NCBI GenBank assembly: GCA_017618715.1
Contig: JAFZTS010000071.1
Coordinates: 1-64,000, forward strand
DNA: 64,000 nucleotides
Direction: 5' to 3'
Origin: Bacteroidales bacterium
Lineage (GTDB): Bacteria > Bacteroidota > Bacteroidia > Bacteroidales > UBA3663
A model generated the notes under the pieces. The model made no database searches. It had not been told where the DNA came from and was given only the letters and a program-made list of their open reading frames with translations. Shown here in pieces: positions 1 through 64,000 of this stretch (within the stretch, counting starts at the first letter, position 1; every line of letters starts with the position of its first letter). The position numbers were made by a program, and so were the translations under genes.

Positions 1-231
1 AAGCCAATCCAAGCCGCCAGCCGCCTGCAGGGCAGCTGATGCGACGATGACGGCGAGGATGATCATCATCACGTCGATGGGAGCCTTGCCCGGCTGCAGA
101 CCGAACAGATAGACGAGGATGAACACACCCAGCATACCGAATACGCCGAGGCCGATGCCGCCCACCCTGGCTCCTATGAAGATCAAGGCAAGCACGATGG
201 CCAGTTCAATAAAAATCAAAGCTGTCGCCAT
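1..231 (-). CDS. Anaerobic C4-dicarboxylate transporter, DcuA/DcuB family (partial, N-terminus)
   Basis: The 77 visible residues are the N-terminus of an inner-membrane C4-dicarboxylate antiporter of the DcuA/DcuB family, which exchanges fumarate, malate or aspartate for succinate in anaerobes. What shows this is a first hydrophobic helix, then [13 protein letters not shown], then the [11 protein letters not shown] block and [11 protein letters not shown], all in the order and spacing of Dcu proteins. The gene reads leftwards out of the window, so roughly 80% of a family member of about 430-450 residues is missing. The ATG at 231 is the only sensible start, since the hydrophobic helix follows at once. 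A TATCTTTG -7 box lies about 120 nt upstream. A succinate exporter suits the fermentative metabolism of Bacteroidales. DcuA and DcuB cannot be told apart from this fragment. Confidence 0.85.
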
Positions 232-353
232 AAGAAAACGTTGTGTTTATGGATGAAAATGGATTTAGTATTTTGTTGTGTGGTTTTCTCTCGTTGTGTG
301 ATTATGATAACAAATAAGTCAAAAAATAACCTAAATGTTTGTTTTCCGTGGTA

Positions 354-361
354 CAAAGATA
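354..361 (-). promoter_or_regulatory. Putative -7 box for the Dcu transporter gene
   Basis: TATCTTTG on the minus strand matches the Bacteroidota -7 consensus TAnnTTTG and points at the transporter start 123 nt away. No convincing TTTG lies about 20 nt upstream, so the assignment is weak. The rest of 232-470 is AT-rich with no gene visible. Confidence 0.4.
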
Positions 362-469
362 GTGCTAAATAAATGGTTTTGTGTCATTTTTCCGTTAAAA
401 TATGTGAAAACATGTTGAAGAACATATAATTGCAACTGAGATATTTTGGATTCTTCTGATTTATTGGAG

Positions 470-508
470 AAAAAAACAAAAAAAGGAGGACGTGCCCCTT
501 TTTTTGTT
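470..508 (-). terminator. Rho-independent terminator of the patatin gene
   Basis: A perfect 12-bp inverted repeat (475-486 with 497-508; AACAAAAAAAGG / CCTTTTTTTGTT) encloses a short loop that can add two G-C pairs. Read on the minus strand the hairpin is followed by a long T tract, as expected for a terminator 75 nt past the stop of the patatin gene ending at 583. The stem is mostly A-T. Confidence 0.7.
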
Positions 509-514
509 ATTGCC

Positions 515-580
515 TTTATAGTAACTATAGTTTTTTATAGTTCCTATAGCTCCTATAGCTCTCATGGTTCCTATAGCTCC
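515..580. repeat. CTATAG-rich intergenic repeat, copy 1
   Basis: This stretch is built from TATAGTTCCTATAG-like words between the patatin stop and its terminator. Positions 525-549 are identical over 25 nt to 22402-22426, upstream of the CE1-like esterase. CTATAG is self-complementary, so many small hairpins are possible. Its function is unknown. Confidence 0.7.
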
Positions 581-582
581 CG

Positions 583-1617
583 TCACTGTCCAAATCTCAA
601 AGCCTTGCGACGGGGCTTGCGGGCCTTTGAACTCTTCGAAGCTTTCGAGCTCTTCTTTACTACCGTAGGTGCAACCCGCTCCTTCACTTCGACGAGCTTG
701 TCCCACGCGGCACGTCCTGCCTCCTCGCCGCGAGCTATCAGCATGCGGGTGTCGTCTTCGCTGAAGCTGGCTCCATGAAAACCCTCCACATCGGGATGGA
801 TGAGCACGTCGGCGTCCTTGCGGTTGACGTGATACTTGTCGAGGTCGGGTCGCATGTATTTCCATTCCAAGATCGATGCGAAGCCGCGTGTGTGCATCGT
901 TCCACGCGATTGTTGGGTGGCACGACGGGCATCCATCAGGTCGATGGCAATCACGATGTCGGCACCCATCTTGCGCGCCACATCGACGGGCAGGTTGTTC
1001 AGCAATCCGCCATCGACCAGCAGCATCGAGTCGCGCTCCACGGTGGTAAAAGCCAAAGGCACGGCCATGCTGGCACGGATGGCCTGTGCCACGTTGCCGC
1101 TGTCGAGCGCCACTTCCTCAAACTCTCGCACGTTCACGGCGATGCAGCGTAGCGGGATGGGCAGTGAGTCGAAGGGACAGCAACGCTCCCCCAGCAGCGA
1201 GTCGAGCTTTTGGGTGAAACGTTGTCCGCGCATCATCCCGGGTATTCCCTTCATCTTTTTCCAATGCTTCAACTGCGGTGTCGCCATGTCGCTCAGCAGG
1301 TAGATCCAGTCCTGGGCGCGATAGATCGAGTCGAGTTGCCGGGCATTGTAGCCCACCGAATAGAGGCCGCTGATGATGGCGCCCGCCGATGTTCCCACCA
1401 CCATGTCAATGGGGATTCCCGAGGCTTCGACATATTTCAACGCACCAATGGCGGCAGCACCCTTGGCACCACCGCCACCTATCACCAGCGCCACCCGTGG
1501 GCGCGAAGCCTGTAGGGTCGAAGTCTGTGTGCGCGAAGTCGTTTTGCGCGGGCTCGCAGCCTGCACATCGTGGCCCATCAATAGGGCCAGCATCAGCACG
1601 AGAAGAAACCTGTACAT
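583..1617 (-). CDS. Patatin-like phospholipase
   Basis: A probable secreted or periplasmic lipid acyl hydrolase of the patatin/RssA family, which cleaves acyl chains with a Ser-Asp dyad. Residues 1-20 form a signal peptide (MYRFLLVLMLALLMG, cut near VQAA). The patatin domain starts near residue 40 with the oxyanion loop IGGGGAKG (47-53). The nucleophile Ser77 lies in GTSAG and the catalytic Asp202 in the DGG motif. The 344-residue length fits a short single-domain patatin without the C-terminal barrel of larger Bacteroidota patatins. The last 25 residues are very basic and Ser/Lys-rich, a low-complexity tail of unknown role. A -7 box TATCTTTG lies 57 nt upstream and a strong terminator follows, so this is probably a single-gene transcript. 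The substrate is unknown. Confidence 0.9.
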   Translation of the reverse strand: MYRFLLVLMLALLMGHDVQAASPRKTTSRTQTSTLQASRPRVALVIGGGGAKGAAAIGALKYVEASGIPIDMVVGTSAGAIISGLYSVGYNARQLDSIYRAQDWIYLLSDMATPQLKHWKKMKGIPGMMRGQRFTQKLDSLLGERCCPFDSLPIPLRCIAVNVREFEEVALDSGNVAQAIRASMAVPLAFTTVERDSMLLVDGGLLNNLPVDVARKMGADIVIAIDLMDARRATQQSRGTMHTRGFASILEWKYMRPDLDKYHVNRKDADVLIHPDVEGFHGASFSEDDTRMLIARGEEAGRAAWDKLVEVKERVAPTVVKKSSKASKSSKARKPRRKALRFGQ

Positions 1618-1674
1618 TCTACTTTACGGCCAAAAATAACTGATAACCTTGCGAACAAAAGGCGTTATCGGCCG

Positions 1675-1682
1675 CAAAGATA
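1675..1682 (-). promoter_or_regulatory. Putative -7 box for the patatin gene
   Basis: Minus-strand TATCTTTG lies 57 nt upstream of the start codon. The -33 partner is not recognisable at the usual 20-nt spacing, so this is a tentative promoter. Confidence 0.4.
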
Positions 1683-1771
1683 CGCAAAAAACTTCATTCG
1701 CGCATCATCCATTCACGTTTTTTAGCATTATTCCTTGTTTTCTCATGCCAAACATACAATCCCCGTGCCAA

Positions 1772-4700
1772 TCAAACAATCCCCGCGTCAATCAGCGTGC
1801 GGAGCTGCCGTATCCCTTGGTGGTTGTTGTCGAGCGTCTCGACCTCCTCCAGATACTTCAAAGCCCGTACCCGGTCACCCATGCCGAAGTAGCCCAGGGC
1901 GAGCATGTACTTGCAATGGATGACGTTCTTCGTGTCGAGCGAAACGTCCCAAATCAGCAGGTCGGGCAGCGACACGGCGAAATAGTCCATCACCTGCTTT
2001 TCGAACACGTGTTGCTTGCCGTAGTTGATCAGCTTGAAGAATCGCCCGTGTGCCTCTCCCTCGCGCCCAAGCTTGTAGAGTGCCAGTCCCTGATAGAAGA
2101 TCTTGTCGGGCTTGGCATCGTTGTAGTACATCGCTGCGGCAGGTTCCTGCGGGCCCTTTGTGGCCTCTTCCCAGCATGCACGCGCCTTCTCTTTTTGTCC
2201 CAAGGCATCGTAGGCAATGCCGAGGAAGTAGTGGAAGTCATTCTCCTGGGCGCCAAAGAGTTTGCCTTCGCCGAGGTGATGCGGATAGACGAGGCATTGC
2301 TCCAGCAGGGCGATGGCCTTTTCAAGCTCTTTGTTCAAAGCTTTTGGCTCCTGGCCCTTGGCTGTTGGCTGTTGGCGAACCGCTGAAGCCCAGCGGCCGA
2401 TAGCCTCTTTCGCCAGTTCCACGCGGCAGAACTGGTATTGGGCGGACACCTTGCCTTCGCCGCCCTCCCACGGATGGAACGTGCGGCTGTCGAGTTTCTG
2501 CAAAGCCTCTTCGTAGCGGCCCACCTCGTTGAGCAGGGTGATTTCCTCAAGCGCCAGGTCGTCGCGCCTTTCGATCAAAGCGGGGTATTTCTGGAGGAAG
2601 GCCAGACGCTCGGCATGAGGTCGATGCAGACGCTTGTAAAGCTGGTCGAGCTCCATCAGCACGCGCTCGTCGTTTTCGTCGAGGTGGAAAGCCCTTTCCA
2701 TGTATTCCAGCGCTTCCTGCTGGCGGTCCTGCTTGTTGACACGGCCCAGGGCGAGGTTGCGCCACACGGTCGGGAACTGCGGGTCGAGCTTTGCCGAAAG
2801 CTCCCAGTTCTCGATGGCCTGGTCGTACTGGCGTGCCGCGTAGTACAGGCAGCCGAGGTAATACGGAGCCTTGGCCCCCGTGGGGTTCAGCCTCTTGGCA
2901 TTCTCCAGGGCGATGATGTCCTCCGGTCGATTGGGGAAGCAATACGCGCTGTCGGCCTTCTCTGCTTGTTCAAAGCGGCCCAGATAATAATAGGTCATGG
3001 GCGAAACGGCCTTTTCGGCGATGGCCAGTTCCCAAAGGGCCTGGGCTTCGCTGGTGAGACCTGCGGCCTGGTAGTCGAGCGCCACCTCGTCGTAGTTCTT
3101 GCTCAGCCCCTGCAGCATCTCGGTCAGCTTGGCGAGCAGCGCCTCGTCGCCCGTGAGCAGATACTGCTCGTAGCGGCAGCCGTAGTTGAAGAGGTCGGTC
3201 TTCAAAGCCGCCTCGCACACTTCCAGGGCACGCTCCTTGCGTCCCATCAGTCGCAGCACGGCAGCCTTCAGGGCCAAAGCCTTCTGGTTGTGGGCACCGT
3301 AGGTCAGACTGCGGTCCAGCTCGTCCAGGGCATCTTCTGGTCGGCCCTGCATCACGCTGATCTTGGCCGCCTCGAAATATCCGGCATCGGCCTGCGCCTT
3401 GCTCCACGTGGCTTTCCAGAAGCGCTCGTAGGCCTCGTCGTATTGTCCCTGGTACTTCAGCGCAAGCGCGAGGTTGTAGATAGGTTCGCTGTCGTAGGGG
3501 TTCGGGTTGCGCTTGGTGATCAGCTTCACCGCCTTGCGCAAATATTCCTCGGCACGGGCGAAGCGACCCTTGCGTATCAGCCACAGGCCGAGCGCATTCA
3601 GACAGCGCACGTCGTTGGGGTCGCGGCGCAGCGCCTCCTCGTAGTAATCCACGGGGCTCCAGGTGGCGTGGCGGTATTGCTCCAGGTGCTGGCCGGTAAG
3701 GAAGAGCTGCTCGTTGGTCTTCACCTGCTCGGGCGGCAGGGCGGCCTCGGCGCTGTCGGGTATGGGACGGATCTCGTCGCTCTCGGCATGCCAGGTCAGC
3801 ACGGTGCGCCGTCCATAGACGAAGCGCTTCGCGATCTCGAGCGTCAGTTCGTTGAACGCGCCCCCCTTCACCTCGACGGTTTCTTCGAGCACCTCTTCGG
3901 GCGAAAGTGTCAGCTCCCTGTTGTAGAAAATCTTGCCGTTATCGCGGCGCAGGACGATGCTCACCTCCTGGCGGCTGGTGGCAAACACCTTGAACACCAC
4001 CCTTCCCGCGCCCGCCTCGTCGATGTTCAAAAGCAGGTCCTTCGAAGCCTCCTTCACCACGCCCAGCTCGCGGTAGGGCATGAAGTATTGCACGAAGCGT
4101 TTCTCCTCGTAGGGCATGAGCCACGAGAAGTCGGGTTGGTTCTCGGTATAGACGCCCGCCATCAGCTCGATGTAGGGACGGAAACCCTTGCGGTCGATGT
4201 GCCAGCGCCTGGCCTCTTCGGGCGAAGCTTCGTCGGTGAGGTTGCGGTCCCAGGCGCGTCCGAAGTCGCCGTTGCCCCACGTCCATTGTTTCTTGCCGGG
4301 CGAAAAGTGGTGGCACGCCACGTGAAGCATGCCCGCCTTCGTGTCGTTCTCGTAGCCGCCTTCGAAGTTGAAGCGCGAATTGACGCCCATGTACGAAGTC
4401 GGCACCGGGATGTTGCGGTAGTTCGAAATGTCAACGCCCGACGAATAGTCCATCTTGTAGTATGTGCCCGTGGCGATGGGGAAGCTGCTCACGGCACGCT
4501 TGCCATGGTCGAACACGGCATTGATGTCGGGCGGGAAGACGCTCTGGTAGGCATCGTTCACCTCCACGGCAGGGTTGGCCCACCAGAGGAACGTCTGCGG
4601 CACGTCGGTGCGGTTGTAGAGCACGCCGCGAATTTCCAGGCACGCGCAGCCCGGGCGAAGCGTGAAGCCCGCCATGCCCTTCTGGTGGAACATCTTCTCC

Positions 4701-5143
4701 ATTTCGCTCACCCAAACGGTCACCTCGCCGTCCTCGCCCTCCTCGATGGTGTAGTCGGCAGGCATGAACGTCGAAGGGCGGTGGTGCTGCGGCCAGTTGA
4801 ACTCGATGCCGCCGCTGATCCACGGGCCTGCCAGTCCCACCAGGGCGGGCTTGATGACGTGGTTGTAATAGACGAAGTGACGCCCCGCGATCTTGTCGAA
4901 GGCCATCTGCACGCGCCCGCCCAGCTCGGGCAGGATCATCACCTTCAGGTACTCGTTCTCCATCCACACCGCATCGTACTCCCTGTCTGTCCTCACGTCG
5001 CTCAAGGTCTCCACGACGGGATAAGGATACACCACGCCGCTCGAACCCTGATAGACGCGTTTTTCCAGGAACATCGGGTTCCTCTCGGGCTTCCCCGCCT
5101 CATAGGTCGGGATCGTCACCCGTTCTCTCCAAGCTTTTACCAT
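1772..5143 (-). CDS. DUF5107 domain and tetratricopeptide repeat protein
   Basis: A large (1,123 aa) protein with no signal peptide, so probably cytoplasmic. Residues about 30-350 look like the DUF5107 beta-rich domain often found in Bacteroidota carbohydrate loci (LPELGGRVQMAFDK, GGIEFNWPQHHRP, LWWANPAVEVND). Its fold resembles aldose-epimerase and glycoside hydrolase beta-sandwich domains, but no reaction is firmly assigned. From about residue 500 to the end there are many TPR helices (ALRRDPNDVRCLNALG, LAKLDPQFPTVWRNLALG-type units), which usually mediate protein contacts. It is divergent from an AraC-type sugar-responsive regulator across a 209-bp shared promoter region, the usual pairing of a catabolic gene with its activator. 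A -7 box TACCTTTG sits at 5209-5202. A glycosidase or sugar-epimerase-like role is inference only. Confidence 0.8.
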   Translation of the reverse strand: MVKAWRERVTIPTYEAGKPERNPMFLEKRVYQGSSGVVYPYPVVETLSDVRTDREYDAVWMENEYLKVMILPELGGRVQMAFDKIAGRHFVYYNHVIKPALVGLAGPWISGGIEFNWPQHHRPSTFMPADYTIEEGEDGEVTVWVSEMEKMFHQKGMAGFTLRPGCACLEIRGVLYNRTDVPQTFLWWANPAVEVNDAYQSVFPPDINAVFDHGKRAVSSFPIATGTYYKMDYSSGVDISNYRNIPVPTSYMGVNSRFNFEGGYENDTKAGMLHVACHHFSPGKKQWTWGNGDFGRAWDRNLTDEASPEEARRWHIDRKGFRPYIELMAGVYTENQPDFSWLMPYEEKRFVQYFMPYRELGVVKEASKDLLLNIDEAGAGRVVFKVFATSRQEVSIVLRRDNGKIFYNRELTLSPEEVLEETVEVKGGAFNELTLEIAKRFVYGRRTVLTWHAESDEIRPIPDSAEAALPPEQVKTNEQLFLTGQHLEQYRHATWSPVDYYEEALRRDPNDVRCLNALGLWLIRKGRFARAEEYLRKAVKLITKRNPNPYDSEPIYNLALALKYQGQYDEAYERFWKATWSKAQADAGYFEAAKISVMQGRPEDALDELDRSLTYGAHNQKALALKAAVLRLMGRKERALEVCEAALKTDLFNYGCRYEQYLLTGDEALLAKLTEMLQGLSKNYDEVALDYQAAGLTSEAQALWELAIAEKAVSPMTYYYLGRFEQAEKADSAYCFPNRPEDIIALENAKRLNPTGAKAPYYLGCLYYAARQYDQAIENWELSAKLDPQFPTVWRNLALGRVNKQDRQQEALEYMERAFHLDENDERVLMELDQLYKRLHRPHAERLAFLQKYPALIERRDDLALEEITLLNEVGRYEEALQKLDSRTFHPWEGGEGKVSAQYQFCRVELAKEAIGRWASAVRQQPTAKGQEPKALNKELEKAIALLEQCLVYPHHLGEGKLFGAQENDFHYFLGIAYDALGQKEKARACWEEATKGPQEPAAAMYYNDAKPDKIFYQGLALYKLGREGEAHGRFFKLINYGKQHVFEKQVMDYFAVSLPDLLIWDVSLDTKNVIHCKYMLALGYFGMGDRVRALKYLEEVETLDNNHQGIRQLRTLIDAGIV

Positions 5144-5201
5144 AGTATTTTCGTTTTTTTGTTTTTATAGGTTTCTGTTTTCGACTTTCGAAATTGCGGT
5201 G

Positions 5202-5209
5202 CAAAGGTA
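5202..5209 (-). promoter_or_regulatory. Putative -7 box for the DUF5107 gene
   Basis: Minus-strand TACCTTTG fits TAnnTTTG, 59 nt upstream of the start. No clear -33 TTTG is present, which would suit a promoter that needs an activator such as the divergent AraC protein (inference). Confidence 0.4.
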
Positions 5210-5293
5210 CGACGTTTTTCGCAAACACGACATGGACTTTTTGCACCTTCGCGATGGATAATCGCACGTTTTTCGGGCGAAAGGGCCCAAAAT

Positions 5294-5325
5294 TTTGTAT
5301 ATATAATATATAATATGTATATTTG
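5294..5325 (+). promoter_or_regulatory. Promoter of the AraC-family regulator
   Basis: TTTG at 5294-5297 and TATATTTG at 5318-5325 are separated by exactly 20 nt, a full match to the Bacteroidota -33/-7 consensus. The downstream ATG at 5353 leaves a leader of roughly 20 nt. The spacer is an alternating TA run. Confidence 0.7.
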
Positions 5326-5352
5326 TCGCCGAAAACACAAGCATCACCACCC

Positions 5353-6258
5353 ATGATCAGGAAAAAGGACGGATTCCAGGGCGAACGCGCCGTAGTGCTG
5401 CCCCCTATGGTCGTCGAGCTCCAGGAGCGCGACCCCATCACCCGAAGCCTCTACCTCACCGACATCGGCTACTATCCCAAGGCCGAGCACCACCATCGGC
5501 GCCGCCTCCAGCCCATCGACCAGTATGTGCTCATCCATTGCGTCGATGGCAGCGGCTACTATGTGCTCGATGGCCGAAGGCGCGAAGTGCGTCGCGGACA
5601 GTACTTCATCCTCCCCCCTGGCAAACCGCACGAATACGGCACCGACCCGCGCGACGCGTGGACCATCTACTGGCTCCACTTCCGCGGCGAGCAGGCCGCC
5701 ATCTACGCCGAGGGTGCCGACGAGCCCCGCACCATCGGTGTCGCCCTACATTCGCGCATCGGCGAACGCATCCTCATCTTCGACGAGCTGCTCACCACCC
5801 TCCAGGCTCATCAGGGGCTCGAGGACCTGCGCTATGCCTCCAGCCTGCTCCATCACTTCCTCGCCACCATGCGCTATCTCGGCCAGTACCGCCGCGCCCT
5901 CCGTAGCGACGAGCCGCGCGATGCCTGCGACGTGGTCGAGGCTGCCATCCACTTCATGCGGGAGAACGTCGAGCGGCGCGTCACCCTGCGCGATGTGGCG
6001 GCCTATGTCGGCTATTCCCCCAGCCACTTCACCACCCTCTTCCGCCGGCGCATCGGTCAGAGTCCCCTTGCCTACTTCTGCCGCCTCAAGGTCGAGCGCG
6101 CTTGCCACCTGCTCCTCCATTCCGACCTCAAGGTTAACCAGATCTGCTACAAGGTCGGCATCGACGATCCTTTCTATTTCTCCCGCCTATTCTCCAAAGC
6201 TAAGGGTGTCGCGCCAAGCGAATTCAGAAGGATAAACGAAGAACACAATCACAAATAA
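5353..6258 (+). CDS. AraC-family transcriptional regulator
   Basis: A 301-residue cytoplasmic regulator. The N-terminal half is a cupin-like ligand-binding domain (YVLIHCVDGSGYYVL, then RRGQYFILPPGKPHEYG, then WTIYWLHFRG), the pattern of sugar-sensing AraC/XylS proteins. The last 100 residues carry the two helix-turn-helix motifs (TLRDVAAYVGYSPSHFTTLF and, about 50 residues on, VNQICYKVGIDDPFYFSRLF). The ATG at 5353 is preferred to an upstream TTG at 5323 because the -7 box of the promoter overlaps the TTG. It faces away from the DUF5107/TPR gene and is its likely regulator, probably responding to a mono- or oligosaccharide (inference). No other PUL gene is adjacent. The gene ends in a stretch of low-complexity repeats. 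Confidence 0.93.
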   Translation: MIRKKDGFQGERAVVLPPMVVELQERDPITRSLYLTDIGYYPKAEHHHRRRLQPIDQYVLIHCVDGSGYYVLDGRRREVRRGQYFILPPGKPHEYGTDPRDAWTIYWLHFRGEQAAIYAEGADEPRTIGVALHSRIGERILIFDELLTTLQAHQGLEDLRYASSLLHHFLATMRYLGQYRRALRSDEPRDACDVVEAAIHFMRENVERRVTLRDVAAYVGYSPSHFTTLFRRRIGQSPLAYFCRLKVERACHLLLHSDLKVNQICYKVGIDDPFYFSRLFSKAKGVAPSEFRRINEEHNHK

Positions 6259-6350
6259 CAATTAATAATTTACAAATAACAATTGGGTAAATCCATTACC
6301 CACTACTCATAATCCATAATCTATAACCCATAACCCATAACCAAAAACGG
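6259..6350. repeat. AT-rich intergenic repeats (AACAATT and CCATAA words)
   Basis: Immediately after the AraC stop are AATTAATAATT/AACAATT words and then several CCCATAA words. The AACAATT family recurs near 15345, 47103 and 52226, and the CCCATAA family near 16942. No coding potential or terminator hairpin is evident. Confidence 0.6.
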
Positions 6351-6639
6351 GCTTGCACTACTTGGTACCAACCAAAGCTGTCTTACGGCAAGCTTGCACT
6401 ACTTGGTACCAACTAAAGCAATCTCACGACAAGCTTGCACTACTTGGTACCAACTAAAGCAATCTCACGACAAGCTTGCACTACTTGGTACCAACTAAAG
6501 CAATCTCACGATAAGATTGTACTATTTGGTACCATTTAAAGCACGAACCACTGCAAGCAGGTATTACTTGCGCACATTCAGTACAGTCTCACCACACGAT
6601 TGCATTACTTGTACACAAGGAGTGCATCTTCGCTCTTTT
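6351..6639. repeat. 41-bp tandem repeat array with TTGGTACCAA palindrome
   Basis: About seven contiguous units start at 6351, 6392, 6433, 6474, 6515, 6557 and 6599. The period is 41 bp, becoming 42 at the end. The three central units are almost identical and each contains the perfect 10-bp palindrome TTGGTACCAA inside TGCACTACTTGGTACCAACT. Units 5-7 decay progressively towards the downstream gene. The array fills the space between the AraC regulator and the TauE-like gene, ending 69 bp before the latter. It has no spacers of CRISPR type and no open frame of note. It could be a set of protein-binding sites or a replication-slippage product. Confidence 0.9.
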
Positions 6640-6708
6640 CGATGAAAATATTGACAATAACTGACAAAAAACTGTTTTGAAGGGTTTCTACACCAATCAG
6701 CACCGCTA

Positions 6709-7476
6709 ATGGAAATGACTGCATATACCGAATTCTTTTCGACCTACGAAACTGCGCAGTGGGTGTTGCTGGCACTCACGGCATTGCTGGTGGGCATGTC
6801 GAAGACCGGGATACAGGGAGTGACACTGCTGGTCATCCCATTGATGGCGCTCAGCTTCGGTGCGAAGCCTTCAACGGGGCTGATCCTGCCATTGCTCTGC
6901 ATGGCCGACATCTTTGCAGTGCTGCACTACCGCCGTGTTGCCGACTGGACCTTCATCGTGCGACTTTTGCCCTCGGCCGTCGCAGGATTCTTCGTAGCGC
7001 TCGCTGTTGACCATTTCGTGCCAGCTTCGGAATTCAAGAAACTGATGGGAGCATGTCTGCTCTTCGTGTTGATACTGATGATGCTGACGGAAAGGAAGGG
7101 TAAGCGGAATATGCTGATCGACAAGTGGTGGTACGGGCCGCTGTTCGGACTGCTGGGAGGCTTCACGACGATGATAGGCAATGCGGCGGGCCCGGTGATG
7201 GCAATCTATCTGCTTTCGACAAAGATGCCGAAGCTGAACTTCGTGGGGACGAATGCATGGTTCTTCATGGTGGTGAATTTGCTGAAGGTGCCACTCCAGA
7301 TCTTTGCCTGGCACAACATCACGCTTCAGACGTTTGCGGCCGATTTGTGCTGTCTGCCGGCCATCTTTTTGGGAGGGGTGCTCGGATTGCGGTTGGTCAA
7401 GTGGTTGCCCGAAAAGGCCTTCCGGCGGTTCATCACCGTGGTCACATGGATTTCGGTGATCCTGATGCTGCTTTAA
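6709..7476 (+). CDS. TauE/SafE family membrane permease
   Basis: A 255-residue polytopic inner-membrane protein of the TauE/SafE (DUF81) family, whose members export sulfite, sulfoacetate or other small organosulfur or organic anions. About eight hydrophobic segments are visible. Family features include the N-terminal LLVGMSKTGIQG and its internal echo FGLLGGFTTMIGNAAGPVMAIYL, both typical half-repeat motifs. The length is normal. ATG 6709 and 6715 are both possible; the first is used here. No promoter of the TAnnTTTG type is obvious between the repeat array and the start. It runs towards the convergent DUF6377 gene. The substrate cannot be deduced. Confidence 0.88.
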   Translation: MEMTAYTEFFSTYETAQWVLLALTALLVGMSKTGIQGVTLLVIPLMALSFGAKPSTGLILPLLCMADIFAVLHYRRVADWTFIVRLLPSAVAGFFVALAVDHFVPASEFKKLMGACLLFVLILMMLTERKGKRNMLIDKWWYGPLFGLLGGFTTMIGNAAGPVMAIYLLSTKMPKLNFVGTNAWFFMVVNLLKVPLQIFAWHNITLQTFAADLCCLPAIFLGGVLGLRLVKWLPEKAFRRFITVVTWISVILMLL

Positions 7477-7530
7477 CCGTAATAATAGCGAAAATGTCAG
7501 CTCGAACTGTTCTGGCCGATTTATTTGCTT

Positions 7531-9195
7531 TCAGGAATGCTCGTTCCGTTGTTCATTGTGCTGCAATCCTATGGCCTTGAGTTGTGCTTCGAGTTCGTCG
7601 CGGCTACCAGCGGCGTGTGACTTGAGGCGTGCGCGGTAGTTGTAGATGGTGTTGGGAGTGAGACGCAGGAAGGAGGCGATACGCGCACTATCGTCAATGC
7701 CAAGGCGAATGAGGGCGGCCATGCGCATGTCGGTGGTGAGTTCACTGTTGGCTCCTAACTGTTGGTGGTACTCGGGACGGAGCAGGGCGTTGAATTCCTC
7801 GACGAAGTTTGGATAGAGGCGCAGGAAGGCGGCGTCGAAGTTGGCGAAGAGCTCACGCGTCTCGGTTTCGCGCAAATCGTCGGAACTGGTCATGCGGAGC
7901 AGTTCCTTGAGCTGATTGGCTTTCAGGCGACGGTTGACCTTGAGTCGATAGGCATCGAGTTTGTCGATATAGTGGGAGCAGAGGTCGAGGAAGCGGCCGA
8001 TGTATTCGTCCTTGACGCGGTTGGAGTCGTGCAGTTGGGCGTTGACCTGCTTCATCTGCTGGTTCGACTCGTTAAGCTGTGCGTTGACGTGGTTGAGCTT
8101 GCCGTTGATTCGGCGTAGTTCGTTACGTGCGGCAAAGAGCAGTTTGTTGCGCTTGTAGAGAAAGAGGAGTGAGGCGAGGAGGAGCACAGCCATGACGCTG
8201 ACGGCTCCGAGCAGAATGCGCAGGTTGCGGTTATTGCGCCTCAGGTTTGTGCGGTAGTTGTTGTTGATGGTGGTGATGACGGGCGATACCTGCCACGAAC
8301 GGGTGTGCCCACCGAACATCGTGGTACACATCCAGGAGTATTCGATGTAGCGATTGGAACGCTCGAGATCACCGTCTTTGCCCACGAGGTCGGCGAGAGT
8401 CCAGAGAGAGGCTTGGTTGGTGACGGCGTTGCGGCAGTCGGAGAGTGCCGACTGCGCAAGCCAATAGCGGCGTCCTGCCTCATCGTGGCGCAGGCGATAG
8501 CACTCCGAGAGGTAATAGGTCATGATGGCATAGTCGTGGCTGCCGGGTACGAGCAGCGCATTCCATCGGTGGCAGAGGGCTTCGGCCTCGTCGGCATGCT
8601 CGGCTCCGATAAGGGTGGCAAGCTGGCGCTGGTGATAGAACGACGAGGTGGTGTCGGCCACTTCGAAATACTTTTCGCGATAGTGGTCGGACAGGCGGTA
8701 GTAGTACTGGCTCAGCGTCGGGTCGTCGCTGTAGCGGCCCAGTTCGCCATAGGTGTGGGTGCAGGCATAATAGTAGTATTCGAGGGTCATGCCTTGGAGG
8801 GCGTCTTCGTCGATCTCGTCGAGCCAATGGATGGCTTCGCTGTAGTATCCACTGAGGGAGTTTTGGTAGGCAAGGAAGCATTTGGTGAGGTCGATACGTT
8901 CGAGGTCTTCCATGTCCTGCGCCTGCTGCAGACAGTCGGCGAGGATGCGCTTGGCCTTCTGGTCATCGTAGGAACTGTACTGCTCGTAAAGCTGGAAGGT
9001 GCGCTCGTAGCGGGACTGGGGGCTGCGGCTGCCTTGGCTCTTCTCATCGAGCGAGGCAAGGTCCTGTTCCTTCCGCTGGATGTATTGGTCGGCTCGTGCT
9101 ATTTCGTTGTCGAGGACAGTGTAGATGGAGTCGAGGTTGTAGGCGTTGGCGGTGGCTACGTGAAGAAGCAGCGAGAGAATCACGAAATGTTTCAT
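7531..9195 (-). CDS. DUF6377-type membrane-anchored regulator (putative PUL regulator)
   Basis: A 554-residue protein resembling the DUF6377 family, found in Bacteroidota beside SusC/SusD loci and thought to be a transmembrane transcriptional regulator. The order is signal peptide (1-18), a long periplasmic helical TPR-like region (about 20-310, many YY/Tyr-rich helices), one transmembrane helix near residues 325-350 (LLGAVSVMAVLLLASLLFLY), a coiled coil of repeated LNESNQQMKQVNAQL words (about 360-400), and a C-terminal domain ending in an HTH-like stretch (DDSARIASFLRLTPNTIYNY). That C-terminus looks LuxR-like, and I infer DNA binding. It is divergent from the glycan-binding/SusC/SusD operon and is the likely sensor of its substrate. 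It has its own consensus promoter. Confidence 0.8.
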   Translation of the reverse strand: MKHFVILSLLLHVATANAYNLDSIYTVLDNEIARADQYIQRKEQDLASLDEKSQGSRSPQSRYERTFQLYEQYSSYDDQKAKRILADCLQQAQDMEDLERIDLTKCFLAYQNSLSGYYSEAIHWLDEIDEDALQGMTLEYYYYACTHTYGELGRYSDDPTLSQYYYRLSDHYREKYFEVADTTSSFYHQRQLATLIGAEHADEAEALCHRWNALLVPGSHDYAIMTYYLSECYRLRHDEAGRRYWLAQSALSDCRNAVTNQASLWTLADLVGKDGDLERSNRYIEYSWMCTTMFGGHTRSWQVSPVITTINNNYRTNLRRNNRNLRILLGAVSVMAVLLLASLLFLYKRNKLLFAARNELRRINGKLNHVNAQLNESNQQMKQVNAQLHDSNRVKDEYIGRFLDLCSHYIDKLDAYRLKVNRRLKANQLKELLRMTSSDDLRETETRELFANFDAAFLRLYPNFVEEFNALLRPEYHQQLGANSELTTDMRMAALIRLGIDDSARIASFLRLTPNTIYNYRARLKSHAAGSRDELEAQLKAIGLQHNEQRNEHS

Positions 9196-9245
9196 GTTTT
9201 ATGTCTCTAATTTACGAATTTGCAGATTTGTGGATTGACATGGTA

Positions 9246-9280
9246 CAAAGATAGGAATAGGTGGAATCGGTTCCAAATTT
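9246..9280 (-). promoter_or_regulatory. Promoter of the DUF6377 regulator
   Basis: Minus strand: extended -33 element AAATTTGG at 9280-9273 and -7 box TATCTTTG at 9253-9246, with 20 nt between TTTG and TAnnTTTG. The leader is about 45 nt. Confidence 0.75.
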
Positions 9281-9489
9281 TTCACGCTGATTCTTTCAGC
9301 AGAGGCTGAAAAATGTGCAACAATTGCCATATTTTGTTGCATAGATTTGGCAGATTTCGAACAAAACTAAAAGCAATTTGTGTTTAATAAAATAATTATT
9401 TATCCACTTTCTTCTTTGCGAAATATTTATGTATATTATTAAAATACATGTTGTTGTACGAATTTACACCTTGTTTTTATCCACTTATA

Positions 9490-9533
9490 TATCTTTGTTG
9501 GTGTGCAAATGTCAAAAAAATGCCTTATCTTTG
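9490..9533 (+). promoter_or_regulatory. Promoter region of PUL A (two candidate -7 boxes)
   Basis: Two TATCTTTG boxes occur at 9490-9497 and 9526-9533 in the divergent regulator/PUL intergenic region. The second leaves a leader of about 58 nt before ATG 9598. Neither has a TTTG at the ideal spacing, which suits an activator-dependent SusCD promoter (inference). The remainder of 9196-9489 is AT-rich without genes. Confidence 0.6.
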
Positions 9534-9597
9534 CAGCGCAAACCATCGAGATTTTTATCATTTCATTCAATACATTATTAATTTTAAAACAAACATT

Positions 9598-10824
9598 ATG
9601 AAGAAATTCTTTACTCTTTTGATGTCGGCCTTTGCTCTTGTAAGTATGGCCAGCGCGCAGGACACGTACATCGTGACCGGTGACTACAATAGTTGGAGTC
9701 TTAGCGAGAACTGCATCACTTTCGTAGAGAGTGATGGCGGATTTGCAGCAACTGCTGCCGAGTTCACCACCGGTACTTGGGGATTCAAGATCATCAAGAA
9801 CCCCGCTGTGGATGGTTGGACCTATCAGTACGGTTACAATGAACCCATTGCCACAGGCAAGGACTACACACTCTTTTGGATTGAGGACGGCAATGGTAAC
9901 AACATCTACCTCGGAGCAGAGAACAACAACGTGACTCTGCATAATGTAAAGTTTGAGTTCTATCCCGGTTCTAACAACACACTTGACTACTTCCGCATCA
10001 CCGCTGATGAGGAGATTACGGTGGGTGATCCAGGCGAGAAGGTCGATGAGTACATGATGGTGGGCACTTGGCAGGGCTGGAGCTTCGAGAACAACCCGCT
10101 TAAGTTCGAGCATCAGGGTGACGGCGTTTATACTGCATCGATTGATGAGATTTATGGCGACTGGAAGATCGTGAAGAACAACTCGTGGACCGACGCATTG
10201 GGTGGTGGTGGCATGGACATGCAGCCAGGCAACACCTACAACCTCTACAAGGGTGGCGACAACACCGGCTTTGCAGCTGGTGTGGTTCTGACGAACGGTA
10301 AGTTCACCCTCACCATCCTTGAGGACGGCAATGCCACTCTTCTCGTTGAGGGTAGCACTTCAGTTCAGCATTCCTATGGCCTCGTAGGCGGATTCCAGGG
10401 CTGGAACACGGGCACAGCAGCTTTCCTTGAGGAGCAGGCCGACGGCAGCTGGACCACCGATATCGACGCCTTCCCAGGTGGTCAGATGTTCAAGGTATCG
10501 ATTGACAAGACTTGGGAGTGCTTCCTCGCACAGGACGGCCCCACCCAGCTCAGCTTCGGAACCCCATATACTTGTTCACGCGGCAACAACGACAACAACT
10601 TCACCATTGGTGAAGACGGTACAAACTATAACGTACACGTTGTGCTCGTAGTTGCTGCTGACGAGCAGAGCGCCGAGCTCACCATCACCGATAAGACATC
10701 GGGCTTGACCTTGCTCAAGACCGGCATGACACGTAGCAACGTCTACAACGTGATGGGCCAGCAGTTCACTGCACCTCAGCAGGGTCTGAACATCATTGAC
10801 GGCAAGATTGTCATCATCAAGTAA
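9598..10824 (+). CDS. Secreted SusE/F-like glycan-binding protein with type IX-like C-terminal tail
   Basis: A 408-residue exported protein, first gene of PUL A. Residues 1-20 are a signal peptide ending ASAQ with no lipobox, unlike classical SusE/SusF lipoproteins. Three related modules follow. Each begins with a Trp-rich strand (GDYNSWSL near 27, GTWQGWSF near 157, GGFQGWNT near 261) and closes on a FKIIKNP, WKIVKNN or MFKVSIDK strand, the layout of E-set/CBM48-like and SusE/F starch-binding domains. The C-terminus (SNVYNVMGQQ, then GLNIIDGKIVIIK) resembles Bacteroidales type IX sorting tails. ATG 9598 is chosen because the signal peptide starts there; codons upstream in frame overlap the promoter. 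It lies 12 bp before susC, so it is surely co-transcribed. Ligand unknown. Confidence 0.75.
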   Translation: MKKFFTLLMSAFALVSMASAQDTYIVTGDYNSWSLSENCITFVESDGGFAATAAEFTTGTWGFKIIKNPAVDGWTYQYGYNEPIATGKDYTLFWIEDGNGNNIYLGAENNNVTLHNVKFEFYPGSNNTLDYFRITADEEITVGDPGEKVDEYMMVGTWQGWSFENNPLKFEHQGDGVYTASIDEIYGDWKIVKNNSWTDALGGGGMDMQPGNTYNLYKGGDNTGFAAGVVLTNGKFTLTILEDGNATLLVEGSTSVQHSYGLVGGFQGWNTGTAAFLEEQADGSWTTDIDAFPGGQMFKVSIDKTWECFLAQDGPTQLSFGTPYTCSRGNNDNNFTIGEDGTNYNVHVVLVVAADEQSAELTITDKTSGLTLLKTGMTRSNVYNVMGQQFTAPQQGLNIIDGKIVIIK

Positions 10825-10836
10825 ACCATTCATATA

Positions 10837-13812
10837 ATGAAACACGGAACATCGGCCGCGCGCCGCCTCCTGGCGACGCTTGCGGCAGCGATGTTCGCCG
10901 TGGCTCTCTTTGCACAAAACATTACGGTTAATGGAACTGTGACCGACACGCACGGCGAGTCGGTCATAGGGGCCTCCGTCTTTGAAGTCGGCACCCGCAA
11001 CGGTACTGTGACTGACATTGACGGCAGGTACTCCCTTACTGTCACAAGAGGAGCTACGCTGCGGATATCGTACATCGGCTATACCACCCAGGAGGTGGCA
11101 GCCCAGGCTAACATGAAGGTGGTGCTCGAAGAAGAATCCACCGACCTGAACGAGGTTGTGGTGATCGGCTACGGTTCGGTACGTCGTAAGGACGTGACCA
11201 CCGCTGTATCGACGGTTTCAACCAAAGACCTCGAGACTCGTCCCATTGTGAGTGCCGTATCGGGCATGCAGGGCAAGGCAGCCGGTCTGCAAATCACGCA
11301 GGCCAACGGCCAGCCAGGATCGTCGCCCACCATTCGCGTACGCGGTACCACTTCGCTCAACGGTTCGAACAACCCGCTCTACGTAGTGGATGGAGTGCCT
11401 CTCACGGACATCGACTACCTGAGTGCCGACGACATTGAGAGCATCCAGGTGCTCAAGGACGCCTCCTCGGCAGCCATCTACGGATCAAGAGCCGCCAACG
11501 GCGTAATCATCATCAGCACCAAGCAGGGCAAGGAGGGTGTTGCCAAGGTGAGCTTCAACGGACACGTGGGCATGAACACCGTTCGTAACAACCAGACACC
11601 GCTCAATGCCCAGCAGTACAAAGAGTTGCAGGACGAGATCGGACTGGTGAAGCTGCCAGCCAACCTGGTGGATCGCACCGACTGGCAGGACGAGGTCTAT
11701 CGCACTGGCCTCACCCAGGACTACCAACTGTCGGTGACCAACGGCAACGACAAGCTTCGCTATTACCTGTCGGGCGGCTATACAGGCGAGAGCGGTGTGC
11801 TCGAAAAGAGCGACTTCAACCGCTACAACGTGCGTGCGACTATAGATAATGATATCAGCAAGTGGCTCACCGTGAATGCCAGCGTGGCCTACAGCGATTA
11901 TACCTTCAAGGGCACGGGCATCATCTCAGGCACAGGCTCGAACCGTGGCGGTGTAATCACCTCAATCATCAACACGCCCACCTATGCCCCCGTATGGGAT
12001 CCGCAGAACCCGGGACAATACTATAATAATTTCTATGGTGTGAACATCACCTCGCCCGCAGAAAACCTATCGCGCACCGAGGACAACAAGACGTCGTGGA
12101 ACAAGTTCCTGGGCACAGGCAAGGCCATCATCACCTTCCTGCCTGACGCGTTGACCCTCACCAGCCAGTTCAACTTCGACCGCACACACGGTACGACGAT
12201 GAACTTCCTCGACCCAATCAAGACGGGCGACGGTCGCAACAACTACGGCACGGGCTACGACTCGCGTTCGATCAACACCGTGATGGTGTGGGATAACGTG
12301 CTCAACTACAAGAAGAAGTTCGGCATCCATAGCCTCGACCTCATGGCTGGCTCATCATGGACAAAGTCGAAATACAGCAACAACTGGATTAATGGTTCGA
12401 ACTACGCTGATGCGGACATCAAGACGCTGAACGGCGCCAACAAGATCAGCTGGACGGGCACAGGTTCGTCGGCCTCCGACTGGGCTATCCTTTCGTATTT
12501 CGGACGTTTAAGCTACAACCTGCGCGACACATATCTGCTGACAGCTAACTTCCGTGCCGACGGTTCCTCGAAGCTCGCTCCCGGACATCGCTGGGGCTAC
12601 TTCCCCTCGTTCTCGGCCGCATGGCGTTTGTCGCAGGAGAAGTTCCTTAAGGATCTCGACTGGCTCGACGACCTGAAGATACGTGGTGGCTGGGGACAGA
12701 CTGGTAACCAGAGCGGTCTGGGCGACTATTCTTACCTCGCCGCTTATAGCATCAACCGCATCCAGTGGTTTGGCGAAGGACATGACGCCAACGCCACGCC
12801 GACGCGTTCGCAATCGACGCTGAGCAACCCTGAGTTGACATGGGAGACCACCACACAGACCGACATCGGCCTCGACCTCACCGTGCTGCGTAGTCGACTG
12901 ACATTTACTGTCGATTACTACCACAAGAAGACCTCCGACATGCTGATGACCGTGACGCTGCCCGCAGGTTCGGCAGCAGCCACCAGCCTTACCTACAACG
13001 GCGGTGACGTCGAGAACAAGGGATGGGAGTTCAGCGTGAGCTCAAAGAACTTCACCGGCAACTTCCAGTGGGATACCGACTTCAACATAAGCTTCAACCG
13101 CAACAAGTTGACGCATCTGATGCTGACACAGGTATATTACAATGCGATGACCACTGACTACGTTAACGAATATGTGGTACGTAACACACCAGGCATGCCT
13201 TTGGGCAGCTTCTGGGGATACATCTCCGACGGCGTTGACCCCGAGACTGGTGAACTCATCTATCGCGACGTGAATGGCGACGGTATCGTCAGCGCTTCGG
13301 ACCGCACATATATCGGCGACCCGAACCCCGACTTCACCTACGGCCTTACCAATACCTTCCGCTGGAAGGGTGTAACGCTAAGCGTTCTGGTGCAGGGCTC
13401 GTACGGCAACGACGTCTATAACGTGAGCAAGATGGAGACACAGGGCATGTACGACGGCAAGAACCAAACCACCGACGTACTCGACCGCTGGCAAGTGCCC
13501 GGACAGATCACTGACGTGCCGAAGGCAGGCTTCGACCTACGTAACTCGACCTATTTCCTCGAGGACGGCTCGTACCTGCGCGTGAAGGACATCTCGTTAA
13601 GCTATGACGTGCCTCGCAAGGTGCTCAAGCCCTTGCACCTGACACGCCTCATGCCGTATGTGAGCGCCACCAACCTCCTGACCATCACCAGCTATTCTGG
13701 CATGGATCCCGAGGTCAACCAGTATGGCAACAGCGGTGCCGTACAGGGCATCGACTGGGGAACCTACCCGATGTGCCGCTCGTTTGTTGTTGGTATGAAA
13801 GTTGAATTCTAA
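10837..13812 (+). CDS. SusC/RagA-family TonB-linked outer-membrane transporter
   Basis: A 991-residue TonB-dependent outer-membrane barrel that imports oligosaccharides, working under the lid formed by the SusD encoded next door. Order: signal peptide (1-26), carboxypeptidase-regulatory-like domain (about 28-105; VNGTVTDTHGESVIGASV, GTVTDIDGRYSL), linker with EVVVIGYGSVRRKDVT, plug domain (about 120-230; IRVRGTTSLNGSNNPLYVVD, SIQVLKDASSAAIYGSRAAN), then the beta-barrel to a C-terminal Phe (GMKVEF), the usual outer-membrane insertion signal. Length is typical. It lies 12 bp after the glycan-binding-like gene and 15 bp before susD, in one operon. Confidence 0.97.
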   Translation: MKHGTSAARRLLATLAAAMFAVALFAQNITVNGTVTDTHGESVIGASVFEVGTRNGTVTDIDGRYSLTVTRGATLRISYIGYTTQEVAAQANMKVVLEEESTDLNEVVVIGYGSVRRKDVTTAVSTVSTKDLETRPIVSAVSGMQGKAAGLQITQANGQPGSSPTIRVRGTTSLNGSNNPLYVVDGVPLTDIDYLSADDIESIQVLKDASSAAIYGSRAANGVIIISTKQGKEGVAKVSFNGHVGMNTVRNNQTPLNAQQYKELQDEIGLVKLPANLVDRTDWQDEVYRTGLTQDYQLSVTNGNDKLRYYLSGGYTGESGVLEKSDFNRYNVRATIDNDISKWLTVNASVAYSDYTFKGTGIISGTGSNRGGVITSIINTPTYAPVWDPQNPGQYYNNFYGVNITSPAENLSRTEDNKTSWNKFLGTGKAIITFLPDALTLTSQFNFDRTHGTTMNFLDPIKTGDGRNNYGTGYDSRSINTVMVWDNVLNYKKKFGIHSLDLMAGSSWTKSKYSNNWINGSNYADADIKTLNGANKISWTGTGSSASDWAILSYFGRLSYNLRDTYLLTANFRADGSSKLAPGHRWGYFPSFSAAWRLSQEKFLKDLDWLDDLKIRGGWGQTGNQSGLGDYSYLAAYSINRIQWFGEGHDANATPTRSQSTLSNPELTWETTTQTDIGLDLTVLRSRLTFTVDYYHKKTSDMLMTVTLPAGSAAATSLTYNGGDVENKGWEFSVSSKNFTGNFQWDTDFNISFNRNKLTHLMLTQVYYNAMTTDYVNEYVVRNTPGMPLGSFWGYISDGVDPETGELIYRDVNGDGIVSASDRTYIGDPNPDFTYGLTNTFRWKGVTLSVLVQGSYGNDVYNVSKMETQGMYDGKNQTTDVLDRWQVPGQITDVPKAGFDLRNSTYFLEDGSYLRVKDISLSYDVPRKVLKPLHLTRLMPYVSATNLLTITSYSGMDPEVNQYGNSGAVQGIDWGTYPMCRSFVVGMKVEF

Positions 13813-13827
13813 AATAGCGTAATCATT

Positions 13828-15339
13828 ATGAAGACAAATATCAAAATGGTTCTGAGTGGTGCTATGGCGCTATTAATGACAGCCTGCACACTCGATTATG
13901 AACCCATTTCAACTCCAACGGAGCTCACCGAAGGTTCGCAGACCGAAGAGAGCACTGCCGTCTTGAAGGACAAGCAGGCTGCCCAGGATCAGCTCACCAA
14001 CCTCTATGAATTGTTCCGCAGCCGTGTGGAGCACTGGTATGTCGATAAGCTTCTGCTTGCCGAGTCACATTCCGACAATGCATACGCCGGTACCACGGGT
14101 GCCGAGGTAGAGCCCTACGAGTCGAATGCCATCGATGCCAGCAATTCGGTATTGAGCCGCGACTGGACCCGTTTCCTCGAGGACATCGCTCAGTCGAACG
14201 TCCTGATCAATGGTTTGGACCAGCTACTGGAGAACGGGCAGGTGACTCAGAACGAATACAACCTAATGAAGGCGCAGGGCTGCATCTTCCGCGCCATCGT
14301 AATGTTCGACATGGCACGCGAATGGGGCTCGTTCCCCATCATCACATCGATTGCCAAGACCATCACCGCCGAAAACGTGGAGGAAGTTTATCCGACCTAT
14401 TTCCCACCCAAGAACACGCCCGAGGAATCGTTTGCCCAGATTATCGCCGACCTGGAGTTCGGTGCTCGGTATGCTCCCGAGTTTTCGGCTGGCGACCGCA
14501 CCATCATGACCAAGACCGTGGCACAGGCTTACCTTGCCAAGGTTTATGCCGAGAAGACACCCCAGAACCATTCGAAGGTGATCGAATATGCCGACATGGT
14601 GATCGGTACGCCCGGACTGAGCCTCGAGCCCGAATTCGGGACGCTGTGGGGCTTTGAGAACGGCGACTGCGTGAAGCGCAACACCTCGGAAGGCATCCTC
14701 GAACTGCATTGGAGCGTGGGTGCCGGCACCTGGGCATCGTGGATGTTCGGCCGCTGCCTTGAGAACCCCGACTACTACTTCACCTGGGCGAAGTGGGTGA
14801 CTCCATCGCGCGACCTGGTGAACGACTACGAGCGCGAGGGCGACCAGGTGCGCCTCGATCAGACCGTGCATTTCGAGTCGTGCACTTGGAGCAACTACTA
14901 TCCGGCTTCGAACTATGCGTTCATGTACAAGCTGCGCTCGGGCTACAACAACATCTACAAGTGCCGTTTGGCCGACATCATCCTCATCGAGGCCGAGGCT
15001 CACGCCTATCTGGGCAACCTCGACAAGGCAGCACAACTGGTCAACCGCGTGCGTGCGCGTGTAGGCCTTGCCCCGCTTTCGAGCGAAATGACTTCGAGCC
15101 AAAGCGCGATGATCGATGCGGTGATGCACGAACGTCGTCTGGAGCTCGCCATGGAAGGGGAGCGCTGGTATGACCTTTGCCGCAACAACAAGGTGGAGGA
15201 GGTGATGAACGCCGTCTATGCACGCGACGCGGGACGATTGGCACAGAAAAAGCCCTTCGACGCCAATTCGTACCTGCTGCCCATCCCGCAGACCGCCCTC
15301 GACCAGAATGCAAACTTAGTACAGAATCCAGGTTATTAA
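13828..15339 (+). CDS. SusD/RagB-family nutrient-binding outer-membrane lipoprotein
   Basis: A 503-residue surface lipoprotein that binds glycan and caps the SusC barrel. Lipobox LLMTACTLDY places the acylated Cys near residue 20. SusD signatures include the helical pair EAEAHAYLGNLDKAAQLVN, then RVRARVGL, ERRLELAMEGERWYDLCR near the C-terminus, and the terminal LLPIPQTALDQN followed by QNPGY. Sequence and length are ordinary for the family. It sits directly after susC. The 90-bp gap before the GH30 gene carries AATTAACAATT repeats but no terminator, so the operon probably continues. Confidence 0.97.
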   Translation: MKTNIKMVLSGAMALLMTACTLDYEPISTPTELTEGSQTEESTAVLKDKQAAQDQLTNLYELFRSRVEHWYVDKLLLAESHSDNAYAGTTGAEVEPYESNAIDASNSVLSRDWTRFLEDIAQSNVLINGLDQLLENGQVTQNEYNLMKAQGCIFRAIVMFDMAREWGSFPIITSIAKTITAENVEEVYPTYFPPKNTPEESFAQIIADLEFGARYAPEFSAGDRTIMTKTVAQAYLAKVYAEKTPQNHSKVIEYADMVIGTPGLSLEPEFGTLWGFENGDCVKRNTSEGILELHWSVGAGTWASWMFGRCLENPDYYFTWAKWVTPSRDLVNDYEREGDQVRLDQTVHFESCTWSNYYPASNYAFMYKLRSGYNNIYKCRLADIILIEAEAHAYLGNLDKAAQLVNRVRARVGLAPLSSEMTSSQSAMIDAVMHERRLELAMEGERWYDLCRNNKVEEVMNAVYARDAGRLAQKKPFDANSYLLPIPQTALDQNANLVQNPGY

Positions 15340-15344
15340 TTGGC

Positions 15345-15405
15345 AAATAACAATTATCAATTAACAATTAACAATTGGCTATTGAAAATTGATAATTGAT
15401 TGTTA
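15345..15405. repeat. AACAATTA intergenic repeat
   Basis: Tandem words such as ATTAACAATTAACAATTGG fill the SusD-GH30 gap. The same family occurs at 6262, 47103 and 52226. AATT-centred palindromes allow weak hairpins. No function can be assigned. Confidence 0.6.
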
Positions 15406-15429
15406 GGTTAATTTGAGTAAGATATACTT

Positions 15430-16941
15430 ATGAACAGAATGACAAACATGATCAGCATACTTCTTGCTGCCGCCCTCACCGCGTGCAGCAGCAACAGCGG
15501 CGGCGTGACCGACGACCTGACCGAGCCCTATCCCACGGGCAAACCTGCCACAGGCAAGGCCGTCGTCTTCACCACCACTGCCGATGGCGCCTATGCCCTC
15601 CATGAGGACATCGCCGACGTGGTGAGCGGACAGAGCCTTTCGCCCCTCACCATCCAGCTGGAGCCCAACCAGCCGCAGCAGGGCATCGACGGTTTCGGCT
15701 TCGGCATCACCTACTCTTCGTGCTACAACCTCCTGAAGATGTCGCCCGAGGATCGCAACGACCTGCTGACGCGCACGTTTTCGACCACACAGGGCTACGG
15801 CGTGAGCTACTGCCGCATCTCGATCGGCTGCAACGACTTTTCGAGCACCGAGTATTCGCTTTGCGACGTGGAGGGGCTGGAGAACTTCTGCCTCTTCAAC
15901 GACGAGGTGAACTACGTGATCCCCATCCTCAAGGAGATCCTGGCCATCAATCCCGACCTGAAGATCATCGGCAGCCCCTGGACTCCCCCGAAGTGGATGA
16001 AGGTGGACAACCTTACCAACATGCGTCCTTACGACTCGTGGACCGACGGACACCTCAGCCCCTTGCACTACGATACCTACGCCCAGTACTTCGTGAAGTT
16101 CATCCAGGCTTTTGCCGCCGAGGGCATCAAGATCCATGCCGTCACGCCCCAGAACGAGCCTTTGAACCACGCCAACTGCGCTTCGTGCTACATGCCTTGG
16201 GCCGAGGAGGCACAGCTCGTGAAGAGCATGGCCGCCGCCTTCGCGAAGGCAGGTTTGAAGACGCAGATCTACGTGTTCGACCACAACTACAACTACGACA
16301 ACGTGGGTGACCAGGACGATTATCCGGTGAAGATCTACAACACGCTGGGCGACAACTTCGAGGGCGCGGAGCTGGTGGCCGGTGCCGCTTACCACGATTA
16401 CGGCGGCACGAGCGACGAGCTGACCGACATCTACACGAAGGCGCCCACGAAGGCCCTCATCTTCTCGGAGAGCTCGATAGGCACCTGGAACGACGGTCGC
16501 AACCTTGCCACACGCCTGATGGCCGACATGAAGAACGTGGCCCTGGGCACGGTGAACAGGATGTGCCGCGCCGTCATCGTCTGGAACTTCATGCTCGACA
16601 TGAACATGGGCCCTAATCTCGACGGCGGCTGCCAGACGTGCTTTGGCGCCATCGACATCGACCCCAGCAACTACACGCGCTACACCCGCAACTCGCACTA
16701 CTACATCATCGCCCACATGAGCGTGGCCGCTGCCACGGGTGCCGTGCGTCTGGGCACCAGTCGCAACATCGCCAGCTCGAGCATCATCAGCACCTGCTTC
16801 CTCAATCCCGACGGAACCTACGGTGCGGTGATACTGAACACGGGTGACGAGGACAAGACCATCAACGTGGGCGACGGCAGCAGCTATGTGCGCGTCAACG
16901 TCCCCGCCGGTGGTGTCTCATCGGTCAAATGGAATCGGTGA
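15430..16941 (+). CDS. Glycoside hydrolase family 30 lipoprotein
   Basis: A 503-residue surface or periplasmic lipoprotein (lipobox AALTACSS, Cys19) of GH30, a retaining (beta/alpha)8 barrel family with a side beta-domain. The acid/base Glu243 lies in VTPQNEPLN and the nucleophile Glu347 in ALIFSESSIGTW. GFGFGITYSS (89-98) and IGSPWTPPKWMK (180-191) are other barrel motifs. The C-terminal beta-domain ends VPAGGVSSVKWNR. GH30 contains endo-beta-1,6-glucanases, glucosylceramidases, beta-xylosidases and xylanases. In Bacteroides a GH30_3 endo-beta-1,6-glucanase sits in the same gene order after susC/susD, so beta-1,6-glucan is my favoured substrate (inference). It is followed 26 bp later by a surface glycan-binding-like lipoprotein. 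Confidence 0.92.
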   Translation: MNRMTNMISILLAAALTACSSNSGGVTDDLTEPYPTGKPATGKAVVFTTTADGAYALHEDIADVVSGQSLSPLTIQLEPNQPQQGIDGFGFGITYSSCYNLLKMSPEDRNDLLTRTFSTTQGYGVSYCRISIGCNDFSSTEYSLCDVEGLENFCLFNDEVNYVIPILKEILAINPDLKIIGSPWTPPKWMKVDNLTNMRPYDSWTDGHLSPLHYDTYAQYFVKFIQAFAAEGIKIHAVTPQNEPLNHANCASCYMPWAEEAQLVKSMAAAFAKAGLKTQIYVFDHNYNYDNVGDQDDYPVKIYNTLGDNFEGAELVAGAAYHDYGGTSDELTDIYTKAPTKALIFSESSIGTWNDGRNLATRLMADMKNVALGTVNRMCRAVIVWNFMLDMNMGPNLDGGCQTCFGAIDIDPSNYTRYTRNSHYYIIAHMSVAAATGAVRLGTSRNIASSSIISTCFLNPDGTYGAVILNTGDEDKTINVGDGSSYVRVNVPAGGVSSVKWNR

Positions 16942-16967
16942 CCCATAACCCATAAACGATAACCATT

Positions 16968-18338
16968 ATGAAGAATCTCAAATACCTATTCCTGCTGCCT
17001 CTGGGCATGGTACTGGCCGCGTCGTGCAGCGATGACGACGATGACGGTGCTACGGGCAATCCCGTGCTGCTGGTGAACGGCCTGGCGCAGTCGGCGCAGT
17101 ACGGCGACAGCATCTTCTTCGATGTGGCCTGCTCGGATGCCGAAGGCGTTGACCTTTCGACCCTGAAGGCATATCTCGAGTACAGTGGCGAGCCCGTCTC
17201 TTCGCAGGTGATTCGCACCAAGACCGAGGGCACGTACCACGTGTCGCTCTATGCCCCGCTCTACAAGGCCGTGCCCGATGGCGTGGCTCAGGTCCGCCTC
17301 GTGTTGCAGAACATTCGTCTGGCCAAGACCGAGCAGGTGGTAGATTTGCCGCTTGCACGTCCGCATTACGAGTACCTTACCTTCGTGCCTGCCACTGGCA
17401 GTCCCGTGACGCTGGCCCCCGATGCCGCCGATCCATTCCTTTTCACAGGCAGTTACACCAGTGCCAACCGCACTTTCAAGGGCTATTTCGTGGCTCCCAA
17501 GGACGGAGAGCACGGCACCGAACTGACTTTCGGACAGGGCAATGACGACATCAAGGAGGGCGTTACCGACGCCATCACGATGAATGGCAACAAGGGCGCC
17601 AATGTCGTCAGCTTCAACGTGCTGACCTATGCCTACGGTCCCACCGAGTCCGATCCGAACGCTTCGACCGAAATCGTTTTGACCAAGAGCGACAACGTCT
17701 ATGTGGGCGAGCTCGTCCAGGGCCATACCTACGAGTTTGCCGGCGAGTCGATCATGAATTCGAGCCGCTGGTTCTACGACAGCGACTGGTTCGTCAAGGA
17801 TGCCACGGCGGGCACCTATACCTTCCAGGGCATCACGGGCACCTACAGCATCACGGCCGACTTCACGAACCTGGCTTTCCACATCTGGGTGATGGACGGC
17901 ACTTCGAGCGGCACACTGAAGGCCGACGGCACGGGTGCCATCTGGATCATCGGCAACAATGGCGTGGGTAAGCCTTCGTACACGGCTTCGAACGTGCAAA
18001 GCTGGTGGACGGGCGAAGAGCATGACTACTGCCTGACGCCCATTGCCGAAAAGGTACACAGGATAAGCCTTACCGTGGGCAAGCAGCTCAACGGTGCCGA
18101 CGTGAACTTCAAGTTCTTCGGCCAGGCAGCTTGGGGCACCGAGTTCAAGGGATCGGCTTCGAGCTATCACCTTTCGACCAACAGCGACATCTTCGGCATC
18201 GGTGACGGCAACGGGCACGACGACGGCAACCTCTACCTGCTACCCGACGTCATGCTGACCGACGGCGACACCTACGTCTTCACCATCGATCTGACGAACG
18301 GTTGTTCGAACGGCATCCTGACCATTACAAAAAATTAA
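16968..18338 (+). CDS. Surface lipoprotein, putative glycan-binding protein of PUL A
   Basis: A 456-residue lipoprotein with lipobox LAASCSDDDDDG. The acidic run just after Cys is the known Bacteroidota surface-export signal, so it should face outwards. After an Ig-like N-terminal domain (about 30-130) the protein is all-beta. Its central and C-terminal part recalls SusE-like surface glycan-binding proteins and the DUF5125/DUF5121 domains seen in beta-glucan loci, with aromatic patches (SSRWFYDSDWFV, VQSWWTGEEHDY) that could stack on sugars. Which Pfam domain applies cannot be decided by eye. It is last in the operon; its TAA shares the TTAA at 18335-18338 with the stop of the convergent GH125 gene. 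Confidence 0.75.
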   Translation: MKNLKYLFLLPLGMVLAASCSDDDDDGATGNPVLLVNGLAQSAQYGDSIFFDVACSDAEGVDLSTLKAYLEYSGEPVSSQVIRTKTEGTYHVSLYAPLYKAVPDGVAQVRLVLQNIRLAKTEQVVDLPLARPHYEYLTFVPATGSPVTLAPDAADPFLFTGSYTSANRTFKGYFVAPKDGEHGTELTFGQGNDDIKEGVTDAITMNGNKGANVVSFNVLTYAYGPTESDPNASTEIVLTKSDNVYVGELVQGHTYEFAGESIMNSSRWFYDSDWFVKDATAGTYTFQGITGTYSITADFTNLAFHIWVMDGTSSGTLKADGTGAIWIIGNNGVGKPSYTASNVQSWWTGEEHDYCLTPIAEKVHRISLTVGKQLNGADVNFKFFGQAAWGTEFKGSASSYHLSTNSDIFGIGDGNGHDDGNLYLLPDVMLTDGDTYVFTIDLTNGCSNGILTITKN

Positions 18339-19705
18339 TCGATACTGTTGAGTAAATCCACTTTGCCCTCTTCGACGAGCTTGATGATGAGTTCGCCGAA
18401 GAGGGTATTTGCCCAAGCGAACCATGAACGCGTGAACTGCGAGGCATCGTCCTTGTGGAATGATTCGTGCATGAAGCCTGTGCCTGCATCGGTCTGTAAA
18501 AGCTGACGGATGCAGGCTTTTATTTCCGCATCGTCGCGGCTGGTGAAGGCGCGCATCATGATGCTCATGGGCCAGATGTAGTCGTGGCCGATGTGCGGGC
18601 CGCCGATGCCCTCGCCTGCCTTGCCACGGAAGAAGTAGGGGTTGTCGTCGCTCCACACGAAACGACGTGTGTTCTGATAAATGGGGTCGTCGAAGGGCAC
18701 GTCGCCCAGATAGGCCATGGCCAGGAGACTCGGCACGTTGGCATCGTCCATGAGCAGGTGGTTGCCGAAGCCATCGACCTCGTAGGCATAGATCGGGCCG
18801 TATTTCGGATGGTCGTAGATGGTATATTCCATCAAGGCGGCATGCACCTCGTCGGCAAGGGCGGTGCAGCTTTGAGCCAGGTCGGCGCGATGGTTGACGG
18901 TGGTCAGGATCTCGGCGGCGCGGCGCAGGCTGGTCACGGCCATGAAGTTGCTGGGGACGAGGAAGAGCAGGGTGGTGGCATCGTCGCTGGGACGGAAGGC
19001 GCTGGCGATGAGCCCGCAGGGACGGACGGGCGCGCCCCAACCCTCGTTGTTCATCGTGTCGAGCGCACGGTTGCTGGAACGCAGGAAACGGTAGCTGCCG
19101 CGTCCGTCCTTGCGTTGCTGTTCGGTGAAGACGCGCAGGATGTTCTGGATGGCTTCGATCCACTCCTCGCAGAAGATGCTCGTGTCGCCCGTCACCTGCC
19201 AGTAGTGGTAGGCCAGGCGGATGGGATAGCACGACGAGTCGATCTCGTACTTTCGTTCGTGCAGTTCGGGATGCATGCCGGTGTCGCGCATCCATGGCCC
19301 GTCGGGATTGGGCTCGCGGTTGAAGGCGTTGGCATATGGGTCACAGTTGATGCACTTCCATTGGCGCAGTATTACACCGGCGAGCATTTGGCGCAGGGCT
19401 TCGTCTTGGCCTGCCAACTGCACGTAGGGATAGACCTGTGCCCCGCTGTCGCGCAGCCACATCGCGTGGATATCACCCGTATAGACGAAGGTGTCGGGCT
19501 GTCCGTCCTCGTCCTCCTCGAAATGCACGGTGGTGTCGAGGGTGTTGGGATAACAGGCGGCAAACATCTGCGCCAGTCGCGGGTTGGTGAGCTGGCTGAC
19601 GATGTCGGCAATCTGCTGTTCGACGGCCTCGGAGTGGAAGAGGCGCTCCTCGACGGGGGGACGGAGGGAGGGGTTAAGAAGGGTTAGGAGGAGGGTTAGG
19701 AGCAT
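18335..19705 (-). CDS. Glycoside hydrolase family 125, exo-alpha-1,6-mannosidase
   Basis: A 456-residue inverting, metal-independent alpha-mannosidase of GH125 (former DUF1237). Hallmarks are TGDIHAMWLRDSGAQ (76-90), DTGMHPELHERKYEID, VRPCGLIASAFRPSDD, and GIGGPHIGHDYIWPMS near the end. Family members release alpha-1,6-linked mannose from N-glycans or yeast mannan. The start at 19705 overlaps the end of the metallophosphoesterase gene by 10 nt, implying coupled translation. A longer in-frame start at 19945 would lie wholly inside that gene and is rejected. Oddly, the N-terminus is encoded by a CTCCTAACC-type direct repeat (about 19676-19702) and gives only a short hydrophobic MLLTLLLTLL, so export is uncertain. 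It converges with PUL A and may belong to it functionally. Confidence 0.92.
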   Translation of the reverse strand: MLLTLLLTLLNPSLRPPVEERLFHSEAVEQQIADIVSQLTNPRLAQMFAACYPNTLDTTVHFEEDEDGQPDTFVYTGDIHAMWLRDSGAQVYPYVQLAGQDEALRQMLAGVILRQWKCINCDPYANAFNREPNPDGPWMRDTGMHPELHERKYEIDSSCYPIRLAYHYWQVTGDTSIFCEEWIEAIQNILRVFTEQQRKDGRGSYRFLRSSNRALDTMNNEGWGAPVRPCGLIASAFRPSDDATTLLFLVPSNFMAVTSLRRAAEILTTVNHRADLAQSCTALADEVHAALMEYTIYDHPKYGPIYAYEVDGFGNHLLMDDANVPSLLAMAYLGDVPFDDPIYQNTRRFVWSDDNPYFFRGKAGEGIGGPHIGHDYIWPMSIMMRAFTSRDDAEIKACIRQLLQTDAGTGFMHESFHKDDASQFTRSWFAWANTLFGELIIKLVEEGKVDLLNSID

Positions 19706-20847
19706 GGGGTGGATTTTTTGAGGGTTATCACATTGATTTCGGGCCATGCACCAAGGCGGAAGGAGAGCATGCCGCCGATGCCTGCCGAGATAAAGAGCTG
19801 TTGCGAACCTTGCCGGTAGAGCCCTGCCCATTCGGAATAGATGAGGCGAGAGGGTGAGACATCGGCAACGCGGAAGTGGGCAGCATGGGTGTGGCCTGAG
19901 AAGGTGAGTTGGATATTGGTGGAACGTGTCACTTCCTGGCGCCAATGATAAGGGTCGTGCGTCAGTAGGATTTTGAAGCAGCTATCAGGCACGCCCTGCA
20001 TGGCACGAGGCAGGTCGGCACGTCGCACCTTGCCCGACTTGCCTTCGTTTTCGACCCCGATGACGGCAATCAGCGTACTGTCAAGGTGTATGAGGCGATG
20101 TTCGTTGAGCAACAGGTCCCAGCCCATTTGGCGCTGATAGTTCTTGAGGAGATTGAAGTCGCGTTCGATGGCCTGTGGACTGTCATGGAACGGGCCGTAG
20201 ATGCTGTAGTCGTGGTTGCCCAAGACCGACATAACACCATGGCGCGCCTTGAGTTTTGAGAGAATGTCGATGAAGGGCAGCAACTCCTTGCTTTGCCTCG
20301 ATACGAGGTCGCCCGTGAAGATGATGAGGTCGGGCTGTGCACTGTTCACGCTATCGACAAGCGATTGGATGAAAGCCTTTTGACCTTGGAACATCTCCAA
20401 ATGCAGGTCGGAAATTTGGACGATGCGGAACCCGTCGAACTCGGGAGGCAGGTCTGAAACTTCGATGGTCTGCTGTTTGACAACGAGGTGACGCCAGCCC
20501 CACACCAATCCATAAAGGCAGGTCAGCGAGATGACGAAGGCGACGATGAGGCCGATGGTGCCGAGCGTGGATGCTGCGTTGGTGAAGATTTTCCCTGCTC
20601 CCCAGAAACAGAGTAGCAGCAGTTGGGGCAACACGACGCAAAGAAGCACGATGAAGATGATTCGGAAAAGCAGCGTGTTCATCCCCTTTACGGCCAACAG
20701 GATGATGGACACCATCAGCACAACGACGGGCAGGAAGTGGAGCACCTGCCACACTACGGACAGTTGTCGGAGGTGGTTGTCCCAAATGTACAGGTCGGCA
20801 AGAATGGCCAGAAACAGGATGAAAAAGAATACGATGATTTGCAGCAT
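19696..20847 (-). CDS. Membrane metallophosphoesterase (calcineurin-like)
   Basis: A 383-residue inner-membrane phosphoesterase. The N-terminal 145 residues hold four hydrophobic helices (LQIIVFFFILFLAILADLY onward). The catalytic domain then shows every metal-binding motif in order: ISDLHLE, FTGDLVS, LGNHDY, LTHDP and FSGHTHAAHF. It resembles YkuE/YaeI-type enzymes whose substrates include UDP-diacylglucosamine and other lipid-linked phosphates; the true substrate is unknown. ATG 20847 is chosen because the transmembrane segment starts there and a consensus promoter lies 50-80 nt upstream. The next in-frame ATG upstream (20985) would reach past the promoter into the divergent cls gene. It overlaps GH125 by 10 nt. 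Confidence 0.9.
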   Translation of the reverse strand: MLQIIVFFFILFLAILADLYIWDNHLRQLSVVWQVLHFLPVVVLMVSIILLAVKGMNTLLFRIIFIVLLCVVLPQLLLLCFWGAGKIFTNAASTLGTIGLIVAFVISLTCLYGLVWGWRHLVVKQQTIEVSDLPPEFDGFRIVQISDLHLEMFQGQKAFIQSLVDSVNSAQPDLIIFTGDLVSRQSKELLPFIDILSKLKARHGVMSVLGNHDYSIYGPFHDSPQAIERDFNLLKNYQRQMGWDLLLNEHRLIHLDSTLIAVIGVENEGKSGKVRRADLPRAMQGVPDSCFKILLTHDPYHWRQEVTRSTNIQLTFSGHTHAAHFRVADVSPSRLIYSEWAGLYRQGSQQLFISAGIGGMLSFRLGAWPEINVITLKKSTPCS

Positions 20848-20895
20848 AGGCTCGTTTTTTCCCTGATGGTCCGGTATTTCCGGAGTTTTCGGTGG

Positions 20896-20927
20896 CAAAG
20901 ATAAGTCTTTTATAAGAAAAAAACAAA
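20896..20927 (-). promoter_or_regulatory. Promoter of the metallophosphoesterase-GH125 operon
   Basis: Minus strand: TTTG at 20927-20924 and TATCTTTG at 20903-20896 with a 20-nt spacer. The leader to ATG 20847 is about 40 nt. It is back-to-back with the cls promoter. Confidence 0.75.
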
Positions 20928-20942
20928 AAAATGCGTAATATT

Positions 20943-20974
20943 TTTGTATAACTCCCCAAAACTGCATATCTTTG
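20943..20974 (+). promoter_or_regulatory. Promoter of the cardiolipin synthase gene (near-leaderless)
   Basis: TTTG 20943-20946 and TATCTTTG 20967-20974 have an exact 20-nt spacer. The start codon lies at 20979, only 4 nt after the -7 box, so the transcript would begin at or within a few bases of the ATG. Confidence 0.75.
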
Positions 20975-20978
20975 CGCC

Positions 20979-22388
20979 ATGACATTACCTCTCTGGCTGA
21001 ACATAGTTATCATTGTCTTTGCGATTAACATTATCGTCGTAGTGTTGACGCAGCATCGTCGTCCTACCGAGACCCTCGCATGGATTCTGATGCTCTATTT
21101 CCTGCCGGTGCTGGGTATTCTGCTTTATTATTTCTTCGGTGTGCCTGCGATGCTGAGGCCGCTCATCAGCAAGGAAAGGCTCGCCGAGCTCAAGGCGCAC
21201 ACCGCGCCCTATCGCATTTCAGCCCCAACGGGAGAGGATCAGAGAGGCCCTCGCCTTGTGTCACTGCTTGAGGGTGTCAACCTTGCCTATCCTGTCGGAG
21301 GGAACACCATCAAGGTCTTTACTGTCTGCGGCGACATGTTTGAGGCGATGAAGCTTGACATCCATGCCGCACGTCATCACGTTCACATGGAGTTCTTCAT
21401 GATCGAGGATGACATGGTAGGCGGAGAGTTTGCCGACATCCTCATCGACAAGGCACGTGAAGGCGTGGAGGTGAGGCTGATGTATGATGCTGCGGCCTGC
21501 ATCGGCGTGCCGCGCAAGTTCTTTCGCCGGATAAAGGAGGGCGGTGTCAAGGTCGAGGCGTTCAGTCCTCTGTTCCCGCATCTTTCGCCTTTTTCGAATT
21601 ACCGAAACCACCGCAAGGTGCTCGTGGTGGATGGCGTAGTGGGTTATGCCGGCGGTATGAATCTGGCTGAGCGATATTTGAAGGGGATACGTGGTGGCGT
21701 TTGGCGTGACACCCACGTACGTGTGGAGGGTCCAATCGTCACCGAGCTGCAGACCACCTTCCTCACCGATTGGCAGTTCGCCAGCGGAGAATGGGTGCAC
21801 GACGCGACCTATTATCCCCAGCAAATGCAAGCGGGTGACCTCATGATGCAGGTGGTGACTTCCAATCCGACGGCACCGTTCCGCGTGATTGACCTCTCCT
21901 ATTCCGAAATCCTCTATACGGCAACCCGTTACGTATATTTGCAGTCGCCTTATCTGGTTCCTTCGGAGGCAATCCGCAAGGCACTCTATGCCGCTGCTCT
22001 TTCGGGGGTGGATGTTCGCGTCATGATTCCCACTTATCCCGACAAGGGTTGGGTGGTGATTTATGCTTCGCGCTGGTATATCAGTCAAATGCTCGATGCG
22101 GGAGTGCGCGTCTTCTTCTACGACAACGGCTATCTGCATGCCAAGACCGTCGTGGCCGACGACCGTTTGTTCACAGTGGGCAGCGTCAACATCGACCATC
22201 GCAGCATCAGTCAGGCGTTCGAAGTCACAGCCTTCATCTACGATGCAGAAGTGGCCAGTCGACAGCGACAGACTTTCCTCGACGACTTGCAGTATTGCCA
22301 TGAGATCAAGCGGGAAGAATGGCGCAAGCGCTCCTTATGGGAGCGTGTGAAAGAAAACGTTTGCCGACTGGCTGCGCCTATCCTTTAA
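20979..22388 (+). CDS. cls: Cardiolipin synthase (phospholipase D superfamily)
   Basis: A 469-residue inner-membrane enzyme that condenses phosphatidylglycerol into cardiolipin. Two N-terminal transmembrane helices (about 3-25 and 37-53, with LAWILMLYFLPVLGILLYYF) precede two PLD domains. The HKD motifs are NHRKVLVVDGVVGYAGG in the first half and HAKTVVADDRLFTVGSVNID near residue 390. Length and layout match bacterial ClsA. The ATG at 20979 gives the complete first helix and no other start does, although a promoter -7 box ends only 4 nt before it, implying a leaderless message. It is divergent from the membrane phosphoesterase, another lipid-phosphate-type enzyme. The tail CRLAAPIL is unremarkable. 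Confidence 0.95.
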   Translation: MTLPLWLNIVIIVFAINIIVVVLTQHRRPTETLAWILMLYFLPVLGILLYYFFGVPAMLRPLISKERLAELKAHTAPYRISAPTGEDQRGPRLVSLLEGVNLAYPVGGNTIKVFTVCGDMFEAMKLDIHAARHHVHMEFFMIEDDMVGGEFADILIDKAREGVEVRLMYDAAACIGVPRKFFRRIKEGGVKVEAFSPLFPHLSPFSNYRNHRKVLVVDGVVGYAGGMNLAERYLKGIRGGVWRDTHVRVEGPIVTELQTTFLTDWQFASGEWVHDATYYPQQMQAGDLMMQVVTSNPTAPFRVIDLSYSEILYTATRYVYLQSPYLVPSEAIRKALYAAALSGVDVRVMIPTYPDKGWVVIYASRWYISQMLDAGVRVFFYDNGYLHAKTVVADDRLFTVGSVNIDHRSISQAFEVTAFIYDAEVASRQRQTFLDDLQYCHEIKREEWRKRSLWERVKENVCRLAAPIL

Positions 22389-22390
22389 AA

Positions 22391-22470
22391 TAATATAGTT
22401 CCTATAGTTTTTTATAGTTCCTATAGTTTTATAGTCACTATAGTCAATATAGGTACTATAGCTACTATAC
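22391..22470. repeat. CTATAG-rich intergenic repeat, copy 2
   Basis: About ten TATAG/CTATA words lie between cls and the CE1-like esterase. Positions 22402-22426 are identical over 25 nt to 525-549. No TAnnTTTG promoter can be seen in this gap (22389-22499). Confidence 0.7.
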
Positions 22471-22499
22471 CTAATTAATCCCAAAAATCTTTTAGCACT

Positions 22500-23615
22500 A
22501 TGAAACAATTACTATTCACCCTCGTCCTCTTGATGAGCATCAGTATCACAGCTTCGGCTCAATGGTTCCGCAAACCCACCCCCAACGACACGCTGCAATC
22601 GGTACGCGTCCTCGACAATGGCAACGTCGTTTATAGTATCTATGCACCCAAGGCGCACATCGTTTCGCTCGCCGGCGATGCTATGCCATGGGGCCAGAAG
22701 ATCGAGGCAAAAGAACACGACAACGGCGTTTGGACCATCGAGGTGCCCAATGTGAAGCCCGGTGTCTATCGCTATCACTTCGTTGTGGACGGTCTGCCCG
22801 TCTATGATCCCAAGGCACCTGCCACCACCGAACTCACTGCTGTGGCCACAGTTGCTCCCACAGGAAACGAGTTCTTCGCTTACCGCAAGGACATCCCACA
22901 TGGCGCTATGGCCGTGCGTACTTACGAATCGAAGACCATCGGCGAGACACGCACCATGCGCGTTTGGACACCCGCAGGCTACGAGAAGGGCAAGGAGAAG
23001 CTGCCCGTGCTCTATCTCATTCATGGTGGTGGCGACACCGACACCAGTTGGCCCAATGCAGGAGCTGCCGGCAACATCCTCGACAACCTTTTGGCCGATG
23101 GCAAGATCAAACCCATGATTGTCGTGATGCCCAATGGAACCATTGCCGGTCCCAATGTGCAGGACGAAGTGGCACCTTTCGCCAAGGACATGATTACCGA
23201 CATCATCCCGTTCATCGAAAACAATTACCGTGTGCTCACCGACAAGAACCACCGTGCCATCGCAGGTCTTTCGATGGGTGGCATGGAGACGATGGAGACT
23301 GCTTTCCAGAACATCGATCTCTTCTCCTATGTTTGGGTATTGAGCAGCAGCTTCAACCCGATGGCTGATCCAGCCAAGGAGGCCGAGCGTCTCAATGTAG
23401 CTGCCAATGCTGCCAAGATCAACAAGAGCTTCAAGGTGCTCGTCTTCACCCAGGGCGGTCCTTCCGACATCGCTTACAAGAACTGCGAGAACACACGCAA
23501 GGAGCTCGACAAGGCCGGCATCAAGTATCTCTATGAAGAGAATGCACAGGAAGGCCATAGCTGGGGTACTTGGCGCGCCGACCTTTATGACCTTGCACAG
23601 CGCATCTTCAAATAA
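22500..23615 (+). CDS. Carbohydrate esterase, CE1-like, with N-terminal CBM48-like domain
   Basis: A 371-residue secreted esterase. Signal peptide 1-20 (ends ITASAQ). Residues about 30-105 are an E-set/CBM48-like domain of the kind found at the N-terminus of feruloyl and acetyl esterases (VYSIYAPKAHIVSLAGD, PGVYRYHFVVDG). The alpha/beta-hydrolase domain (about 140-371) shows the oxyanion HGGG at 175-178, nucleophile Ser258 in GLSMGG and catalytic His in EGHSWGTWR. The family removes feruloyl or acetyl groups from xylan or pectin side chains, and which one is undecided. It lies 81 bp before GH78 with no terminator between them, so they are probably co-transcribed and may act on the same substrate. 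Confidence 0.88.
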   Translation: MKQLLFTLVLLMSISITASAQWFRKPTPNDTLQSVRVLDNGNVVYSIYAPKAHIVSLAGDAMPWGQKIEAKEHDNGVWTIEVPNVKPGVYRYHFVVDGLPVYDPKAPATTELTAVATVAPTGNEFFAYRKDIPHGAMAVRTYESKTIGETRTMRVWTPAGYEKGKEKLPVLYLIHGGGDTDTSWPNAGAAGNILDNLLADGKIKPMIVVMPNGTIAGPNVQDEVAPFAKDMITDIIPFIENNYRVLTDKNHRAIAGLSMGGMETMETAFQNIDLFSYVWVLSSSFNPMADPAKEAERLNVAANAAKINKSFKVLVFTQGGPSDIAYKNCENTRKELDKAGIKYLYEENAQEGHSWGTWRADLYDLAQRIFK

Positions 23616-23695
23616 GAAAAGATGCCATTTTCTCTGCTCAGTTGCCGATGAGCCATTTCAGCAAGGATGTTTTGCACTAATAATAACCTACCGAT

Positions 23696-26290
23696 ATGAA
23701 GATCAATGCAAATACAATTCTAAATCTTTCCGCAGCCATGACACTTGTCGCCCTTGCCTCATGTAGCTCACCCGAAGTGCCTGCGTTTGGTGTTCGTACC
23801 GATGCACTCGACGATACTGCATGGCAGCAGTCGATGTGGCTTTCGGCTGCCGATGCACCAGTAGTTACCGATGTAGTCACTGACGACAATTTTCGTGCTG
23901 CCGACGGTGCTGTATGGTTTGTCTCGACGTTGAAGAACGATCGACGTGTAGTGTCAGCCCGATGGATGACCACTGGCCTGGGTATCTATAGCCTCTACGT
24001 CAACGGTCAACCTGTAGGGCAGGAGGTGTTGAAGCCTGGCTTCACACACTATGCCAAGACGCGTCGCTCGTTCACCTACGATATCACGGGAGGCATGGAG
24101 TTGCAGCCGAATGCCGAGAACCAACTTGCAGCGCAAGTTACCCCGGGCTGGTGGGCCGACAAGATCATCACGCCTTCAGGTCATCAGGGAATGCTGGGTA
24201 GCAAGGTGGCATTTCGTGGTGTCGTGGAACTGACGTTTGACGATGGCACGAAGCGCCTCTGCGGTACCAACCTCCCCGATTGGAAGGCTGGTGTGGCGGG
24301 ACCTGTCAAGCATGCCGCTATCTATGATGGCGAGGAGTACGATGCCCGCATCGCTCCCGGTTACATGACTCCTGACAAACTCGCGGCCCCCGTGGAGAAT
24401 CTCGAGTTCGCCGGTGACATCCTTCCGTCGAATGGTGCTGAGGTTTATCTGCGCGAAGACTTGGCGCTTGCTCCCGTCAAGGCCTACGTTTGGCAAGGTG
24501 TCGAAGGTGCTAGCGACGTTGCTTTCGGCAAAGTTGTCATCACCCGCGAATATGCCCAAGGCGAGGAGATGAATATCCGTCCGGGCGAAACGCTTGTCGT
24601 TGACTTTGGACAGAACTGCTCGGCCGTTCCGTCGTTTACGTTCAAGGCAGCGGAGGGCACCACGCTCACTTGCCTGCCTGCCGAACTGCTCAACGACGGC
24701 AACGGAGCCAAGAGTCGCGGCATGGACGGTCCCGAGGGAAGTTGCCATCGTCTGAACCTTCGCATTCCCGAGCGAGGCATTCGTCTCGACTACACCTTTG
24801 CCGAAACGGATGATTTCGTAACCTATCGTCCGCAATGCACATTCTTCGGATATCGTTTCGTAAGCATCACCGCTACCGGCGATGTCACGCTCCGTTCGAT
24901 TCATTCCATTCCCGTATCGTCTATCACCGAACAGCTTGAGACGGGCAAGATCACCACGGGCAACAAGGATATTAATCAACTGATCTCGAACACGCTCTGG
25001 GGCCAGCGTTCCAACTACCTCAGCGTGCCCACCGATTGCCCGCAGCGCAACGAGCGTCTGGGTTGGACAGCCGACACACAGGTTTTTACTGCGACGGGAA
25101 CGTTCTTTGCCAATACTCGTGACTTTTTCCACAAGTGGATGCACGACATGCGTGATACACAGTCCGAGCGTGGCGGTTTCCCGGGTGTGGCTCCTTGGGG
25201 ACAATATGGTTCGACCGAAGGTGACATGATGCGTCTGGGTTGGGCTGATGCCGGTATCATTGTGCCTTGGACCATCTGGAAGCAGTTTGCCGACCTCGAC
25301 ATCATCGACGAGAATTGGGAGGCCATGGATCGCTTCGTTCGTCATGCCAACGACGTGAAGTACGACCATATGTCGCTCAAAGACGAAAACAGCTATTTCC
25401 AATGGGCCGACTGGTTGAGCTACGAGCCTTTGGAAAGCTGTGGCGGTCTTGCTTTCGACAAGAAGGGACTCAAACCCGATGCCGTTGCCTATTGGAGCTA
25501 CCTCGGTGCCTGCTACCTCGTGATTGATGCCGAGATGATGCGCGACATGGCTAATGCCACAAATCGCGATGCAGCTCCTTATCAGCAGATGGCCGACGAT
25601 GCTCGTGACTATATCCGCAAGACCTTCTTCGATGCGAAAGGTGACTTCCGCGTAGCTGTGCTCAACACCATGCAGACCCCTGCCCTCTTCGCCCTCAAGG
25701 TCGGTGTGGTTGATGGAGATGTTCGCGAAAAGATGAAGACCCGCTTGCGTGAGAATTTCGCAGTTCACGGCAACTGCCTGCAGACGGGCTTTTTGGGCAC
25801 ATCAATCCTGATGCAGACTTTGACCGAGAATGGAATGTCCGACATTGCCTACGAGTTGCTCTTCCAGCGCAAGAATCCCAGCTGGATTTACTCCATCGAC
25901 AATGGTGCCACCACGATTTGGGAGCGCTGGAACAGCTATATGATCGAGAATGGCATGGGTCCGCGCGGCATGAACAGTTTCAATCACTATGCCTATGGTT
26001 GCGTTTGTCAATGGCTATGGGAGACCTGTGCCGGCATAGCTGCCGATCCTCTTCGACCAGGTTTCAAACACATCATCATGCGTCCCGTGCCCGATACTCG
26101 TTTGGGTAAGCTCGATGCCGAATATAAGTCGGCAGCAGGACTTGTCAAGAGCGAGTGGCATTACGAGGGCGACACTTGGGTATGGACCTTCACCATCCCC
26201 GAGGGAGCATCCGCTACCGTTACCCTGCCAGGCGAGCAGGAGTCGAAGGATTATACTGCTGGCACATATACTTTGAAGAAGGAAATTTGA
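23696..26290 (+). CDS. Alpha-L-rhamnosidase, GH78
   Basis: An 864-residue lipoprotein (lipobox ALASCSS, Cys23) of GH78, an inverting family releasing alpha-L-rhamnose from rhamnogalacturonan or flavonoid glycosides. N-terminal beta-sandwich domains span about 35-400. The (alpha/alpha)6 barrel begins near 420 and holds the conserved DCPQRNERLGWTAD (447-460), which supplies the catalytic acid region. ATTIWERWNSY and the GMNSFNHYAYG segment form the rest of the active site, and a C-terminal beta-sandwich follows. Length is typical. ATG 23696 is chosen because the lipoprotein signal starts there. Transcription probably stops at the hairpin at 26318-26358. Confidence 0.93.
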   Translation: MKINANTILNLSAAMTLVALASCSSPEVPAFGVRTDALDDTAWQQSMWLSAADAPVVTDVVTDDNFRAADGAVWFVSTLKNDRRVVSARWMTTGLGIYSLYVNGQPVGQEVLKPGFTHYAKTRRSFTYDITGGMELQPNAENQLAAQVTPGWWADKIITPSGHQGMLGSKVAFRGVVELTFDDGTKRLCGTNLPDWKAGVAGPVKHAAIYDGEEYDARIAPGYMTPDKLAAPVENLEFAGDILPSNGAEVYLREDLALAPVKAYVWQGVEGASDVAFGKVVITREYAQGEEMNIRPGETLVVDFGQNCSAVPSFTFKAAEGTTLTCLPAELLNDGNGAKSRGMDGPEGSCHRLNLRIPERGIRLDYTFAETDDFVTYRPQCTFFGYRFVSITATGDVTLRSIHSIPVSSITEQLETGKITTGNKDINQLISNTLWGQRSNYLSVPTDCPQRNERLGWTADTQVFTATGTFFANTRDFFHKWMHDMRDTQSERGGFPGVAPWGQYGSTEGDMMRLGWADAGIIVPWTIWKQFADLDIIDENWEAMDRFVRHANDVKYDHMSLKDENSYFQWADWLSYEPLESCGGLAFDKKGLKPDAVAYWSYLGACYLVIDAEMMRDMANATNRDAAPYQQMADDARDYIRKTFFDAKGDFRVAVLNTMQTPALFALKVGVVDGDVREKMKTRLRENFAVHGNCLQTGFLGTSILMQTLTENGMSDIAYELLFQRKNPSWIYSIDNGATTIWERWNSYMIENGMGPRGMNSFNHYAYGCVCQWLWETCAGIAADPLRPGFKHIIMRPVPDTRLGKLDAEYKSAAGLVKSEWHYEGDTWVWTFTIPEGASATVTLPGEQESKDYTAGTYTLKKEI

Positions 26291-26317
26291 ATGATCCATA
26301 TAATTTTGATATAAAAA

Positions 26318-26358
26318 AGTACGTGGGCTGACAATACTGTCGGTCCACGTAAGTTTTC
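26318..26358 (+). terminator. Terminator after GH78
   Basis: A two-part hairpin: outer stem TACGTGG (26320-26326) with CCACGTA (26345-26351), inner stem TGACA/TGTC, then AGTTTTCTT. It lies 28 nt past the GH78 stop. Confidence 0.65.
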
Positions 26359-26388
26359 TTCAGTCTGATTTGTACACTTTTTTGTCGA

Positions 26389-26423
26389 AAATTTGGTATT
26401 TCGGGAAATTGTTGCTATTTTTG
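26389..26423 (+). promoter_or_regulatory. Promoter of the small lipoprotein gene
   Basis: AAATTTGG at 26389 and TATTTTTG at 26416-26423, with TTTG to TAnnTTTG spacing of 20 nt. The leader is about 75 nt. The 13-nt AAATTTGGTATTT is shared with the promoters at 28674 and 52380. Confidence 0.75.
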
Positions 26424-26501
26424 CACCGTGAAATGCGGTTGCAACCATACAACAGCATAACCTCACGATCTCACATTTTTATAATAATATATTTCCTACA
26501 A

Positions 26502-27095
26502 ATGAAGAAATTATTCGTATTGCTTGGCCTGATCAGCATGATTATGATGGTGGGCTGCGGTGGCAAGAAGAAGTCCACTCCCGCCACCGAAGTGCAAGTT
26601 AAAGCCGACAGTGTCATCGCGCCTCCGAGACAGGAACCGAGAAGAATCCCTTACATCTTTTCGGGCGATCTTTCGAAGTACTATTTCGTCAGGATGTGCA
26701 CCCTCACTCCACTTTCTGTGAGGGAAATGGAAGCGATGAACCTTCCCACCGAGCCCGATCACCACTATTATATCGCATCGGTAGGTTTGGTGCGCAACGG
26801 CGTGCCTTTCGATTACCCCGTTGACCAGATAGAGTGCTTGTATGATGTGTGGCTTGTACCTGCAAAGTTTCCTGATGGGAAGTTCAATGTGCATGCCCAG
26901 ATGGTGGATTCACATCACCTCAAGGTTGGTCAAATCGACTTCAGCGAAGCCGTGGAGCTAAAGGATTTATTGCGCAAATGCCCTGGGGAGGGAGACTTCA
27001 TGGTGATTGAGGACATCCTCGACGTAGAGCGATACTTTGATCATCCCTCCAACACGCTCGACATACGCGGCTATATCAAACCTGTGAAGGAATAG
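26502..27095 (+). CDS. Uncharacterised lipoprotein
   Basis: A 197-residue lipoprotein of unknown function. The signal MKKLFVLLGLISMIMMVGC gives a lipobox with Cys19, followed by GGKKKST, a basic run that suggests periplasmic rather than surface location. The rest is a soluble alpha/beta domain (PYIFSGDLSKYYFVRMCTL, then DHHYYIASVGLVRNGVPFDY, then RYFDHPSNTLDIRGYI) that I do not recognise. ATG 26502 is chosen because in-frame codons before it overlap the promoter and give no signal sequence. It converges with a small gene, with 1 bp between the stop codons. Confidence 0.8.
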   Translation: MKKLFVLLGLISMIMMVGCGGKKKSTPATEVQVKADSVIAPPRQEPRRIPYIFSGDLSKYYFVRMCTLTPLSVREMEAMNLPTEPDHHYYIASVGLVRNGVPFDYPVDQIECLYDVWLVPAKFPDGKFNVHAQMVDSHHLKVGQIDFSEAVELKDLLRKCPGEGDFMVIEDILDVERYFDHPSNTLDIRGYIKPVKE

Positions 27096-27096
27096 C

Positions 27097-27294
27097 TTAA
27101 AAATCATGTCCCATTGGATTCTCCTTGATGCGCTTTGCACGGAGTAGGCGGCTCTTGTCCTTCACTTCGGCGCGCTGTTCGAGGGTCCATTCGTTCCATA
27201 CTTTGGTGCAGGCAGGATACTTTTTCCCTGTGATGGCTTCCTTATCGCCTATCGTGAGGGAGGTGTACCATTTGTTAAGTTCGATTTCAGACAT
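27097..27294 (-). CDS. Small hypothetical protein (65 aa)
   Basis: A 65-residue, highly charged cytoplasmic protein beginning MSEIELNKWYTSLTIGDK. The pattern (short N-terminal helix with KWY, then KVWNEWTLEQRAEVKDKSR, basic helix, GHDF end) looks like a small helical Bacteroidales protein family of unknown role. The ATG at 27294 is preferred to an in-frame start at 27354 because the -7 box lies between them. A full consensus promoter on the correct side supports expression. Confidence 0.65.
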   Translation of the reverse strand: MSEIELNKWYTSLTIGDKEAITGKKYPACTKVWNEWTLEQRAEVKDKSRLLRAKRIKENPMGHDF

Positions 27295-27341
27295 ATCTTT
27301 GGTTTTTGATTGTTTGCATCGTGTTTTCTCAGTTAGTACTG

Positions 27342-27376
27342 CAAAGATACGCACATTATTTCATATCTCCAAATTT
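27342..27376 (-). promoter_or_regulatory. Promoter of the 65-aa protein gene
   Basis: Minus strand: AAATTTGG 27376-27369 and TATCTTTG 27349-27342, 20-nt TTTG-to-box spacer. It leaves a leader of about 40 nt. No comparable promoter is clear for the divergent esterase gene at 27403. Confidence 0.7.
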
Positions 27377-27402
27377 TTTGTCGAAATATTTGCTTTTACT
27401 CA

Positions 27403-28215
27403 ATGAAAAAACATGTAAAGTTCATTTGTCTCTTTTTTTGTGCCATCAGTTGTGTCATCCACTTCGCTTCTTGCAGCGATGACGATGGCTATGACATCTA
27501 TCTGCTCATCGGGCAATCGAATTGTGCGGGGCGTGGCTATTTCCTGCCCGAAGATACTGTGAACGTCCTCGATGGTGTTTGGCTGCTCAATGCCGATCTT
27601 GTTCCTGAGCCTGCCGTAGCTCCACTCAATCGTTATAGCAATATTCGCAAGGATATGAACTGGCAGCTTGTCGGCCCTGGTGTGGGTTTTGGTCCTGCTA
27701 TGCATCAGAAGACGGGACGCAAGGTTTTGCTTGTGCAGAATGCGCGTGGAGGCAGTGCGCTCGAATCGTGGCAGGTAGGAGGCGATAGCAAAGTGTCGTA
27801 TCTTGATTCTGCCCTTGTTCGAACCATCCCGGCCTTGCAGTATGGAAAGTTGAAAGGCATCGTCTGGCATCAGGGCGAAACGGATATCACGAATGGAACG
27901 GCAGGAGACATCTATATCGAACGATTCGCTGCAATGATAGCTGAGCTCAGGAAGCGTGTAGGCGTAGGCGAGGAGGTGCCCGTCGTAGTTGGCGAAGTGG
28001 GACAATGGGCTTGGGAGGATTCAACCAAGATTGAAGCGTTCAATCATGGCACCCTCGACCGTCTTACTCGCGAAGTTCCCAATTGCCATAAGGTTTCGAG
28101 CGATGGCTTGGACTATCGTATGCCCGACAATCCTGGCGATCCGCACTTCAGTCGTGATGCCGCCATCGAGTTTGGCAGGCGATATGCTGAGGCCATGTTT
28201 GCAACGAATAATTAG
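27403..28215 (+). CDS. SGNH-type acetylesterase (SASA/CE6-like) lipoprotein
   Basis: A 270-residue lipoprotein (FASCSDDDGY, Cys24, with the acidic surface-export signal) of the SASA/DUF303 family, which includes sialate O-acetylesterases and CE6 acetylxylan esterases. Nucleophile Ser39 lies in IGQSNCAGRG, the oxyanion region is NARGGSALESW, and GIVWHQGETD is the conserved block III. A C-terminal DPHFS supplies the likely Asp-His pair. Small family members of this size remove acetyl groups from plant polysaccharides. Six bases separate it from crcB, so the two share a transcript although the functions are unrelated. Confidence 0.88.
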   Translation: MKKHVKFICLFFCAISCVIHFASCSDDDGYDIYLLIGQSNCAGRGYFLPEDTVNVLDGVWLLNADLVPEPAVAPLNRYSNIRKDMNWQLVGPGVGFGPAMHQKTGRKVLLVQNARGGSALESWQVGGDSKVSYLDSALVRTIPALQYGKLKGIVWHQGETDITNGTAGDIYIERFAAMIAELRKRVGVGEEVPVVVGEVGQWAWEDSTKIEAFNHGTLDRLTREVPNCHKVSSDGLDYRMPDNPGDPHFSRDAAIEFGRRYAEAMFATNN

Positions 28216-28221
28216 TAGTTT

Positions 28222-28614
28222 ATGCGAGAATTGTTATTAGTCTTTTTGGGAGGAGGCCTGGGGTCGATGCTGCGCTATGGCATCAAGCTGATGCAAAACC
28301 ATCTTGCCCTCAATCCGCTCAGCACATTGGGACAGACTGTTTTTCCTTGGCCCACAATGGTGGCCAATGTGTTGGGTTGTCTGCTCATCGGCATTTTTTA
28401 CAGTGTGTCGGGCCGAACGGGCATGAGTCCCGAGATGCGTCTTTTCCTCACTACGGGACTGTGTGGCGGCTTCACGACATTCTCAACGTTTTCGAACGAG
28501 AGCATCGACCTCTTGCGTACGGGACATGCGGGACTCTTTGCTGCATACATCCTCCTGACATTGTTGTTGGGCTTGGGTGCAGTTTTGCTTGGTGCTTGGC
28601 TGGGTGGCAAATAA
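28222..28614 (+). CDS. crcB: Fluoride ion exporter CrcB/Fluc
   Basis: A 130-residue inner-membrane fluoride channel that acts as an antiparallel dimer to expel F-. Four hydrophobic helices are visible. The family motifs are the N-terminal GGGLGSMLRYG, the central ANVLGCLLIG and GLCGGFTTFSTFSNE, which contains the Phe/Thr fluoride path. Size is normal. It follows the acetylesterase by 6 bp, leaving no room for the fluoride riboswitch that often precedes crcB, so it is probably expressed constitutively with the upstream gene. Confidence 0.96.
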   Translation: MRELLLVFLGGGLGSMLRYGIKLMQNHLALNPLSTLGQTVFPWPTMVANVLGCLLIGIFYSVSGRTGMSPEMRLFLTTGLCGGFTTFSTFSNESIDLLRTGHAGLFAAYILLTLLLGLGAVLLGAWLGGK

Positions 28615-28673
28615 GCAACCGCACTTTGCAGCAACATATTATTTATATGTATTGCTGCAAAAATCTACCTGCG

Positions 28674-28708
28674 AAATTTGGTATTTTGAACGAAATAAGC
28701 TACATTTG
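28674..28708 (+). promoter_or_regulatory. Promoter of gpmI
   Basis: AAATTTGG at 28674 and TACATTTG at 28701-28708, 20-nt spacer. The leader to ATG 28759 is about 45 nt. Confidence 0.75.
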
Positions 28709-28758
28709 CACCGATTGAAAATACATAAAAAACTCTAAACCATTTAAAAGTTAAAAAT

Positions 28759-30282
28759 ATGTCAAAGAAAGCTCTATTGCTCATCCTCGATGGCTGGGGA
28801 ATCGGTGACGGTTCGAAATCAGATGCCATCGCCAGCACTCCTACTCCATATTGGGATTGGCTCCTGGCCACATATCCCCATTCGCAGCTTCGTACCGATG
28901 GCCTCAACGTAGGTCTTCCTGCAGGTCAGATGGGTAACTCCGAGGTCGGCCACATGAACATCGGTGGCGGCCGCATCGTCTATCAGGATCTCGTGAAGAT
29001 CAACATGGCTTGCGAGAATGGCACCATTGCCCAGAATCCCGAAGTTGTCGGTGCCTTCGAAAATGCCAAGAAGGGTGGCAGCATCCACTTTATGGGTCTT
29101 ACCTCGACAGGTGGCGTTCATTCGAGCCTTGCCCACCTGCTGAAGCTCGTTGACCTTGCCAAGGCATACGGATTGGAGGGTCGAACCTTCCTCCATTGCT
29201 TCATGGACGGACGCGACACCGACCCGCATTCCGGCATTGGCTTCATCCAGACTGTCAAGGACCACTGCGACAAGGTAGGTTGCGGCGAAATCGCTTCCAT
29301 CACCGGTCGTTTCTATGCTATGGACCGCGACAAGCGCTGGGATCGCATCAAGCGCGCTTACGATCAGCTTACCGCAGGTGTGGGTAGCCAGTACAGCGAC
29401 CCCGTGGAAGGTATGCAGGCTTCGTACGACAACGGTGTGACTGATGAGTTTGTTGAGCCATGCGTTTTGGCACGCGACGGCAAGGCCGTAGGCACCATTC
29501 AGCCAGGCGATACTGTCATCTTCTTCAATTATCGCAACGACCGCGCCAAGGAGATCACCATGGTGCTCACGCAGGAGGATATGCCAGAGCAGGGCATGAA
29601 GACCATCCCTCTCTACTATTGCTGCATGACTCCCTATGATGCCAAGTTCCAAGGTTTGCACATCCTATTCCCGAAGGAGAATGTTGAGATGACGCTTGGC
29701 GAAATTGTCAGCAATGCCGGCCTTCGTCAGCTCCGCATCGCCGAGACCGAGAAGTATGCCCATGTGACCTTCTTCTTCAATGGTGGTCGTGAGGCCGAAT
29801 ATGCAGGTGAGGACCGTTGCCTTGTGCCTTCGCCCAAGGTGGCTACCTATGACTTGCAGCCCGAAATGTCGGCACTTATCGTGAAGGACAAGCTCGTCGA
29901 TGCCATCAAGACGCAGCAGTATGATTTCATTGCCTGCAACTTCGCCAATGGCGATATGGTAGGCCATACGGGCATCTATCCGGCTATCCAGAAGGCTGTC
30001 GAGACTATTAATCTCTGCTGTCATGATGTCGTTGAGGCTGCCAAGGCTGCCGATTATGAGGTACTCATCATTGCCGACCACGGCAATTGCGATTATGCCA
30101 TCAACCCCGACGGAACGCCCAATACAGCCCACTCTCTCAACCCCGTTCCTTGCGTTTATATCAGCAAGAACACCGACGCGAAGATTGCCAATGGCCAGCT
30201 TTGCGACGTGGCTCCCACCATCCTTAAGATTATGGGCATCGCTCAGCCCAAGGAAATGACAGGCAAGTGCTTGCTCTCATGA
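28759..30282 (+). CDS. gpmI: 2,3-bisphosphoglycerate-independent phosphoglycerate mutase
   Basis: A 507-residue cytoplasmic, Mn-dependent glycolytic enzyme converting 3-phosphoglycerate to 2-phosphoglycerate. The alkaline-phosphatase-type domain is split, as usual: N-terminal [11 protein letters not shown] with metal ligand Asp11, phosphorylated Ser61 in [15 protein letters not shown], then the inserted phosphotransferase domain ([15 protein letters not shown]), and C-terminal ligands in [11 protein letters not shown] and [10 protein letters not shown]. Length is normal. It has its own consensus promoter. Its stop overlaps the start of the GH105 gene (ATGA), so that enzyme is translationally coupled to a glycolytic gene. 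Confidence 0.98.
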
Positions 30283-31865
30283 AGCTTCAGTCCATACTAT
30301 TTATCGGCATCTGTGCATTGATTTGTGCAGATGCCGATGCTGCATCATACGAGCATGTCTCGTTCGACGACACGCAGCGTTATTCACGCCTCGTCATCGA
30401 TGCGCGACTGGGTGATTTCTACGCCAACAAGAATCCGATGGGATTCAGGACCTTCGACGAGGACGGCGCTGTGGTCGGTGGGCCTGCCGATGGATCGAAG
30501 GTGAAGTTCGATTATGTCCCGGGACTTGTTGCCAAGGCGCTCATCGAAGCAGTCGATTACTATCAGTCGCAGTCTTGGGCCCGTCCGTGGTTCTATAGCG
30601 TGGAGTGGTATGGCAATACGTTTGTCTCCGATGTACCTTCGACGGGAGGCAGTCTTGACGACTTGAATGCCACGAAGATGTACTTCGGTCTATACGATTT
30701 GACATCCGAAGGAAAAGTCTTCGAAAACGAAACCACGGCATCGAATGCATGCAGGGCAATGAAGACCGCCCTCGAAGGTCTTGATAACCACAACCGACGT
30801 TATTCGATATCGGAATCCACTCTCGCGGAAGCTGCGGGAGGATGGTATCACAAGAAAAGCTATGTCAACCAGATGTGGCTCGACGGGCAATATATGGGGC
30901 CTGCGCTGCTGGCGCAACTGAACAACTACGGTTATAGCCTCGATGGCGTTTCGGATGGCGAATTGATTGTCCGCCAGTTTGACATCTGCTGGAATTTTCT
31001 TTGGAATGATGAAGACAAGCTGCTCTATCATGCCATGACCGCCTCACCTGGCGACAGTTATTCGCGCGATTGGCAGGGCGTGTCTGCTGCTGAGGGCATT
31101 TATCATTCGGCCGAATATTGGGGACGTGCCTGCGGATGGTATTTCCTGGCTCTTGTCGATGTGCTGGAGCAATTGGAGAGGTCGTCAGCAACAGGCGAAG
31201 ACGTGGATGATGAGCTTCGAAAGGATCTGCGGAGCCAGCTCAACCAACTGGCTGCAGGCTTGGCAGCGCGGCAGGATGCTGAGACGGGCTGCTGGTATCA
31301 GCTCCTTGCGCACGATGGAACGTTCTATGCCGACAGCTATCAGGGATGGTCTTATCCCAAGACCTATAATTACTTGGAGTCCTCAGCCACGTGTATCTTC
31401 ACGGCTGCTTATCTAAAGGGCATGCGCCTTGGTTTCTTCGACGACGATTATACCGAAGTAGCAAAGAAGGCATATCAAGGAATCATTGAACAGTTTCTGG
31501 TAAAAAACACGAATGATCCGACCGATGTTCATCTTATCGGTAGTTGTCGTTCTGCTGGTCTCGGAGGCACAAGCCGACGCGACGGTTCGGCTGCCTATTA
31601 TCTCTTGGGCAGCGACGTAAGTGTGACAAGCATCGACAATCCACAGACTGAGGGCAAAGTCTTTGGCGCATTCATCCTCGCATCCACCGAGTATGAACGT
31701 CGCTATTTACCCATTGCCGAAGAAGGCATCGAGGAAATTCGTCCCGATGACAAGCCTCATGGCTCATTCCTCCATACTTACGACCTTTTGGGACGAAGGA
31801 TTCCAAGTGGCAAATCGAAGACATTCACCATATACGATGGCAATGTAATGTTTTTCCCGAATTAG
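30279..31865 (+). CDS. GH105-like unsaturated rhamnogalacturonyl hydrolase
   Basis: A 528-residue exported enzyme of the GH88/GH105 (alpha/alpha)6 type, which removes the unsaturated uronic acid left by pectin lyases. Signal peptide 1-22 (ends DADAAS). The likely catalytic Asp202 is in [11 protein letters not shown], and other family blocks are [26 protein letters not shown], and [15 protein letters not shown]. The C-terminus ([11 protein letters not shown], then [13 protein letters not shown]) looks like a type IX-style sorting tail, which extends it beyond usual GH105 length. ATG 30279 overlaps the gpmI stop by 4 nt. Its stop overlaps the convergent acetyltransferase stop by 4 nt. Confidence 0.87.
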
Positions 31866-32431
31866 CGAATCGAATAATTCAAACCCCACTTCCAGTAGTT
31901 CTGCCCAAAGGCATAGCAATCCGATTCGTACTTGAATCCGAATTGACTGTAAAGTTTTTGGGCATTGGGGTTCGTGGGATCGACAAGCAGGGTGAAATGA
32001 GTAAAGCCCAGTTGTCGGCCCTTTTCTATTTGTGCCTGCATCAGTTGTCGGGCGATGCCTTGTCGTCGATATTCTGGCAATACGGCCAAAGAATCGATGT
32101 AGTATTCACCTGCTTTAGTCTCGTCCTCGGCATGTTCGAGATCCATGTCGTCGTCGGGCTCGTCATCGAGAGCGGCAAAGAGGGCAAATGTCTTCAGTCG
32201 GATTTCATGATAGTTATTCCCATCGTAAGCGAGGCATAGCCCCAATGGTTTGTTTTCTTCCCAAGCGATGAGGGCATGTCGATAGCTATAGAGCACGTCT
32301 TCGCGCGCACAAATCGAAGCAAACCCATGAAGCTGCTCTTCTTGCAAGTCAATATGGAGCGCCATCGCGATACATCGTGCCACAAAAGAGCAATCGTCGA
32401 GGGTGGCTTGGCGTATTTCGAACTTTTTCAT
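31862..32431 (-). CDS. GNAT-family N-acetyltransferase
   Basis: A 189-residue acetyl-CoA-dependent acetyltransferase. GNAT motif A is complete (YYIDSLAVLPEYRRQGIARQL, with the RRQGIA acetyl-CoA pyrophosphate loop), motif B follows (LLVDPTNPNAQKLYSQFGF). An acidic insert (DDEPDDDMDLEHAED) sits between strands 3 and 4. The acceptor is unknown. The upstream region holds the 33-bp repeat array shared with the divergent AAA ATPase, and I see no TAnnTTTG promoter of its own. Confidence 0.88.
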   Translation of the reverse strand: MKKFEIRQATLDDCSFVARCIAMALHIDLQEEQLHGFASICAREDVLYSYRHALIAWEENKPLGLCLAYDGNNYHEIRLKTFALFAALDDEPDDDMDLEHAEDETKAGEYYIDSLAVLPEYRRQGIARQLMQAQIEKGRQLGFTHFTLLVDPTNPNAQKLYSQFGFKYESDCYAFGQNYWKWGLNYSIR

Positions 32432-32447
32432 AAATCCTCATTTTTGG

Positions 32448-32546
32448 TTAGTGAAATAAACGAAAATTGTCCAAAATCGTTTAGTGTAGTAAACGAATAA
32501 TGGCAAAAATCGTTTAGTTTACTAACCTTTTTTTGTTTTATTTTGG
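32448..32546. repeat. Three-copy 33-bp operator-like repeat (TTAGTnnnnTAAACGA)
   Basis: Units start at 32448, 32481 and 32514, exactly 33 bp apart. Each begins TTAGT and the first two continue to TAAACGA. The second contains an inverted repeat TCGTTTA-6-TAAACGA (32477-32496), and the third ends as TTAGT-TT-ACTAA. The last unit runs into the -33 element of the ATPase promoter. Regular spacing of about three helical turns suggests cooperative binding of a regulator. Confidence 0.8.
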
Positions 32547-32573
32547 TTATATCAAAAAGAAGTTATATCTTTG
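32542..32573 (+). promoter_or_regulatory. Promoter of the DUF4143-type AAA ATPase
   Basis: TTTG 32542-32545 and TATCTTTG 32566-32573 with a 20-nt spacer, directly abutting the 33-bp repeats. The leader is about 25 nt. Confidence 0.75.
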
Positions 32574-32603
32574 CTGCGAACTTTTCATCAAATAGATAAA
32601 AAA

Positions 32604-33800
32604 ATGGAATCTTTATTCAAAAAACATCGCATACTCATTTCTCAAGTCAGTACAAAAATCATTCGAGAAATGATGAATACGGTCAATTGGAACCAACAAT
32701 TGGTGGCCATTCGCGGATCTCGAGGAGTTGGCAAGACCACACTTTTGCGTCAGTACATCAAGGAGCATTATGGAGTCAATGCAGGCAAAGCCCTCTATTG
32801 TGTTTTGGATAGCATGTACTTTACCAATCATACATTATTAGAATTGGCAGAGAACTTTTATATTATGGGAGGCAAACATTTGTTTCTCGACGAAGTTCAC
32901 AAATACCCTACCTGGAGCAAGGAGCTAAAGGAGATAATCGACTTGTGGCCCGATATGAAAATTACTTTTACAGGTTCGTCGCTGATACAAATCTTGAACG
33001 CTGATGCCGACTTGTCACGAAGAGTGCTCAGTTACAATATGGCTGGATTGTCCTTCAGAGAGTTCCTTCATTTTTATAAAGGCATTACATTACCTGTTTA
33101 TAAGTTAGAAGAGATCTTGACAGATGCGGATGCTATCTGCGAAGAGGTTCGCAAAGCTTGTCATCCTCAACCCCTTTTTGAGGAGTACCTGCACGTGGGC
33201 TACTATCCTTTCTACGATGGCAACGAAATTGAGTACGACTGGCGTATCGAAAATGTGGTCAGTTTCATTATCGACCAGGAGATGACTCAATTCTGCGGCG
33301 TGGATCCTGCCTATACACGAAAACTAAAAGCCCTGATGATGTATCTCGCAGAGAACATGCCCTATGAAGTTAACATAAACAAGCTTTCTTCTTATTTGGA
33401 AATCAATAAGACAACCGTGCTCAATTACTTAGCGAGCATGCAAAGAGCAGAACTTCTGAATTTACTCTATTCCGACAACAAATCGGTAACAAAGATGCAG
33501 AAGCCCGACAAGATCTATATCCACAACCCCAATATATTGTGCGCCTTAGGTGCGAAGCAGAACATCGGGACGATGAGGGAGTGCTTTGTGGTGAACCAAT
33601 TATCGAAAGACCACACCGTAGAATACGGAAAAACAAAAGGAGACTTCCGAGTGGATGGAAAAATCACTTTCGAAGTAGGAGGCAAGGATAAGACATTCGA
33701 TCAAATTGCCGATATGCCTAACTCGTATATTTTAGCAGATTCGATGGAGTTCCCCATCGGAAAGAAGCTGCCTCTTTGGATAGTAGGACTTCTGTATTGA
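32604..33800 (+). CDS. AAA ATPase with DUF4143-like C-terminal domain
   Basis: A 398-residue cytoplasmic P-loop ATPase of the large uncharacterised AAA/DUF4143 group found in many copies in Bacteroidales. Walker A is GSRGVGKTT (38-46), Walker B is KHLFLDEVHKYP, and sensor-like FTGSSLIQIL follows. A winged-helix-like middle (INKLSSYLEINKTTVLNYLASMQ) and the C-terminal nuclease-like fold (GDFRVDGKITFEVGGKDK) are as in the family. The function is unknown; DNA binding or regulation of self-recognition genes has been suggested. The ATG at 32604 is chosen over an earlier in-frame codon that overlaps the -7 box. AT content is higher than in the enzymes around it. Confidence 0.85.
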   Translation: MESLFKKHRILISQVSTKIIREMMNTVNWNQQLVAIRGSRGVGKTTLLRQYIKEHYGVNAGKALYCVLDSMYFTNHTLLELAENFYIMGGKHLFLDEVHKYPTWSKELKEIIDLWPDMKITFTGSSLIQILNADADLSRRVLSYNMAGLSFREFLHFYKGITLPVYKLEEILTDADAICEEVRKACHPQPLFEEYLHVGYYPFYDGNEIEYDWRIENVVSFIIDQEMTQFCGVDPAYTRKLKALMMYLAENMPYEVNINKLSSYLEINKTTVLNYLASMQRAELLNLLYSDNKSVTKMQKPDKIYIHNPNILCALGAKQNIGTMRECFVVNQLSKDHTVEYGKTKGDFRVDGKITFEVGGKDKTFDQIADMPNSYILADSMEFPIGKKLPLWIVGLLY

Positions 33801-33810
33801 TTCAATTTAA

Positions 33811-34572
33811 TCAGCATGGAGGGTTATTGCGAAGCTTCCCATCCTTAAAGCAATGCTGGCAATAATTGAAGTTTGTGCTGCCATCTGCATTCGTTCCGCA
33901 GTCTTCGATGCGTGTCAAGGGCGTGCCACAACTCATACAGAACAGAGGCAGTTGCCCCTCTTGGAACACTTTGGGCTTCATGGGGAACGTCGCTTCGTAG
34001 GCCTCGAATGCCTCAAGGTTCTCGAAAGCCACGAAGTAGCCCTTCGGAGGGCAATAGGTGGCCTCGGTTATACCATTCGATGCCAACCAACCTGGGATTA
34101 GTTCTTGGGCGAGGAAATAGGGGACTTCGGCATCTTTAGGCTCATCGTGATAATGGATGTTCAACTTGTAGGCAAGGTCGAAGCCCGCATGACGGTAAAA
34201 ATCGATGTTGCCTTCCATGCAAAGGAATCCGACACCCAACTCCCGTGCTTTCTCCAAGGCATACTGCAGTAACTTCAGTCCATAGCCTTTGCGTTTGTAG
34301 TCGGGATGGATGCTGATGGGGCCAAATGTCCATGAAGGGAAGCGCCTACCGTCCTCTAATTCCAATTCTGCCTTTGAGAACATCACATGGCCGATGATTT
34401 TATCATCTTCTTCCATCACGAAATCAAGTTCAGGGATGAAGTCGGGGTTGTTCCTGTACTGGTTGAGCACATAATGCTCGGTGCATCCGGGACGATAGAT
34501 GTTCCAGAATGACTCGCGTGTGAGGTTCTCAACCTCACGATAATCTTTGGGTTGTTCTAATCTGATATTCAT
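33811..34572 (-). CDS. GNAT acetyltransferase fused to a C-terminal zinc ribbon
   Basis: A 253-residue protein in two parts. Residues 1-160 form a GNAT domain (FGPISIHPDYKRKGYGLKLL, with the RKGYG acetyl-CoA loop). Residues about 205-253 form a four-cysteine zinc ribbon (FCMSCGTPL, CGTNADGS, YCQHCFKDG) of the putative zinc-ribbon family usually found alone or at the end of small redox proteins. The acceptor is unknown. The start overlaps the stop of the YjbR gene by 4 nt, so they form an operon. Confidence 0.88.
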   Translation of the reverse strand: MNIRLEQPKDYREVENLTRESFWNIYRPGCTEHYVLNQYRNNPDFIPELDFVMEEDDKIIGHVMFSKAELELEDGRRFPSWTFGPISIHPDYKRKGYGLKLLQYALEKARELGVGFLCMEGNIDFYRHAGFDLAYKLNIHYHDEPKDAEVPYFLAQELIPGWLASNGITEATYCPPKGYFVAFENLEAFEAYEATFPMKPKVFQEGQLPLFCMSCGTPLTRIEDCGTNADGSTNFNYCQHCFKDGKLRNNPPC

Positions 34573-34922
34573 GGTTTTGTTTTATTGTTTTTTTCTTTGA
34601 CTATTTCGTAAGATTTGCGTACCAACATTTTCAGTTCTTCGTCGGATAAGTCCATATTGGGTTGGACGTTTATCCAGTATCTCTTGTCACCGTTGAACGG
34701 ATCTCCAATGGCTTGATAACGTTCCTTCAAGTCTGCTATTTCCCAGGGAAGGCATTTGATGGTGATGTTTGAGAAGTCATCGACGTTGAAGTAGCAGAAC
34801 ATGTGGCCAGCGACATAAAATACGAGTATAGTGAACTTGCCCTTCGAAAACTTCTCAAAGGGTGTCGCCTCGGATACATCGGGCAACGATAGGCAATATT
34901 CATGGAACTCTTCAATGGTCAT
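34569..34922 (-). CDS. MmcQ/YjbR family protein
   Basis: A 117-residue cytoplasmic protein with the compact double-wing MmcQ/YjbR fold. Family features are the N-terminal EFHEYCLSLPDVSEATPF, the KCLPWEIADLKERY core, NKRYWINVQ-type strand (here DKRYWINVQ) and LSDEELKMLVRKSYEIV. A DNA-binding role has been proposed for the family but is not established. It is first in a two-gene operon, with a 4-nt overlap into the GNAT-zinc ribbon gene. No consensus promoter was found just upstream. Confidence 0.9.
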   Translation of the reverse strand: MTIEEFHEYCLSLPDVSEATPFEKFSKGKFTILVFYVAGHMFCYFNVDDFSNITIKCLPWEIADLKERYQAIGDPFNGDKRYWINVQPNMDLSDEELKMLVRKSYEIVKEKNNKTKP

Positions 34923-34974
34923 TTCGATAAATCTTGCTGGTACTAACTTGCAAATGCTGTTTTATCTGATGTTC

Positions 34975-35268
34975 TTATTTGTTGAAAATGTGTCTTATTG
35001 CATCAATAGGCGAATAGAAAATCATTCTCGGACCGACCCAGCGCATGACCTTGCGAATCTGTTCACGCTCTTTTGGTGCATAGCAATGGGTGGGGCAGTT
35101 CTTGCAAGCACTTTTTTTCTCTCCATATCTGCAATGATCGAGATGACGACAAGCATATTCTGCCAGATGCTGATATTCTTCTGGCACTGTGTTTTCCTTC
35201 AGATGATGACGGCAATATAGTTCTATCATCTTTCTGACAGTCTGTTTTTCTCGCTCTATCCTGTTCAT
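34975..35268 (-). CDS. YgbA-like nitrous oxide-stimulated promoter family protein
   Basis: A 97-residue, Cys-rich protein matching the family named after a nitrous-oxide-stimulated promoter, whose E. coli member YgbA is induced by nitrosative stress. The visible pattern is IELYCRHHL, then YACRHLDHCRYGEKKSACKNC, then THCY and the conserved KVMRWVGPRMIFYSP end. Seven cysteines suggest metal or Fe-S binding (inference). It lies 15 bp after the small exported protein gene on the same strand, so both probably use the promoter at 35785-35819. Confidence 0.85.
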   Translation of the reverse strand: MNRIEREKQTVRKMIELYCRHHLKENTVPEEYQHLAEYACRHLDHCRYGEKKSACKNCPTHCYAPKEREQIRKVMRWVGPRMIFYSPIDAIRHIFNK

Positions 35269-35283
35269 ACCTAATGATGCTTT

Positions 35284-35757
35284 TTATTTTCGATTGATTT
35301 TAAGGGTTCTGTGACTGTTGATGTTAAGCAGATAGATGCCCTTGGGGAGAGAAGCGAGTGAAACTACTTGACGATTGTCAAACGCATTTATATTGTTTGG
35401 ATAAAAAGTGCCGTCAATACCATAAAGCCGAACGATGGTGCCGGGTGAAACATTTGTGATCACGATTTGGTCATCCTCCTGCCAGACGATGGCTAGGTCT
35501 TCATCCATACGTGGAGAACGTATGTCGGACAAACCTTCCTTGAAATGAAAGTTCGCTACATTCACCATTTCTATCTCCGTCTTCTGACCTTCAGCGCTGA
35601 TGATAAGATTCTGTTCGGCAAAAGTGAGCACAGGTCGCGTGGAGAGGGCGAACGTCATATCTGTTCCATCGGTGAAGTCAATCACCAGCAGATAATCTTT
35701 TGCCCAAACCATACTGCTCATGCAAAGGCCGAATAACAGAAGAAATAGTCTTTTCAT
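35284..35757 (-). CDS. Small exported protein with type IX-like sorting domain
   Basis: A 157-residue exported protein. Signal peptide 1-19 (ends MVWAK), a short beta-rich domain (YLLVIDFTDGTDMTFALS) and a C-terminal 65-residue region that matches type A sorting domains: IVWQEDDQIVITN, VRLYGIDG, and the terminal LPKGIYLLNINSHRTLKINRK motif (read here in two parts, LPKGIYLLNI and HRTLKINRK). Almost nothing remains besides the sorting domain, so the mature role is unclear. It has a consensus promoter and a likely downstream partner, the YgbA-like gene. Confidence 0.75.
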   Translation of the reverse strand: MKRLFLLLFGLCMSSMVWAKDYLLVIDFTDGTDMTFALSTRPVLTFAEQNLIISAEGQKTEIEMVNVANFHFKEGLSDIRSPRMDEDLAIVWQEDDQIVITNVSPGTIVRLYGIDGTFYPNNINAFDNRQVVSLASLPKGIYLLNINSHRTLKINRK

Positions 35758-35784
35758 GAATGTTTGTTAGTGTAATTTGATTTG

Positions 35785-35819
35785 CAAAGATACAACTATT
35801 TCCTCACAATTCCAAATTC
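35785..35819 (-). promoter_or_regulatory. Promoter of the small exported protein gene
   Basis: Minus strand: GAATTTGG (35819-35812) and TATCTTTG (35792-35785), 20-nt spacer. The leader is about 25 nt. Confidence 0.75.
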
Positions 35820-35895
35820 TCTATCATATTTTTACCAAGAGGAGTCCATAATCTGAGCTGTGACATGCAAAAATCTATAAAATAATCGACGATTA

Positions 35896-35927
35896 TTTGG
35901 AAATTTCGATTTATTATTGTAAATTTG
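35896..35927 (+). promoter_or_regulatory. Promoter of the GH35 gene
   Basis: TTTG 35896-35899 and TAAATTTG 35920-35927 with a 20-nt spacer. The leader to ATG 35958 is about 25 nt. Confidence 0.75.
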
Positions 35928-35957
35928 CAGCGAAAATAGAAACTAACACTCAAATAT

Positions 35958-38369
35958 ATGATGAAAAACTTTATTGCCGCAATACTGCTTACCGTGGGCT
36001 TTCTTGGCTCGACGGTAACAGCTGAAGCCGCCTCTGTACCTGCTGCAAAGACGACGACACCGACCGTTGGCACGTTCGAGGCTGGCAAGGGTACGTTCCT
36101 CCTCAATGGAGAACCATTTGTTGTCAAGGCAGCCGAGGTTCATTATCCTCGTATCCCTCGTCCCTATTGGGAACACCGCATCCAGATGTGCAAGGCACTT
36201 GGCATGAATACGCTGTGCCTCTATGTGTTCTGGAATATCCATGAGCAGCACGAAGGTGTGTTCGACTTCACCGAGAACAACGACCTCCGCGCCTTCATCC
36301 GATTGGCTCAGAAGAACGACATGTATATCATCCTTCGTCCCGGTCCGTACGTTTGTGCCGAATGGGAGATGGGTGGTCTGCCCTGGTGGTTGCTCAAGAA
36401 GAAGGATATCCGTCTGCGTGAGCTTGACCCCTATTTCATGGAGCGCTTGAAGATATTCGAGTCGAAGGTGGCTGAGCAGGTGGCCGACCTCACCATCGAC
36501 AAGGGGGGTCCTATCATCATGGTTCAGGTGGAGAACGAATACGGTTCGTATGGTGTCGATAAGCCTTATGTGAGTGCCGTACGCGACGCATTGCGTGAGG
36601 TGGGTTTCGACAAGGTGCAGTTGTTCCAGTGCGACTGGTCGAGCAACTTCACCAACAACGGTCTCGACGATCTCATCTGGACGATGAACTTCGGCACGGG
36701 TGCCAATATCGACAACGAGTTCCGTCGTCTCGGCGAACTGCGTCCCGATGCTCCGAAGATGTGCTCGGAGTTCTGGAGCGGATGGTTCGACAAGTGGGGC
36801 GGCAAGCATGAGACGCGTGGCTCGAAGGATATGGTTGATGGCCTCGACGAAATGTTGTCGAAGGGCATCTCTTTCTCACTCTACATGACGCATGGCGGTA
36901 CCAACTGGGGCCATTGGGCTGGTGCCAACAGTCCGGGCTTCGCTCCCGACGTGACCAGCTATGATTACGATGCTCCCATCAACGAGGCAGGTCAGGCTAC
37001 GCCCAAGTACTACGAGCTGCGTGCGATGTTGGGCAAATACATGAACGGACAAAAGCAGAGCAAGGTGCCTGCTGCCATCCCAACCATCGCCATCCCTAAG
37101 ATTCAGTTCACCGAGGTGGCTCCCATCTTCGACAATCTTCCTGCCGGTAAGGTTACAAGTGGCATCAAGACCATGGAGGAGTTCGATCAGGGTTGGGGCA
37201 GCATCAACTATCGTTACACCTTCGACCAGGACATCCCGGCCAGTGTGCTCCGCGTGACCGAGCCTCATGACTATGCACAGATCTTCGTGAACGGTGTGAA
37301 GGTGGGTGCCCTCGATCGTCGCGAACATGAGACCGAGATGAAGATGCCTGCTGTCAAGAAGGGCGACCAGCTCGACATTCTGGTGGAGGCCATGGGACGC
37401 ATCAACTTCGGACGCGCCATCAAGGACTTCAAGGGCATCACCGAGAAGGTGGAGTTCATCTATCAGATTGGTGCCGAATCATCGGCTACCGTTACTGTTG
37501 AGCCTACGCTTTGGACTGTCTATAACATCGGCGACGACTACGAGACTGTGAAGGCCATGCGTTGGCAACCACTTGCCAAGGCCGAACAGTATCCTGCCGC
37601 TGCCTATCGTGCCACCTTCAAGCTCAGCAAGGTGGGTGATACCTTCATCAATCTGGAGACCTGGGGCAAGGGTCAGCTTTATGTCAACGGTCATCCGATG
37701 GGTCGTTTCTGGCAGATTGGCCCTCAGCAGACATTGTATATGCCGGGCTGCTGGCTCAAGAAGGGCGAAAACGAAATCATCGTAGTCGATATTGTCGGCC
37801 CGGATGATCCTGTAGTCGAAGGACTGAAGGAACCCATCATCGACCGCCTCAACCTCAAGGGTCCACAGACACATCGCAAGCAGGGCGAGAACCTCGACCT
37901 TAGTGGAGAGAAACCCGTGAAGGAAGGAAGCTTCGCCGCCGGCAATGGCTGGCAGGAGGTTCGTTTCGATCAGCCCGTTTCTGGACGTTACGTCTGCATC
38001 GAAGCTCTCAATGTACACGATGCGAAGGCAGCCGAAGGAAAGGTGGCTAAGGGCATAGCCTGTATCGCCGAGTGGTATATGCTCGACGAACAGGGCAAGC
38101 GTCTGAGCCGCGAGCCTTGGCAGGCCGACTATGCCGACGATGAGAACATCACCGACGGCAACCAGACTGCCGACAAGATCTTCGACCTGCAGGAGAGCAC
38201 CTATTGGAGCACCAACCGCAAGTCTGCCTTCCCCCACCAGCTCATCATCGACCTGGGCAAGGACTACACCTTCGGCGGCTTCCAGTATCTGCCTCGTGTC
38301 GAAGCCGGCGCTCCCGGCAGCATCTGCGACTATCGCATCTATGTGAAGTCGGGAACGTTTAAGAAGTGA
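35958..38369 (+). CDS. Beta-galactosidase, GH35
   Basis: An 803-residue exported GH35 beta-galactosidase, a retaining enzyme releasing terminal galactose from galactans or arabinogalactan. Signal peptide 1-25 (ends TAEAAS). The TIM barrel (about 40-360) contains AAEVHYPRIPRPYW, LRPGPYVCAEWEMGGLPWWL (shown in the conserved order), acid/base Glu194 in VQVENEYGSYG and nucleophile Glu271 in KMCSEFWSGWFDKWG, then SLYMTHGGTNWG. Beta-sandwich domains follow (about 400-640), and the last 140 residues look like an F5/8-type carbohydrate-binding domain. It is followed by a Nudix gene 5 bp later, probably co-transcribed. Confidence 0.95.
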   Translation: MMKNFIAAILLTVGFLGSTVTAEAASVPAAKTTTPTVGTFEAGKGTFLLNGEPFVVKAAEVHYPRIPRPYWEHRIQMCKALGMNTLCLYVFWNIHEQHEGVFDFTENNDLRAFIRLAQKNDMYIILRPGPYVCAEWEMGGLPWWLLKKKDIRLRELDPYFMERLKIFESKVAEQVADLTIDKGGPIIMVQVENEYGSYGVDKPYVSAVRDALREVGFDKVQLFQCDWSSNFTNNGLDDLIWTMNFGTGANIDNEFRRLGELRPDAPKMCSEFWSGWFDKWGGKHETRGSKDMVDGLDEMLSKGISFSLYMTHGGTNWGHWAGANSPGFAPDVTSYDYDAPINEAGQATPKYYELRAMLGKYMNGQKQSKVPAAIPTIAIPKIQFTEVAPIFDNLPAGKVTSGIKTMEEFDQGWGSINYRYTFDQDIPASVLRVTEPHDYAQIFVNGVKVGALDRREHETEMKMPAVKKGDQLDILVEAMGRINFGRAIKDFKGITEKVEFIYQIGAESSATVTVEPTLWTVYNIGDDYETVKAMRWQPLAKAEQYPAAAYRATFKLSKVGDTFINLETWGKGQLYVNGHPMGRFWQIGPQQTLYMPGCWLKKGENEIIVVDIVGPDDPVVEGLKEPIIDRLNLKGPQTHRKQGENLDLSGEKPVKEGSFAAGNGWQEVRFDQPVSGRYVCIEALNVHDAKAAEGKVAKGIACIAEWYMLDEQGKRLSREPWQADYADDENITDGNQTADKIFDLQESTYWSTNRKSAFPHQLIIDLGKDYTFGGFQYLPRVEAGAPGSICDYRIYVKSGTFKK

Positions 38370-38374
38370 TAACT

Positions 38375-38926
38375 ATGTTCAACGAAACTCATCCGTTCTA
38401 TCGCTTCCACTACTGCCCGCTGTGCGGCAGCAACCGTTTCGTGGAGCATGGCCCGCAGGCGCGGCATTGCGAAGATTGCGGTTTCACCTATTACACCAAT
38501 CCTCGCGGTGCTACTGTCGCCGTGATAATCAATGATCGGGGCGAACTGCTTTGCGGCCTTCGTGCCCACAATCCTTTCAAGGGTACAAGGGACATGGTAG
38601 GCGGGTTCCTCGACCTCGATGAGACGGCCGAAGAAGGCATGTGCCGCGAAATCAAGGAGGAAACCGGATTGGTGGTCAAGCCCGAGGATCTGCGCTATCT
38701 CTTCAGCTTGCCCAATCGGTATCCCTATTCGGGCATCATGTGCCGCACCATTGACCTCTTCTTCGAGGTGCGTGTCGAAGGCCATCCCCAAGTGGGCGGA
38801 CTCGATGACATCTCTTCCCTTGAGTGGGTTCCGCTGGAGGGCCTCAACATCGACGAGTTCGGTCTCGCCTCGGTACGCACCGGCTTGGCGAAGTATCTCA
38901 ACCCCTCAAGCCCAGACCCCCTCTAA
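38375..38926 (+). CDS. Nudix hydrolase with N-terminal zinc ribbon
   Basis: A 183-residue cytoplasmic pyrophosphohydrolase. An N-terminal zinc ribbon (CPLCGS at 14-19 and CEDCGF at 32-37) precedes the Nudix domain, whose box runs G77 to G98 (GGFLDLDETAEEGMC then REIKEETG). The arrangement resembles NudC-type NADH or RNA-cap hydrolases, though the protein is shorter. The ATG at 38375 is used; an upstream in-frame GTG overlaps the GH35 stop. It probably rides on the GH35 transcript. The substrate is unknown. Confidence 0.9.
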   Translation: MFNETHPFYRFHYCPLCGSNRFVEHGPQARHCEDCGFTYYTNPRGATVAVIINDRGELLCGLRAHNPFKGTRDMVGGFLDLDETAEEGMCREIKEETGLVVKPEDLRYLFSLPNRYPYSGIMCRTIDLFFEVRVEGHPQVGGLDDISSLEWVPLEGLNIDEFGLASVRTGLAKYLNPSSPDPL

Positions 38927-38984
38927 TCCCTCTTAACCCCTCAAACCCCTCAAACTTTTCCACCCTTTCTAAATCCAAAAGGCT

Positions 38985-40238
38985 ATGATTCGCCAATATC
39001 TACTTTTGACACTTCTTTTCCTGTTGCCTTGCTCCCTCGTGGCGCAAGACAGTGTGCTTGTTACTCTGCGTGGCATCGTCACCGATCATGACAATGGGAA
39101 GCGCTTGCCCGACGTGCAGGTACATGTAGGTGGCTCCAATGTGGCTACCATGACCAATGCCGATGGTCGGTTCAGCTTACGTCTGGCCCAGATTCCTGAG
39201 CGTCTGCTTTTCTCTTCGATAGGCTATGCCACCGTGGTGGTAGGTCGTGAGGAACTCGAAAAGACACAGCCCGTGGAGGAAGGCAAGCCCGTACAGGAGC
39301 TACGCATCTCCATGCAGACTCGTTTCACCTTCCTGAACGACGTCTTTGTCTATTCGCCCGAGAACATCCTCAATGCCGCCATCGAACGCATTCCGCAGAA
39401 CTTCCCGGTTTTGTCTCAGAGTTACGAGGCATTCTATCGCGAGACGATACAGAAGCGCAACAAGTATGTGAGCGTGTCGGAGGCTGTGATGGAGCTCTAC
39501 AAGACGAGTTACGAGGAATCTCCGCAGCGCGACATGGCCTGCATGGTGAAGGGGCGTAGTCTGCTAAGCCAACGTGCCAGGGACACTGTCTCGGTGCATG
39601 TGATGGGTGGACCCATCGAGTCGCTGATGCTCGATCTGGTCAAGAACCGCGAACTGTTCCTCAACCCCGAGATGCTGCAACGCTATCTCCTTGAGATTGA
39701 GACCCCGCAGACTATCGACAATCGTCCGCAGTATGTCATCTCTTTCCGTCCGGGGACGACCTACATCGATCCGCTGTTCAGTGGAAAGATCTTCATCGAC
39801 TATGCCAACCTCACCTTTACGCGTATCGAGTACAACATGGATATGAGCGATGTGGGAAAGGCATCGGCAGCCATCCTTGCCAAGAAGCCTTTCGGCATGC
39901 GCTTCAAGGCACGTGGCCTCAGTATTGTGATGAATTATCATTTCGATGGTCATTTCAGCTACTTGCGATACCTTGGTGTGACTTATAAGTTCGATTGCGA
40001 CTGGAAGAAACGCGGCTTCGCCACCCATTACGAAGCCAACTCCGAGATGCTGATTACCGACATCAAGCCCATGGCCATCCGTCCCAATCGTCATACCGCC
40101 TTCCGTCAACACGACACGTTGGCTCGTCAACTGAATGACTTCGATGATCCCGACTTCTGGAAGGACTACAACATTCTGCTCCCTACCGAGAGTCTCGAGA
40201 ATGCCTTCCGTCGCATCAAGAAGACGTATAATCAATAA
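38985..40238 (+). CDS. Exported protein with carboxypeptidase-regulatory-like domain
   Basis: A 417-residue exported protein. Signal peptide 1-20 (ends SLVAQ). Residues about 25-105 are a CarboxypepD-regulatory-like beta-sandwich (VTLRGIVTDHDNGKRLPDV, MTNADGRFSLRL), as at the front of TonB-linked proteins. The rest (PENILNAAIERIPQNFP onward) matches the region that follows this domain in many Bacteroidota outer-membrane-associated proteins, including DUF5686-like ones, but lacks their beta-barrel. The function is unknown. It ends 5 bp before manA, so the two are co-transcribed. The gap upstream (38927-38984) has CCCCTCAAA repeats only. Confidence 0.8.
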   Translation: MIRQYLLLTLLFLLPCSLVAQDSVLVTLRGIVTDHDNGKRLPDVQVHVGGSNVATMTNADGRFSLRLAQIPERLLFSSIGYATVVVGREELEKTQPVEEGKPVQELRISMQTRFTFLNDVFVYSPENILNAAIERIPQNFPVLSQSYEAFYRETIQKRNKYVSVSEAVMELYKTSYEESPQRDMACMVKGRSLLSQRARDTVSVHVMGGPIESLMLDLVKNRELFLNPEMLQRYLLEIETPQTIDNRPQYVISFRPGTTYIDPLFSGKIFIDYANLTFTRIEYNMDMSDVGKASAAILAKKPFGMRFKARGLSIVMNYHFDGHFSYLRYLGVTYKFDCDWKKRGFATHYEANSEMLITDIKPMAIRPNRHTAFRQHDTLARQLNDFDDPDFWKDYNILLPTESLENAFRRIKKTYNQ

Positions 40239-40243
40239 ACTTA

Positions 40244-41203
40244 ATGAAACCATTCAAATTTGAACCATTTTTGAAGACCACCATTTGGGGTGGCGAACAA
40301 ATAGCAGCATTCAAGAATATCGATATTGATAAACAGAATGTCGGTGAATCGTGGGAGATAAGTGACATCCCCGGTTGTGAGAGCATCGTTGCCTCGGGTA
40401 GCGACAAGGGGCTTAAGCTTGTTGAACTGATCAATAAATACAAGGAACAGCTCGTGGGCAAGAAGGTCTATGCGAAGTTCGGCAACCATTTCCCCTTGCT
40501 TGTCAAGTTCATCGATTCCCGACATAATCTCTCCGTGCAGGTGCATCCCAACGATGAACTTGCCATGAAGCGTCACAATTGCTCGGGCAAGAGCGAGATG
40601 TGGTATGTCATCAATGCCGAGCCTGGAGCCAAAATCTATACGGGTATGTGCAAGGAGATCACTCCCGAGCGGTATGAGCAGATGGTTACCACTGAGACTG
40701 TCGATGGATATTCGCCAATCATGGATGTCATAGCCACCTACGAGTCTCATCAGGGCGATATCTATTATCTGCCCGCAGGACGCCTTCATGCCATCGGTGC
40801 CGGCAATTTCGTGGCCGAGATACAGCAGACCAGCGACATCACCTATCGTGTCTATGATTACGGACGCCGAGATGCCAATGGCAACACCCGTGAACTCCAC
40901 ATCGAACAGGCCAAGGATGCCATCGATTATCACGTTTATCCTGAGTATCGCAGCACTTACGACAGCACCCTCCTCGATGCTCCATTGGTGCATTGCCCCT
41001 ATTTCAATGTTAATCGGGTGGTGGTGCATGAGGCCATGGATGTCGATTATCAGGTTGATTCGTTTGTCATCATCCTTTGTCTGAGAGGAGAAGCCACGGT
41101 CAATGGGGTGGACGTTCGTCAGGGCGAATCCCTTCTTGTTCCAGCTTGCAACAACAAGCTTCATTTCTTAGGCAATGGCATATTCCTCACGGCAACTGTT
41201 TAG
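40244..41203 (+). CDS. manA: Mannose-6-phosphate isomerase, class I
   Basis: A 319-residue cytoplasmic zinc enzyme interconverting mannose-6-phosphate and fructose-6-phosphate. Cupin-type motifs are KTTIWGGEQI and VGESWEISD at the N-terminus, FPLLVKFIDSRHNLSVQVHPND with the zinc-binding Gln-His pair, GKSEMWYVIN with a ligand Glu, and YLPAGRLHAIG. It is the short Bacteroidota/Firmicutes form rather than the 390-residue E. coli form. It is the natural sink for mannose released by GH125. A strong terminator follows 19 nt after the stop. Confidence 0.96.
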   Translation: MKPFKFEPFLKTTIWGGEQIAAFKNIDIDKQNVGESWEISDIPGCESIVASGSDKGLKLVELINKYKEQLVGKKVYAKFGNHFPLLVKFIDSRHNLSVQVHPNDELAMKRHNCSGKSEMWYVINAEPGAKIYTGMCKEITPERYEQMVTTETVDGYSPIMDVIATYESHQGDIYYLPAGRLHAIGAGNFVAEIQQTSDITYRVYDYGRRDANGNTRELHIEQAKDAIDYHVYPEYRSTYDSTLLDAPLVHCPYFNVNRVVVHEAMDVDYQVDSFVIILCLRGEATVNGVDVRQGESLLVPACNNKLHFLGNGIFLTATV

Positions 41204-41221
41204 ATTCGAAAGCTTTAAACA

Positions 41222-41264
41222 AAAAGCAGAAACGCGTCCGACTTTGCGACGCGTTTCTGCTTTT
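41222..41264 (+). terminator. Rho-independent terminator after manA
   Basis: A perfect 17-bp stem (41222-41238 with 41248-41264; core GCAGAAACGCGTC) with a 9-nt loop. The stem begins with A's and ends with T's, so it could work in both directions. Confidence 0.85.
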
Positions 41265-41314
41265 CGTCGATGAAATCATGCATTCCGTCGATAATTCAAA
41301 AAAAATATTGAAAA

Positions 41315-41349
41315 AAATTTGGAGGGTATTCAGAAAATCACCATATTTG
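41315..41349 (+). promoter_or_regulatory. Promoter of the ankyrin membrane protein gene
   Basis: AAATTTGG at 41315 and CATATTTG at 41342-41349 (one mismatch to TAnnTTTG), TTTG-to-box spacer 20 nt. The leader is about 90 nt and contains the 31-bp repeat described at 41405. Confidence 0.6.
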
Positions 41350-41404
41350 CAACGGACAACCTTGCATAATATTCCATTAGCCACGAGATAGATCCATGAA
41401 CACC

Positions 41405-41435
41405 ATCCCTATGTGACGTGGCTCAGCGAAGCTGT
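41405..41435 (+). repeat. 31-bp repeat, copy A (apparent coding tail)
   Basis: Shares 27 of 31 bases with 43425-43455 and lies 10 bp before the ankyrin gene. In the frame 41392-41448 it reads HHPYVTWLSEAVEII then stop. Most differences from copy B fall at third codon positions, as if both were the 3' end of one gene family left in front of different genes. Confidence 0.7.
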
Positions 41436-41444
41436 GGAAATAAT

Positions 41445-42440
41445 ATGATGTTTTTAAATATGCCAACAAAAGTAAAATGGGCGTTTGCCCTGCCATTTTT
41501 CCTTGGGATAACACTCGGGTTAGTAGTCCTTGGACTATCGGTAATGATATTTGATCAAGACGTAGATTTTCATCGAGTAAGGCTATTCTGCCTTGTAGGC
41601 TTCTTTCTCCTCTATTTCGTCCCGGCATCTTTGCTATTTTTGTATCTGTATCACAAAACATCCAAATGGTCTATCGCATTGTTGGCCTATTTCTTTCCAT
41701 TTTTGATGGAGTTCCTCGTATATCTTTATTTCATGGTAGGTTTCTTCCCTGCACACTTTCTTCCTGCCAACGACTTTCGGCATTTCAGGGGGTCTCCGTC
41801 CTTTGATATTGTTACAGCGATTCATTTCGACTTTCCTTTCTCCCCATCGGATACGGTTTCATTAAATTATCAGGATACGGTTTCAGGCATGACTCCTTTG
41901 CTGTTCGCCATCAGGAATGGCAAATATGAACAAGCAAGGCGCTTGGTGTTATATGGAGCTGATCCAAATATTTCGGATTTGCATACTCATAAATCTCCCT
42001 TGCTCGAACTGTGTTCAATAAATGGCGATACCTTGATTCCTCCCGAGAAGGTGGCATTGATTGAAGCTCTTTTGGACCATAAGGCTGATGCCAACTATAG
42101 CGTTTGCAATCAATCTCCACTTTTCGCATTATGCGCGAGTGATGTAAGGAATCCTGTTATTTATGATTTGCTGATTGACCATGGTGCCGACGTTAATGCC
42201 CAGTTTGTTCAAAATGATGAATATCTCCACGAATGTTACAAGGAAAATGAAACGGCCCTCAACATGGCAATCTATAGAGGCAACTATGATATTGCCCTCC
42301 ATCTTCTTCAACGGGGAGCCGATACAACAATGTATGGAGAATGGATGAAAGACGTGATTAGAATAAAAATACAGGACGCCAATACAAAGGGAAAAGAGAA
42401 GGCCATCATGTTTTTGAAGCAATTGGAATCAGAGAAATAA
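41445..42440 (+). CDS. Membrane protein with ankyrin repeats
   Basis: A 331-residue inner-membrane protein. Three long hydrophobic helices fill the first 110 residues (WAFALPFFLGITLGLVVLGL, FFLLYFVPASLLFLYLY, WSIALLAYFFPFLMEFLVYL). The C-terminal half has four or so ankyrin repeats (TPLLFAIRNGKYEQARRLVL then YGADPN; VALIEALLDHKADAN; YDLLIDHGADVNAQ; TALNMAIYRGNYDIALHLLQ). Ankyrin proteins of this size occur as immunity or accessory proteins of interbacterial toxins, but no toxin is adjacent, so the role is open. Two adjacent ATGs (41445, 41448) are possible. The gene opens an AT-rich accessory region and is preceded by copy A of the 31-bp repeat. Confidence 0.8.
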   Translation: MMFLNMPTKVKWAFALPFFLGITLGLVVLGLSVMIFDQDVDFHRVRLFCLVGFFLLYFVPASLLFLYLYHKTSKWSIALLAYFFPFLMEFLVYLYFMVGFFPAHFLPANDFRHFRGSPSFDIVTAIHFDFPFSPSDTVSLNYQDTVSGMTPLLFAIRNGKYEQARRLVLYGADPNISDLHTHKSPLLELCSINGDTLIPPEKVALIEALLDHKADANYSVCNQSPLFALCASDVRNPVIYDLLIDHGADVNAQFVQNDEYLHECYKENETALNMAIYRGNYDIALHLLQRGADTTMYGEWMKDVIRIKIQDANTKGKEKAIMFLKQLESEK

Positions 42441-42466
42441 ATTCAGTAGATAACTTTCCCAAATAA

Positions 42467-42778
42467 GGATTTGTAATATATTCTGCTATAATACCAGGTT
42501 TATTACTACAATCAAGAAACATAGTCAACAATAATGCCGCTCGCTTTAATGGTCAGAAGCTTGAATATGTCTTTGGCTTTGGCCAGCTATATAATTTTTT
42601 GAATGATTATAATTATAACCTCGTAGCAAATCAATATGATGATAGAGTATTGCTGAAATTCTACAGATATAAATCCAATCCATCATGTGGCATCATGGAT
42701 ATAGAGGGCAACCAGATTCGCTTGTTATTCTTTTGCATCGGCGATCAAACTAACAGCCACTCCCAAGTTTTGCCCTAA
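42467..42778 (+). pseudogene. 5'-truncated coding remnant, unknown
   Basis: A 104-codon open frame without a usable start codon lies between the ankyrin gene and the next orphan gene. It has protein-like composition (NAARFNGQKLEYVFGFGQL, NLVANQYDDRVLLKFYRYK, GIMDIEGNQIRLLFF) and ends at TAA 42776-42778. I recognise no family. It looks like the C-terminal part of a small soluble protein whose 5' end was lost. A 36-codon frame on the other strand (42725-42832) overlaps its end and cannot be excluded. Confidence 0.45.
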
Positions 42779-42893
42779 TATAACTTGACCATTTCCACAT
42801 CCAAGCGCATAAGATATCAGCTCTTTCTCGCTCATTTTTATTTGATGACATAGCACCAACGTTACAGAGTAACCATTGAAAACATAAGAAAAG

Positions 42894-43373
42894 ATGCACA
42901 AAGAAAACAAATCGGCGAAAACCATAGTCAAGGAAATAAACGATAAAGCATTTGAATTTGTTCCAAATGTTTCATTAGGAATATTTCATTTAGGTTATCA
43001 GATAAAGGAGTATCTTAATTTGGAGTATACTCATGATATTCTATCAATGGAACAGTATGATTTGCCTGATATTGATTCCTATTATTTTCCAAAACATGGT
43101 GTCGAGATCAGTATAAACGATCAGCACCAGATTGAATACATTACATGTCGAACTGTATGCATCTGGAATGGGAAAAATATAATAGGAATGCTGTTGCGTG
43201 ATTTCTTAAAGCAATACAATCTTCATCCGATTGATGAAGAAGGTAGTCTTTTTTATCTTGAAGAGCCTCGTCACACTCAAAGAGCATATGATTTTAAAGA
43301 AGATGTTGGTTTACAGGTTTGGGTATGGCGGAAGCGTATAGTCACGGTAATTATTAGTAATGATAAACTATAA
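42894..43373 (+). CDS. Hypothetical protein, orphan immunity-like
   Basis: A 159-residue soluble protein of unknown family. It has an N-terminal Lys-rich helix, then a beta-rich domain (YYFPKHGVEISINDQHQIEY, WNGKNIIGMLLRDFLKQYN) and ends VWVWRKRIVTVIISNDKL. Its small size, acidic beta-rich make-up, AT-rich codons and position among orphan genes resemble immunity proteins of polymorphic toxin systems, but this is inference from context. I see no promoter of the TAnnTTTG kind directly before it. Confidence 0.65.
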   Translation: MHKENKSAKTIVKEINDKAFEFVPNVSLGIFHLGYQIKEYLNLEYTHDILSMEQYDLPDIDSYYFPKHGVEISINDQHQIEYITCRTVCIWNGKNIIGMLLRDFLKQYNLHPIDEEGSLFYLEEPRHTQRAYDFKEDVGLQVWVWRKRIVTVIISNDKL

Positions 43374-43424
43374 TGTATTCTATTCATCATAAAAAAATTG
43401 ATGTGAAGAAATTACATTCTGCAC

Positions 43425-43455
43425 TATCCCTAAGTAACGTGGCTTAGCGAAGCTA
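43425..43455 (+). repeat. 31-bp repeat, copy B (apparent coding tail)
   Basis: 27/31 identical to 41405-41435. In frame it reads VTWLSEAIKDLKIEDYGKF then stop at 43491-43493, with a TAA just upstream where copy A has TAT. The tail overlaps the start of the next gene by 14 nt, the typical toxin/immunity or operon overlap geometry. Confidence 0.7.
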
Positions 43456-43479
43456 TCAAGGACCTCAAAATAGAAGATT

Positions 43480-44085
43480 ATGGGAAATTTTGATTACAAA
43501 AACTGGATAGTTCAAGTTGAACTTAAAGACAACTTAACTGATAAGCAGATATTAGATTATTTAAGGCGTACTAACCACCGATTTACGCAAAAGGAATATA
43601 GACTATTTCTGGAACAATGTAAAAGACCGCTTTATAACAGTATTGCGGAGAAGATTATCCTTTTTTTTGTCACATACGATAATGGCAAATTGATGCCAGA
43701 TCGGTATAATGCTTTTGAGCCTGTCAATAAAGTGTTTTCTTTAGATAAAATTCCAAATGTAATAGAATCATTGTGTTGGCCGAGAGGATGTCTGTATCTA
43801 AAGAAACTTAGGAAATTTGAAGTTTCTATAGAAAACTACGAATTTGCAGTTGTATTTTCAGACGGGGAAAACATCTTTCCTCGAAAACCATCATATCCAG
43901 AATACATGACAACTATACAATTTTACTTCGACAAAAAGAGGAACAAGGACCCCATGGTTTTCATCAAATTGCTCCATGATTTATGTGGTTATCTGGGCAC
44001 AAACAGAGGCTTTATAAAAGATCAGGAGGACTGGATAAAAGATCAGAAGGACTGGAATATTATATACGAAGTCACCAATGTGTAG
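43480..44085 (+). CDS. Hypothetical protein, orphan
   Basis: A 201-residue soluble, Lys/Tyr-rich protein of no family I know. It begins MGNFDYKNWIVQVELKDNLT and has a helical N-terminal part (ILDYLRRTNHRFTQKEYRLF), a mixed centre (IAEKIILFFVTYDNG, EFAVVFSDGENIFPRK) and an imperfect WIKDQEDWIKDQKDW duplication near the C-terminus. Codon use is AT-rich, unlike the carbohydrate genes. It starts inside the tail of 31-bp repeat copy B. An immunity-protein role is possible by context only. Confidence 0.6.
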   Translation: MGNFDYKNWIVQVELKDNLTDKQILDYLRRTNHRFTQKEYRLFLEQCKRPLYNSIAEKIILFFVTYDNGKLMPDRYNAFEPVNKVFSLDKIPNVIESLCWPRGCLYLKKLRKFEVSIENYEFAVVFSDGENIFPRKPSYPEYMTTIQFYFDKKRNKDPMVFIKLLHDLCGYLGTNRGFIKDQEDWIKDQKDWNIIYEVTNV

Positions 44086-44103
44086 TACAATTATGCGGAA
44101 TAA

Positions 44104-44367
44104 TTTCAGGCGATACTGTATAGCCATCTCATTGCTTGCGTTGGTGGAATTGGAGAGATCAGCGACAATGAATGCATCCAGAAAAAACAAGTTGTCCATT
44201 GCATTCCACTCGAACAAATTCGGAGCGAGAGGTTAGAAGATCTGGAAAAATATTGGAAAAGTGTAGAATATAGATGCAAAATATGTTGGAAAAATGTAAA
44301 AAACAGCCTAAAAACATGTTGGAAAAGTGTATTTTTGGCTTATTTCCTTGAGTATTTGGAGAAATAG
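44104..44367 (+). pseudogene. Coding remnant without start codon
   Basis: An 88-codon open frame follows the orphan gene: ILYSHLIACVGGIGEISDNE, then CIQKKQVVHCIPLEQIRSER, then LEDLEKYWKSVE, after which the frame runs into the 33-bp repeats (YWKSV, CWKNV, CWKSV). The first half has protein-like composition and could be a decayed gene end; the second half is repeat. No ATG is available. Little else is visible in 44086-44512 apart from a promoter. Confidence 0.3.
44251..44349. repeat. Three-copy 33-bp repeat (TGTTGGAAAAGTGTA)
   Basis: Units start at 44251, 44284 and 44317, exactly 33 bp apart, sharing the core TTGGAAAARTGTA. The last unit ends at the -33 element of a promoter. The geometry is the same as at 32448-32546, although the sequence differs. 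Confidence 0.75.
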
Positions 44368-44378
44368 CTTTATCTTTG
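44347..44378 (+). promoter_or_regulatory. Promoter upstream of the truncated GH97 gene
   Basis: CTTG 44347-44350 and TATCTTTG 44371-44378, 20-nt spacer, directly after the three 33-bp repeats. The leader to ATG 44513 would be about 130 nt. Confidence 0.6.
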
Positions 44379-44512
44379 CTTTCGATACCCTGATACAACT
44401 TGACCGTTTACCCTACGAATCATCAAAGAGCCGAATTGGTTTGCATTTTTACTCCCTAAAACTGCTATCGACCGATATTTTCGTTTAATTCAGACCCTCA
44501 ATAATATTCAAA

Positions 44513-44761
44513 ATGAGAAATAATCTATTATACCTTGTAGCAGCCTGTCTGGCCATGGGTCAGACAGTTGTTGCTCAGACCTATTCGGTGTCTTCGCCTG
44601 ATAAGAACATTGTCCTAACCATCGACAATGGCCAGCAGCTCAACTACAGTTTGAGCCTGGAGGGTGACGTAATGATTGCCCCCTCGCCTATGGGCTTCGA
44701 GTTCAAGGGAGAGGCAACTATGACAGGAGGCTATGTAGGCATTCTCACAAAGGTGCCTTGA
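44513..44761 (+). pseudogene. Truncated GH97 glycosidase (N-terminal fragment)
   Basis: An 82-codon frame with an intact signal peptide (MRNNLLYLVAACLAMGQ, ends VVAQ) and the start of the GH97 N-terminal beta-sandwich (TYSVSSPDKNIVLTIDNGQ, LNYSLSLEGDVMIAPSPMGF). Full GH97 enzymes (SusB-type alpha-glucosidases or alpha-galactosidases) run to about 650-740 residues, so about 88% is missing. The frame ends at TGA 44759-44761, 18 bp from the convergent ATPase gene, and no GH97 barrel is found beyond it. It looks truncated by arrival of the ATPase segment or by deletion. Confidence 0.75.
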
Positions 44762-44778
44762 TTTGAGCGGAAGGTTTT

Positions 44779-45918
44779 TTATAGTTTGCGCGACTTTAAC
44801 CATAAGGACAGAAGGGGGTCAGAAATACTGTAGTACCCATCACGTCGAGTCAATAGGTCATATTCCATAAGCTTCCTTGCAGCCGATTGGACAGCGCTCG
44901 TCGATTTCATGCGATGTCGCTTGATGAATGCCGCCGTGGTGATGCTTTTCACGGGAGCCCCTTCTTCGCTCATGGCATAGAGCAACTCCTTTTGAGGTTC
45001 GGTAATCAGAGCCAACTGTTCACGCAGACGGGGTTCACATTCCATGATGTAGTCATCGACCAGGTGTTGTGTGTTAGCCACGTTGCATGTGTCGCCAACG
45101 GGTGTAATGTTGAAGGCATCCTTCATGATACGCTGCAGGTAGAGCGTGACACCGTGGAAAGCTTCATAGACAAGTCTGACAGCATCTCGCTCAATGCTCT
45201 TTCCCGCTTGCTCGAAATGGAGACAGGCAAAATCACAATATACGTTGAAAGGGATAGCTTCGAGGACGATGCTTCGAGCACTCATGAAGAATGGCCTCTT
45301 CTCAGAGAAGAACATCTCCTCCATTAACCTGCGTTGACTTCCTGCAAAAACGAAATTGGCGTTGCTGACTTGCTGTATGAAGGTACGCAGCAATGCCTCC
45401 ACATTCTTTTCGGGGTACTTTGTAACCTGTTGGAACTCGTCAATTACTATGATGCAGCGTCGGTCAGCCTTTTCAAGATATTCAAATATCTCCTTCAATG
45501 TATATTCTGGCATAGTGATGTCACCCAAGCGTATATCGAAGGTGGGGGTGTTCTGCACAGGGTCATAGCCGAAACTGGCACCCAGTGATCTCAGCGTTGT
45601 GGTGAAGAGTTTCATCAATCGGGAACTACGTGTGGCGAGACAGTCGAATACTGTTCTTCCCATTAGTTGAATCAACTCACGGAAAGACGAGGTATGCAGT
45701 ATGTCAATGTTCATCAGCACATATTCCTTGCCGGAAGTCCTGCTTTCGAGGCAATGCTCCACCAGTTTTGTCTTGCCCATACGGCGCTGAGACATCAGCA
45801 CCACATTCTCTTGACTGTCAAGAAAGCGCACCAACTGCGAAGCCTCTGTATCGCGGTCGCAGAAGTAAGCATCGGGAATCTTACCTGTAACGATAAAGGG
45901 ATTTGTGTTCTTTGCCAT
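44779..45918 (-). CDS. AAA ATPase (archaeal-type ATPase family)
   Basis: A 379-residue cytoplasmic ATPase of the archaeal-ATPase/PF01637-like group, common in multiple copies in Bacteroidales. Walker A is the variant SQRRMGKT (43-50), Walker B is CIIVIDEFQQV, and FVFAGSQRRLMEEMF follows as sensor. The C-terminus has a winged-helix domain (ITTAAFIKRHRMKSTSAVQ, LLTRRDGYYSISDPLLSLWL). Its substrate is unknown. The ATG at 45918 is chosen because the conserved N-terminus begins there; in-frame codons up to 46035 cross the -7 box. It is tail-to-tail with the GH97 fragment and head-to-head with the HTH gene across the hairpin array. Confidence 0.85.
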   Translation of the reverse strand: MAKNTNPFIVTGKIPDAYFCDRDTEASQLVRFLDSQENVVLMSQRRMGKTKLVEHCLESRTSGKEYVLMNIDILHTSSFRELIQLMGRTVFDCLATRSSRLMKLFTTTLRSLGASFGYDPVQNTPTFDIRLGDITMPEYTLKEIFEYLEKADRRCIIVIDEFQQVTKYPEKNVEALLRTFIQQVSNANFVFAGSQRRLMEEMFFSEKRPFFMSARSIVLEAIPFNVYCDFACLHFEQAGKSIERDAVRLVYEAFHGVTLYLQRIMKDAFNITPVGDTCNVANTQHLVDDYIMECEPRLREQLALITEPQKELLYAMSEEGAPVKSITTAAFIKRHRMKSTSAVQSAARKLMEYDLLTRRDGYYSISDPLLSLWLKSRKL

Positions 45919-45992
45919 TTCTCTCGGTTCTCTTTTTGTGTTTTTTATGTTGATAAAATTATTTTTTTTACATAAAATTATCGGTGTGCGTG

Positions 45993-46026
45993 CAAAAATA
46001 CACATTTCTCCAAGAAATAAGGCAAT
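45993..46026 (-). promoter_or_regulatory. Promoter of the second AAA ATPase
   Basis: Minus strand: TATTTTTG at 46000-45993 with ATTG at 46026-46023. The spacer is 22 nt and the -33 has one mismatch, so this is tentative. The leader is about 70 nt. Confidence 0.5.
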
Positions 46027-46144
46027 ATTACCCACTTTTTTTGCTAATAAATAGTTTTTGAAGCAGATTTGACAGGCACGATTGTCAACTATGAAAGATA
46101 AATAACTCAGTTGCTTGGTAGCTTTGATTAATATCTGCCTGACG

Positions 46145-46550
46145 AGTCCAATTTACTAAATTGAATTGGACCCGTCTGATTGTCTCGGTCCAATTTACTA
46201 AATTGAATTGGACCCGTCTGATTGTCTCGGTCCAATTTACTAAACGGAATTGGACCCATCCGATAGTATCGGTCCAATTTGCTAAACGGAATTGGACCCG
46301 TTCGATTGTGTCGGTCCAATTTGCTAAAGAGAATTGGACCCGTCCGATAGTTTCGGTCCAATTTGCTAAACGGAATTGGACCCATCCGATTGTCTCGGTC
46401 CAATTTACTAAACGGAATTGGACCCGTCTGATTGTCTCGGCCCAATTTACTTAACGGAATTGGACCCGTCTGATTGTCTCGGTCCAATTTACTAAACGGA
46501 ATTGGACCCGCCCGACAGTGTCGGTCCAATTTACTAACGAGAATTGGACC
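46145..46550. repeat. 10 x 42-bp tandem array of inverted repeats
   Basis: Ten contiguous units start at 46145, 46187, 46229, 46271, 46313, 46355, 46397, 46439, 46481 and 46523 with no drift in period. Each unit is GGTCCAATT, a 10-nt loop (mostly TRCTAAACGG), AATTGGACC, then a 14-nt linker such as CGTCTGATTGTCTC. The 9-bp arms are almost invariant while the linker varies at a few positions. It lies between the divergent AAA ATPase and HTH genes and ends 52 bp before the HTH promoter. Because 42 is a multiple of three, both strands stay open (46128-46553 minus, 46161-46454 plus) as 14-residue peptide repeats, which I regard as fortuitous. Confidence 0.95.
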
Positions 46551-46601
46551 CAATCGACGGAAAGACGTCTAATGGAAGGTTTTGTCCATTTTTTATTAAA
46601 A

Positions 46602-46636
46602 AAATTTGGAGATATTGAAAATAAGCTGTATATTTG
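46602..46636 (+). promoter_or_regulatory. Promoter of the HTH-protein gene
   Basis: AAATTTGG at 46602 and TATATTTG at 46629-46636, 20-nt spacer. The leader to ATG 46661 is about 20 nt. Confidence 0.75.
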
Positions 46637-46660
46637 CGCCCAAATAAAGAATAAAAATAT

Positions 46661-47095
46661 ATGGGAACATCAAGTATGCCAGTGGGGCGTCGTCCTCACA
46701 CAGTGAATAAAGAAGACCGCAAACCTTTCACGCCACCTTACACTATTGGTGACCTTTTCGCCTATCCGGAGAAGGTCACCGGGAACCAACTGCTCGATGC
46801 TGTCAGTGAAGCAATCTACACCCACAAGTTCACGACGGCCAAGGAAGTGGCAGAATATCTCAATCTTGATCAGAACAAACTCAATAACGTTCTACAGATC
46901 TTTGTAGGCAGCACTTTGGGCGAGATTGTCAGCGCATCCGTCTTCATACGCGTTGAAAAATACCTCAAGGAACATCCCGAAGAGACCCTCGATCAGGTGG
47001 CCAAGGCTACAGGATATAATAGCAAGAGCGCTGTGGCTTGCATCTATAAACGTTTTGGAAAAGGCACTCCACGTGCTGAGGAAACCAAGAAATAA
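46661..47095 (+). CDS. Small helix-turn-helix protein
   Basis: A 144-residue cytoplasmic, basic protein. A disordered basic start (MGTSSMPVGRRPHTVNKED) leads to two helical segments. TAKEVAEYLNLDQNKLNNVL (about 59-78) looks like one helix-turn-helix, and ETLDQVAKATGYNSKSAVAC followed by IYKRFGKGTP (about 109-138) resembles the second HTH of AraC proteins. There is no ligand domain, so it would be a stand-alone DNA binder. ATG 46661 follows the promoter closely; 46676 is an alternative. It sits immediately downstream of the 42-bp array, which makes the array a candidate binding platform (inference). The family is not identified. Confidence 0.7.
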   Translation: MGTSSMPVGRRPHTVNKEDRKPFTPPYTIGDLFAYPEKVTGNQLLDAVSEAIYTHKFTTAKEVAEYLNLDQNKLNNVLQIFVGSTLGEIVSASVFIRVEKYLKEHPEETLDQVAKATGYNSKSAVACIYKRFGKGTPRAEETKK

Positions 47096-47102
47096 TGTCA
47101 GC

Positions 47103-47140
47103 AATTGACAATGGATAATTAACAATTAACAATTGTTGGA
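47103..47140. repeat. AACAATTA intergenic repeat
   Basis: ATTAACAATTAACAATTG words lie between the HTH gene and GH95. They are of the same family as those at 6262, 15345 and 52226. No promoter is visible in this 59-bp gap, so GH95 may be co-transcribed with the HTH gene. Confidence 0.55.
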
Positions 47141-47154
47141 TTCAATTATAAACT

Positions 47155-49545
47155 ATGAAGAAGCTTTCACTTCTGGCTTTGGCTGGAGCGCTTGCTCTGT
47201 CGGCATGTACCGAAGAAGGTACGAAGGACAATGACCAGCGACTGTGGTACGACGAGCCTGCTACGACGTGGCTCGAAGCACTTCCATTGGGCAATTCCCG
47301 CATGGGAGCAATGATCTATGGCGGCGTGCAGGAGGAGGAAATCCAGCTCAACGAAGAGACATTCTGGAGCGGAGGTCCTCATGACAACAACAGCACGATG
47401 TCGAAATATTATCTGAACACGGTACGCGACTTGATTTTCAAGGGTCGCGAAGACGAGGCTCATCGTATCGTCGATCGCCGCTTCATCGTGGGTCCCCACG
47501 GCATGAAGTTCCTCACGTTGGGCAGCCTCAAGATCTTGAACGACAGCCTCGAAGATGTCAGCGACTACGAGCGCGAGCTCAACCTTGCGGATGCCACTGC
47601 CGAAGTGTCATTCAGGTCCGGCAGTGCGCAATTCACCCGCAAGGCTTTCGCCTCGATGGCCGACAGTATCGTCGTGGTGCGCCTCAAGGCAAGTGCTCCG
47701 GCACGGATGAGCTTCTTCCTCGACCATCAGTGTGACTATGACTACGAGACCGTGGTCGATGGCGATACCTTGATTGCCATCATCAATGGCGTGGATCATG
47801 AAGGCATCGTTTCAAAGCTGACAGCCCAGTGCCGCACCGAAATCGCCTGCGATGGTGAGGTTTCGACCCGTGAGATCGATGGTCGCAAGTGCATCCGTGT
47901 GGATGGTGCCACCGAAGTGACCCTTTATATCAGCGCGGCTACCAACTATGTGAACTACCACGACGTGAGCGGTGACCCTGCCTCGAAGAATGCGAATCGC
48001 ATCGCTGCCGCCCGCAAGCACGGTTTCGACACCTTGCTGGAGCGTCATATCGCCCAATACCAGAAGCTCTACAATCGTGTGAAGCTGAATCTGGGTGAGC
48101 GTACGGGCAATTTCAATCTGGCCACCAACGAGCGTCTGGCCTCGTTCTACAACAGCCTCGATTCGGTGCCCGACCTGGGCATGGTGACGCTGCTCTTCAA
48201 CTACGGTCGTTATCTGCTTATCTCATCGTCTTGGGGCAAGGATGGACAACCGGCCAACCTGCAGGGCGTGTGGAACAACAAGAAGAATGCGCCTTGGGAC
48301 AGCAAATATACCATCAACATCAACGCCGAGATGAACTATTGGCCGGCCGAAGTCTGCAACCTCAGCGAGACGGCCGAACCGCTCTTCTCGATGATCCGTG
48401 ACCTGAGCGAAACGGGCGCCAAGACGGCGAAGGTGATGTATGGCTGTGGTGGTTGGGTGGCTCATCACAACACCGACCTATGGCGTATAGCCGGGCCTGT
48501 CGATGGTGCTACATGGGGCATGTACCCCAGTGGAGGCGCATGGCTGACCACGCATCTTTGGGAGCACTATCAGTTTACGGGCGATACTCTTTTCCTTGCC
48601 GAGTATTACCCCATCATGAAGGGCGCTGCCGACTTCTTCCTCGACTTCCTGGTGCAGCATCCCGATTCGGGCTATCTCGTTGTCGTTCCTTCGGTAAGTC
48701 CCGAGCATGGTGGCGTGGGACGAAAATCGACGCTTTGTGCAGGCTGTACGATGGACAACCAGATTGTCTTCGATGCGCTCAACAATGTGCTACAGGCCGC
48801 CCGCATCCTGGGACGTGACGAGGCCTATCAGGATACGCTGGTGAAGACGATTGCCCAGCTTCCTCCGATGAAGGTCGGACAATACGGACAGTTGCAGGAG
48901 TGGCTCGAAGACATCGACGATCCCAACGACCAGCATCGCCATATCTCGCATCTGTATGGACTTTATCCTTCGAACCAGATCAGCGCCACGCGTACTCCCG
49001 AACTGTTTGCCGCAGCACGCAAGACGCTTGAGCAGCGCGGCGACCAGGCCACGGGATGGAGCCTCGGGTGGAAGACCAACTTCTGGGCGCGTATGCAGGA
49101 CGGCAACCATGCATTCCGCATCATCAGCAATATGCTGCGCATCCTTCCCAATGAGGGTCGTGAGCGCGAATATCCCGATGGACGCACCTTCCCCAACCTT
49201 TTCGATGCACACCCGCCGTTCCAGATTGACGGCAACTTCGGCGTGACTGCCGGTATCGCCGAGATGCTCGTGCAGAGCCAGGACGGTTTCGTTCACCTGC
49301 TCCCCGCCTTGCCCGACGCATGGAAGAAGGGTGGCGTCAAAGGCCTCTGTGCCCGTGGCGGCTTCGAAGTAAGCATCGATTGGCAGAACGGCAAACTCAC
49401 GTCGGCCAGCATCAAGTCGAAGCTCGGCGGCAAGCTCATCCTCCGCAGCGCCACGCCTCTCTCGGGCCAAGGCGTTACAAAGCTCGACAATGGCGACTAT
49501 GAGATCGACACGACGCCGGGGCTTGTCGTGAAGGTCAAGGGGTAA
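47155..49545 (+). CDS. Glycoside hydrolase family 95 (alpha-L-fucosidase or alpha-L-galactosidase)
   Basis: A 796-residue lipoprotein (lipobox [10 protein letters not shown], Cys18) of GH95, an inverting family releasing alpha-1,2-L-fucose or, in some Bacteroides enzymes, alpha-L-galactose from xyloglucan and pectin side chains. Visible blocks are [55 protein letters not shown] with the catalytic Asn pair, [10 protein letters not shown] with the general-acid Glu, and [18 protein letters not shown] near the C-terminus. The order matches an N-terminal beta-domain, an (alpha/alpha)6 barrel and a C-terminal beta-domain. A terminator follows. Confidence 0.95.
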
Positions 49546-49569
49546 TCGGCGTATTATCGTTATATAATA

Positions 49570-49614
49570 AAGGTGCATCATGGGTCGAATGACCTGTGAT
49601 GCACCTTGGTTTTT
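49570..49614 (+). terminator. Rho-independent terminator after GH95
   Basis: An 11-bp stem AAGGTGCATCA (49570-49580) pairs with TGATGCACCTT (49597-49607), with an inner GGTC/GACC stem, followed by GGTTTTT. Confidence 0.85.
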
Positions 49615-49628
49615 GTCTCGAATAAGCG

Positions 49629-49708
49629 TGATGGGCGGCCAAAAACGGCCGCGACGAGGACAACGGGTGGGTTGATGGGCGGCCAAGCTTGGCCGCGACG
49701 GGGACAAC
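49629..49708. repeat. Pair of 36-bp GC-rich palindromic repeats
   Basis: Two direct copies (49629-49664 and 49673-49708) match at 31 of 36 positions. Each carries GCGGCC...GGCCGC arms. In the second copy the loop has become AAGCTT, making 49679-49696 a perfect 18-bp palindrome. They lie between the GH95 terminator and the 3' end of the convergent gene. They are REP-like in appearance. Confidence 0.75.
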
Positions 49709-49727
49709 CGTGATGAAGACGCGGTTG

Positions 49728-51314
49728 CTATCCCACTACGTGGATTCTCTTGAAATTGCCGGACTGGCCTTTGGGAACTTCGAAGTTGAGGCCGGTGAGG
49801 GGAGTGATCTTGAGGTAGAGGCCCTCTTCCGGGTCGTATTCCATTTCTACGCTGAATGTGCCCTTGACGTCGCATTCCATTTGTCGGAAGTTGTCGCGGC
49901 TGTCGTTCTGTTCCTTGAAGTTGTATTCGAAGGTTTCGAAGTTTTCATCGGCGTGCCAGACGGTGCCATAGTAGTTGTGGATATAGCCGCCATTATCGGA
50001 ATTGACATCATTGTGGAAGTCGATTTTCCATTCGGGTGAGATACTGATCCATGCTCCGACGGGGGTGCCGTCTTCACGGACGACGTTTCTCATCTCCCAG
50101 TCGCCATCGAGGGGGCAATAGTGTATCTCATGATAATTTCCGGCCTTGTCGATGCCATAGAACGTGCAATAATCTATCTCTTCGCCGGCATTGGGGTCGG
50201 TGAAAGCGAACTTCACGATGTCCTTCTGGTCGGGGAGCGGGTTGGAAACCCATGTGATACCTTTCGGTGCCGAATTGATGAGCGTGAGGATCTGCACGGT
50301 TCCATCCTCGTTGAGGATTCCAAGCACGGGATTGGTGTCTTGTCCGATGTCGCCGACGAAGATGTCCTTCACGCCAGGAGTCACTTTTTCGAGCTTCACC
50401 CATCCCTTGGAGGCCATGATGTCGTCGCTCTGCAAGTAAGCTCCTCCCACTACGATGGCGGGATTGTTGAAGATGCTGACTTCCCCGTCCTTGAGCCGTG
50501 CGGCAGTGATGTTCTCGAAATGATCATCATGGTAAGCGGGCCAGTTGATGACCTTTTCGCCCGAAGTGGGGAAGTAGAAGTTACTGATCTGTCCCACTTT
50601 GCCCAACTCCTTCTCAGGGTCTGAGATGACGTAGGTATAAACGAAGTTGCGGAAGAGACGCACCTCCATGGTCGTCTGTCGCATGTCGTTGGACGGCGAT
50701 ACATACAGGCGGCTTGAGCTGGTGCGGGTGGCCGTCGTGAGGAAAAAGTCTTCGGTGTCGGGGTTGACGAAATTGATGGCATAATAAACCACGCCGGTAG
50801 GGTTGATTTCCAAACGTGTGAGTGCACGTGTGGATGCATCGAACCGGTTGGTGCTGACATAGATGCCATCGGCCGTTTCGCCTTCCTTCAGCGGCTGGAA
50901 GTAGGTCTGCACCTCATCGAAGGGGAAGTCGCGTTTCTCCTTGATGTTGAAATTATAGCGCGTCTTGTTGTCGGGACTGCTCCAAGTGAAGAACTGCGGT
51001 TCCCCATTGCTCATCGTGATGCTGATGATGCCTGTGTTCTTGCCACTCGGCAGGTATTCGAAGAGCTCGACGTTGAGGCCCTTGCCCGTCTGATTGATGG
51101 TGCCGTAGAGCGAGATGCTCGATGTCTTGCCATTCTTGCGGAAGTAGATGATCTCGCCCAGGGCAAGCTGGTCGTTGTCGTGCTCCATGCGAATCTCGCA
51201 GTTGATGTCTTTGGCGAGGGAGCCCGTCCAGCAGTAGTACTCATGTCCCTTCACCTGGGCTGTTGCTCCACTGGTGAAAAGCAGTGAGATGACGAGGGTG
51301 ATAAGCTGTTTCAT
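49728..51314 (-). CDS. Exported protein of unknown function
   Basis: A 528-residue exported protein. Signal peptide 1-19 (ends GATAQ). The first 110 residues (YYCWTGSLAKDINCEIRME, FRKNGKTSSISLYGTIN, FTWSSPDNKTRYNFNI) form a compact beta-domain. Residues about 150-520 contain repeated short blades with Asp/Trp (ASKGWVKLEKVTPGVKDIFV, LINSAPKGITWVSNPL, DGDWEMRNVVREDGTP) that suggest a beta-propeller. I do not recognise the family. It lies 18 bp after the beta-helix gene in the same operon, which hints at a shared polysaccharide substrate or a surface complex. Confidence 0.7.
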   Translation of the reverse strand: MKQLITLVISLLFTSGATAQVKGHEYYCWTGSLAKDINCEIRMEHDNDQLALGEIIYFRKNGKTSSISLYGTINQTGKGLNVELFEYLPSGKNTGIISITMSNGEPQFFTWSSPDNKTRYNFNIKEKRDFPFDEVQTYFQPLKEGETADGIYVSTNRFDASTRALTRLEINPTGVVYYAINFVNPDTEDFFLTTATRTSSSRLYVSPSNDMRQTTMEVRLFRNFVYTYVISDPEKELGKVGQISNFYFPTSGEKVINWPAYHDDHFENITAARLKDGEVSIFNNPAIVVGGAYLQSDDIMASKGWVKLEKVTPGVKDIFVGDIGQDTNPVLGILNEDGTVQILTLINSAPKGITWVSNPLPDQKDIVKFAFTDPNAGEEIDYCTFYGIDKAGNYHEIHYCPLDGDWEMRNVVREDGTPVGAWISISPEWKIDFHNDVNSDNGGYIHNYYGTVWHADENFETFEYNFKEQNDSRDNFRQMECDVKGTFSVEMEYDPEEGLYLKITPLTGLNFEVPKGQSGNFKRIHVVG

Positions 51315-51332
51315 ATCATTCGGTTTTTTTGA

Positions 51333-52223
51333 TTATTCCTCGACAAGAACCTTTGCGCCATAGCTGTTCCAGAGGCTGCAGTCGTCGAGCAGGATATCCT
51401 CGATGTCGCCGAGATGGCTGAAGTCGTGGCTGATGTTGCACTTCTCCATCTTGATATCTTCGCAAGAGGATACGCTGATAAGCGAGCCCACGTTGTTGAG
51501 AATCTGGCAATTTCGGAAGAGGATGTTCACGCTGCCGCGCAGGATGATCTGCGTGAATTCCTTGTTGCGGGTGAGGATGCAGTTGTCGAAAAGCACGTCG
51601 CGGCTCGTGTTGATGTCCATGATCTGATAGGTGCAGTCGCGGATGATGCTGTTGGTGCATTTGAGGTCCATGCTGCGTGTGAAGTTGATGCCTTCCATGC
51701 CACATCCATACATGTCGCAATGATCGATGGTGACGTCACGACAGTCCTCGAAAGCCAACACGCCACCTTCGCAGTAGCCGCCCTCGGTATGTCCCATGAC
51801 AAGGTTCTCGATTCGGATGTTGTCGCTGTCGGTGAAACGCAGCACGTAGGCATAGCGCGGCTGGATGCGCAGCAGCGGCTTGGTGCCCTTGGGGCCGCGA
51901 ATGGTCAGGTTGTGAACCTCACGCACGTTGAGCTGCATGCCGTCGAACTGTTCGGTGAGATAGGGGCGGTTGTGCAGTCGGGCAATCTCCTTGACATCGG
52001 CATCTTCCCAATCATGGTAGATCTTGATTTCGTCGGGATTGTACTTGGCCAGGTTTTCCAGTTCGTTCTCGAAGTCGATGTTGCTTTCCACAACGACGAC
52101 GCGGTTGCTGCGCAGAGCATGGACGAATGAGATGGCATCATAGACGTGGATCTCCTCGACCTCCTGTGCGAAGGTGGGCATGCTGAGCATCAGCAGACAT
52201 AAGGCAGATAGCAGATGTTTCAT
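51333..52223 (-). CDS. Exported right-handed beta-helix protein
   Basis: A 296-residue exported protein. Signal peptide 1-19 (ends TFAQ). From about residue 105 it shows regular parallel beta-helix rungs with the sequence rhythm NIRIENLVMG, DVTIDHCDMYG, LKCTNSIIRDCTY, DVLFDNCILTRN, NILFRNCQILNN, DIKMEKCNISHD, ILLDDCSLWNS. Such folds occur in pectate lyases, rhamnogalacturonases and chondroitinase B-like enzymes, but no catalytic set is clear, so binding or structure is equally possible. It is first gene of a two-gene operon reading away from tyrS. Confidence 0.8.
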   Translation of the reverse strand: MKHLLSALCLLMLSMPTFAQEVEEIHVYDAISFVHALRSNRVVVVESNIDFENELENLAKYNPDEIKIYHDWEDADVKEIARLHNRPYLTEQFDGMQLNVREVHNLTIRGPKGTKPLLRIQPRYAYVLRFTDSDNIRIENLVMGHTEGGYCEGGVLAFEDCRDVTIDHCDMYGCGMEGINFTRSMDLKCTNSIIRDCTYQIMDINTSRDVLFDNCILTRNKEFTQIILRGSVNILFRNCQILNNVGSLISVSSCEDIKMEKCNISHDFSHLGDIEDILLDDCSLWNSYGAKVLVEE

Positions 52224-52225
52224 AT

Positions 52226-52276
52226 CTCAATTAACAATTAATAATTAACAAATAACAATTAATATTGGCAATTAAG
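52226..52276. repeat. AACAATTA intergenic repeat
   Basis: Words such as AATTAACAATTAATAATTAA lie just upstream of the beta-helix gene, the fourth member of this low-complexity family in the window. Confidence 0.55.
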
Positions 52277-52304
52277 TGTTGTGAAATAAATCGATTTTAC
52301 GCGA

Positions 52305-52312
52305 CAAAGATA
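52305..52312 (-). promoter_or_regulatory. Putative -7 box for the beta-helix operon
   Basis: Minus-strand TATCTTTG lies 82 nt upstream of the start, without a matching -33 element. Confidence 0.4.
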
Positions 52313-52379
52313 CAAATAAATTTGACAGATGCCGTTAGTTTTGGGCCAAAAATGATGCAATGGGCGTATTTTTGTTCAA

Positions 52380-52414
52380 AAATTTGGTATTTTGTGATAT
52401 TTGTACTATCTTTG
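52380..52414 (+). promoter_or_regulatory. Promoter of tyrS
   Basis: AAATTTGG at 52380 and TATCTTTG at 52407-52414, 20-nt spacer. The leader is about 55 nt. No T-box or other leader structure is evident. Confidence 0.8.
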
Positions 52415-52472
52415 CACACAATTTTAATGGATTAATCATTAAAAAACAATCATTATCAATTATATTTTTTCG

Positions 52473-53762
52473 ATGAAAAATTTTGTAGAAGAACTCAGAT
52501 GGCGCGGCATGATACAGGATATGATGCCCGGCACTGAACAGCAGCTCCAGAAGGAGATGACCTCGGCTTACCTTGGTATTGACCCCACCGCCGACTCGTT
52601 GCACATCGGCCACCTTGTGGGTGTGATGATGCTTCGTCACTTCCAGCGTTGCGGACACAAGCCGTACGCTTTGATTGGTGGAGCCACGGGTATGATTGGC
52701 GATCCTTCGGGCAAGTCGAAGGAGCGTGTGCTCATCGACGAGCCGATGCTGCGTCACAATCAGGAGTGCATTCGCAAGCAGTTGGCCAAATTCCTCGATT
52801 TCGAGAGCGATGCTCCCAACCACGCAGAGCTCGTCAACAACTACGACTGGATGAAGGACTTCACGTTCCTTGACTTCATCCGCAATATCGGCAAGCTCAT
52901 CACCGTCAACTATATGATGTCGAAGGATTCGGTAAAGCGCCGCTTCACGGGCGAGAACGGTGCCGAGGGCATGTCGTTCACCGAGTTCACCTACCAGCTC
53001 CTCCAGGGCTACGATTACCTCTACCTCAACGAGCACAAGAACTGCAAGCTGCAGCTCGGTGGTGCCGACCAGTGGGGCAACATCACCACAGGCACGGAGC
53101 TTATCCGCAAGGTGACGGGCAACGAAGCCTTCGCCTTGACCTGTCCGCTCATCACCAAGGCCGACGGCAAGAAGTTCGGCAAGACCGAGCAGGGCAACGT
53201 ATGGCTTGACCCCAAGCGCACCTCTCCCTACAAGTTCTATCAGTTCTGGCTCAATGTGGCTGACGATGATGCCAAGCGCTACATCCGCATCTTCACTTCG
53301 CTCGAACGCGAGGAGATCGAGGAACTCGAGCGCCAGCAGGCCGAGGCTTCTCACCTCCGTCCGCTGCAGAAGCGCCTGGCCAAGGAACTGACCATCATGG
53401 TTCACTCGCAGGAGGATTGGGAAATGGCCGTAGCCGCTTCGGAGCTTCTCTTCTCGAATGGTGGTGCCGAGCAGCTTCGCCAGTTCGACGAGACCACCTT
53501 GCTCCAGATTTTCGAGTCGGTGCCCACGTTTGAAGTGAGCCGCGAAGTATTCGATGGAGGCAGGGCAGTGGATGTTCTTGCCGAAGGCATGGGCGTGTCA
53601 AAGGGCGAGTTCCGCAAGCTCGTACAGGGCGGTGGCATCTCGGTCAACAAGCAGAAGCTGTCGGCCTTTGACCAGACATTTACCGACGCAGACCTTCTGC
53701 AGGGCAAGTATCTTGTGGCCCAAAAGGGCAAGAAGAACTACTTCCTCGCTACGGTGAAATAG
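52473..53762 (+). CDS. tyrS: Tyrosyl-tRNA synthetase
   Basis: A 429-residue class Ic synthetase that charges tRNA-Tyr. The Rossmann catalytic domain shows the HIGH signature at 44-47 (SLHIGHLVG) and the KMSKS equivalent KFGKT in [13 protein letters not shown] (about 230-242). The substrate-binding [14 protein letters not shown] block lies near 70-83 and [14 protein letters not shown] near 195. A C-terminal S4 RNA-binding domain (about 360-425; [19 protein letters not shown]) completes the bacterial TyrRS layout. It has a perfect consensus promoter and stands alone between two carbohydrate clusters. Confidence 0.98.
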
Positions 53763-53764
53763 GC

Positions 53765-53850
53765 TTTTTCGGAGGGCTCGGAGGGGCTCGGAGTGGTCTG
53801 AATACTCGGAGTGCTCTGATTACTCTGATTACTCCGAGCCCTCCGAAAAA
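53765..53850. repeat. 19-bp perfect inverted repeat after tyrS
   Basis: TTTTTCGGAGGGCTCGGAG (53765-53783) is the exact reverse complement of 53832-53850. The 48-nt interior consists of CTCGGAG and CTGATTACT words. Each arm is bounded by T5/A5, so it could act as a two-way terminator for tyrS, but the long interior is unusual. Confidence 0.75.
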
Positions 53851-53895
53851 CTCCGAAGCCGCTTCTTTTATTATTCTTCACTATCCTTTCCACAC

Positions 53896-55926
53896 ATGAA
53901 AACTATCTTTTCGCTTTTCTTTGCTTCGACCTTCGCATTGTCAGTGGCACAGGCTCAGCCGATGGCTTCTGACAACAAGATGGCGCGTCCATTAGGGGAG
54001 GTGCTCAATCGGGTTGAGCAGCAATTCAATGTGCGTTTCAAGTACAATGTCGATACTACGGGACTGATCTTGAACTATGCTGATTCGCGTATCCGCCCCT
54101 ATAGCCTCGACGAGACCTTGCGCAACATCCTTTCGGTCTTCGACTTCAAAGCATGGGACCAGGGGAAGGGTGTCTATAAGATCAAGCCCTACGAATACCC
54201 GCGTCGTTACGATGAGGATGGCGAGAAGATGGTGAACTACCTGAATACGCTCTATAGCAACAAGGAGGAATGGGAGACCCGCCGTGTGGCACTGCGCAAG
54301 GAGGTTCGCGAACGCCTCGGTATCGACCCTTTGCTCGAGAAGTGTGTTCCTATCCGGCCGATTTTGGGCAAGGCGCGTCGATATGATGGCTATACCGTGC
54401 AGAACATTGCCATAGAAACTTTGCCGGGCTATTATGTCTGCGGCTCGATTTACGTGCCTGCCAACAAAACGGCCAAGAAGGCTGTTGCCACCAAGGACGG
54501 ACGTTATCCCGTGATCATCTGCCCCAATGGACATTGGGCCGATGGCCGATACAACAGGGATCTGCAGGTGCGCTTTGCCACGTTGGCCCGTATGGGTGCC
54601 ATCTGCATCAGCTATGATACCTTCGGCTGGGGCGAATCGGAGCTTCAGGTGGGCAAGGAGGCGCATCAGAGTTCTTTGGCTCACGTCTATCAGGCACTTT
54701 GCGGCGTGCGTTTGCTCGACTATGCCTTGACTCGCAAGGATGTCGATGCTTCACGCGTCGGCGCCAATGGCGGTTCGGGTGGAGGAACACATGCCGTGCT
54801 GTTGGCTACCATTGACGATCGCTTCACAGCGCTTTGTCCCGTGGCATCGGTGTGCAGCCACTTCGATGGAGGTTGCCCTTGCGAGAGCGGAATGCCCATC
54901 CAGTACAGTCAGGGAGGAACCTGCAACATCGAGCTGGCCGCTACCTTCGCACCCAAGCCCATGCGGCTGGTGGGCGACGATGGCGACTGGACACATACCT
55001 ATCCCACCATCGAGGAACCTTACATTCGTCGCATCTACGGATTCTACGGAGCCGACGACCAGGTGTCGTTCTTCTTCGAGACGAACGGCAAGCATGACTT
55101 CAAACCCAAGAAGCGCAATGCTGTCTATTCGTTCTTCCAGGAAGTGTGGAACCTGCCTGCCGAGAATCTGAACGAGGATCTTGCGACCATCGAAACTTAC
55201 GACAAGCTCTTCAGCTTCGGCGGTGCACAAAACGAAAAGGGCCAATGGGTTCCGACGGGAGAAACGGCACCCGCCAATTTCGAAACCAATGTCAAGAACC
55301 TTGTTGAGAAGAACTTCGACGACGCAGGTCGCCAGCTTTACTTCGACTTGCGCTGGGCCGCAGGGCTTCAGGAGAAGGCCGACGAATGGACAGCCTCATT
55401 GAACCTCGCCGACGAGCAGAAGGCCAAGCGGGTGCGCCAAGCCATCTATGAGCATCTGGTGGCGGTGACCAAGTGGCACAATGAGCATCCGGGCCAGACC
55501 ACTGTGCCTCATGGCATCAATCCCCGCACGGGAGAAAGGTTGCGTCCCGTCGATCTCGACATCATCGCCGACGGTGCACAGCCCAAGGCATACCACGACA
55601 GCATCATGACCCGCCTGCGTCGGGAGTTGAACGACGAGCAGGTCGAGCAGATTCTTGACAAATATACCATCGGCAAGGTGGCTTTCACACTCAAGGGCTA
55701 TCACGACATCGTGCCCGAGATGACCGCCGAGGAGGACAGCGTATGCCTGGCTTATCTCAAGGAAGCCCGCGAGGTCGCCATAGACTATAAATCGATGAAG
55801 GAGATCTCCGAGATCTTCGGCATCGCCAAGGACAAATGCGAGCTCTACTTCAACACGCATGGCCGCAACTGGAGGCAGATGTACTCCGACTACGTGAAGC
55901 GCCGCAGGGCGGAGAAGAACAAGTGA
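53896..55926 (+). CDS. STN domain / alpha-beta hydrolase / DUF3826 fusion protein
   Basis: A 676-residue exported protein with three parts. A signal peptide (1-20) leads to an STN-like domain (about 30-95; GEVLNRVEQQFNVRFKYNV, PYSLDETLRNILSVF), normally found at the front of TonB receptors. Residues about 150-430 are an acetylxylan-esterase-like alpha/beta hydrolase with PVIICPNGHWADGRYN, nucleophile Ser in GANGGSGGGTH, and His in ETNGKHDFKP. The last 220 residues match the DUF3826 family of pectin loci (ARQLYFDLRWAAGLQEKAD, CELYFNTHGRNWRQMYSDYV). It probably deacetylates or de-esterifies pectin, together with the PL1 lyase encoded 67 bp downstream. Confidence 0.8.
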   Translation: MKTIFSLFFASTFALSVAQAQPMASDNKMARPLGEVLNRVEQQFNVRFKYNVDTTGLILNYADSRIRPYSLDETLRNILSVFDFKAWDQGKGVYKIKPYEYPRRYDEDGEKMVNYLNTLYSNKEEWETRRVALRKEVRERLGIDPLLEKCVPIRPILGKARRYDGYTVQNIAIETLPGYYVCGSIYVPANKTAKKAVATKDGRYPVIICPNGHWADGRYNRDLQVRFATLARMGAICISYDTFGWGESELQVGKEAHQSSLAHVYQALCGVRLLDYALTRKDVDASRVGANGGSGGGTHAVLLATIDDRFTALCPVASVCSHFDGGCPCESGMPIQYSQGGTCNIELAATFAPKPMRLVGDDGDWTHTYPTIEEPYIRRIYGFYGADDQVSFFFETNGKHDFKPKKRNAVYSFFQEVWNLPAENLNEDLATIETYDKLFSFGGAQNEKGQWVPTGETAPANFETNVKNLVEKNFDDAGRQLYFDLRWAAGLQEKADEWTASLNLADEQKAKRVRQAIYEHLVAVTKWHNEHPGQTTVPHGINPRTGERLRPVDLDIIADGAQPKAYHDSIMTRLRRELNDEQVEQILDKYTIGKVAFTLKGYHDIVPEMTAEEDSVCLAYLKEAREVAIDYKSMKEISEIFGIAKDKCELYFNTHGRNWRQMYSDYVKRRRAEKNK

Positions 55927-55993
55927 GCCAATCATCTTGACCGATATTCCACATTATCACCTTTCATACGTTCTCACCCATTTTATCATCAGT

Positions 55994-57718
55994 ATGAATC
56001 GCACATTGTTTATTATTTTAGCGGCATCGACCAGTGCATTGTCTCTTTTTGCACAATACCCCCAGGTGACCGGCGAAGCCAATGCCCGATGGGCGGCCAA
56101 GGCTCATTATGAAGATTCCATGTCGAACGTGGCATGGCAGCAGGCCCTTCCCATTATTGAGGAGGAGGCTCGTCATGGTCGTCCCTATGTCAAGTGGGCA
56201 CATCGTCCTGATGATCTGCTTCAGGCCCAGATTCCCGCTTTCCCGGGCGCTGAGGGTGGAGGCATGTTCACTTTCGGAGGACGTGGCGGCAAGGTTTTTG
56301 TGGTGACCAACCTCAACGATCGCGGCCCGGGCTCCTTCCGCGAGGCATGTGAGGCGGGTGGTGCCAGAATCGTGGTCTTCAACGTGTCGGGCATCATTCG
56401 ACTGGAGACGCCCATCAATGTGCAGGCTCCCTACATCACCATTGCCGGACAGACGGCACCGGGCGACGGCATCTGCATCGCCGGCGAATCGTTTGCCGTC
56501 AATACGCACGATGTCATCGTCCGTCACATGCGTTTCCGTCGTGGCGAGACAGGTGCCGAGCATCGCGAGGACTCGTTCGGCGGCAATCCCGTGGGAAACA
56601 TCATGATTGACCATTGCTCGTGTGAGTGGGGACTGGACGAGAACATCTCGTTCTATCGGCACATGTACGACGAATCGGAAGGACAGTACAAGACGACACC
56701 CTTCAAATATCCGACGGTGAACGTGACCATCCAGAACACCATTTCGGCAAAGGCCCTCGACACCTACAATCATGCTTTCGGTTCGACTCTCGGTGGCGAA
56801 AACGCGGCCTTCATCCGCAATCTGTGGGCTTCGAATAGCGGTCGCAATCCCTCGGTTGGTTGGAACGGCATCTTCAATTTTGTCAACAACGTGGTTTATA
56901 ACTGGGTTCATCGTACCGCTGATGGCGGTGATTACTCTGCCCAGTTCAACTTTATCAACAACTATTACCGCCCGGGGCCTGCCACACCCACCGAGGGTCC
57001 CATCAGCCACCGCATCCTGAAGCCTGAGTCGGGTCGCTCGAAACTCGACCATCATGTTTATGGCCGCGTCTATGCAGTGGGCAATGTGGTGGAGGGGTTC
57101 CCCGAAATCACCGCCGACAACTGGGCGGGAGGCATCCAGGTGGAGAGCTATGACGGATGTAACGGCCATGAGTCGTACATGCGACAGATGCGCCCCGCTG
57201 CCATGCCTTATCTGCATGTCATGTCGGCACAGGAAGCATACGAATATGTGCTCCAAAACGCGGGCGCTACCATTCCCTGTCGTGACATCGTCGATCAGCG
57301 CATCATTGAGGAGGTACGCACGAAGGTTCCCTTCTATGTGGCCGATGCTGTGAATTACCAGGGTGACGTGTCGGGTCTTTCGCCCAGGTCACAGGCCGAG
57401 GATGGTACATTCAAGTATCGTCGTTTGGGCAAGGACAGCTATCAGCTGGGTATCATCGTCGATCCTCGACAGATGGGTGGCTATCCGGAATACAAGGGCG
57501 AACCACGCAAGGATTCGGATGGCGATGGCATGCCCGACGAATGGGAGCAGGCCAACGGATTGAATCCGCTTGACCCAAGCGATGCCAATGGTGACATCAA
57601 CGGCGATGGCTATACCAACATCGAGAAGTGGATCAATGGCATCCCGACGACGATACACATCGATTGGCGTAATCTTGCCAACAACTTCGATACGCTCAAG
57701 GCGTATGGAATCAAGTGA
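55994..57718 (+). CDS. Pectate lyase-like protein (PL1-type beta-helix)
   Basis: A 574-residue exported polysaccharide lyase. Signal peptide 1-20 (ends LSLFAQ). The parallel beta-helix domain (about 75-420) shows AFPGAEGGGMFTFGGRGGKV and VTNLNDRGPGSFREA at its entry, GIIRLETPINV, TIAGQTAPGDGICI, and IMIDHCSCEWGLDENIS, all typical of PL1-like pectate lyases that cleave polygalacturonan by beta-elimination. Near the C-terminus DSDGDGMPDEWEQANGLNP and DINGDGYTNIEKWING form calcium-binding thrombospondin-3-like repeats. ATG 55994 is chosen since the signal peptide starts there. It is probably co-transcribed with the esterase fusion. Confidence 0.9.
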   Translation: MNRTLFIILAASTSALSLFAQYPQVTGEANARWAAKAHYEDSMSNVAWQQALPIIEEEARHGRPYVKWAHRPDDLLQAQIPAFPGAEGGGMFTFGGRGGKVFVVTNLNDRGPGSFREACEAGGARIVVFNVSGIIRLETPINVQAPYITIAGQTAPGDGICIAGESFAVNTHDVIVRHMRFRRGETGAEHREDSFGGNPVGNIMIDHCSCEWGLDENISFYRHMYDESEGQYKTTPFKYPTVNVTIQNTISAKALDTYNHAFGSTLGGENAAFIRNLWASNSGRNPSVGWNGIFNFVNNVVYNWVHRTADGGDYSAQFNFINNYYRPGPATPTEGPISHRILKPESGRSKLDHHVYGRVYAVGNVVEGFPEITADNWAGGIQVESYDGCNGHESYMRQMRPAAMPYLHVMSAQEAYEYVLQNAGATIPCRDIVDQRIIEEVRTKVPFYVADAVNYQGDVSGLSPRSQAEDGTFKYRRLGKDSYQLGIIVDPRQMGGYPEYKGEPRKDSDGDGMPDEWEQANGLNPLDPSDANGDINGDGYTNIEKWINGIPTTIHIDWRNLANNFDTLKAYGIK

Positions 57719-57832
57719 GGTTTATGCTCATTTTTACGTGAAAAACCCGTTGTTTTTGACTCAAAGTGCAGTATATGGCAAAATTTTTGAGAAAATAACG
57801 GCAATTGTACTCATTTTTTAAATAAAAATATT

Positions 57833-57840
57833 ATCTTTGC
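57833..57840 (+). promoter_or_regulatory. Putative -7 box for the 57910 gene
   Basis: TATCTTTG lies 69 nt before ATG 57910. The -33 is not clear at 20-nt spacing. The rest of 57719-57909 has no gene. Confidence 0.5.
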
Positions 57841-57909
57841 ACCGCAAAATACTTTTATAATACGTAAATAATCCAAACTATACTAACCACATAATTAAAC
57901 TATTAGCTC

Positions 57910-59403
57910 ATGAAGAAATTTTTCCTCTTTGCTGCTGCCCTCATGACCGGCAGCGCAGTTATGGCTGACACCGAGAGCTACGTTGCTGCTATTGATGCAA
58001 GCACTATGGCTCCAGTCTTCCCCGTTGAAGAAATCACCAGTGGCTCTTCGGTTGTTTCTTTCGGCACCGCCAACTTGGACGTTGTTGCCGTAGGTGGCGC
58101 TACCCCAAAGACCGTGGAGGCAGATGGAACCGTTACCGAGTGGAATGCCATCACCTGGCAGCCCAAGAACACCAACCTTCAGGACAACGTGGAAGGTCTC
58201 GAGACTCCTTACTTCTACTATGTGCTTGGCACAGGTAACCCCTGCGTTGAGATGGGCGTAGAGGAGATTATCCGCGATGGCGAGCCAACCGGCGAATATC
58301 GCGCTACCTATGTGTATTATGGTCCCGAGGATGCCGTTATCGGCGACAAGACCTACAAGAATGTGATGCCAATCCAGGGCCTTTACTACAAGTTCACTCC
58401 CAAGGTGGATGGCACGCTCAAGCTTGCTGTCTGGTCGAACAAGGGCAACCGCAACACCTTCGTCGTTGAGGAATCGTCGAAGCAGCCTGTGGCTTACACT
58501 GCCGAGGGTTACATCAACGGCCAGAACGAGCAGAAGGAAGCCGTGATCAACGGCGAGACCGTGACCTACAATGCCAAGAAGTACCTCAGCGCCGAGGAGA
58601 TTCAGGACATCCACAATGCTGCCAAGGTGAACGAGGAAGGTGTGGACACCGCTCCTTACGTGATTGGTGCCGGCAACCAGCCTTTCTGGGGCTACCTCAC
58701 CGTGCAGGTGGAGGCCGGCAAGACCTACTGGCTCTTCCAGGATTCTTCACAGATCGGCTTCGGTGGCTATGAGTTCACCTTCCAAGGCTCCGAGGAACCT
58801 CCGGTAAACTACAACTATTTCACTCTAACCTTCCCTGCATTGGAAGAAACCTACGCTGATGGCGACTTCTCGATCACCGTTACCAACGGCAACGACAAGT
58901 ATGCCGTGGATGAGAATTCTCAGTACTTCGGCGACGACAAGAACTACGAGAAATTTGAAACTCGTCTGAAGACCGGTGGCAAGAGCGGCGAAAAGAGCTT
59001 CATCACCGTCAACATCCCCGTTGCCGGCAAGCTCCTGCTCATGGCACGTTCGGCTTCGAGCTCTTCAGTTCGTCCCGTTGTCGTTACCCAGAACGAGGTT
59101 GAGATTCTGAATGCTCCTCTTGACGACACCAAGGCTATCGAGGTGGAGATCGAAGGTGCAGCCAAGAAGGTATTCCCCATCCAGGAGACCAACGTTGAGG
59201 CAGGAACTGCCTTCATCACCTATCCCGAGGGTGCCATCAACTTCTATTGCATCCGTCTGGCCGTTCCCGAGGGTGCAGGCATAACTCGCATCGTCAGCGA
59301 CATCGCTACCGAGAACGCCATCTACAACCTCCGTGGTCAGCGCGTGAACGAGATGGTTCCCGGCCAGATCTACATCGTTGGCGGAAAGAAGGTGATCCGT
59401 TAA
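57910..59403 (+). CDS. Exported protein with type IX-like C-terminal tail, unknown function
   Basis: A 497-residue exported protein. Signal peptide 1-20 (ends AVMAD). It is acidic and beta-rich, with two domains: about 25-295 (WNAITWQPKNTNLQDNVEG, GLYYKFTPKVDGTLKLAVWS, GKTYWLFQDSSQIGFGGYEF) and about 305-460, of a kind often seen next to pectin and RG-I loci. The C-terminus NAIYNLRGQRVNEMVPGQIY followed by IVGGKKVIR is a Bacteroidales sorting-tail pattern, so surface display or secretion by the type IX system is likely. Family and ligand are unknown. A hairpin terminator follows, partly separating it from the downstream lipoprotein-SusC pair. Confidence 0.72.
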   Translation: MKKFFLFAAALMTGSAVMADTESYVAAIDASTMAPVFPVEEITSGSSVVSFGTANLDVVAVGGATPKTVEADGTVTEWNAITWQPKNTNLQDNVEGLETPYFYYVLGTGNPCVEMGVEEIIRDGEPTGEYRATYVYYGPEDAVIGDKTYKNVMPIQGLYYKFTPKVDGTLKLAVWSNKGNRNTFVVEESSKQPVAYTAEGYINGQNEQKEAVINGETVTYNAKKYLSAEEIQDIHNAAKVNEEGVDTAPYVIGAGNQPFWGYLTVQVEAGKTYWLFQDSSQIGFGGYEFTFQGSEEPPVNYNYFTLTFPALEETYADGDFSITVTNGNDKYAVDENSQYFGDDKNYEKFETRLKTGGKSGEKSFITVNIPVAGKLLLMARSASSSSVRPVVVTQNEVEILNAPLDDTKAIEVEIEGAAKKVFPIQETNVEAGTAFITYPEGAINFYCIRLAVPEGAGITRIVSDIATENAIYNLRGQRVNEMVPGQIYIVGGKKVIR

Positions 59404-59422
59404 CCTCCCGGCAAAAAACATC

Positions 59423-59466
59423 AAAGACTCTTGGCAGGACCTCATACGCCCTTGCCAAGGGTCTTT
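59423..59466 (+). terminator. Terminator or attenuator after the 57910 gene
   Basis: AAAGACTCTTGGCA (59423-59436) pairs with TGCCAAGGGTCTTT (59453-59466) over 14 bp with one G-U pair, followed by a pyrimidine-rich CCCTCTT. It may only attenuate, since the next genes lack an evident promoter of their own. Confidence 0.65.
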
Positions 59467-59502
59467 CCCTCTTAACAACACATCATTTTTTTCTCACACA
59501 CT

Positions 59503-60969
59503 ATGAACATCACCAAGAAGTTATTTATGGCTGTGGCTTGTGCCGCGTTGGCATGGGCAGCCACTTCCTGCGCTGATGGCGTAGAGCTCGAAAGCTATGA
59601 TTCCGGCGTGCGTAACCAGCAGCTGAGTGCTCCACAGTTGGATGCCTCGTGCTTCACCACGCAGAACAGCACCGATGCCACCTACACCATCATGTCGTGG
59701 CCTGTGGTCTATGGCGCCGGAGGTTATCTGGTCAATGTCGATATCGTCGATGACCCGTCGAACCCGATTGCCGTAGTGAATGACAGCATCGTCGATGGCT
59801 GTTCGCTCAGATTCGTTCAGCAGGAAGACACCAAGTATCAGATTACGATCCAGACCATGGCCAACGAGAAGTTGGGCAACACGGCCTCGGAGGTTTTGGT
59901 CTATAACGACTACACCACCCTTGTCGCAGCCATCGTCGTGCCCCGTGGTCAGGACCTGGCCGCTTTCGTGAAGGCCAATCTCAAGACCGGCACCCAGGAT
60001 GTGCAGGCTTTCGAGCTTGAGGCGGGTGCAACCTACGAGGTGGGCGATACGATAGCATTCGGTTTGCAGCCTGTACAGCTTCGCAGTGATAAGAATTCGC
60101 ATGCCACCATCGTCCTGAAGGATAAGGCCTGCATCACCACGCAGGCACCGTTGACGGTGAAGTTCCTTAACTTCGATTGTGAGAACACGACGGCGGCACC
60201 CATCAGCCTCGATCCCAATCCCGATGCTTCGCTTTATTACGACCAGCCCGTTTGGCAGGCCAAGTATGGCGGTAACCAGAAAGTCTATTTCCTCGATGGC
60301 GACATCATCCTCAAGGATTGCATCTTCCGCGAGGTCAAGGGCATGTTCTTCAGTGGAAGCAAGGCCAACTGGGCCCTCACCAACCTCAACATCAACAATT
60401 GCATCGTCGAGGGAGACTACAGCACCAACGAGGCATTTATCAGCATGTATGGCGCTTCGACGGGAACCATCCTCAACCTTATCATTTCGAACACCACCTT
60501 CTACAACCTGCAGGAGAATTCGAGCGGCTACTTCCTTCGCCTCTCCAATGCCTCCAATGCCACACCCACGAAGATTTATGGCCCGACGGGACGCGGCAGC
60601 GTGACCGTACTGAATACGACCTTCGTGCGTATGCTTACCGGAACGCACTGGTGGAACAACTATCCGCAGAGCGGCATCACCTTCACCATGAAGAGGAACA
60701 TCTTCTACGATACATGGCTTCTTCAGAAGGCTATCCGCAACAACACCGCCGACTTTTCGGCCAGCGACAATGTGATCTGGGGCGTCACCAACGAGGTCGA
60801 TGCTACCGATAAGGCCAAGTATGCCACCGAAGAGGATCCGGGCTTCAGCGTACCAACCTCTTCGGCCATCAACTTCAATGACCCCTACTATGGCCTGAAG
60901 TCATATTTTACACCAACCAAGGGTATTGCCGCCTCCAGGCAGTATGGCGACCCACGATACTTTGAATGA
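59503..60969 (+). CDS. DUF4957/DUF5123-like surface lipoprotein
   Basis: A 488-residue lipoprotein (lipobox WAATSCADG, Cys23). Residues about 35-140 look like a fibronectin-type beta-sandwich (ATYTIMSWPVVYGAGGYLVN). From about 165 the rungs of a parallel beta-helix appear (KACITTQAPLTVKFLNFDC, DIILKDCIFREVKGMFFSG, LNINNCIVEGDYSTN, LIISNTTFYNLQENSSGYFL, TMKRNIFYDTWLLQKA). The combination matches DUF4957/DUF5123-type proteins of pectin utilisation loci, thought to bind or process galacturonan at the surface. It ends 2 bp before the SusC start, an unusual order in which the lipoprotein precedes susC. Confidence 0.8.
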   Translation: MNITKKLFMAVACAALAWAATSCADGVELESYDSGVRNQQLSAPQLDASCFTTQNSTDATYTIMSWPVVYGAGGYLVNVDIVDDPSNPIAVVNDSIVDGCSLRFVQQEDTKYQITIQTMANEKLGNTASEVLVYNDYTTLVAAIVVPRGQDLAAFVKANLKTGTQDVQAFELEAGATYEVGDTIAFGLQPVQLRSDKNSHATIVLKDKACITTQAPLTVKFLNFDCENTTAAPISLDPNPDASLYYDQPVWQAKYGGNQKVYFLDGDIILKDCIFREVKGMFFSGSKANWALTNLNINNCIVEGDYSTNEAFISMYGASTGTILNLIISNTTFYNLQENSSGYFLRLSNASNATPTKIYGPTGRGSVTVLNTTFVRMLTGTHWWNNYPQSGITFTMKRNIFYDTWLLQKAIRNNTADFSASDNVIWGVTNEVDATDKAKYATEEDPGFSVPTSSAINFNDPYYGLKSYFTPTKGIAASRQYGDPRYFE

Positions 60970-60971
60970 TT

Positions 60972-63900
60972 ATGAAGAAAGCTATCCAACGAATTCTTTT
61001 GCCAATCGTCTGCAGCCTTTTGACCATCACGGTCATGGCGCAGTCCGGCCGCACAGTCGAAGGAACTGTTGTGGATGAGATGGGCGAACCTATCATTGGC
61101 GCAACCGTTCAAGTAGTGGGCACCACAACGGGTACCATTACCGATATTGACGGCAAATATGTGATCCAGGCCCCCGAAAAATCCACCCTCAAGGTGATGT
61201 TCCTCGGCTATATTACCGAAACCGTTCCCTCCGACACCAAGCAGGTTGTTCTCAAGGAAGATGCCCAGCAGCTCGAGGATGTCGTGGTTGTAGGTTACGG
61301 CGTACAGAAGAAGGCACACCTCACGGGTGCTGTTGCTACCGTTCAGATGGATGATATCCAGGACTTGTCGAGTGGCGGTCTGGCTTCTACCCTCAGCGGT
61401 ATGGTCAATGGCGTGAGCGTCAGTGGTGGTGAAGCACGTCCCGGCACGAATGCTACCATCAAGATCCGTGACACCAATTCGCTCGGCGATGTGGGCGTTA
61501 CCGCACAGGAGCCGCTTTATGTCATCGATGGATATATCTATCCCAATGACGTGAAGGTGGGCAATACCACCGAGAACCTCGGTGCTACGGCGTTCAACAA
61601 CCTCGACCCCAGTGTCATCGAGTCCATTTCCGTGTTGAAGGATGCCGCTGCTGCCGTCTATGGTGCACGTGCTGCCAATGGTGTCATCCTTGTCACCACG
61701 AAAAAGGGTGAGCAGGGTGCTCCCAAGATCAGCTATTCGGGCACCGTGGGCATCACCGACGAGGTGGCTCGTCCCAAGATGCTTTCGGCCTACAACTATG
61801 GCCGTCTTTGGAATGCCGTCAAGGCTGCCGATCCCAAGAATACCACCCTCAACCGTCTGACCGACCTCTTCCAGGCCGATGAACTTGCCGCCATGCAGAG
61901 TCTCAACTACGACCTGCTCGACAAGTATTGGACTTCGGCATTCACCATGAAGCATTCGGTCAACGTCAGTGGTGCTACCGATCGGGCTTCGTATTTTGCC
62001 GGCATCAGCTACTTCAACCAGGATGGTAACCTCGGCCGTCTCGACTATAGCCGTTGGAACTATCGTGCCGGTGTCGATGTGAAGCTTGGAAACTGGATCA
62101 GGGCCAACCTCACCGTCAGCGGTGACAATGGCACGAAGAACACTCCGCTCGTCAAGGTAGGCGGTACCAGCGGCGAGAAGGATTACAACCTGCTGCTCAC
62201 CCGTCCTTACTATATTCCCGAGGAAGTCGATGGCAAGCCCATCGCCGCTTACGGACCGACCAACGCTTCGGCCAACACCGACGAGTACTATTCGTTCAAC
62301 ACGCTTCAGAAAAATGGCGACTACAGCAAGTCGGTCGATAACAACACCACCTTCAGCGGCAGTCTGGACCTCGACTTCGGTTTCTGGAATCCCCTCAAGG
62401 GTCTCACCGCCCGTTTCACCTATTCGAAGAGCATCAACAACAGCAAGACCAACCAGTACGGCACGGACTATACCATCTATACGCTCCACAACCGCTATGG
62501 CTCTGGCTCGCATCTCTATACTCCCACAGGCTCCGGTTATGGTGACGACGTCGTGCTTGCTCTCGACAACTTCACGGCCATGACCATTTCGAATGGTTCG
62601 CCTTCGTTCCTGTCACGCAACACGAATCGTACCGATAACTATCAGCTCAACTTCACCCTCTCCTACAATCGCGACTTCAACCAGCATCATGTAGGTGCCC
62701 TCTTCTCGATAGAGCGCAGCGAGGCCGAGAACGAGTATCTCTATGGTTACGTCAGCGATCCTTACCCCTTCACCACGGGTCAGTCCAATTCGGCGGTAGC
62801 CAATACGAAGATTCCAACCTTCACCCGTTCCGAGTCGGGTACCCTCTCCTACATCGGACGTTTGAATTATGCATACGCCGACAAGTACCTGCTCGAGTTC
62901 CTCCTCCGTTCCGATGCTTCGACGAAGTTCGCTCCCGAAAACTATTGGGGCACATTCCCCTCGGCCTCTGTAGGTTGGGTGCTTTCGAAAGAGTCCTGGC
63001 TTGCCGATCGTCCGGGTATCGATTACCTCAAGATCCGTGCATCGTTCGGTTTGACCGGTCGTGACAACACAGCTCCCTGGCAGTGGATGCAGGTCTATGC
63101 ACAGGATGCCAACCGTGGTCCCGCTTTCGGCACAGGCACCAGTCAGGAGACCTTCAACCGCATCACCATCAACAAGAACAATTCGGCCGTGAACCATAAT
63201 GTCCATTGGGACAAGTCCTACAAGGGCAATTTCGGTATCGACTTCAACACGTTCCAGAATCGTCTCGGCATCAACATCGATGCCTATTACACTTGGAACC
63301 GCGAGATGCTGCTCAACCTCAACAAGTCGGTTTCGACAATCATCGGCACCCAGTCGGCCGCCCTCAATGTCGGCGAAATGGACAACTATGGTATCGAAAT
63401 TTCGCTCAACTGGAAGGACAAGATCGGCAAGGACTGGAAATACAAGATCGGCATCAACACCGGCTATAGCGACAACAAGGTGCTCAATATCGACTGGGCT
63501 ACCGAGTACATCTATCGTCAAATGCAACGCAACAAGCGCTCCGATGTCGGCCTTTGGGGCCTGCAGTGCCTCGGCATGTTCCGCAGCTATCAGGACATCG
63601 ACGAGTACTTCGACCGCTATGGCATCACTTCGTACCTTGGCATGAGCAAGGATCAGGTGAAGCCCGGTATGCTCATCTACAAGGATGTGCGCGGACCGCA
63701 GCAGGCCGATGGTTCGTACGCAGCTCCCGATGGCATCGTCGATAAGGACAACGACCAGGTGCAGCTCTCGACACGTTCGAGCAATCCTTGGGGCTTCACC
63801 ACCAACTTCACACTCGAATGGAAGAGCCTCGCCATCACCGGACAGGTTTCCGCATCGTGGGGCAGCTACACCACCGTGCCTTCCGCCGCCCTCAAGCCCG

Positions 63901-64000
63901 GCGATGGTCTTGACTTCACCAGCATGCCGTCGTTCTGGAATGTTGACAACATGTATTCCTATCAGGATGTTCTCGATGCTTCGGGCAATGTCGTGGTCGC
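60972..64000 (+). CDS. SusC/RagA-family TonB-linked outer-membrane transporter (partial, 3' end missing)
   Basis: The first 1,009 codons of a SusC-type oligosaccharide importer; the frame is open to the window edge. Signal peptide 1-23 (ends VMAQ), carboxypeptidase-regulatory-like domain (about 27-100; VEGTVVDEMGEPIIGATV, GTITDIDGKYVI), linker EDVVVVGYGVQKKAHLTGAV, plug domain (about 115-235; EPLYVIDGYIYPND, SISVLKDAAAAVYGARAANG), then the beta-barrel. It is distinct from the PUL A SusC and starts 2 bp after the surface lipoprotein. A SusD gene is expected just beyond the window. Given the upstream PL1, esterase and DUF4957-like genes, it most likely imports pectic oligosaccharides (inference). 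Confidence 0.95.
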   Translation, partial: MKKAIQRILLPIVCSLLTITVMAQSGRTVEGTVVDEMGEPIIGATVQVVGTTTGTITDIDGKYVIQAPEKSTLKVMFLGYITETVPSDTKQVVLKEDAQQLEDVVVVGYGVQKKAHLTGAVATVQMDDIQDLSSGGLASTLSGMVNGVSVSGGEARPGTNATIKIRDTNSLGDVGVTAQEPLYVIDGYIYPNDVKVGNTTENLGATAFNNLDPSVIESISVLKDAAAAVYGARAANGVILVTTKKGEQGAPKISYSGTVGITDEVARPKMLSAYNYGRLWNAVKAADPKNTTLNRLTDLFQADELAAMQSLNYDLLDKYWTSAFTMKHSVNVSGATDRASYFAGISYFNQDGNLGRLDYSRWNYRAGVDVKLGNWIRANLTVSGDNGTKNTPLVKVGGTSGEKDYNLLLTRPYYIPEEVDGKPIAAYGPTNASANTDEYYSFNTLQKNGDYSKSVDNNTTFSGSLDLDFGFWNPLKGLTARFTYSKSINNSKTNQYGTDYTIYTLHNRYGSGSHLYTPTGSGYGDDVVLALDNFTAMTISNGSPSFLSRNTNRTDNYQLNFTLSYNRDFNQHHVGALFSIERSEAENEYLYGYVSDPYPFTTGQSNSAVANTKIPTFTRSESGTLSYIGRLNYAYADKYLLEFLLRSDASTKFAPENYWGTFPSASVGWVLSKESWLADRPGIDYLKIRASFGLTGRDNTAPWQWMQVYAQDANRGPAFGTGTSQETFNRITINKNNSAVNHNVHWDKSYKGNFGIDFNTFQNRLGINIDAYYTWNREMLLNLNKSVSTIIGTQSAALNVGEMDNYGIEISLNWKDKIGKDWKYKIGINTGYSDNKVLNIDWATEYIYRQMQRNKRSDVGLWGLQCLGMFRSYQDIDEYFDRYGITSYLGMSKDQVKPGMLIYKDVRGPQQADGSYAAPDGIVDKDNDQVQLSTRSSNPWGFTTNFTLEWKSLAITGQVSASWGSYTTVPSAALKPGDGLDFTSMPSFWNVDNMYSYQDVLDASGNVVV

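Follow-up and report, generated by a model that had tools for sequence, protein, structure and literature searches.

Ten copies of one palindrome, set at a strictly constant interval between an AAA ATPase gene and the gene of a small HTH protein, raise the question of what such an array is for and which protein might read it. The array occupies positions 46145-46550 of the window, the whole stretch of 64,000 nucleotides analysed here. The original prediction of ten phased 28-bp inverted repeats with a 42-bp period was confirmed, since all ten units (starting at 46145, 46187, 46229, 46271, 46313, 46355, 46397, 46439, 46481 and 46523) lie exactly 42 bp apart with linkers of 14 bp, and this exact pitch also supports the claim that all palindromes face the same side of the DNA. 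TRF called the array at 46146-46551, with a period of 42, 9.7 copies and 0% indels. The unit as read in the window is GGTCCAATT-N10-AATTGGACC followed by the 14-bp linker; in the canonical orientation, which lies on the minus strand, the module becomes (G)GTCCAATT-N10-AATTGGAC(C), and it is referred to below as type A. Its 9-bp arms are perfect in eight of the ten units, with one arm substitution each in unit 1 (AGTCCAATT) and unit 8 (GGCCCAATT), while the ten-base loops vary, as do the linkers. The 28-bp pattern was matched 14 times per strand in the genome of origin and the reversed control pattern not at all. The array is far from chance.

A search of related Bacteroidales for palindrome arrays, which had been proposed as a check, found them in six species, where they co-occur with a family of HTH proteins. 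Type-A arrays, mostly of 9-10 units, stand at several intergenic loci per genome in these six rumen species (G000, the genome of the window, and G003, G005, G006, G010 and G013); G005 and G006 mostly have C or T instead of G as the outermost base of the arm. Among 84,980 species, a pattern of 1.5 type-A units matched only metagenome-assembled genomes (MAGs) of Bacteroidales from rumen, omasum and reindeer; its matches in 393 genomes of the order were confined to this genus, and in viral contigs it gave 0 matches. Type-A arrays are missing from those genus members that the YgjP-like marker gene places further away. Seven type-A loci are syntenic between species, and one of them, next to polA and the YgjP-like gene, is present in all six, with convergent neighbours in several. 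Copy number does not vary freely: among the 33 type-A arrays that do not start at a contig edge, 23 have 9-10 positions and 26 have 8-11. All genomes compared are incomplete metagenome assemblies, in which repeat arrays may be mis-assembled; yet only one type-A array begins at a contig edge, and independent assemblies agree on the counts. The assembly of the window itself has both the polA-YgjP array locus and one other array locus in duplicate (L027/L028 and L124/L125), which suggests that G000 is a mixture of two strains or species.

Over about 250 type-A units from the six species, the arms GTCCA[A/T]TT and AATTGGAC are near-invariant while loop and linker vary. The expectation of nearly invariant arms and variable linkers was thus borne out, with the correction that the loops vary too, and the proposed selection on the palindromes is supported. 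The A.T pair at arm position 7/22 is replaced by T.T in 54 of 250 units and by A.A in 6, but never by T.A, and the other arm pairs showed no covariation in the same set of about 250 units. This pattern fits half-site recognition in duplex DNA rather than an RNA stem. AraC-type domains such as that of MarA make two major-groove contacts at a distance of about 10 bp, each domain covering about 20 bp; weaker conserved blocks were found about 10 bp from the type-A arms, a spacing that would be compatible with the two HTHs of an AraC domain. Within arrays, and also among the loci of one genome, loops and linkers have become homogenised (permutation, loop p=0.0005, linker p=0.0015), and the genome-wide homogenisation of the loop points to gene conversion between loci or to co-evolution with a putative binder. 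In G013 the loop reads TACTTYAGNG genome-wide (L037, L038, L130 and L128), and in G000 TACGATT or TACGTTA (L028, L125 and L127).

The same architecture occurs with other palindromes. A sample of G010 chosen regardless of arrays (first-20-kb contig stretches and one longer run, 688 kb in total) contained 23 tandem arrays 100 bp or longer, and in 14 of these the period is 41, 42, 84 or 126. The palindromes of these arrays, named types B to G, are unrelated to type A, and like type A they have a pitch of 41-42 bp and about ten modules. The spacing of strong palindromes throughout the sample peaks at 21, 42, 63, 84, 105 and 126 bp only, against a local-shuffle background of about 0.06 pairs per distance; the 21-bp peaks are trivial, because the right arm of one unit pairs with the left arm of the next. 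In a set of 606 modules, 500 intervals between neighbours were measured, of unlike as well as like type, and 98.4% of them are 41 or 42 bp long. Mosaic arrays exist, with module orders such as ABABABABA, AABABABAA, CCCDCCCDCCC and CCDCCDCDCC. The polA locus is ABABABABA in G003 and A only in the other species, and the glycerate kinase locus is ABABABABA in G010 and mixed A and C in G013; pitch and number are kept at both loci. The module order of several mosaics reads identically both ways (AABAAABAA, AABABABAA, CCCDCCCDCCC and CCCDCCDCCC; L030, L032, L222 and L223). The type-C palindrome was found only in the same six genomes, at several loci and with 23-60 matches each, its control pattern giving 0. 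Extrapolation from the density in the G010 sample gives an estimated total of about 75 arrays per 3.7-Mb genome. One G010 contig (C38) carries three arrays starting near 33.8, 63.7 and 94.5 kb (L220, L222 and L223), about 30 kb apart, a number too small to speak of regularity.

The gene that follows the window array (46661-47095, plus strand) encodes HTH-A, a stand-alone AraC-type (HTH_18) protein of 144 aa, which is proposed as the cognate type-A binder on the basis of Pfam, predicted fold and adjacency. Its HTH_18 match (3.5e-07, 30.8 bits) is just below the cut-off of 33.6, which is passed by the related proteins of types B, C and F; that of type E is weak. The model of HTH-A (mean pLDDT 70) is closest to the DNA-binding domains of AdpA, GadX, AraC and MarA, and by this fold and the HTH_18 matches the array-linked proteins fall within the AraC family (PF12833/PF00165), with its two-HTH DNA-binding domain. 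The family has a specific N-terminal motif and no ligand domain. A profile search of 15 genomes of the genus placed every member at E<1e-17 in one of the six array-bearing genomes, with 12 in G010, and gave only generic AraC proteins (E >= 5e-15) in the remaining ones. In a 149-genome sample of the order, members were found in the genome of the window only, and a second genome of the genus gave a single generic hit. The viral contigs contained neither relatives of the HTH protein nor arrays, and a phage or viral origin was rejected on these grounds. Upstream of the type-B and type-C HTH genes lies another gene, for a protein X that is about 290 aa long and gives a weak HTH signal, in the order X - HTH - array (L047:265-1131, plus strand; further copies in L045, L049, L054, L055 and L059). 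Considered as a second component, protein X gave no family and no solved relative, and its model was poor (pLDDT 34).

The suggested link between the array and the HTH gene is supported by the whole family. All 20 testable members, that is, those with enough flanking sequence (two G010 members of subtype B at a contig edge were left out), have a phased array within 1 kb, and 19 of them within about 170 bp. At the measured array density, the chance of an array near any gene is about 8%, which is a fairer background than the generic AraC loci: none of 18 had such an array, but 17 of them come from genomes without A and C arrays, which makes them a weak control. The cis array precedes the gene (5') in type A; in types B, C, E and F it follows the gene (3'), most often at a distance of 13-67 bp. 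In addition, the palindrome type matches the protein subtype, for 46/46 modules beside HTH-A, 29/29 beside HTH-B, 11/11 beside HTH-E and 46/46 beside HTH-F; beside HTH-C, 47 of 55 modules are type C, 7 are D and 1 is E. Random 42-mers were assigned a type in 4 of 1500 cases. Protein similarity alone led to subtypes B, C and F, and type E was found array-first; since orthologous loci are non-independent, the number of independent protein/array pairings is small. G005 has two separate sites with an HTH-C gene and its array, and the HTH-B gene is found together with its own array in no fewer than two gene neighbourhoods; because these pairs recur in different surroundings, protein and array travel together. 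The adjacency of HTH-A and its array is kept in 5 species, and in G005, an 84%-complete MAG, type-A arrays are present and the HTH-A gene was not found.

Most arrays stand beside neither of the two neighbours seen in the window. This does not refute the pairing, because the arrays form a scattered family, of which each type has one or a few members linked in cis to an HTH gene. The AAA ATPase gene (ATPase_2, PF01637; 44779-46005, minus strand), which had been considered as an alternative partner, is a neighbour only: another gene takes that side of the syntenic G010 array, and the ATPase is incidental. No partner, ParA or other, is constant beside the HTH/array pairs. Another array in the window (6351-6543, with degenerate units to about 6640) shares the architecture of the first but is unrelated to it in sequence: its pitch is 41 bp, its dyad is ACTTGGTACCAACT, and it lies 72-93 bp 3' of a gene (5353-6258) that encodes a full-length cupin-AraC regulator. 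The gene-array order there is the same as for types B, C, E and F.

The array is probably a cognate binding platform for the adjacent AraC-type protein, within a clade-specific set of paralogue/palindrome pairs that form phased scaffolds. The arrays, their pitch and module count, the mosaics, synteny, the protein family, cis-linkage, type matching and the shared species range were computed directly. From these we infer binding, dimerisation, bridging and a physiological role as follows. Each of several stand-alone AraC-type paralogues (about 12 genes in G010) would recognise its own palindrome, repeated about ten times beside the gene of that protein and at further intergenic sites. The pitch of 41-42 bp would represent four helical turns, or two 21-bp AraC-type half-sites, so that one dimer per dyad would place two inverted 21-bp monomers on each 42-bp unit. 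An occupied array would then be a nucleoprotein rod of about 400 bp with about ten dimers on one helix face, and rods of like type might self-associate or form boundaries and in this way organise, insulate or silence the surrounding chromosome, an action modelled on that of SopB at sopC. Scaffold, boundary or silencing roles are favoured over single-gene operators because the arrays of the blind G010 sample are not tied to promoters: among those with both neighbours called, 3 lie between convergent, 3 between divergent and 7 between tandem genes, an orientation close to random.

In the F-plasmid sequence, TRF finds sopC as a 43-bp tandem repeat in 10.7 copies with perfect dyads TGGGACCACGGTCCCA, starting 88 bp 3' of sopB; the literature describes it with twelve repeats of 43 bp and ten inverted-repeat motifs (PMC6238139). 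The likeness to the present tandem arrays is one of geometry only, in pitch class (41-42 bp here versus 43 bp), in the number of about ten modules, in the dyads and in the order of gene then array found with types B, C, E and F. In contrast to SopB, the proteins here are of the stand-alone AraC-type HTH_18 kind and not ParB, and the ORFs up to 1.5 kb from the HTH genes, which were inspected by eye and in part compared with Pfam, included no recognisable ParA. The present arrays also differ from sopC in being chromosomal, dispersed, of many orthogonal types and sometimes mosaic. By analogy they may work like sopC, but they are not members of the sopC-type ParABS family.

The arrays could instead be ordinary multi-site operators, through which the HTH proteins would regulate their own genes and the promoters beside the arrays, with copy number tuning cooperativity. 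Transcription regulation is the usual role of AraC-type proteins, and the probable HTH-A promoter (46605-46636, plus strand), read by eye as TTTG at 46605-46608 and TATATTTG at 46629-46636, is found about 54 bp downstream of the type-A array. The sequence of this promoter is conserved in relatives, and its motifs are of the Bacteroidales-type consensus; the distance of 111 bp from the array to the HTH-A start codon is kept in three species. Against this, the cis array is 3' of the HTH gene in types B, C, E and F, the blind G010 arrays have no promoter bias, and the type-A locus at polA-YgjP lies between convergent genes in several of its six species. This explanation is unlikely, and of the operator platform originally envisaged the link with the HTH protein stands, while a local operator alone does not account for arrays that lie 3' of the HTH gene or have convergent genes on either side. 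The HTH proteins share the HTH_18/AraC DNA-binding domain with factors of the AraC/MarA/SoxS type, but differ from them in being paired with a fixed-pitch array, not with one operator.

It is also improbable that the arrays are selfish or neutral minisatellites homogenised by recombination, with the HTH genes riding along or aiding repeat persistence. The model for such elements, and the nearest repeat within the order, is PgRS of P. gingivalis. PgRS (MITE464) and BrickBuilt are MITE-like intergenic elements of Bacteroidales with 41-nt (PgRS) or 23-nt tandem repeats, in about 10-20 copies per genome (PMC4596501). The period of PgRS and the homogenisation of loops and linkers within arrays and between loci (for the loop, by genome) agree with this explanation, whereas the invariance of the arms against drifting loops does not, nor do the persistence of array position and module count across species and the single pitch common to unrelated palindrome families. 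In addition, PgRS and BrickBuilt have terminal inverted repeats, whereas no conserved ends were seen among the 160-bp flanks listed for the present arrays, whose loci are unrelated. Unlike those elements, several palindrome types here have an adjoining DNA-binding protein gene and match its HTH subtype.

A structured RNA, in which the transcribed array would act as a chain of hairpins, had also been suggested and is now very unlikely. The type-A unit does fold stably as RNA (-14.1 kcal/mol, z -5.3), and the whole type-A array as a single strand has a z of -6.7 (DNA parameters). However, some palindrome types are without hairpin potential, with no excess in type E (z -0.3) or in the 41-bp array of the window (z 0.1), and the T.T change in the type-A stem is uncompensated, the compensated pair occurring in 0 of 250 units. 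No Rfam family was over threshold, the only match being a sub-threshold hammerhead, and an RNA would not be expected to keep a fixed pitch of 41-42 bp.

Mobilisation by a RAYT (Y1 transposase), as for REP/BIME repeats, is hardly tenable. Like REP/BIME, the arrays are dispersed, partly clustered intergenic palindromes, some between convergent genes, but they have a fixed 42-bp pitch, about ten modules and no matching RAYT distribution: Y1_Tnp was not detected in four of the six array-bearing genomes (G000, G005, G010 and G013, all incomplete MAGs) and is present in genomes without type-A arrays. That the array encodes a repetitive protein of 14-aa repeats can be practically dismissed. A period of 42 is divisible by 3 and the minus strand has an open frame of 141 codons, but the other strand is open as well, TTG is the only start of this frame, and the 41-bp arrays of the same class shift frame at every unit. 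A CRISPR array was rejected because the linkers are short (14 bp), similar and homogenised instead of being unique spacers, and PINSR, a Prevotella-specific 188-bp repeat, is unrelated to the type-A array.

We know of no described system in which a set of paralogous DNA-binding proteins of a bacterium is paired with matching palindrome arrays that are dispersed and keep the same pitch and length, and a literature search on AraC with tandem-palindrome arrays, phased arrays or 42-bp repeats found no paper. The matched protein/DNA-array pairs favoured above as cognate platforms point to an undescribed set, perhaps used to organise the chromosome. More tentatively, and with some doubt, they could constitute a multi-channel chromosome-organising code, in which orthogonal solo-AraC rods would mark sets of intergenic sites and like or mosaic rods would associate into addressable clusters. 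If binding is confirmed, the set would be a candidate chromosome-organising system of Bacteroidales that offers natural orthogonal protein/array pairs for chromosome labelling, insulation and synthetic scaffolds, and the geometry of the F-plasmid centromere would have been reached convergently by an unrelated protein family.

Other members of the genus (L165, L173 and L174; G008 and G012 samples) have tandem arrays with periods of 63-76 bp, in which a palindrome excess is absent where scored. In the more distant genus member G001 (L142, 475-702 and 713-1183), the 5' end of a divergent small HTH gene directly adjoins an array of 42-bp palindrome units, the arms of which are CTAACCAA and TTGGTTAG, and the pairing may thus be older than the six-species clade.
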